24,300 nucleotides of DNA from a virus. Location of the stretch: positions 1 to 24,300 of the IMG/VR virus record IMGVR_UViG_3300017719_000194, one strand, 5' to 3'. The notes beneath the pieces were generated by a model. The model was not told where the DNA came from and searched no databases. It saw only the letters and a program-made list of their open reading frames with translations. How positions within the stretch are numbered: position 1 is the first letter of the stretch; every line of letters begins with the position of its first letter. The position numbers and the translations under genes were made by a program. Positions 1 through 24,300 of this stretch are shown here, piece after piece.

Positions 1-929
1 ACATTGCCATCAGAAAGAGTTTGAGTAACCTCCATTGCATCGCCCAAACCAACAGGTCTAAAGGTAAAACCATATTTACCATATAGGTTATTAAAATAGT
101 CTACAGCTTCATTCTCTTCTGTTTGAATAGATGCTAAGTCAGTAGCATTTAAAGCCTCATTAAACTCACTGTCTTTTAATATTTCTTCTCTACCTTTTAC
201 TGCTGTATTTATCTTAGCTTGACGCTGAGCTTTTTCTTGTGCTTGAAGTTTACTAAGCTCAGGCTCCTCTAGCTCAACCATAAAAGTTGTGAAGGCTTGG
301 TCAGCAGCTATTTGATTTCTTCTCTCATCATCATCCATATCAGATGGTGGTTGAAACCTAAAATCTGAAGCACCTCCCAACCCTGTAGTAGGCTGTTCCG
401 GAGCTTGAGGTGGCACATAGCCTGTCTCCCTCATGTCACGAGGTTCAAAACCAAAAAGGTCTTTAAATTCTTTTTTAGCTGCGTTTATTTTATCTTGACG
501 CTCTAGCTCTTCAGAAGTAAATTTGCTTATATCATACTCAATAACACCCTCTTCTTCTGTAGGTTGTTCCTCAGGTCTAAATGGTATCTGTGTTTCAGGT
601 TCCTGAAATTGCTGATATGTTTCAGCCAATGATAAATCCGAAGAAGTATCTTGTTCCTGAGGCTGTTGTATAGGAGATACCGTATCTTCCATCGGTTCCC
701 CATCGGGCTGTGAATCTTTTTTTTTTATGGTAACATCATTTAAGAAACCTTCAATAGTGTAGTTAGCTTTAAATGTTTCATCAATCCCTCCTATATAATT
801 ATACATTTCTGCAGCATATTTTTTATCCTGCATATCATTAGTAAATCCTTCTAAAGAATATGAGTCTTTAAAGCTAGGGTCTACCGAACCTATATAGTTA
901 AACAGTTGTTGTAAGTATTCTTCTTCCAT
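1..929 (-). CDS. N-terminal part of a large, probably internal virion protein (cut by window edge)
   Basis: The frame is open from an ATG at 929 to the window edge, giving at least 309 residues without a stop, so the C-terminus is missing. It starts 3 nt after the stop of the upstream 649-residue gene and is probably co-transcribed with it. Residues 5-66 are two tandem 33-residue units, each with an aromatic-Asn-Tyr-Ile-Gly core and a later Leu/Ile-Glu-Gly-Phe. Residues about 70-230 are rich in Glu, Gln and Pro and look disordered or coiled. No cysteine is present in the part read. An A10 run in the coding strand (717-726) lies just after the repeats. In crAss-like phages the genes after the muzzle gene encode large cargo proteins ejected with the DNA, so this is inferred to be the start of one. 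No enzyme motif is visible, so the specific function is unknown. Confidence 0.8.
   Translation of the reverse strand, partial: MEEEYLQQLFNYIGSVDPSFKDSYSLEGFTNDMQDKKYAAEMYNYIGGIDETFKANYTIEGFLNDVTIKKKDSQPDGEPMEDTVSPIQQPQEQDTSSDLSLAETYQQFQEPETQIPFRPEEQPTEEEGVIEYDISKFTSEELERQDKINAAKKEFKDLFGFEPRDMRETGYVPPQAPEQPTTGLGGASDFRFQPPSDMDDDERRNQIAADQAFTTFMVELEEPELSKLQAQEKAQRQAKINTAVKGREEILKDSEFNEALNATDLASIQTEENEAVDYFNNLYGKYGFTFRPVGLGDAMEVTQTLSDGN
732..917 (-). repeat. Two tandem 33-codon repeats at the N-terminus of the partial gene
   Basis: Codons 5-35 and 38-68 align without gaps at a period of exactly 33 residues. Y5/Y38, N11/N44, Y12/Y45, I13/I46, G14/G47, D17/D50, F20/F53, K21/K54, Y24/Y57, E27/E60, G28/G61, F29/F62, N31/N64 and D32/D65 are identical. 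The repeat is a protein module; the two DNA copies have diverged. Confidence 0.8.
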
Positions 930-932
930 TTA

Positions 933-2882
933 TTATTTCTTTGGACCGTTTGCATTGTTACCACGAGGAGCAGGAGCAGGAGCAGGAGTGGATTTAGCTT
1001 CAGTATTATTCTGACCTTGCTGAGCTGCTCTTCTCTCTATTTGAAAATTATCAATGTATGCTTTTTTAGATTCATCACTCAAGTTAAACTGTCTTGCTAA
1101 ACCTTCTTTGATGGCTGCATTCTCAAGTAATTCCACTTGGTCCTTAAAGGCTGTAGGATTTTTTAAGTCTAATTCATACTTTTTACCGTTAAATGTAACT
1201 ATTACACCTTGTCCGAAAGAGAATTGGCTTGTTGATATATCATCGGCTATTATTCCTTCTATCTTTAACAATTCATTTTTAACCCTTGACTCTAAAGTAT
1301 CTTCGTCCGGTTCAGTTGCTACCGTTGATGCTAAGTTAGTTAGTGAAGTGTTCTTAAAATTTACCTCATTTGACCTTATATACGCATCATTATATGTAGG
1401 GCGTGTTGGTTTTGCAATACCCATAGATGGTTTAAATGTTGTTGCTCCTAAGTTTTTGCTTAGGTTTTCTTGATATTTTGAACGAGACAATATATCATCA
1501 ACGTTCTGTATTTTTTGACCCTCAGCCAAAACAAAGTTTACTCCTTGTTTTATGAATCTTGATTGGTTAGTTCCGTACGGTAATTTTTCATCATTTAAAC
1601 CTGATGACTCGGTATATCTAATTACAATACCATCAGTGGTTGGCTCAATAGCTTCTATGTTTTTGTTAAGTGCACGTAAATTATTTGCTGCTTCAAATTT
1701 ATCTGCTTCACTTCCATAAAATAATTTCCCAAATTCATTTAGTGCAGTGTCTTGATTTCTGTTTCGTTCACCAATTGCAAATTCAGTTGCAGAAACAGCT
1801 CTTGATTGAGGAGTAAACCCTGCTCCTTTTGTTTGTCTCTTAACATCAATGTTAGCACGTATAGCAAGTTTTAGTTCTTCTTCTACTTTTTCTTTTTGTC
1901 CTCCCTTAAATACAGGGGTTCCTGCAGGATTTTCTGAACGGTCCAAATAAATTAATGAACCTGTTTTGTCTGCATCAAATTCTTTTTTATCAAATGTAAA
2001 CGTATACTTATCACCTGCTTCGGTCTGTAGTACCTTATCTGTTAATACAGAAGCAATATCGTTTCCATTACGCATCATTGCTGATACTTGAGTTTTTTCC
2101 CACTCCTTATATGTAGCTGCAAACTTTTCTCCTTCTAAACCAAAGTCGTGCTGCTTAGCGTCAATCATTGTTATTATGGTATTAAGCTGTCTGCTACCTC
2201 CAATCTGAACAGCACTCTGCTCTAAAGCTCCAAGTTGTTCTGCTGCTTTGGATGCACTACCATTCAAATCAAACCTATCATACTTCTGCTTAAGTCTTTG
2301 TCTTAACTCATTTACTGTAGCAAAATCAGTTGGTTTCTTGCTCATCTCCATTACCCCGGTTTTAGGATTTTTAACCATCCTACCTATACTTACAACACCA
2401 TTAGTGGGATTAAGATATCCTTTTACTTGTCTAAGATTAGCAAGACCTTCTACTGTTTCAGCTTCCCACATCTCACGATAAGAAGACTCATCTCCTTCCC
2501 AACGCTTCATTTTCTCCGTGTATTCTTTCTGATACTCTTCAGCTAGTCCGAATAAATTTGCAGTTCCATCAATAGCATTTTGCCTTCCTATTGTGTAGTC
2601 CTTTACTTTAAGCTGACCGCTTTTTAAAAGACGGTCCTGCATTAATCTAAACTCCTGAGCGTTTCCTGCATACTCTAATGCAAATGTATTGCCCGCATCA
2701 TAGTCACCTGTAGGAGCGTTTGCTAACTCTTCTCCATATTCTCTTGTAGCCTTATCAATAGCAGCTTTTTTATCCTCACGGAGTTGGACCTCCTCCTTGA
2801 GCATATCGGACATATTCTTTCCAATCTCTGCCCAATTTATTTGCGTATCTGCCGAACGTTCTGCGTACCTAAAATAACTCAT
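933..2882 (-). CDS. Putative internal (cargo/ejection) virion protein, 649 aa
   Basis: This 649-residue protein is rich in Lys, Glu, Ala and Gln, has long predicted helical stretches, no signal peptide, no membrane segment and no cysteine at all. It ends in a low-complexity Ala-Pro and Asn-Gly tail (about residues 625-649). Its ATG overlaps the stop of the preceding 318-residue gene by one base (TAATG), which points to coupled translation. It lies downstream of the muzzle gene, between a small Ala-rich protein and a large partial one. That is where crAss-like phages keep cargo proteins packaged in the capsid and ejected through the tail. The role is inferred from position and composition; I recognise no specific domain. 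Confidence 0.75.
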   Translation of the reverse strand: MSYFRYAERSADTQINWAEIGKNMSDMLKEEVQLREDKKAAIDKATREYGEELANAPTGDYDAGNTFALEYAGNAQEFRLMQDRLLKSGQLKVKDYTIGRQNAIDGTANLFGLAEEYQKEYTEKMKRWEGDESSYREMWEAETVEGLANLRQVKGYLNPTNGVVSIGRMVKNPKTGVMEMSKKPTDFATVNELRQRLKQKYDRFDLNGSASKAAEQLGALEQSAVQIGGSRQLNTIITMIDAKQHDFGLEGEKFAATYKEWEKTQVSAMMRNGNDIASVLTDKVLQTEAGDKYTFTFDKKEFDADKTGSLIYLDRSENPAGTPVFKGGQKEKVEEELKLAIRANIDVKRQTKGAGFTPQSRAVSATEFAIGERNRNQDTALNEFGKLFYGSEADKFEAANNLRALNKNIEAIEPTTDGIVIRYTESSGLNDEKLPYGTNQSRFIKQGVNFVLAEGQKIQNVDDILSRSKYQENLSKNLGATTFKPSMGIAKPTRPTYNDAYIRSNEVNFKNTSLTNLASTVATEPDEDTLESRVKNELLKIEGIIADDISTSQFSFGQGVIVTFNGKKYELDLKNPTAFKDQVELLENAAIKEGLARQFNLSDESKKAYIDNFQIERRAAQQGQNNTEAKSTPAPAPAPRGNNANGPKK

Positions 2883-3838
2883 TAGTCGTTTGGATTAAAC
2901 ATTATCTTTCTATCAAATGCAGGGTTAGTTGCCAATTCACTAGTAGACGTAGGATTAAATCCTATAATGTCTATTAGCTCTTGAGAAACTTCATCACTTA
3001 AATTTAATGAGTCAAAAAGATTCATTCCTACTCCGGGTATAATATTATTTGTATCCATAATACTCTCTGAACCAACAAAAACTTTTTTATCCCTTAGCTC
3101 TTTTAATTGGTCAATACTAAACCTATCCTCATCTGTCATAAAATCTTGAAACTCTATTTGTGACATATCATTAACCCCTGATGTATCTACACCACCAAAC
3201 ATTCCTTGTGATGCTAACTGCTCTTGTAACTGAGGGTTTCTTTTAAGAGCCTGCTTAGCTAATCTAGCTGCTTTTGTTTTCTGATATAAAGGAACAAAAG
3301 ATGCGGCTGCTCCTAGCGATGCAGTAACTCCTTGAAAGCCTTCTTGCATTGATTTAGCTCGCATTTCTTTCCCTTCTCTTATTGCTAACTGAGCACCTGC
3401 CATCTCTTCCATTCTTACTCCTGCTTTTATGTCTCTTAGTCTTGATTTTTCTGCAGATATTAATTTATCTAACCCAAACTTTCTCTCTTCATCTCTGATT
3501 GTTTGTTTTTCTAATCGCTGTTGATTTGTCATTAATGTTCTACCTGCTGTTGCTGCAGCACCTCTTGGGTCAGCTTCTGCGGCTGCTTCCATTGCAGTTT
3601 TATATGCTTCTGCTGCTAACCTAGATTGTCTTTCTCTTTCTTTCATTGGTAGCGACAGACCCTCATATACATTTTTACTAAGACTTTTATACAAATCATC
3701 TGTTTTTTCTCGAAGCACTCTGTTAGCTTCTTCTACGTCACGCCTAGACTGAGCCGCCTGAGCAAAAGACATTCCTGTTGTCGCTAAAGTATTAACTACC
3801 TGAGCACCCGCTGCAAATGCTGCAAATCCTACTGCCAT
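2882..3838 (-). CDS. Putative internal virion / ejection-type protein, 318 aa
   Basis: The protein is Ala-rich. It opens with a mildly hydrophobic small-residue segment (residues 1-27), then a long charged helical region (about 30-160) likely to be coiled coil. A second Ala/hydrophobic stretch follows (about 165-187), and the C-terminal third is acidic. It has no cysteine. This pattern resembles small membrane-active ejection proteins such as T7 gp14, but that is an analogy, not a detected homology. It is the first gene of the last block and has a TATCTTTG promoter-like element 41 nt upstream. Together with the next two genes it probably forms the internal-protein operon. Confidence 0.72.
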   Translation of the reverse strand: MAVGFAAFAAGAQVVNTLATTGMSFAQAAQSRRDVEEANRVLREKTDDLYKSLSKNVYEGLSLPMKERERQSRLAAEAYKTAMEAAAEADPRGAAATAGRTLMTNQQRLEKQTIRDEERKFGLDKLISAEKSRLRDIKAGVRMEEMAGAQLAIREGKEMRAKSMQEGFQGVTASLGAAASFVPLYQKTKAARLAKQALKRNPQLQEQLASQGMFGGVDTSGVNDMSQIEFQDFMTDEDRFSIDQLKELRDKKVFVGSESIMDTNNIIPGVGMNLFDSLNLSDEVSQELIDIIGFNPTSTSELATNPAFDRKIMFNPND

Positions 3839-3879
3839 ATTATTAAGTATTTTTGGTTAATGATAAAAATGTATTTCCA

Positions 3880-3887
3880 CAAAGATA
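3880..3887 (-). promoter_or_regulatory. Bacteroidetes-type -7 promoter element before the internal-protein block
   Basis: On the minus strand this reads TATCTTTG followed by TGGAAA, matching TAnnTTTG and the longer consensus shared with the sites at 12082, 15580 and 21345. It lies in the 55-nt gap before the 318-residue gene, 41 nt upstream of its ATG. No clear TTG/TTTG -33 element is visible. Confidence 0.5.
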
Positions 3888-3893
3888 CTAAAA

Positions 3894-4712
3894 TTAGGGA
3901 AATGATTTCATTACCTCTGATTCTACTGCAAATAATTCTGATGCAGTTTGAGATTTTCCTATTGGTAATTCTAAAACAAACTCACAGTAATGACCTAATA
4001 CTCCGTGTGATTCTGCTATTGGGTTCTTAATATATAAGAAATAAGCATCCTGAATTGGTATAGGATTAGTAGCTCCCGGCACTGCAGTTGAATCAATCAC
4101 AATCTTATTAATGCCATTTACTTTATCTACATTTATCTGTGTAATGACACCCGCAAAAATAGGTGTGGTATAAGGAGGTAGTGCATAATACAAATAATCA
4201 CCTACACTTACTATGCTTCCTATGTTTACTGATAAAGCAAAGTCTACTTCATATGCTGCTGCTGCACCACCAACAGCAGAACTTCTTGAGATACCATTTA
4301 ATGAACGTAGCTCAAACTCAGCTTCTGTTACGTTAGCTCCTGTGGTTCCATCGTTCCTTACAAAAGCAAACCAAGCATCTTCTTTTTTCTCAAACCAAGC
4401 ATCATCAATATATCCTGTTGTCTGAATGTCTGTAGTTAGATATGCTTCCCAAGAATCATCAGCCTCAAGATTTAGAGTTTTAAATAATTTATTTGTTAAA
4501 GGCTCTTGATTAAATACACTAGTTAAAGTAGCAGGATAGTCAACTCCATAAAAATTACAGTGCGTATCATTTGTATTATGACTATATATATTACCACCCT
4601 TAAAGGTGTAAAAAAACTGATTCATTCCTATCATATAATCAGGAAAGAATGAATAGAAAGAAGGGAATCCTTTTGATGATTCGCTATATGTTAGTGTATA
4701 ATTTATTGCCAT
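3894..4712 (-). CDS. Putative tail/virion structural protein, 272 aa
   Basis: The N-terminal 45 residues carry a pattern I associate with virion proteins of crAss-like and related marine phages: Gly-Phe-Pro-Ser-Phe-Tyr-Ser, then Gly-Met-Asn-Gln-Phe, then a Phe-Lys-Gly-Gly-Asn-Ile-Tyr-x-His-Asn stretch (about residues 14-46). The rest is beta-rich; residues about 150-210 alternate Val/Ile with Gly, like a small beta-barrel insert. It starts 3 nt after the stop of the 304-residue gene and follows the muzzle gene, so it is probably a tail or muzzle-associated structural protein. The exact role is unknown. Confidence 0.72.
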   Translation of the reverse strand: MAINYTLTYSESSKGFPSFYSFFPDYMIGMNQFFYTFKGGNIYSHNTNDTHCNFYGVDYPATLTSVFNQEPLTNKLFKTLNLEADDSWEAYLTTDIQTTGYIDDAWFEKKEDAWFAFVRNDGTTGANVTEAEFELRSLNGISRSSAVGGAAAAYEVDFALSVNIGSIVSVGDYLYYALPPYTTPIFAGVITQINVDKVNGINKIVIDSTAVPGATNPIPIQDAYFLYIKNPIAESHGVLGHYCEFVLELPIGKSQTASELFAVESEVMKSFP

Positions 4713-4715
4713 ATC

Positions 4716-5630
4716 TTAACAGTTTGCTCTAGTTATTACTACTCCATTTGCATCAACCTCAATATACTCAGTTGCATTTATCTTATAAAACCCTTGTGCT
4801 AATACATTACTTCCATATGCATCTGAGAATACCCAATCATTTACGGCAGGGTTTCCTGCTGTTCCTGATACCGGTGCATTATAATACGTTTCTCCTATTA
4901 CATATCCACAGGCTGTAGGAAAGTTAGGTCCTACAACAGATGAAGAATATCCTGTAAGTAACACAGGACATTGTACTTCTACTGTAAATGATGTTGTAGG
5001 ACAAGTTCCTACGATATCAATGTTTATATTATTTGGAGATGCAGCAACCTTTGGTATAACCATAATGCAATCACCGGGTGCTGAACCTGAAGTTAAACTT
5101 ATTTCTCCTGCTTGAGGCGTTATATCTTCAGTCAAACCTGTGTCTTGAAAACCTACTCCATCTTTATATTTATACTTAATAATATTACTATATGTTGTCC
5201 CTGCTGTAGGACAAGTACCACCTGCTTGCCCAAGATAAGTATATCCACCCGATACTGTGCTTCCGTGATATCCATCAACAGGAGAACTTAGTTTATTATA
5301 TAACACACCATTATATGTAGCTCGTATACCATCGGGTATGAATACAGGGATAAACTTAACAATAATAGCACCCACTGAACTTCCTACATCAACATTAAGT
5401 TCATATACACCATCGTTCAGTAAGCCTGTACCTATTAGACTACCACAAGGAGTTAAGCACTCCGGGCAGCTTTGTATAGGTCCTAGTATTCCACTAACCT
5501 GCTCTCTGCTTATACCACTCCCATCAGCATAGAATCCATCTGCACTAACAATGGTTAATGCAGCATCGTCAAATACTGTTGTTGAGTTAGATAGTGTTGT
5601 TCCGTTTAAGTAATGTGTAGTTAAAGGCAT
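4716..5630 (-). CDS. Putative cysteine-rich tail appendage protein, 304 aa
   Basis: A Gly/Thr/Ser-rich, beta-type protein with nine cysteines (55, 58, 62, 140, 188, 210, 221, 241 and the last residue, 304), including a C-x2-C-x3-C cluster at 55-62. Residues 17-50 and 265-300 look like two copies of one module: a Val-Phe-x-Asp-Ala segment, about ten residues, then Gly-Phe-Tyr, then a later Val-x-x-Asn/Ser-Gly turn. Modules of this kind are common in phage tail fibres. It follows the muzzle gene with a 12-nt gap. It is probably an exposed tail structural or appendage protein; receptor binding is possible but not shown. Confidence 0.72.
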   Translation of the reverse strand: MPLTTHYLNGTTLSNSTTVFDDAALTIVSADGFYADGSGISREQVSGILGPIQSCPECLTPCGSLIGTGLLNDGVYELNVDVGSSVGAIIVKFIPVFIPDGIRATYNGVLYNKLSSPVDGYHGSTVSGGYTYLGQAGGTCPTAGTTYSNIIKYKYKDGVGFQDTGLTEDITPQAGEISLTSGSAPGDCIMVIPKVAASPNNINIDIVGTCPTTSFTVEVQCPVLLTGYSSSVVGPNFPTACGYVIGETYYNAPVSGTAGNPAVNDWVFSDAYGSNVLAQGFYKINATEYIEVDANGVVITRANC

Positions 5631-5642
5631 AATTTAATTTTT

Positions 5643-8600
5643 TTAACAAGTGCAACAAGCATCTTCTATTGTTGCTCCAAAACATAATTCATCTTCAGTT
5701 GATAATCTATAGTCCCAAATCAAGTACAAATAAGCTCCTGTATTCGGCATTGTAAATGTAGCAGAGTATTTATCAGGTGCATCCGTACTGTCTATTGGGG
5801 TAGGTACGTTTGCTAATGAAAGAAGTGTTTTTATATCTGCAACATTATTATAGTACCTTATATTGCTTCTTAAATATCTAAAGTTATTAGGTGTCGGAGG
5901 AAGAGGTGAAAGTACACCTTCGCTAAATACAAAGTCATCAAAGTTAATCTTATTACATATCATACTAACAGTAGCTGAATCAGCAGGAATAACGCCTGCT
6001 CCTTGAAGCCCTGTTATTTGGTCATAATCAGATATCACAAACTCAGTTGTATTATCATTGTCAAAATTAACTAACCTTGAATGTAATGGCGATACAAACG
6101 TGCCGTCAGTCCAACTATATTCGCTATGTATGTACTCACCATTGATTGCATCGCTTGTAATAGATATAGGTATAATAGTAATAGTATCTGCTTCAGGACA
6201 ACCAACCGTAATACCTCGTATATAGCTTTTGTTTGGTGAAGAACTTTCAACTACCAAAGTAACCTTTTGGTCAGCAACAGAACTCTTCTGAATAGTTATT
6301 GTATCGCTAACAGGAGTGGATGCACTAAAATATGTGTTAGTAACGCCTGCATATGTATAGTCTATTCTAAAAGAATTATTCCCTGAAACTGATGAGTCTA
6401 TATCTATATCTATAGTCACATCTCCAACTAAGTCTCCTACGTCAACGCAGAAATCATAAGAGTTGGCTACGTCCACAACAATATTGCCCACTATTATTCC
6501 GCAATCTATGCAGTCTGTAATTACAGGCTTTGGTGTATTGTTTGAACTAAGTACATACTCATTCATATATGGGTCGAACCCACCTAACTTTTGATTTTGA
6601 AATGAATCTATAAATAGGTCTCTAAACCAACTTCGCATACCCTGCTCTGATATAACAATTAATTGTTCGTTTTGAGCTGAGCTACCTTTTAGTTGCAATA
6701 CCGCACCACGCTTTGCGTCTGTAAAGTATTTGTCTTTACCCCACTTAACAAAACTTTCAGGGTGGTTGGATATACCATAGTCCTCTACACGAGCAATTTG
6801 CGTACCTAGTACCTCAGGTACCGATGTTAACGCATTTCCTGCTCCTGCATCTGATAACAAGTTTTTGCCTTGAAGAACATATGATATTTTATCTTCCTGA
6901 AGTGTAAGTATATCCGTCTCTCTGCCTGACAATAATTGGATAGGTCCAAAAGTTCTTTCTAGCGGTTTAAAGTTAAGAAGACCTAAATTAAATTCATTGA
7001 GTTTATTTATATTACTCTCTTCATTGTAAACACCACTGTATGTTAGGTCAGCAAAACGATGTGCCTCTTTATATTCTTGCTCACTTGTAGTAAGAACTCT
7101 ATTTCCTAAGTTAAATGTTTTTCCTATAACTGAATCTCTTATTTTATAGCTCTCTGCTCCATTACCAAACGCAAAACAGTTTATGAAATCTGTATTAACT
7201 ATAGCGGCAACAGTGTCAGTTTGGTCTTGAGCATTACCTCTATGCCTTCCCGGATACTCGTCCAATGTAACAGGGTCTATATACGTATAAGTTTCATACG
7301 TATCAGCAGATTCATACCATACATCGGGTAAAGCGTCCTGTGGTTGTGTTTCAAATATAACAACACCATCTGTCCTATATATATCAAAAGTCATCTGAAG
7401 ATTAGACCTTTTGGGGACTCTACTTCCACAGGCTTCAACCCCCCTAACAAAAAACCCACTTTCAGTTGTAGAACCATTTCCTCGTACTGTCCAACTTGTT
7501 AATGTACTAGGAAAACAAGATGATGGAACAAAGGTATCACTATACCAAATTATACTTGCATCTCCTGTACCTTTTTGTAATATATCATCAAAATCTATTG
7601 CATCTAAGAAATCAATAACACTGCTGTAATCTCTAGTTGCAGTTATTTTTGTTTTTAAATTATATTCTTTGCTGTCACAAAACAATGTACCTTCTCTTAC
7701 ATTGCTTATTTCAATTTCTATAAAACTTCCTGCAGGCATATCTAAATCAGTGAAGGGGTCAGCTGATGTGCCTAGTGGTACTGCGAGCTCAGGACATACA
7801 CCACTAGTACTAGATTCATTAAAATTTCTATATGGTGTATAATTGTCTTCGTCTTGAACTATACTTATTTCATTTGAGTTTACTTTAATATATGCTCCCG
7901 GTTGACTTCCTGAAGTTATGCCATCTAAAGCAAATACTTCTTTCTCTAAAACAGTAACGTACGCACAAGTAGACAAAGGTCCTTGAGTATCTTTTTTAAC
8001 TATTAATCTAGCTCCTTCTTCTACTTTTTGAGAGTTTTCTCCTTCTAGCTTAAAATATACAAAACCTTGTTCGGTAGGTCTATAATACACCTCACTATAT
8101 ATTGCATCATAATTTTCTTCATCAGGCTTTATAGCAAACTTATAGTGCGTAGCCCATTCAGGTGCTATTTGTCTAGTTGGTATATTTACTTGTATACTGT
8201 TTTTATCCTTAGAAGCACTACAAGGAACGTGCAATGAATTGTTATTACTAACAAGTGCTGTACTCGAACGACCAAAGTCATCCATATAAACTATTGCGGT
8301 TTCATATCCTCTATTACTATGAAGACTTCCTATGTTTGATGTTTTTGAAAAAGTTACCGAACCTCCATTTGCTTCATAAAACTCATATATATCTTCGGTT
8401 ATGTCCGTACCAACAGTTACATCATTTACAAAACGCATATATGGTAGATAAATACGTATTGTATCTGCTAAAGGTCCTGAAGAGGTAGTACCAATAAAAA
8501 TTGGCTCGTTATCATTATACGCAGTAGCTCCAACTAAATCTGTACCAAGAGAAGCACTAGCATATTTTGTAACTGTTCCACTTGCAGTAGGAGAAGGAAA

Positions 8601-10190
8601 AGTATTAGGTATAACACAATTAAAGTCATCTGTAAACGTTACTCCATTACAGCTTGTAGGGGGAGAAGGTGCGTAAACAGGTTGAATGTTCTTAGGACTA
8701 ATATTTCCTACCTCATTTATAAATTCATTACTTGTTGCTAAATCAAATACACTATTGTAATCTTGACTTAATATTACAGTAAATTCAACAACTGTGTTTC
8801 CTGTATTATCAGTAGGCTGAGGATTTGAAGATGGAGCAAACTGAGAATGTTCAAAATCTATCTCAAAAGACAAAGAAGAACCTTTTTTAAAATCACCTTT
8901 TACCGAACTTAAATCAAACAAAAGCTGACCATTTGAAGTAACAGAAATACCTCTACTTAATATATCATAATCAACAGAACCTATAGTTGCTTGTATTTCA
9001 GTTTCACCTAAATCTTCACTTATCAACCCAACAGTGTATTCTATTTGACATGTAGCTCCTTGATAATCTATTAAATCATATCCATCTATATAGTTTCCAT
9101 ACACAAGCCTATTACCCATTACGGTTTGAGCTAAAGCAAATTTAGGTACGTTGTCATATAGTCTTAATATTTCAGAAGTCGGAAGTATCGTAAATATATT
9201 ACTGTTAGTAAACGTGTATGTTTGAGTCGCATTATCTGCAAACCCTCTATCTTTTTTATTAAATTTGTCAATTATTTTTATTGTACTGTTATCACATTCT
9301 TTGAATAACAAATCAATACTCTTAACTAAAGGACCTCCTGTATTATAAGACACTATTGCTGAATTATAAAAGTTTGTCATTCCCTCATTCAAATTACTAG
9401 TTTGACTGTAATCAAAATCTTTTGGAATAAAAGCAGGTTCAGAGAATGGAGATGTGGCTGAGTATTCTCCATTATCATATCTGTATCTATACGCAAAAGA
9501 AATAAACCTATCTTCTAAGTAGTTTTCTTCAGAAGAAGGAACTTCTTGAAGGGTAACATCGGGAGCAAAAAGAGGTGGTCTTTTTATAACTAATAATTTT
9601 TCTTGTAATACCAATGGCTCGTTTCCATAGTCTACTATCCTAGGTGCAGACAATACGGGATTAGCATAACCTTTTCTTACATTTATAAATCTAGGTGGAT
9701 TTATATTGTCTGTAAAAAACAACAAGTCTTCTACTAAGTCTACTCCTGTTATTAAATATTTTAAATCAAAGTTTAATGTTGTGTTTACATCACCACCATC
9801 ATTTACACTTATAACGTGGTAATCAACTATATTATCACTAATATTATATGATACTATCAAGTCTATTTTACCTGTTGGAAATAATGATGTAGGCAACCCG
9901 GCACCATCTCTAGCAAAGTATGGGTCGTGAACAAACCAATATATTGTTTCCTTAGCTCCATCCTCAAATGCACCAATACATCTAGCCTGTGAGCTTAAGT
10001 TCTCATTGTTGTACTGAAGAGTAGTAAGCTGTGTATTACCCTTTGTAGTTTCAACTGAGCCAACTTCACTAGCTTCTGTAGAACCTAATCTAACATTAAG
10101 TGCATCTACGTACTCACCATTAGGAACGAGTCTCTCATCAAGACTCTTGTTCATTCTACCTAAAACAAAATTTCTTTGTGTATTCGCCAT
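5643..10190 (-). CDS. crAss-like muzzle ('stabilization') protein, 1515 aa
   Basis: This is the largest gene here. In crAss-like phages the muzzle protein closes the distal end of the short tail below the ring proteins. The N-terminus has the arrangement I associate with that family: Gly-Arg-Met-Asn-Lys, Leu-Asp-Glu-Arg-Leu, Pro-Asn-Gly-Glu-Tyr, Asp-Ala-Leu-Asn, then Gly-Ser-Val-Glu and Lys-Gly-Asn (residues about 11-52). Around residues 1183-1215 are Arg-Ser-Trp-Phe-Arg-Asp-Leu-Phe and a Gly-Gly-Phe-Asp-Pro-x-x-Asn-Glu-Tyr-Val-Leu motif, also typical. The body is beta-rich with many cysteines and ends in a Cys-Cys-Thr-Cys tail. It follows the second ring protein with a 1-nt gap. The product call is fairly secure; its domain architecture cannot be resolved by eye. 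Confidence 0.85.
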   Translation of the reverse strand: MANTQRNFVLGRMNKSLDERLVPNGEYVDALNVRLGSTEASEVGSVETTKGNTQLTTLQYNNENLSSQARCIGAFEDGAKETIYWFVHDPYFARDGAGLPTSLFPTGKIDLIVSYNISDNIVDYHVISVNDGGDVNTTLNFDLKYLITGVDLVEDLLFFTDNINPPRFINVRKGYANPVLSAPRIVDYGNEPLVLQEKLLVIKRPPLFAPDVTLQEVPSSEENYLEDRFISFAYRYRYDNGEYSATSPFSEPAFIPKDFDYSQTSNLNEGMTNFYNSAIVSYNTGGPLVKSIDLLFKECDNSTIKIIDKFNKKDRGFADNATQTYTFTNSNIFTILPTSEILRLYDNVPKFALAQTVMGNRLVYGNYIDGYDLIDYQGATCQIEYTVGLISEDLGETEIQATIGSVDYDILSRGISVTSNGQLLFDLSSVKGDFKKGSSLSFEIDFEHSQFAPSSNPQPTDNTGNTVVEFTVILSQDYNSVFDLATSNEFINEVGNISPKNIQPVYAPSPPTSCNGVTFTDDFNCVIPNTFPSPTASGTVTKYASASLGTDLVGATAYNDNEPIFIGTTSSGPLADTIRIYLPYMRFVNDVTVGTDITEDIYEFYEANGGSVTFSKTSNIGSLHSNRGYETAIVYMDDFGRSSTALVSNNNSLHVPCSASKDKNSIQVNIPTRQIAPEWATHYKFAIKPDEENYDAIYSEVYYRPTEQGFVYFKLEGENSQKVEEGARLIVKKDTQGPLSTCAYVTVLEKEVFALDGITSGSQPGAYIKVNSNEISIVQDEDNYTPYRNFNESSTSGVCPELAVPLGTSADPFTDLDMPAGSFIEIEISNVREGTLFCDSKEYNLKTKITATRDYSSVIDFLDAIDFDDILQKGTGDASIIWYSDTFVPSSCFPSTLTSWTVRGNGSTTESGFFVRGVEACGSRVPKRSNLQMTFDIYRTDGVVIFETQPQDALPDVWYESADTYETYTYIDPVTLDEYPGRHRGNAQDQTDTVAAIVNTDFINCFAFGNGAESYKIRDSVIGKTFNLGNRVLTTSEQEYKEAHRFADLTYSGVYNEESNINKLNEFNLGLLNFKPLERTFGPIQLLSGRETDILTLQEDKISYVLQGKNLLSDAGAGNALTSVPEVLGTQIARVEDYGISNHPESFVKWGKDKYFTDAKRGAVLQLKGSSAQNEQLIVISEQGMRSWFRDLFIDSFQNQKLGGFDPYMNEYVLSSNNTPKPVITDCIDCGIIVGNIVVDVANSYDFCVDVGDLVGDVTIDIDIDSSVSGNNSFRIDYTYAGVTNTYFSASTPVSDTITIQKSSVADQKVTLVVESSSPNKSYIRGITVGCPEADTITIIPISITSDAINGEYIHSEYSWTDGTFVSPLHSRLVNFDNDNTTEFVISDYDQITGLQGAGVIPADSATVSMICNKINFDDFVFSEGVLSPLPPTPNNFRYLRSNIRYYNNVADIKTLLSLANVPTPIDSTDAPDKYSATFTMPNTGAYLYLIWDYRLSTEDELCFGATIEDACCTC

Positions 10191-10191
10191 A

Positions 10192-11115
10192 TTATTTTAG
10201 CCATTTATCTTTACCCCTCATATTCATTAGTAATCTTCCGGGATGTATATTACTTATTCTAATCTTTGCGTTTCTTAACAATGCACTTTTTCTTTTACGT
10301 GCTCTTGCAATTATATATTCCTGAACTCCTAATTTAGAATTTAGTATGGCGTGTTCAATGTGTGCGTACACATATTCTTCAAATAATTTATTTACTGTAA
10401 CGTCTACATCGTTTCCGTTTTCCATTCCATCTGAAACGTATTCAAGAATACAACTTTGATTAGACATATCAGAGCTAAAGTTAATTACCCCTGACTTTTT
10501 ATCTACTCTAAATGTTGGATTTGCATTTGCTGTCTCTGTATTTAAACCAAACCTAGCACCTATCTGATAATCAAAATACCAAACCCCATCACAACAGTAA
10601 CCCTCATATCCATTGAATGGATTGTTAGCGTTTAAGTATATAGACTTCTTACTACCCGTTATTCTGTCGTAGTCAATATTTGAAAACTGAGGACTTAGAG
10701 CATTACCATCTACGTCAAATAATATTCTTGAATTATTATCTTGAAGATAAGCACTACTCCAATTGGTTTGAATGTTTTCAGTTAAAGGGTACAATAGACC
10801 ATCTTTATATACAGATATCCTAACCCAATTAACATAATCAGATGGCAATACATATCTTAATGTATTACCTACGTTAAGTTCTAAAATTTTTATTTCCTTA
10901 AACGCATCATAGTTTAATTCTTGTATAGCTCTCTTTGCGTGAAACAATACCTTAAACCTCTCCTCATTATTTACAAGGTTATGGTTCCCGGCATACATCA
11001 ACATAAAGTTATTTACTATATCATATAATGACACATACTGATATGACCCCCAATTTGCATCTTCAGGTGCGGCACCTCCGTTTTCGTAATATTGATACTG
11101 TGATATATAAGCCAT
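10192..11115 (-). CDS. Tail ring/connector protein (tail tubular-like), 307 aa
   Basis: The N-terminus matches a family of crAss-like and marine-phage connector proteins: an aromatic-rich start, Trp-Gly-Ser-Tyr-Gln-Tyr (22-27), a Val-Asn-Asn-Phe-Met-Leu-Met-Tyr helix (33-41), then Leu-Phe-His-Ala-Lys-Arg-Ala-Ile-Gln-Glu-Leu (about 57-67). These resemble the helical start of tail tubular gpA-like ring proteins. A basic C-terminal helix (about 265-290) carries Arg-Lys-Arg-Lys. It lies 6 nt after the other ring gene and 1 nt before the muzzle gene. Rings of this type stack between portal and muzzle. I cannot assign it to a particular ring level. Confidence 0.78.
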   Translation of the reverse strand: MAYISQYQYYENGGAAPEDANWGSYQYVSLYDIVNNFMLMYAGNHNLVNNEERFKVLFHAKRAIQELNYDAFKEIKILELNVGNTLRYVLPSDYVNWVRISVYKDGLLYPLTENIQTNWSSAYLQDNNSRILFDVDGNALSPQFSNIDYDRITGSKKSIYLNANNPFNGYEGYCCDGVWYFDYQIGARFGLNTETANANPTFRVDKKSGVINFSSDMSNQSCILEYVSDGMENGNDVDVTVNKLFEEYVYAHIEHAILNSKLGVQEYIIARARKRKSALLRNAKIRISNIHPGRLLMNMRGKDKWLK

Positions 11116-11121
11116 ATTTTA

Positions 11122-12066
11122 TTATTTTTCTTGTTGGTCCTCAAAATTTTCTAACCCTTGTCCAAACTGAACAGCCTGTAGCTCTCTTATAGACATACCT
11201 GCATACTGCAATATCTTTAATACCAACGTTGGTTCATCCGATATAGATAACTCAAAGTCTTGAAAGTCCGGTTGCGATTGGTCAAACGATGGCTCTCCAC
11301 CAATTAGATTTATGTATGTCCACTTAGGGTCTTTAGGATATCTAATGTACTGACACTGAACTGCACCTATAGTATTTACACTTACAGGAAACAAAGACAA
11401 TGTCGGCTCTTCTTGCGTGTAAGCAGGAAACATTGTAGATGGTGCTGTAAGTAATGAATTGTTAAGCATAGTTATTTTACTATGTGTAACCTTCTCAGCT
11501 TCGTTAACTACACTGTCATCATAGATTACATATTGATTTCCTGTAGCAAGAAAGATATTAGCATCTAGTGTAAGTATTGATGATGAGTTTACGTTAGTAA
11601 CAATTGCAGTTGTGTTAGTTGTAATGTTACCTACGACATCTCCTACCTGAACACCTGAAGCAATAAAGTCACCTGTGGTATTACGTAGTTCGTTAACAAC
11701 AACAGTGTCGTTTGTTCCGCTAGCCAATAGCCTTGTATATACAAGGACTTTATTAAGTAAGTAATAGTCATCACTAGTTGTTGTTTGACTAGGTGTAAAA
11801 AATTTATTGTTGTTATTGTGCGATAAAAAATTGGTTTCTGAAAAAATATTAATTACCTCCCCATATCCTTTTGTAATATCAGCATATCCTGTGCCTGACT
11901 GACGGGCATTTTCTTTGTTCAGTTGATAGTTATACTGATAAAAATAATCCTCGAATATATCCAACTGAGCTTGCTTAGCAAATAAGTTAAAATCAGAAGG
12001 AGAAATATATCCGTAATTATTTTTGTTCAGTATAGACAATACTGTGTTTCTAACCGAATTTATCAT
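11122..12066 (-). CDS. Tail ring/connector protein with a beta-domain insert, 314 aa
   Basis: The first ~45 residues form a helical segment (Val-Arg-Asn-Thr-Val-Leu-x-Ile-Leu-Asn-Lys-Asn-Asn-Tyr-Gly-Tyr, then Phe-x-x-Phe-Ala-Lys-Gln-Ala-Gln) typical of crAss-like ring/connector proteins. Residues about 115-178 look like an inserted small beta domain: Phe-Ile-Ala-Ser-Gly-Val-Gln-Val-Gly-Asp-Val-Val, then Ile-Leu-Thr-Leu-Asp-Ala, then Tyr-Val-Ile-Tyr-Asp. Similar modules recur in many phage structural proteins. The C-terminus is helical and acidic. It is the first gene of the tail block, with a TATCTTTG element only 15 nt upstream of its ATG. Confidence 0.77.
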   Translation of the reverse strand: MINSVRNTVLSILNKNNYGYISPSDFNLFAKQAQLDIFEDYFYQYNYQLNKENARQSGTGYADITKGYGEVINIFSETNFLSHNNNNKFFTPSQTTTSDDYYLLNKVLVYTRLLASGTNDTVVVNELRNTTGDFIASGVQVGDVVGNITTNTTAIVTNVNSSSILTLDANIFLATGNQYVIYDDSVVNEAEKVTHSKITMLNNSLLTAPSTMFPAYTQEEPTLSLFPVSVNTIGAVQCQYIRYPKDPKWTYINLIGGEPSFDQSQPDFQDFELSISDEPTLVLKILQYAGMSIRELQAVQFGQGLENFEDQQEK

Positions 12067-12081
12067 CTGTAATACTTTTCA

Positions 12082-12089
12082 CAAAGATA
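12082..12089 (-). promoter_or_regulatory. Bacteroidetes-type -7 promoter element before the tail block
   Basis: The minus strand reads TATCTTTG followed by TGAAAA, one of four near-identical sites. It directly abuts the T-tract of the terminator at 12092-12123 and lies 15 nt before the ring-gene ATG, implying a leader of about ten bases. The spacer upstream is the T-tract itself, and no distinct -33 box is visible. Confidence 0.55.
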
Positions 12090-12091
12090 GC

Positions 12092-12123
12092 AAAAAAAAA
12101 GAGTCCGATTAAAAACCGGACTC
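12092..12123 (-). terminator. Rho-independent terminator after the 245-aa gene
   Basis: Arms GAGTCCG (12101-12107) and CGGACTC (12117-12123) form a perfect 7-bp GC-rich stem with a 9-nt loop. On the minus strand nine T residues follow immediately (A-run 12092-12100). It lies 24 nt past the stop of the 245-residue gene. Confidence 0.85.
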
Positions 12124-12146
12124 CTTGTTAATATATGCAACCGCTA

Positions 12147-12884
12147 TTAAAGTTGTTTCTCTAAAAACTCTAATACACTTACTCCTTCGTCTGTTTTAAA
12201 CCAATCAGATAAATATTCAATTGGGTCTACACCAAACGGAATGGTAGTCATTCTTTTTTTATTACCCTGAAGATTAAAGTAAACATCTCTTTGTTTATTT
12301 CTAAAGGCTAATATTTTGTTATCAAAAAACTGCTGTATAGTAGACTGAAGTTTTAAAGATGGGTCTGAGAGTGCCCGTAAGAAAATCTCAGGACTGTTTT
12401 TAGCAAACACCAATACATCTCTTTTTAGTTCTGCTGTGCTTACCTTAGACACATCTGTTGAGAATAAAACTCTACTTACATTCTCAAGTTGTTCTATACT
12501 TAGTTGCTTTGCTTCTATTAAAGCGTCCACCTCAACATTAAGTCTTTCAATTTCTTTTGTGGCATCTTGACTAAAGTCTACCTCTATGAATTTCTTTCCG
12601 TTAAGTGGGTGATAGTGTAAGAACTCCTGTAGCACAGGATTGTTTTTAGGGACACGCAACATACCATCTTCAAATATGATGGGTTCAACAATTACTGTTC
12701 CGTCTTGTTCATCTTCAAAACAACTCTTTTGATTTCTTGAGTATCTTAATGCTCTGTTGTAACCTTTCTCTTCATCAAAGTAAAGCAAAGGGCTTCGAGC
12801 ATGGTTTCTTGAAGGGATAATGCACGACAATGGTGCTCTGTTTCTTGTGAGTTTATAAACTCTATCTTTTAATTCTAATTTCAT
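12147..12884 (-). CDS. Conserved-looking protein of unknown function next to the major capsid gene, 245 aa
   Basis: I do not recognise a named family. The N-terminal ~100 residues are basic and beta-type, with a Leu-Thr-Arg-Asn-Arg-Ala-Pro-Leu-Ser segment, a Pro-Ser-Arg-Asn motif and an Arg-Asn-Gln-Lys stretch. A charged helix follows (about 105-140), then a helical C-terminal domain ending in an Asp-Trp-Phe segment. There is no signal peptide or membrane segment. The gene is isolated: a terminator after the capsid gene lies in its leader and its own terminator follows it. No TAnnTTTG element is visible upstream; the leader is A/T-only just before the ATG. The position suggests a capsid-associated or assembly protein, but this is inference from context only. 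Confidence 0.72.
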   Translation of the reverse strand: MKLELKDRVYKLTRNRAPLSCIIPSRNHARSPLLYFDEEKGYNRALRYSRNQKSCFEDEQDGTVIVEPIIFEDGMLRVPKNNPVLQEFLHYHPLNGKKFIEVDFSQDATKEIERLNVEVDALIEAKQLSIEQLENVSRVLFSTDVSKVSTAELKRDVLVFAKNSPEIFLRALSDPSLKLQSTIQQFFDNKILAFRNKQRDVYFNLQGNKKRMTTIPFGVDPIEYLSDWFKTDEGVSVLEFLEKQL

Positions 12885-12905
12885 TTTAATTTAATTTTAT
12901 CTTTT

Positions 12906-12941
12906 AAAAAAAGGTAAGGGTGTCCTGTAGGACACCCTACC
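12906..12941 (-). terminator. Strong rho-independent terminator after the major capsid gene
   Basis: Arms 12913-12925 and 12930-12941 form a 12-bp stem with a single bulged A and a TGTA loop; the core AGGGTGTCC/GGACACCCT is perfect. On the minus strand seven T residues (12906-12912) follow directly. It begins 12 nt after the capsid stop codon and should end or attenuate the scaffold-capsid transcript. Confidence 0.88.
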
Positions 12942-12952
12942 CTTATTACTTA

Positions 12953-14446
12953 TTAGTCTTCGAACAATACGAAGTTGTTTGCACCCATAGTACAAATACA
13001 TCTCTCAGATAAGTAGTTAACTTGCATAGCATCTAAATCAGATGTTGCTGCACCACCTGCTGAACCTGTAATCCACGTTTTGTAACGTCTATCTTCAGTT
13101 TCTGAAGCTCGGTAACGTACGTGTAAGAAAGGTCGCTTAGCATTCTTTCCAAGAACTTGGTCATATACAGTAGTAGAACCTGCAGGAACCATAAGACCAT
13201 TGATAGCACCTGAACCACCAACACCAACAGCACCTCTTGTGAGTCCGCCACGCATAGTTGGGTCATTCAAATATTTCCAATCAGTCTTGTAGAAGTCATA
13301 CCCTCTACGGAATCCTGAGAATCCTAAGTTAAGAGCCATTTCCTCATCGTTGTCAAATAGTCCGTAAGACGTACCACCTGCACCATAAGAATTTTGAGCT
13401 GCTAACATATCATCAATTGCGAATCCAAATGCTCTGTCAAGGAAAAGTACGTTCTCCTCGATAGCTCCTTGAGAATCTAATCGTCCAATAATGGTATCAA
13501 AATCTGCAAGTGCATTAGGAACACCACCTGTCCAAAGATTACCTCTTTCAGATACTGAGTAGAATACACCCTCAGAACCTTTGTAACCTAATTGCTGAGC
13601 ATTGCTCTGACCACCAATAGGAGTTGTAGGTGCTACTGCAGGAACTGCTTCAACCATAGATGTCTCTAGATAATCATCAAAACGCAAACGAGTTTCGTGC
13701 TCTGATTTCATATACCATAGATATCCTGTTGCTCCGTTTTCTGTAGTTACTTCTACCCATCCAATTTGAGCCATATCAGAACCTGATACCTCATACTTAT
13801 CTTTTAAGATAATAGGAGAGTTCTCAAAGATGTAGTCATCAGACTCAAGAGAACCTTCCATTCCTGTTGTTCCTTTTTTAAATTCAGAACCGTAGATAAA
13901 TACAGTAACGTCAGAATTTCCAACACCTGTACCTGAGGTTACAAGACCACCTGCTTCATAAAAAGCAACTGTAAATTGAATTGGAGATGCAGTTAAATCA
14001 ACACTAGATACGATACCTTTGTTCTCTCCTGAACCATCGTTCTGTGCAATAACAACAGTTTGTCCTTCTCTTATGGCAATACCGCCTGTAGCTGAGAAAG
14101 GAACCTGTCCTGTGGTAGTAACACCTGTAGGAGCAGCCGGGTCATTAACCTGAAAAACTGCTTCACTTGCGTTAGCTGTAGCTGCAGTACCTACCTGTGA
14201 ATATTTCACGTGTAGTCTACCTTGCTCTGCCCACTTTACTAAATCTGAATTAGAAGGAAGCTCTGCTCCTACCATTCTTAAGAATGAACTAATTGTTCTG
14301 TTACCATAACGCTCAAACTCTTTCTCATAAGTATCAGGAAGATACTGATTTAAAAAGTCAAAGTTAGTTATGTAGTTTGTTGACCGTGGCACTTGCTGTG
14401 CTGACGGTTGAAGGTCAAAACCGGACCCTGAAAAATTACCTGACAT
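12953..14446 (-). CDS. Major capsid protein, crAss-like, 497 aa
   Basis: The length (497 aa), the place after a scaffold-like gene and downstream of portal and terminase, and the strong terminator behind it all indicate the major head protein. The N-terminal region carries Tyr-Ile-Thr-Asn-Phe-Asp-Phe-Leu, then Pro-Asp-Thr-Tyr-Glu-Lys-Glu-Phe-Glu-Arg-Tyr-Gly-Asn-Arg-Thr and a Lys-Trp-Ala-Glu-Gln-Gly-Arg-Leu segment (about residues 25-75), which I associate with capsid proteins of crAss-like marine phages. An HK97 fold is expected for the family but cannot be read from sequence alone. The leader is nearly pure A/T with an A-run next to the ATG, typical of well-translated Bacteroidetes genes. 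The gap from the scaffold stop is 23 nt with no terminator, so the two are co-transcribed. Confidence 0.85.
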   Translation of the reverse strand: MSGNFSGSGFDLQPSAQQVPRSTNYITNFDFLNQYLPDTYEKEFERYGNRTISSFLRMVGAELPSNSDLVKWAEQGRLHVKYSQVGTAATANASEAVFQVNDPAAPTGVTTTGQVPFSATGGIAIREGQTVVIAQNDGSGENKGIVSSVDLTASPIQFTVAFYEAGGLVTSGTGVGNSDVTVFIYGSEFKKGTTGMEGSLESDDYIFENSPIILKDKYEVSGSDMAQIGWVEVTTENGATGYLWYMKSEHETRLRFDDYLETSMVEAVPAVAPTTPIGGQSNAQQLGYKGSEGVFYSVSERGNLWTGGVPNALADFDTIIGRLDSQGAIEENVLFLDRAFGFAIDDMLAAQNSYGAGGTSYGLFDNDEEMALNLGFSGFRRGYDFYKTDWKYLNDPTMRGGLTRGAVGVGGSGAINGLMVPAGSTTVYDQVLGKNAKRPFLHVRYRASETEDRRYKTWITGSAGGAATSDLDAMQVNYLSERCICTMGANNFVLFED

Positions 14447-14469
14447 TTTTTTTAATTTTTAAAATTGTT

Positions 14470-15564
14470 TTACTTTTTTTTACTTTTAATTTTTAAGCCT
14501 CTACTACTTGGTGTAGATACAGACCTAATTTGCACACCATCCTTTGTACGTGCCACTTGCGGTGTTTTACGTTCTGTCATATCGACATTTTTCATCTTAC
14601 GTGTAACATCCTCAGTTGCATCTGATTTACCCTGCTCATAAAAGAACGAAGCAAACCTTTCCGGATTCATTGCGATGGCTAGTGACCTGTGATAACCTTC
14701 AGCGTCATTAATAAGCCCTGTCTCTTTATCCATAAATTTTCTTACAAAAACTGATGAATCTAACTGAGCTTCTTTTATCTTCTGTGCATCACCGGGATTA
14801 AAATTCAAAGTAGCGTCCCCTATCTTGAAATCAAAACCTTTGAAATCTTGGAACACCTCATCGGTTTTATCAACAAACCAATTTCTTTTTCTTGTTAATT
14901 CCTCTTGGCTACTCTTAGCCGAGTTCAAGTATTGCTTATACTCTTCAAGTTCTTCTTGAAGCTCCGTAGAAATTCCAACCGTGCTTGACTCAAGGGGTTG
15001 TTTGTACATTTCTTTTTGCTCGTTAAAAAACTTTCTTGCTTTAGCAATAGCTTTTTTCTTTATCAACTTTATTTTCTTTACATCTTTTTCATCATCAAGT
15101 TCTTCATCATAGCTGTAATCGTCCATAAGGACTTCTACATCTTCTGAATCAGTAGCCTCTCCTGAAGCAATAAGATATTCAGATAAAAGTTGGTCATCTT
15201 CCATAGAAGAAAAATCTCTGTTTAATTTTACGTAATCTTCGATTCCTCTGCCTGTGGTTTTTTTATAATCAAAGTAAGCCTTAACATCTTCAGGCAACTC
15301 TTCGTTTGATTCTTTTTCTTCAAAGAGTTGGTCTACAGATGTAAACTCCTTTTCATATCTATTCTTAATAAATGAAAGAACATCTTCTTCATTTAACTGT
15401 GAAGATTCAGCGGGCTCTATTTCTGTAGTTGTCTCTTCAACCTCTACTGTTGCAGAATCCTCAGTTTCATTTTGTTGCTGCTCGTGCTTTTCGAGCAACT
15501 CTTCTTCAATTTGCTGAGTAGATTTTTCTTCAACCGACTCAACTGCTTTTACTTTTATTTCCAT
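14470..15564 (-). CDS. Putative head scaffolding protein, 364 aa
   Basis: The protein is strongly acidic and Glu/Gln-rich at the N-terminus (residues 1-60), mostly helical with coiled-coil potential, and ends in a short very basic tail (Lys-Ile-Lys-Ser-Lys-Lys-Lys). This composition and the place directly before the capsid gene are typical of scaffolding proteins, whose basic C-terminus often contacts the capsid protein. No protease motif is visible, so it is unclear whether it is cleaved. It has its own TAACTTTG element 15 nt before the ATG. The assignment rests on composition and position. Confidence 0.75.
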   Translation of the reverse strand: MEIKVKAVESVEEKSTQQIEEELLEKHEQQQNETEDSATVEVEETTTEIEPAESSQLNEEDVLSFIKNRYEKEFTSVDQLFEEKESNEELPEDVKAYFDYKKTTGRGIEDYVKLNRDFSSMEDDQLLSEYLIASGEATDSEDVEVLMDDYSYDEELDDEKDVKKIKLIKKKAIAKARKFFNEQKEMYKQPLESSTVGISTELQEELEEYKQYLNSAKSSQEELTRKRNWFVDKTDEVFQDFKGFDFKIGDATLNFNPGDAQKIKEAQLDSSVFVRKFMDKETGLINDAEGYHRSLAIAMNPERFASFFYEQGKSDATEDVTRKMKNVDMTERKTPQVARTKDGVQIRSVSTPSSRGLKIKSKKK

Positions 15565-15579
15565 TTAATTAAATTTTTA

Positions 15580-15587
15580 CAAAGTTA
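15580..15587 (-). promoter_or_regulatory. Bacteroidetes-type -7 promoter element before scaffold and capsid genes
   Basis: The minus strand reads TAACTTTG followed by TAAAAA in the 50-nt gap between portal stop and scaffold start, 15 nt before the ATG. It shares the extended consensus with the sites at 12082, 21345 and 3880. It would give the capsid module its own transcript. There is no terminator between it and the portal gene. Confidence 0.52.
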
Positions 15588-15614
15588 ATAATAAAATTTT
15601 TCTAATTTTATTTA

Positions 15615-18050
15615 CTATCTTGGAGAGAACTCCGCTAAATCAAAACCATCTAAACTATCCTCGTTAGATTCAAATATCTGAGGAGGTAAATTATTTTTAC
15701 GTTGATTTATTAATTTAGATTGCTCTGTGTTCTGCTGACTTATACGAGCAGCCTTAGCACCTTCTCTTTGAGATTCTCTTTGCTGCAATGCATTCTCAGA
15801 AATATCTCTAAGCTGCTGATTGTAGTTAAACTCCTCAGCCATTAACTGACTCTTAAGCTCAGCTTCGTTCTTCATCTTTTCTATTTCAAACGCAATCTCT
15901 GCCTGCTTTAACTGCATTTTACCCTGCATCTCTGCTTGTAGTTTCTGCATAGATGCTTGAGCAGCCATCTGCTGTGACTGCATCTGCTGCTGAGCTTGCA
16001 TAGCTTGTTTCTGCATAGCTAACCTTTCTTCTCTATCTTGCTTTTGCTTACGTTTTAATTTTAAAAGTTGATTAGCAAGTTTAATATTTTTAATCTCACG
16101 AATATCAATTGCATCTTCTAAGTTAATATCTTGCTTAGATAAAGCCATTTGAATATTCTGCTCAAGCATTGCTTTTTCTTCTTCATCAGGAGCAATCTCT
16201 AAAAATATACCAAAGTCATATATATATAAATCTGATATATCGTTAAGTATACTTACATTGTACTTACCAATTTTATTAGCAAAGTCATCTTTAAAGTCTG
16301 AGTATTCTAAAATATCTGCAACCCTATATGTAAGTGCCTCTGACAAACTTCTAAATATATAAAGGCTTCCGTCTAATATATGACGAGTAGCTACATTTGA
16401 ATTTAATGCAGCAAGTTTCTGAAGACCTACTAATGAATCCGGGTCAGGCATACTACCATCTCTAGCTTCATTTAATCCCGTAACAGTCCTAATCATATTA
16501 AGATAGTAATTATAATTAGTAATAAGCATCTGTGTTTTAGATGCACCTGAGTTAGATGTTAACTGTTGTATAGGTACTCTTGCATTATTAAAGTCACCAT
16601 CTTGTGTATATGACCTACCTATTACACTACCTGTCTGAAAATATAATCTTAACGCATCTTCAGGGTTATATGCATTTCCTGTACCTAGGTCAACTTCATT
16701 TAATCCATCCGCATCTATATACACACCATCCGGCACGACACGTGAAATAACTTGCTGTAGTTTTAAGTGAGTCATTTGAATTAAATCAGCAAAAGGTATC
16801 ATACGCCTAACTAAAGATTCAATAGCACCCTTATACATTCTTGGTGCAACTGCAACGTAGTTAGGTAAAGCGTGCTGACTTGTAGATTTAGGTCTAACCA
16901 TATTCTTAGCAAGCTCCCACTTTAATATTATATTAGTACCCATAACCATTACGCCTTCGTACCACACGTCAATAGTCTTTTCAAACTTTTCAAAGTTACC
17001 TTCTTCCATCACTTCAACAGGCGGGTCAAATTGGTCATCCTTTTCAATAACCTTACTAGCACCCGTAGCCATTACTTTTTTCTTATAGACCATCTTCTTG
17101 GTGGTCTTGTAGTTAAAGTACATTAAAGTAACTGTGTCTCTATAAAAAATATCGTTCTCATAAAACTGAGCTACGTTATAGTAATCATACCAAGACTGAC
17201 TGTATTTGGATATCTCCTCTAAATCTTCATTGGTTAGAGAAGGGTCAATTTTTTTACAGTCTATTATTGGCATTGTTTTTATCTCACCCCAATAAAAGCA
17301 ATCCTTAAAGTGAGGGTCTTCTGTATAGCTGTACACAATGTTAGCAGGGTCAACATAAGAAACCTTTACTCCTGAGCCCGGCAAGAACTCGTGCTTAGCT
17401 ACCCCTATTCCTAGTACAGCTAAGTCATAATCAAATTGCTTACGTAAATCTAAGTAATGGTTCTCTTCAAGTAAAGTGTTGATAGCTTCTTCTTCGGCTA
17501 TCTCAATTGCAGGTTTATAATTTAACTGCATATATAAAGATAACTCTTCGTCTGTTGCAGGAAGTTCTTCAGCAGGCACAACAAATGGGTCTACCCCTGT
17601 TTGTGATTGTATTATCTCTAATACATCTTTAGCCGCCATTTGTCCCTCAACCATATCTTGATACTTGGAACGTTTAGCCTGAGACATAGCATCCTGTGCA
17701 TAAGCCTTTACTTTAAACAACCTATCTGCCATACCGTTTACAACGATATCAACAAACTTTGGTATAATTGGAACGGGAGTCCAATCAAGATTTAAATAAC
17801 TTAAATCCCCATCTACTGCTAGCTCACTTTTATATTTACTTATAGATTGTTCGCCTCTTGCGTATAATCTTAATCTATGAAACTCTCTCCATTGATTATA
17901 ATATCTACAACTATTCCCATCTTTCCTGAACCACTCATACTGTATTGCTTGACCTATTTGAAGACCAAACTCAACAGTAGATTTTTCTGAGTCCGAGGCA
18001 AATTGACTAGGAAACCCTGCAGATGAAATGTTTAGTTTTACATCTTTCAT
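15615..18050 (-). CDS. Portal protein, crAss-like, 811 aa
   Basis: It starts inside the TerL stop codon (ATGA overlap, 4 nt). The terminase-portal-scaffold-capsid order and the length fit a crAss-like portal, the dodecameric ring at the packaging vertex. The first ~600 residues are mixed alpha/beta with a conserved-looking Met-Ala-Asp-Arg-Leu-Phe-Lys segment (about 107-113). Residues ~665-790 are a long Gln/Met/Lys/Glu-rich region, almost certainly coiled coil, followed by an acidic tail. This extension could contact internal proteins or the connector. A promoter-like TAACTTTG lies 40 nt upstream, within terL. Confidence 0.83.
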   Translation of the reverse strand: MKDVKLNISSAGFPSQFASDSEKSTVEFGLQIGQAIQYEWFRKDGNSCRYYNQWREFHRLRLYARGEQSISKYKSELAVDGDLSYLNLDWTPVPIIPKFVDIVVNGMADRLFKVKAYAQDAMSQAKRSKYQDMVEGQMAAKDVLEIIQSQTGVDPFVVPAEELPATDEELSLYMQLNYKPAIEIAEEEAINTLLEENHYLDLRKQFDYDLAVLGIGVAKHEFLPGSGVKVSYVDPANIVYSYTEDPHFKDCFYWGEIKTMPIIDCKKIDPSLTNEDLEEISKYSQSWYDYYNVAQFYENDIFYRDTVTLMYFNYKTTKKMVYKKKVMATGASKVIEKDDQFDPPVEVMEEGNFEKFEKTIDVWYEGVMVMGTNIILKWELAKNMVRPKSTSQHALPNYVAVAPRMYKGAIESLVRRMIPFADLIQMTHLKLQQVISRVVPDGVYIDADGLNEVDLGTGNAYNPEDALRLYFQTGSVIGRSYTQDGDFNNARVPIQQLTSNSGASKTQMLITNYNYYLNMIRTVTGLNEARDGSMPDPDSLVGLQKLAALNSNVATRHILDGSLYIFRSLSEALTYRVADILEYSDFKDDFANKIGKYNVSILNDISDLYIYDFGIFLEIAPDEEEKAMLEQNIQMALSKQDINLEDAIDIREIKNIKLANQLLKLKRKQKQDREERLAMQKQAMQAQQQMQSQQMAAQASMQKLQAEMQGKMQLKQAEIAFEIEKMKNEAELKSQLMAEEFNYNQQLRDISENALQQRESQREGAKAARISQQNTEQSKLINQRKNNLPPQIFESNEDSLDGFDLAEFSPR

Positions 18051-20281
18051 CTAATTATTTGACTTATGTTACCGGTATTTGTGTACTTTGCAAAGTTAAT
18101 CATTATTCTTGATTCTTTTTTTCCGGGCTGATATAGGTGTTTTTGACACGCCATAATTGCAAGTCCCGAACTAATAGACGCATCATATTTTGTTCTGTTG
18201 CTTATATCAAACTTAGCCCAATCCTCAAGAGTTCTGTTGAAGGGCATTGTGTTCATGTCTCCCTCTTCACCTTTTAATCCAACGTGTTTTTCAATATAAG
18301 ACTCAATAGCTGCTGCGTGTGCTTGCTTAACATCCTCACTACTATTGGGTATGCCTCCAAGTTCACGTTCTGTCTTAGATAGTTTTGTAAATACTTTGTC
18401 AGGTCTATTCATACAGAATCCTCTGTATCCCCTGTTTTTAAAATGATACAATAACCTTGGTTTATTATTCTCTATAAGTATTGGCATACCATAAAACACA
18501 CAAGCCATAAGGACATCCTCAAAGAATATCTCTGCTGTTTGTGGTCGTGCTATGTATTCTAAAAAAAATTCGTTACTTGGTGCTTCTTCCATACTAAACT
18601 TTGTTAGTCCGTGTAACGCACCATTAGAGCCAACTCCTCCAACAGTCCCTGATATATCATATGAGTCACATCCGAATGCTCCTATATGTTCATTGCCGGG
18701 ATGCTTTACACCTTTCTTTGATATTGTATTGTTCTGTAGGTTTTTGTTTGGAACCCAAGATATAAAAAACCTTCCACGCTTATCAGGATTAAAAACAACT
18801 TGACTATCTTTAATTCCGTTTTTCCAACTAAACGAACCACGTGTTACATATTGGTCCGTAATCATTCCATCATTATAGTCTATCTGTTGGTATATCTTTG
18901 TTAGATTAAATAGAGACTGTTTACTCTCATCCCTAAAAGCGTGTGACTCTGTCCTTGGAAACTGTCTGTAATATTCATTCAGTGCATCAGGGTCGTTCTT
19001 TAATGAATCAACTTCGTTCTCCCAATACTCAATAGCTCCCATAGAAATCATTTCATTGTCAATACCTAACACCTCGACAGGTGGCGTTTCTAAAACAGGC
19101 ATCCCGTATCTATCTATAAATCCTTCCATATTCCACTCCATTGGAATAAACAAAGAGTACATCCCACTTTTTGTCTGACCATTGGAGTTACGTTCAAATA
19201 CATTTGAGTCATAATAAAGATGCTTGAAATTATCACCACCTTTAGATAAGGCATTTGATGTTGAACCCATCATACACTTACCTATAATCTTACTACCTAA
19301 ACGTAAACACGTTTTAGTTACACGCCAATTGTTTAATATATTGTTAGGCTTTAACCATTTCCCACTCTCATCGTGCACTAGCAATAATAACTTCTCACCA
19401 TCATAGCTGTTGTCGTCTGTGTTCTTCCAATCTATTGTTGTATCTAATCCCTGTATTTCATCCTCATCAGAGTCATACATATTCTTTTTTGTAATCTTAG
19501 ATGCGGGCACACGATAGGCAAGCTCTGTCTTCGGCTTATCCATACCATCCATAATAGGTTTAAAAAAGAAAGGTAGCCTACTATTTATAGGTACAACCTT
19601 GTCTGTAAACATCTTCTTAGCATCCGAACCTGTCTTTGATAATATACCAACCCTAGCATCCTTTGCAAGCGTTCCTGTATTAACGCATTCGGATGATGAC
19701 ATAAATGAAAAACCTGAACGCCTAATCTTAAGGTATGTCATACCAAAACTTCTCTTGTCAGCCTTACAAGCCTCCCAAAAAATATATAGTAACCTATTAG
19801 CCTCTCTGTAGTCAGGGTATCCAACATCTATATTAGTCCACTGCAGATACATATAGTGTGCACCTGTAATATAGGTAGGCACTCCACGATTCATAAACCA
19901 ACACCCCTCTTCTCTATAGTCAAACTCTTGCTCTATATAATCAACCCACCTAGATTTAAATTCAGATGGCATTTCATTCCATTGGAATATAGATTGAATT
20001 TTAGATAGTTGCTTTGGTATATCTTGCCTTTCCCAATACTGTTGTTTTTTATCTGCGTGCCTTTGAATACATTCTTTAGGTGCTTTAGGTAAAGCAATCT
20101 TTAAACCTGACACCTCAATAACATCACCTATCTCTCCTGTCTTTGATATTACAACTATGTCGTACTTGCTATTATATCCATAAATCCAAGACCTATTCCT
20201 GTTCTTATTTGATAGTACGCTTTTTGGTACTACGTTATTAAGCAACCTATATATCTCGTTATTTTGACCTTCTTTCAGCAA
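18047..20281 (-). CDS. terL: Terminase large subunit (packaging ATPase and nuclease), 744 aa
   Basis: The ATPase domain shows a deviant Walker A (Lys-Ile-Arg-Arg-Ser-Gly-Phe-Ser, 185-192) with no Lys before the Ser. It also shows a Walker B with Leu-Leu-Leu-Leu-Val-His-Asp-Glu (298-305, D304/E305) and a Gly-Ser-Thr-Ser-Asn coupling motif (339-343). The RNase H-like nuclease domain has plausible metal-binding acids at D539 (or D542), E604 and D700, the last in an Asp-Ala-x-x-x-x-x-Gly-x-Ala context. The upstream Gly-x-Pro-x-Tyr-Ile-Thr-Gly-x-His-Tyr segment (133-143) is also typical. The first codon is TTG: an in-frame TAG lies five codons upstream and the next ATG is at codon 105, past conserved sequence. 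The start therefore lies in the last 23 nt of the small-terminase gene, implying coupled translation. Confidence 0.92.
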   Translation of the reverse strand: MLKEGQNNEIYRLLNNVVPKSVLSNKNRNRSWIYGYNSKYDIVVISKTGEIGDVIEVSGLKIALPKAPKECIQRHADKKQQYWERQDIPKQLSKIQSIFQWNEMPSEFKSRWVDYIEQEFDYREEGCWFMNRGVPTYITGAHYMYLQWTNIDVGYPDYREANRLLYIFWEACKADKRSFGMTYLKIRRSGFSFMSSSECVNTGTLAKDARVGILSKTGSDAKKMFTDKVVPINSRLPFFFKPIMDGMDKPKTELAYRVPASKITKKNMYDSDEDEIQGLDTTIDWKNTDDNSYDGEKLLLLVHDESGKWLKPNNILNNWRVTKTCLRLGSKIIGKCMMGSTSNALSKGGDNFKHLYYDSNVFERNSNGQTKSGMYSLFIPMEWNMEGFIDRYGMPVLETPPVEVLGIDNEMISMGAIEYWENEVDSLKNDPDALNEYYRQFPRTESHAFRDESKQSLFNLTKIYQQIDYNDGMITDQYVTRGSFSWKNGIKDSQVVFNPDKRGRFFISWVPNKNLQNNTISKKGVKHPGNEHIGAFGCDSYDISGTVGGVGSNGALHGLTKFSMEEAPSNEFFLEYIARPQTAEIFFEDVLMACVFYGMPILIENNKPRLLYHFKNRGYRGFCMNRPDKVFTKLSKTERELGGIPNSSEDVKQAHAAAIESYIEKHVGLKGEEGDMNTMPFNRTLEDWAKFDISNRTKYDASISSGLAIMACQKHLYQPGKKESRIMINFAKYTNTGNISQIIR
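18091..18098 (-). promoter_or_regulatory. Possible internal promoter for portal inside the 3' end of terL
   Basis: The minus strand reads TAACTTTG, matching TAnnTTTG, 40 nt before the portal ATG. It overlaps the perfect 12-bp palindrome ACTTTGCAAAGT (18085-18096). It lies in coding sequence, where chance matches are common, and lacks the extended TNRAAA downstream part. Confidence 0.25.
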
Positions 20282-20537
20282 ATCCCTGTTTAGTATCTAT
20301 CTTATTATTAGGTAAAGTCTCTTCTAAAGATTCTTTTTCTTCTTCAATTCTTTTAAGTATTTCAAATGCATCGAATATAGCTAGCTTCTTTGTAGCTGCA
20401 GCATTCTTTAATCTATCGGCAGCTAAATCATCTTCAGGGTCAGGCTTTATAATTTTTTCTTTTGCAACTCTTATGAGTTGCTCTACTGCCTGATGACCTG
20501 CTTCTATTATCTTTAGCTTAATTTCTTTACTACTCAT
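20259..20537 (-). CDS. terS: Putative terminase small subunit, 92 aa
   Basis: This small, charged, wholly helical protein overlaps the TerL start by 23 nt, and its own ATG overlaps the stop of the GroES-like gene (ATGA). Size, helical character (long helices about 4-30 and 40-75) and the place directly before TerL fit a small terminase subunit, which binds packaging DNA and regulates TerL. No helix-turn-helix can be assigned with certainty by eye. The call rests mainly on context. Confidence 0.65.
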   Translation of the reverse strand: MSSKEIKLKIIEAGHQAVEQLIRVAKEKIIKPDPEDDLAADRLKNAAATKKLAIFDAFEILKRIEEEKESLEETLPNNKIDTKQGFAERRSK

Positions 20538-21097
20538 ATTACTAAAGTTATTGAGTGGTCATACATTCTGTAAATAGTTTCACCATCTACATTAAATTTA
20601 TATTCTTGATTTGGTTTATAACAAACAGTATCTCCTACCTTAACACCTTTATTTTTTAATCCTTCATTTACAATTACCATTTCTCCCATAAGGGGTTCTT
20701 TTGTAAAAGGTTTAAATATATAGCTATCGGTTACAGGTACAGGTCTTACAAAACAATACCTATCGTATCCATACCAATCCCCATCTTTTTTGTAAGCAAA
20801 GAATTGGTCAGGGTCTAAGAAAAAAATATTGTCTTTTAAAAAACTTTTACCGCTCTTACGCCTTCCTTTCATGTCATTATAAAACTTAAAAACATTGTGA
20901 TGAACCAATAATGTATCACCTTTTTTAATAGGTCCACAGTAATTTAAAGGGGTTTCAACAACAATAGCTTCTCTATTAGATGTAGATACATCTTCTTCTG
21001 ACGTACTTGTTATAAAATCAATACCTCCTATGTTTTTAATATTGTCGTATCTCCTTTTATTTTTAGGTTCTACAATAAATTGATAAATAGATTTCAT
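20534..21097 (-). CDS. GroES-like co-chaperonin with two tandem GroES domains, 187 aa
   Basis: Co-chaperonins such as GroES and phage T4 gp31 cap the host GroEL and can be needed for capsid folding. Two halves each resemble GroES. Half 1 (5-103) has an N-terminal strand with Phe-Ile-Val-Glu-Pro, then a loop with Gly-Gly-Ile-Asp-Phe (24-28) resembling the GroES mobile-loop Gly-Gly-Ile-Val-Leu. It continues with Ile-Lys-Lys-Gly-Asp-Thr-Leu-Leu-Val (57-65) and a Leu-Asp-Pro-Asp-Gln end. Half 2 (112-187) has Phe-Val-Arg-Pro-Val-Pro-Val, Gly-Glu-Met-Val-Ile-Val, then Val-Lys-Val-Gly-Asp-Thr-Val-Cys-Tyr-Lys (152-161) and Val-Asp-Gly-Glu-x-Ile-Tyr-Arg-Met. These match the second half of GroES. Half 2 has only a short loop where the mobile loop should be. 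The gene is packed among terminase genes, consistent with a late head-assembly role. Confidence 0.72.
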   Translation of the reverse strand: MKSIYQFIVEPKNKRRYDNIKNIGGIDFITSTSEEDVSTSNREAIVVETPLNYCGPIKKGDTLLVHHNVFKFYNDMKGRRKSGKSFLKDNIFFLDPDQFFAYKKDGDWYGYDRYCFVRPVPVTDSYIFKPFTKEPLMGEMVIVNEGLKNKGVKVGDTVCYKPNQEYKFNVDGETIYRMYDHSITLVI

Positions 21098-21098
21098 T

Positions 21099-21323
21099 TT
21101 AAAAGTTTATATTGTACTCAATAGATATAGGCATTGTGTTTGTAAACTCTTTCCACAAAACAACTTCACTATTTTTTTCAATATATATTTTTATAGAATC
21201 AGAATCCTCGTAATACTTAATTAAATGAATAGTATAATTAGCACCTAATACTTGTTGACCAACAAGATAGTGCATAGCTCCTTCCTTATAATCAGGACCT
21301 ATTGAAATTTTTCTAATGTCCAT
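21099..21323 (-). CDS. Hypothetical protein, 74 aa, first gene of the packaging block
   Basis: A small mixed protein with no cysteine, signal or membrane segment. It has a Gly-x-Met-His-Tyr-Leu-Val-Gly-Gln motif (15-23), alternating strand-like segments and a C-terminal Met-Pro-Ile-Ser-Ile-Glu-Tyr-Asn. It ends 1 nt before the GroES-like gene and has a TATCTTTG element 21 nt upstream, so it opens the packaging operon. The family looks phage-specific; function is unknown. Confidence 0.68.
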   Translation of the reverse strand: MDIRKISIGPDYKEGAMHYLVGQQVLGANYTIHLIKYYEDSDSIKIYIEKNSEVVLWKEFTNTMPISIEYNINF

Positions 21324-21344
21324 TTGTTTAAATTAAATTTTTAA

Positions 21345-21352
21345 CAAAGATA
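21345..21352 (-). promoter_or_regulatory. Bacteroidetes-type -7 promoter element before the packaging block
   Basis: The minus strand reads TATCTTTG followed by TTAAAA, 21 nt before the ATG of the 74-residue gene and just downstream of the terminator at 21370-21401. It matches the extended consensus of the sites at 12082, 15580 and 3880. The upstream sequence is T-rich with no obvious -33 box. Confidence 0.55.
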
Positions 21353-21369
21353 ATTAAAAAACAATCATT

Positions 21370-21401
21370 AAAAAAGAAACGCCACTCACAAAGAGCAGCG
21401 T
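21370..21401 (-). terminator. Rho-independent terminator closing the fibre block
   Basis: Arms 21379-21387 (ACGCCACTC) and 21393-21401 (GAGCAGCGT) form a 9-bp stem in minus-strand RNA, with two G-U pairs and a 5-nt loop. It is followed by a T-rich run interrupted by one C (TTCTTTTTT). Confidence 0.82.
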
Positions 21402-21404
21402 CAG

Positions 21405-21425
21405 ACTAGAGGTACTATCTCTAGT
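21405..21425 (-). other. Second hairpin just upstream of the terminator
   Basis: ACTAGAGGT (21405-21413) and ATCTCTAGT (21417-21425) pair over 9 bp with one wobble and a 3-nt loop. It is separated from the terminator stem by 3 nt. It may protect the transcript end, or form part of a short structured RNA starting at the promoter-like site at 21436-21443. Confidence 0.6.
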
Positions 21426-21435
21426 GATGTTGATA

Positions 21436-21443
21436 CAAATATA
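21436..21443 (-). promoter_or_regulatory. Possible promoter before the two-hairpin region
   Basis: The minus strand reads TATATTTG in the gap after the 85-residue gene, about 11 nt before the first hairpin. It matches TAnnTTTG but not the extended consensus, and the surroundings are very A/T-rich, so a chance match is plausible. Confidence 0.25.
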
Positions 21444-21471
21444 TAATTAAATAATATAAGTAATTATTTTT

Positions 21472-21729
21472 TTAGTAAACAACGCAGACATTACTAGCAG
21501 CCCCTGCAGATGCAGGAGTTCTATATAGCTGACCTACCTGTAAAAATCCTGCTAGAGCAGCCGTGTTATCAGCGAATACAGGTAGATTTACACTTACTAC
21601 AGATAATAACTGAAGCAATGACTCTACTGTATAGTTTTTAGTTTTCTTTAAATCCTGTTCGTCAGTACCTATTAACATATCTGTTAGGTTAACCTGACCG
21701 GATATTGGGTATGTACTAATTAATGCCAT
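21472..21729 (-). CDS. Small fibre-associated structural protein, 85 aa
   Basis: The N-terminal half (Ile-Ser-Thr-Tyr-Pro-Ile-Ser-Gly, then Leu-Ile-Gly-Thr-Asp, then a Lys-Asn-Tyr-Thr-Val-Glu-Ser-Leu helix) resembles the start of many marine-phage fibre proteins. The C-terminal part (Ala-Asp-Asn-Thr-Ala-Ala-Leu-Ala-Gly then Gly-Gln-Leu-Tyr-Arg-Thr) matches a module common at the ends of phage fibre proteins. It may be a mini-fibre or fibre tip. It is the last gene of the fibre block, 3 nt after the second 112-residue gene, and is followed by the terminator. Confidence 0.72.
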   Translation of the reverse strand: MALISTYPISGQVNLTDMLIGTDEQDLKKTKNYTVESLLQLLSVVSVNLPVFADNTAALAGFLQVGQLYRTPASAGAASNVCVVY

Positions 21730-21732
21730 ATC

Positions 21733-22071
21733 TTAAGACCAAGGTAAGGGCTTAACAGCAGGAACTACAGGAGGATTGATTTTTTTATCAACTTGCGAAG
21801 CTAAAGACTTCTCAATAGAATCAACACCTTCTTTACCTAATGACTCTTTAACCCATCCAATAACTTGCTCTTCTGTAAGTTCAGAATAAGCAACAAACCC
21901 TTCTTCTTCTTTTGGCTTAATTACAATAGAACTTACTGCTGATGCTTTATATTCTTTTCCATCAACCTCTTCTGTACAATCTACTTCATAAAATATAGAT
22001 GTAACAAAATCTTTTTCATTTACTTCATCTATTGCCTGTAAACTTTTTATTTTCCAAGTATAATTTTTCAT
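21733..22071 (-). CDS. 112-aa fibre-cassette protein, copy 2
   Basis: It is paralogous to the protein at 23088-23426. Both start Met-Lys-Asn-Tyr-Thr-Trp, share Glu-Glu-Val-Asp-Gly-Lys in the middle, a Val-x-Gly-Trp-Ile/Val-Lys-Asp/Glu-Ser-Leu-Gly helix (about 72-82), and end in a Pro-rich tail finishing Leu-Pro-Trp. Such proteins are common beside phage fibre genes. The function is not established to my knowledge; a fibre-assembly or minor structural role is possible. It follows the 271-residue fibre by 28 nt. Confidence 0.75.
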   Translation of the reverse strand: MKNYTWKIKSLQAIDEVNEKDFVTSIFYEVDCTEEVDGKEYKASAVSSIVIKPKEEEGFVAYSELTEEQVIGWVKESLGKEGVDSIEKSLASQVDKKINPPVVPAVKPLPWS

Positions 22072-22099
22072 TTTTTTATTTTTTTTAAATTAGTTATTA

Positions 22100-22915
22100 T
22101 TAAGGTGCTACCATTAATTTTACAGGATTTCCATTAACAATTATTTCCCAAGTTTCAAACGCTGCACCTGTGTAAGGAGTAAATGTTCCTACGGGATATG
22201 AACCCGAACCAATAACAAGCTGATTATCTGCTGAAGCTTGAGCTTCACTACCTATTACAATAGTACCTGTAATTCCTCCTAATGCATCAGCAGCCTTTCC
22301 AATAAAAATATTATTATTTCCTGTTGTAATATTTTGCATTGCACTCGTTCCTAATGCTACATTACCTGAACCACTAGTAACAGCAAGCAAAGCGTTTTTA
22401 CCTACAGCTACATTGCTCTCTGCACTTGAGTTAAAAACAGATTTATGTGATTCAGAACCTACAGCCGTATTGTTTCCTCCATTCCAAGCCTCATTACCTG
22501 AACGGTATCCAATATATGTATTATTACCTGTTCTTGAATTATATCCTGTAAATGCACCAACACCTGTATTATAACTTCCTGATGTTGATAAAAAAGAAAG
22601 CTCACCTATTGCCGTATTTTGCTCTCCTGTAGTTGTTTGTTGCAATGCTGCTACACCTATACCTATATTTTGACTACCTGTGGTACTATTAATTAATGCT
22701 TGCCATCCTATTGCCACATTGTTTGTGCCTGAAACATTATTTTGAAATGCTTGCCATCCATAAACAGTATTATTTGTAGTTGGTTGTGCACTCTCAGCAA
22801 TGTCTGCCATTGTGAAAAATGCTGCTCTTGCATTTGTTTGTTCTGAGCCTAATTGTTCTACAGTTACACCTGTGGTGTCAGCTCTAAACTGTGCGTTACT
22901 TGGTACGGTTGCCAT
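22100..22915 (-). CDS. Fibre protein with YadA-like beta-roll, 271 aa (cassette copy 2)
   Basis: A conserved N-terminal anchor (1-42) is 24/42 identical to that of the 289-residue paralogue. Then come about eleven repeats (49-238) built on Asn-[Thr/Val/Ile]-x-[Ile/Val/Leu]-Gly with roughly 15-22-residue spacing. A C-terminal cap follows with Thr-Trp-Glu-Ile-Ile-Val-Asn-Gly. Repeats of this kind form trimeric beta-rolls in YadA-type adhesins. It is probably a trimeric head or tail fibre; which one cannot be told from sequence. It lacks the Gly-Thr-Ala-Asn-Lys-Val linker of the paralogue and has no S74-type chaperone domain. Confidence 0.82.
   Translation of the reverse strand: MATVPSNAQFRADTTGVTVEQLGSEQTNARAAFFTMADIAESAQPTTNNTVYGWQAFQNNVSGTNNVAIGWQALINSTTGSQNIGIGVAALQQTTTGEQNTAIGELSFLSTSGSYNTGVGAFTGYNSRTGNNTYIGYRSGNEAWNGGNNTAVGSESHKSVFNSSAESNVAVGKNALLAVTSGSGNVALGTSAMQNITTGNNNIFIGKAADALGGITGTIVIGSEAQASADNQLVIGSGSYPVGTFTPYTGAAFETWEIIVNGNPVKLMVAP
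22202..22771 (-). repeat. Beta-roll repeats of fibre copy 2
   Basis: About eleven degenerate units with an Asn-x-x-Ile/Val-Gly core (residues 49-238 of the 271-residue fibre), period about 45-66 bp at DNA level. Conservation is at protein level; exact DNA repeats are short. Confidence 0.75.
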
Positions 22916-22928
22916 AATATTGTTTTTT

Positions 22929-23057
22929 TTATTTTTGTTCTGTTGGAAATACTTCTCTTAATGCGTCAACTATTAGTGATGCATCGTTTAAATTGTAGCA
23001 TCCCTTTTGGATTGCTAAGTCTATTGCGTTTACTATTGTTTGTATCTTATCTTGCAT
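22929..23057 (-). CDS. Small hypothetical protein, 42 aa, between the two fibre cassettes
   Basis: A short ORF (ATG at 23057, TAA at 22929) fills most of the 172-nt gap between the cassettes. It starts Met-Gln-Asp-Lys-Ile-Gln and is amphipathic: helix about 3-17, a Lys-Gly-Cys-Tyr-Asn-Leu-Asn-Asp turn, helix 26-37, and a Pro-Thr-Glu-Gln-Lys end. The ordered helix-turn-helix pattern, tight fit and polar tail suggest a real gene. Length is the main doubt. No function is assigned. Confidence 0.62.
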   Translation of the reverse strand: MQDKIQTIVNAIDLAIQKGCYNLNDASLIVDALREVFPTEQK

Positions 23058-23061
23058 AATG

Positions 23062-23069
23062 CAAATATA
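23062..23069 (-). promoter_or_regulatory. Possible promoter element just before the 42-aa gene
   Basis: The minus strand reads TATATTTG, ending only 4 nt before the ATG at 23057. If used, transcription would start at or next to the ATG, giving a leaderless message for the 42-residue gene and a promoter for cassette copy 2. Chance occurrence is possible. Confidence 0.28.
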
Positions 23070-23087
23070 ATTATTTTATTTTTATGC

Positions 23088-23426
23088 CTACCAAGGTAAA
23101 GCAGGTTTGCTAGGTTCTACAACAGGACTAATCTTGCTGTCAATCATTCCTCCTACGGCTGCTTCAAAAGAAGCTACTGACTCAGCTCCTAGTGAATCTT
23201 TTATCCATCCTACTACTGTATCATTAGTTAAATCATCATAAGCAATGAAATCGTCTTTTTCAGATATCTCAAACTTTAAAGCATTGTGATTTAATTCAGA
23301 TGAGTATGTTTTACCATCTACCTCTTCTTCTCCCGATACGGTAAACGTAACATCTACCACATAGTTTAATTCTCCTTCTATATCTTTCGTATATAGACTT
23401 TCAACTGTCCAAGTATAATTTTTCAT
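23088..23426 (-). CDS. 112-aa fibre-cassette protein, copy 1
   Basis: It is paralogous to 21733-22071 (same length, start, central Glu-Val-Asp-Gly-Lys, Val-Gly-Trp-Ile-Lys-Asp-Ser-Leu-Gly helix and Leu-Pro-Trp end). It is acidic, with an N-terminal beta half, a helical C-terminal half and a Pro-rich tail. It lies 1 nt after the 289-residue fibre. The pairing of each copy with its own fibre suggests a functional link, such as fibre folding or attachment, but this is not demonstrated. Confidence 0.75.
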   Translation of the reverse strand: MKNYTWTVESLYTKDIEGELNYVVDVTFTVSGEEEVDGKTYSSELNHNALKFEISEKDDFIAYDDLTNDTVVGWIKDSLGAESVASFEAAVGGMIDSKISPVVEPSKPALPW

Positions 23427-23427
23427 T

Positions 23428-24297
23428 TTATGCTAATAATATTTTTTCTGCTACTCCATTTATAATTACATCCCAAGTTTTTGTCTGAGCTGCTGCTGCT
23501 GTGGTTACTGCTCCTGAGTTATAGGTTGAAGAACCAACTACAAACTGATTACTTGCTGTTGCTGTCGCCTCCTTACCCAATATTACAGAATGACTAAAGT
23601 TACCGCTATTTACATTCGCACCTAATGCCGAGTTACCTTCTCCTGTTGTGTTGGCTGATAACGCAGAAATACCAATGGCTGTGTTATCTGAAGATGTTGT
23701 GTTTTGTAAAGATGATACACCAAGTGCAGTATTACTATTACCCGAAATGTTATTCTGTAAACTAGTACGACCAACAGCAGTATTGTTAACTGCCGTTTGT
23801 ATTTTCCATCCTGTCGTGTATCCTATACAAATATTTTGAGTTCCACTAGTAGCATCCTGCAATGCAAATTCTCCTATTGCAACATTTCCATTACCATTTG
23901 TTAAACTTTTTAAAGTCCTAAATCCAAGAGATGTATTATAAATACCTGTATCATTTATTGCTTGAGATTCACCTCCAATAGCTGTATTGAATTGTCCACC
24001 ACCTACAGTCATTGCCTGATATCCATAAACTGTTACACCAAAATTACTCCGTACACCACCATACCATACAGATGTACCGTCATCATTCAATAAGCCATCT
24101 CCTAGAGTTGTTCCTGCTGTAAACTTAGCAACCTTATTTGCCGTTCCTGAACCTGAAAGACCTCCACCTGTTGTGTCTATAATGTCTTGCATTGTAAAGT
24201 ATTCAGCCCTTCCTTGCGTTTGTGCCGAACCTCTTTCTACTATAGGGACACCTGTTGTGTCTCCTCTAAACTGTGTATTACTTGGTATAATAGCCAT
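23428..24297 (-). CDS. Fibre protein with YadA-like beta-roll, 289 aa (cassette copy 1)
   Basis: It has the same anchor (1-42) as copy 2. Next comes a linker with Gly-Thr-Ala-Asn-Lys-Val-Ala-Lys-Phe-Thr and Leu-x-Asp-Asp-Gly-Thr (51-75), a motif frequent in Bacteroidetes phage fibres and surface proteins. About eleven Asn-x-x-Ile/Val-Gly beta-roll repeats follow (88-256), then a cap with Thr-Trp-Asp-Val-Ile-Ile-Asn-Gly. It is probably a trimeric fibre involved in surface contact. The gene is complete; upstream sequence lies outside the window, so its promoter is not seen. Confidence 0.82.
   Translation of the reverse strand: MAIIPSNTQFRGDTTGVPIVERGSAQTQGRAEYFTMQDIIDTTGGGLSGSGTANKVAKFTAGTTLGDGLLNDDGTSVWYGGVRSNFGVTVYGYQAMTVGGGQFNTAIGGESQAINDTGIYNTSLGFRTLKSLTNGNGNVAIGEFALQDATSGTQNICIGYTTGWKIQTAVNNTAVGRTSLQNNISGNSNTALGVSSLQNTTSSDNTAIGISALSANTTGEGNSALGANVNSGNFSHSVILGKEATATASNQFVVGSSTYNSGAVTTAAAAQTKTWDVIINGVAEKILLA
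23530..24036 (-). repeat. Beta-roll repeats of fibre copy 1
   Basis: About eleven degenerate units (residues 88-256 of the 289-residue fibre) with an Asn-[Thr/Val/Ile]-x-[Ile/Val/Leu]-Gly core, comparable in number to copy 2 but differing in most non-core residues. Confidence 0.75.
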
Positions 24298-24300
24298 AAT

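Follow-up and report, generated by a model that had tools for sequence, protein, structure and literature searches.

A phage's fibre loci determine its range of bacterial hosts. Phage Mu carries two fibre and assembly gene pairs, S-U and S′-U′, and an invertible segment chooses between them. In the Alteromonas phages A5, V22, and P24, a tail fibre forms a host-recognition module with a DUF4376 chaperone, a partner of 176 to 239 aa that resembles intramolecular chaperones (PMC10579305). In Pam3, the gp24 fibre is paired with gp25, a Tfa-like chaperone of 162 aa (PMC9608196).

The locus described here lies in a viral DNA of 24,300 nt (the window) and holds two fibre genes, each followed by a gene for a 112-aa protein of the Pfam family DUF7936 (PF25590). 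As in Mu, two fibre and partner pairs adjoin, but the pairs of the window are co-oriented; no long inverted repeats flank them, and phase-variable inversion was rejected on that ground. The nearest precedent for a cross-family fibre and partner unit is the A5/V22/P24 module, in which a small partner gene likewise stands behind the fibre and crosses families by horizontal transfer and recombination (PMC10579305); unlike that partner, DUF7936 has 112 aa and resembles no known chaperone in sequence or fold. For a two-domain partner the nearest precedent is Pam3 gp24/gp25, where the fibre-paired protein also has an N-terminal beta and a C-terminal helical part (PMC9608196), although gp25 is Tfa-like and the best Foldseek match of DUF7936 to solved structures has an E value of 0.14. 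In our view this is likely to be a mosaic locus, an adhesin island pieced together from horizontally exchanged fibre-DUF7936 modules, with DUF7936 most likely acting on the fibre.

Layout of the fibre locus

TerL and portal of the window match those of Flavobacterium elemo phages (46%) and of Cellulophaga phages (37 to 40% for TerL), and the closest relative in both proteins is MW202828 (75 to 77%). The window comes from a podovirus-type phage akin to the elemo phages of Flavobacterium and the phi40:1 phages of Cellulophaga. The fibre site comes just before p74, a GroES-like gene, p92, and TerL and is variable: MW202828 has one large gene there, with no DUF7936 found, and DUF7936 occurs in 6 of 46 related records, which were chosen by TerL and many of which are fragments. 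Phages of this group conserve the GroES-like protein (20534-21097, 187 aa; phrog_13932, E 1.8e-21) ahead of TerL.

The four open reading frames of the two cassettes (fib1-D1, 23088-24297; fib2-D2, 21733-22915) were confirmed, all on the minus strand. The features are as follows.

23428..24297, minus strand: fib1, 289-aa fibre (PHROG virion structural/tail spike matches, E 4e-20 to 2e-15)
about 24169-24297, minus strand: fib1 anchor A
between anchor A and cap, minus strand: fib1 middle, a linker and GxNTAxG repeats
about 23428-23610, minus strand: fib1 type I cap, terminating in KTWDVIINGVAEKILLA
23088..23426, minus strand: D1, 112-aa DUF7936 protein (PF25590, E 1.9e-21), 1 nt past the fib1 stop
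23083..23087, no strand: recombination join from an L098/L099-type D1 end to an L083/L085-type leader (identity shifts from L098 to L083)
23062..23069, minus strand: TATATTTG promoter-like box, 5′ of the 42-aa ORF
22929..23057, minus strand: o44, helical-looking 42-aa ORF between the cassettes (o44 profile)
22100..22915, minus strand: fib2, 271-aa fibre with anchor, repeats, and cap
about 22787-22915, minus strand: fib2 anchor (DNA 97% identical to L083)
about 22100-22284, minus strand: fib2 type II cap, ETWEIIVNGNPVKLMVAP, resembling that of L101
21733..22071, minus strand: D2, 112-aa DUF7936 protein (PF25590, E 9.7e-24), 28 nt past the fib2 stop
21472..21729, minus strand: p85, 85-aa protein with an anchor-B type N terminus (LIGTD...TKNY)

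Each fibre consists of an N-terminal anchor, a predicted shaft of YadA-like beta-roll repeats, and a short C-terminal cap; the S74 profile had no match in fib1 or fib2, both of which have the short cap. The AlphaFold model of the fibre is of low confidence (pLDDT 60), and its top Foldseek matches, none of them significant, are YadA-like heads, namely BoaA 3s6l (E 0.05, probability 0.94 to 0.99), CbpF, and SadA. A trimeric YadA-like beta-roll may be the form of both shafts.

The preliminary description overlooked o44 and its TATATTTG box, which agrees with TAnnTTTG, the Bacteroidetes -7 consensus. The o44 leader is common to the window, L083, L084, and L085, and the o44 profile matches immediately 3′ of DUF7936 in L098 to L106, L120, L124, L085, and the window, and in fibre-DUF7936 units o44 often comes third. 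Searches for an o44 family in Pfam and PHROG found none. In L118 and L123, o44 also lies nearby on the opposite strand. In relatives, large fibre genes at the same site begin with sequence related to p85, and p85 is possibly a reduced third fibre. A stand-alone anchor A protein of 154 aa, 5′ of a full fibre (L104:1420-1881), suggests that anchors also occur alone.

Separate relatives of the two cassettes

D1 and D2 are 40% identical (BLASTP, E 1e-29) and fib1 and fib2 34% (E 1e-39), with shuffle z-scores of 40 for D1/D2, 25 for the anchors, 21 for the caps, and 15 for the repeats. The preliminary description of two homologous fibre and 112-aa pairs in the same order is thus borne out by ORFs, BLASTP, and z-scores alike, as are its 24 of 42 identical anchor residues, its alignable caps, and its view of the fibre middle as the most diverged part. 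Its further proposal, a tandem duplication within this lineage, is not supported; the outcome that it had itself named as refuting was obtained when the copies were compared across relatives: fib1-D1 groups with L098/L099 and fib2-D2 with L082/L083, and a breakpoint follows the D1 stop.

Contigs L098 and L099 each carry a single cassette. D1 is 96 to 97% identical to theirs in DNA and 95 to 96% in protein, and the fib1 protein is 81 to 85% identical to their fibres; over the stretch that begins in the distal fib1 repeats and ends with D1, DNA identity to L098 is 91 to 100% in 60-base steps. D2 is 92% identical in protein to that of L082 and 80 to 81% to those of L083/L085. The core (p74, GroES-like protein, p92, and TerL N terminus), compared for single-cassette relatives where it is visible, that is in L099, is about 66% identical in amino acids to that of the window, versus 97% for L082/L083; the full TerL of L099 alone is 82% identical. 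An approximately unbiased (AU) test of the core rejected a union of the window with L099 (p 1e-24).

DNA comparison places the switch from L098-type to L083-type sequence no more than a few bases from the D1 stop. On the reverse complement, L098 identity drops to 55% over positions 1185-1245 and L083 identity is 100% from 1218; the window tracks L083 from the o44 leader onward. L084, in which the o44 leader directly follows o77 (order o77-leader-o44-fib2-D2-p85), looks like the window minus fib1-D1. These comparisons do not support a local tandem duplication and indicate that the cassettes were united from different phage lineages. Beside leader-o44-fib2-D2-p85, the presumed resident unit, which L083/L084 also have, stands fib1-D1, a unit of the type that is the only one in L098/L099. 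Horizontal recombination after the D1 stop joined the two, as the sequence comparison shows; the direction of transfer is one that we infer. Almost base by base, the locus shows how fibre loci are put together from exchangeable fibre-partner modules in marine flavobacterial phage relatives. L102 and L103, with near-identical D1 genes and unlike cores, give a pattern that reads as a second transfer; the AU test for D1 rejected a union of the window D1 with L102 and L103 (p 6e-4).

Duplication of one fibre and partner cassette in this lineage, with later divergence of the exposed parts, would account for the shared gene order, for the homology of anchors, caps, and partners, and for a pruned tree that places D1 and D2 in one clade; a clade of the wider D1 subgroup with D2 was not rejected (p 0.20, 33-row set). 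We nevertheless regard it as unlikely. The nearest relatives of each cassette are single cassettes on other contigs, the core tree conflicts with the cassette tree, and a clade of the window D1 with the D2 group was rejected (p 0.03, 16-row set). None of the two-DUF7936 loci examined has nearest-kin copies: elsewhere the copies come from different clades, as in L085 and L101, or are at most 41% identical. Window-type TerL was not found in the records of L085 or L101, either of which may be a fragment. D1 and D2 are truly related at depth, and since one pruned tree unites them (94/91), they may stem from an ancient duplication with transfer afterwards; D2 falls outside D1 in one DUF7936 tree and inside in another, and no claim made here rests solely on that placement.

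The window is an entire IMG/VR record, so that fib1 starts 3 bases from the contig end. The fib1-D1 cassette takes up the final 1.2 kb of this 24.3-kb metagenomic contig, a position that would suit a misjoined assembly. We hold such a chimera to be very improbable: the join has no long shared word, in L085 too the leader comes after a DUF7936 gene, and D1-like and D2 genes occur together on that single contig.

Reshuffling of fibre parts and partners

In the window, as in L101, fib2 ends in a type II cap and is separated from its partner by a 28-nt spacer; in L083 and L085, where D2 is of the same type as in the window, the cap is type I and the spacer 1 nt. The fib2 cap has, on this comparison, been exchanged independently of D2. 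In L102, a fib2-like anchor occurs together with a fib1-like cap, and the partner is of D1 type. Anchors, repeats, caps, and partners are swapped separately, by recombination at the borders of genes and domains.

Since anchors, caps, and partners recombine, strict fibre-partner specificity is not supported. The one D2 type behind different caps, and certain loci in which a single fibre is followed by two DUF7936 genes, speak against the idea that each 112-residue protein serves its own cognate fibre; every fibre of the window and L085 nonetheless has a DUF7936 gene behind it. In L157, L178, L217, and L235, two unlike DUF7936 genes (19 to 30% identical) stand in tandem.

DUF7936 and its place behind fibre genes

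D1 and D2 match nearly the entire PF25590 profile with 77.1 and 84.5 bits (gathering cutoff, 27 bits). DUF7936 genes stand behind a fibre-like gene in 68 of 90 cases, versus 16 of 336 other small gene-like ORFs at the same loci, a contrast whose p-value is not literal, since the sequences are related and the set was partly fetched with fibre queries. Cap-bearing fibres, taken nonredundantly, are followed by DUF7936 in 19 of 22 cases (gap, -1 to 89 nt). Among 78 DUF7936 genes with a visible upstream gene, that gene is a cap fibre in 14, an S74 fibre in 22, another long gene in 33, and a short one in 9; the gap from fibre to DUF7936 has a median of 10 nt and is typically 1 to 29 nt. The family occurs in cyanophages, roseophages, and flavophage relatives, directly or within a few small ORFs behind a fibre or long structural-type gene in S-CBP4, S-RIP1, S-EIV1, MED4-117, CRP-5, 9515-10a, S-CBP3, DSL-LC07, MW202675, and MW202484, P-SSM2 being an exception among named phages.

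The preliminary description was therefore right to see a true fibre-locus partner in the 112-aa protein. DUF7936 recurs behind the fibre genes of numerous unrelated phages and is therefore probably a fibre accessory of wide distribution. Pfam lists the family without a function; we link it to fibre genes here, and our literature search found no paper on DUF7936. This link gives DUF7936 a concrete, testable role as a tail fibre partner.

The AlphaFold model of the D2 monomer (pLDDT 89.7) has strands at 3-14, 22-36, and 39-50, a helix at 67-98, and a PLPW tail; W6, L65, T66, W73, and a C-terminal P-[WF] (36 of 39) are conserved in the family. Foldseek found no match in the PDB at E ≤ 0.001 (best, 0.14), and the confident matches were only other DUF7936 models. 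Homology to known chaperones was rejected: Pfam, NCBIfam, PHROG, and PDB sequence searches returned only DUF7936/phrog_7802, and when 27 members were searched against Pfam, DUF7936 alone rose above noise, with no match to the Tfa, Phage_tail_APC, or DUF4376 profiles. A position directly after the fibre gene, as expected of a chaperone, is what the 68 of 90 versus 16 of 336 show. Because neither sequence nor fold places it in those families, we file DUF7936 as possibly working like the chaperones, not as belonging to them.

From gene position and the predicted monomer, the likeliest role is that of a fibre assembly or accessory factor, a reading about which we are evenly balanced; translated right after the fibre, DUF7936 would act on it. 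If it is an assembly factor, the fibres of many uncultured phages would need it for their active form. The chaperone reading is weakened by the S74 fibres upstream of 22 of the 78 genes, which already carry their own chaperone, and DUF7936 is not simply a chaperone substitute, since it is found with such fibres and beside Tfa-type genes. The same company, S74 fibres that are self-chaperoned, a Tfa-type gene in MW202675 (PF16778, E 3.6e-13), and an ORF that by appearance is Tfa-like in L213/L216, would suit a structural virion part, at the fibre tip or joint, rather than a departing assembly factor, as would the strongly conserved P-[WF] tail. We entertain this only tentatively: DUF7936 follows fibres of any C terminus or anchor type, and the literature search found no virion proteomics for it. 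Similarly tentative is a general fibre accessory of many tailed phages, unrelated to known chaperones, which perhaps stays in the virion as part of the fibre or acts once the fibre has folded; hetero-oligomers are conceivable, with the two-unlike-DUF7936 loci of the window, L085, L101, L178, L217, and L235 as candidates.

A lysis-linked or other role, taken together, is a minority reading. That DUF7936 belongs to the lysis module (small membrane protein, endolysin) that often comes next, and stands behind fibres by mere operon order, seems rather improbable: a small membrane-like ORF is the next gene in S-CBP4, S-CBP3, and DSL-LC07, joined by a lysozyme gene in S-CBP3 and DSL-LC07, but the window and L085 have a DUF7936 gene per fibre with no recognisable lysis gene between, and the gap from the fibre is typically 1 to 29 nt.

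The three exceptions among the cap-bearing fibres (L113, L115, and L116) are followed by other small ORFs. At or near the next position, L113:7350-7634, L115:4889-5152, and L116:4857-5159 encode proteins of 88 to 101 aa with a WxxDDxxVxxW-like stretch, which may be analogous fibre partners.
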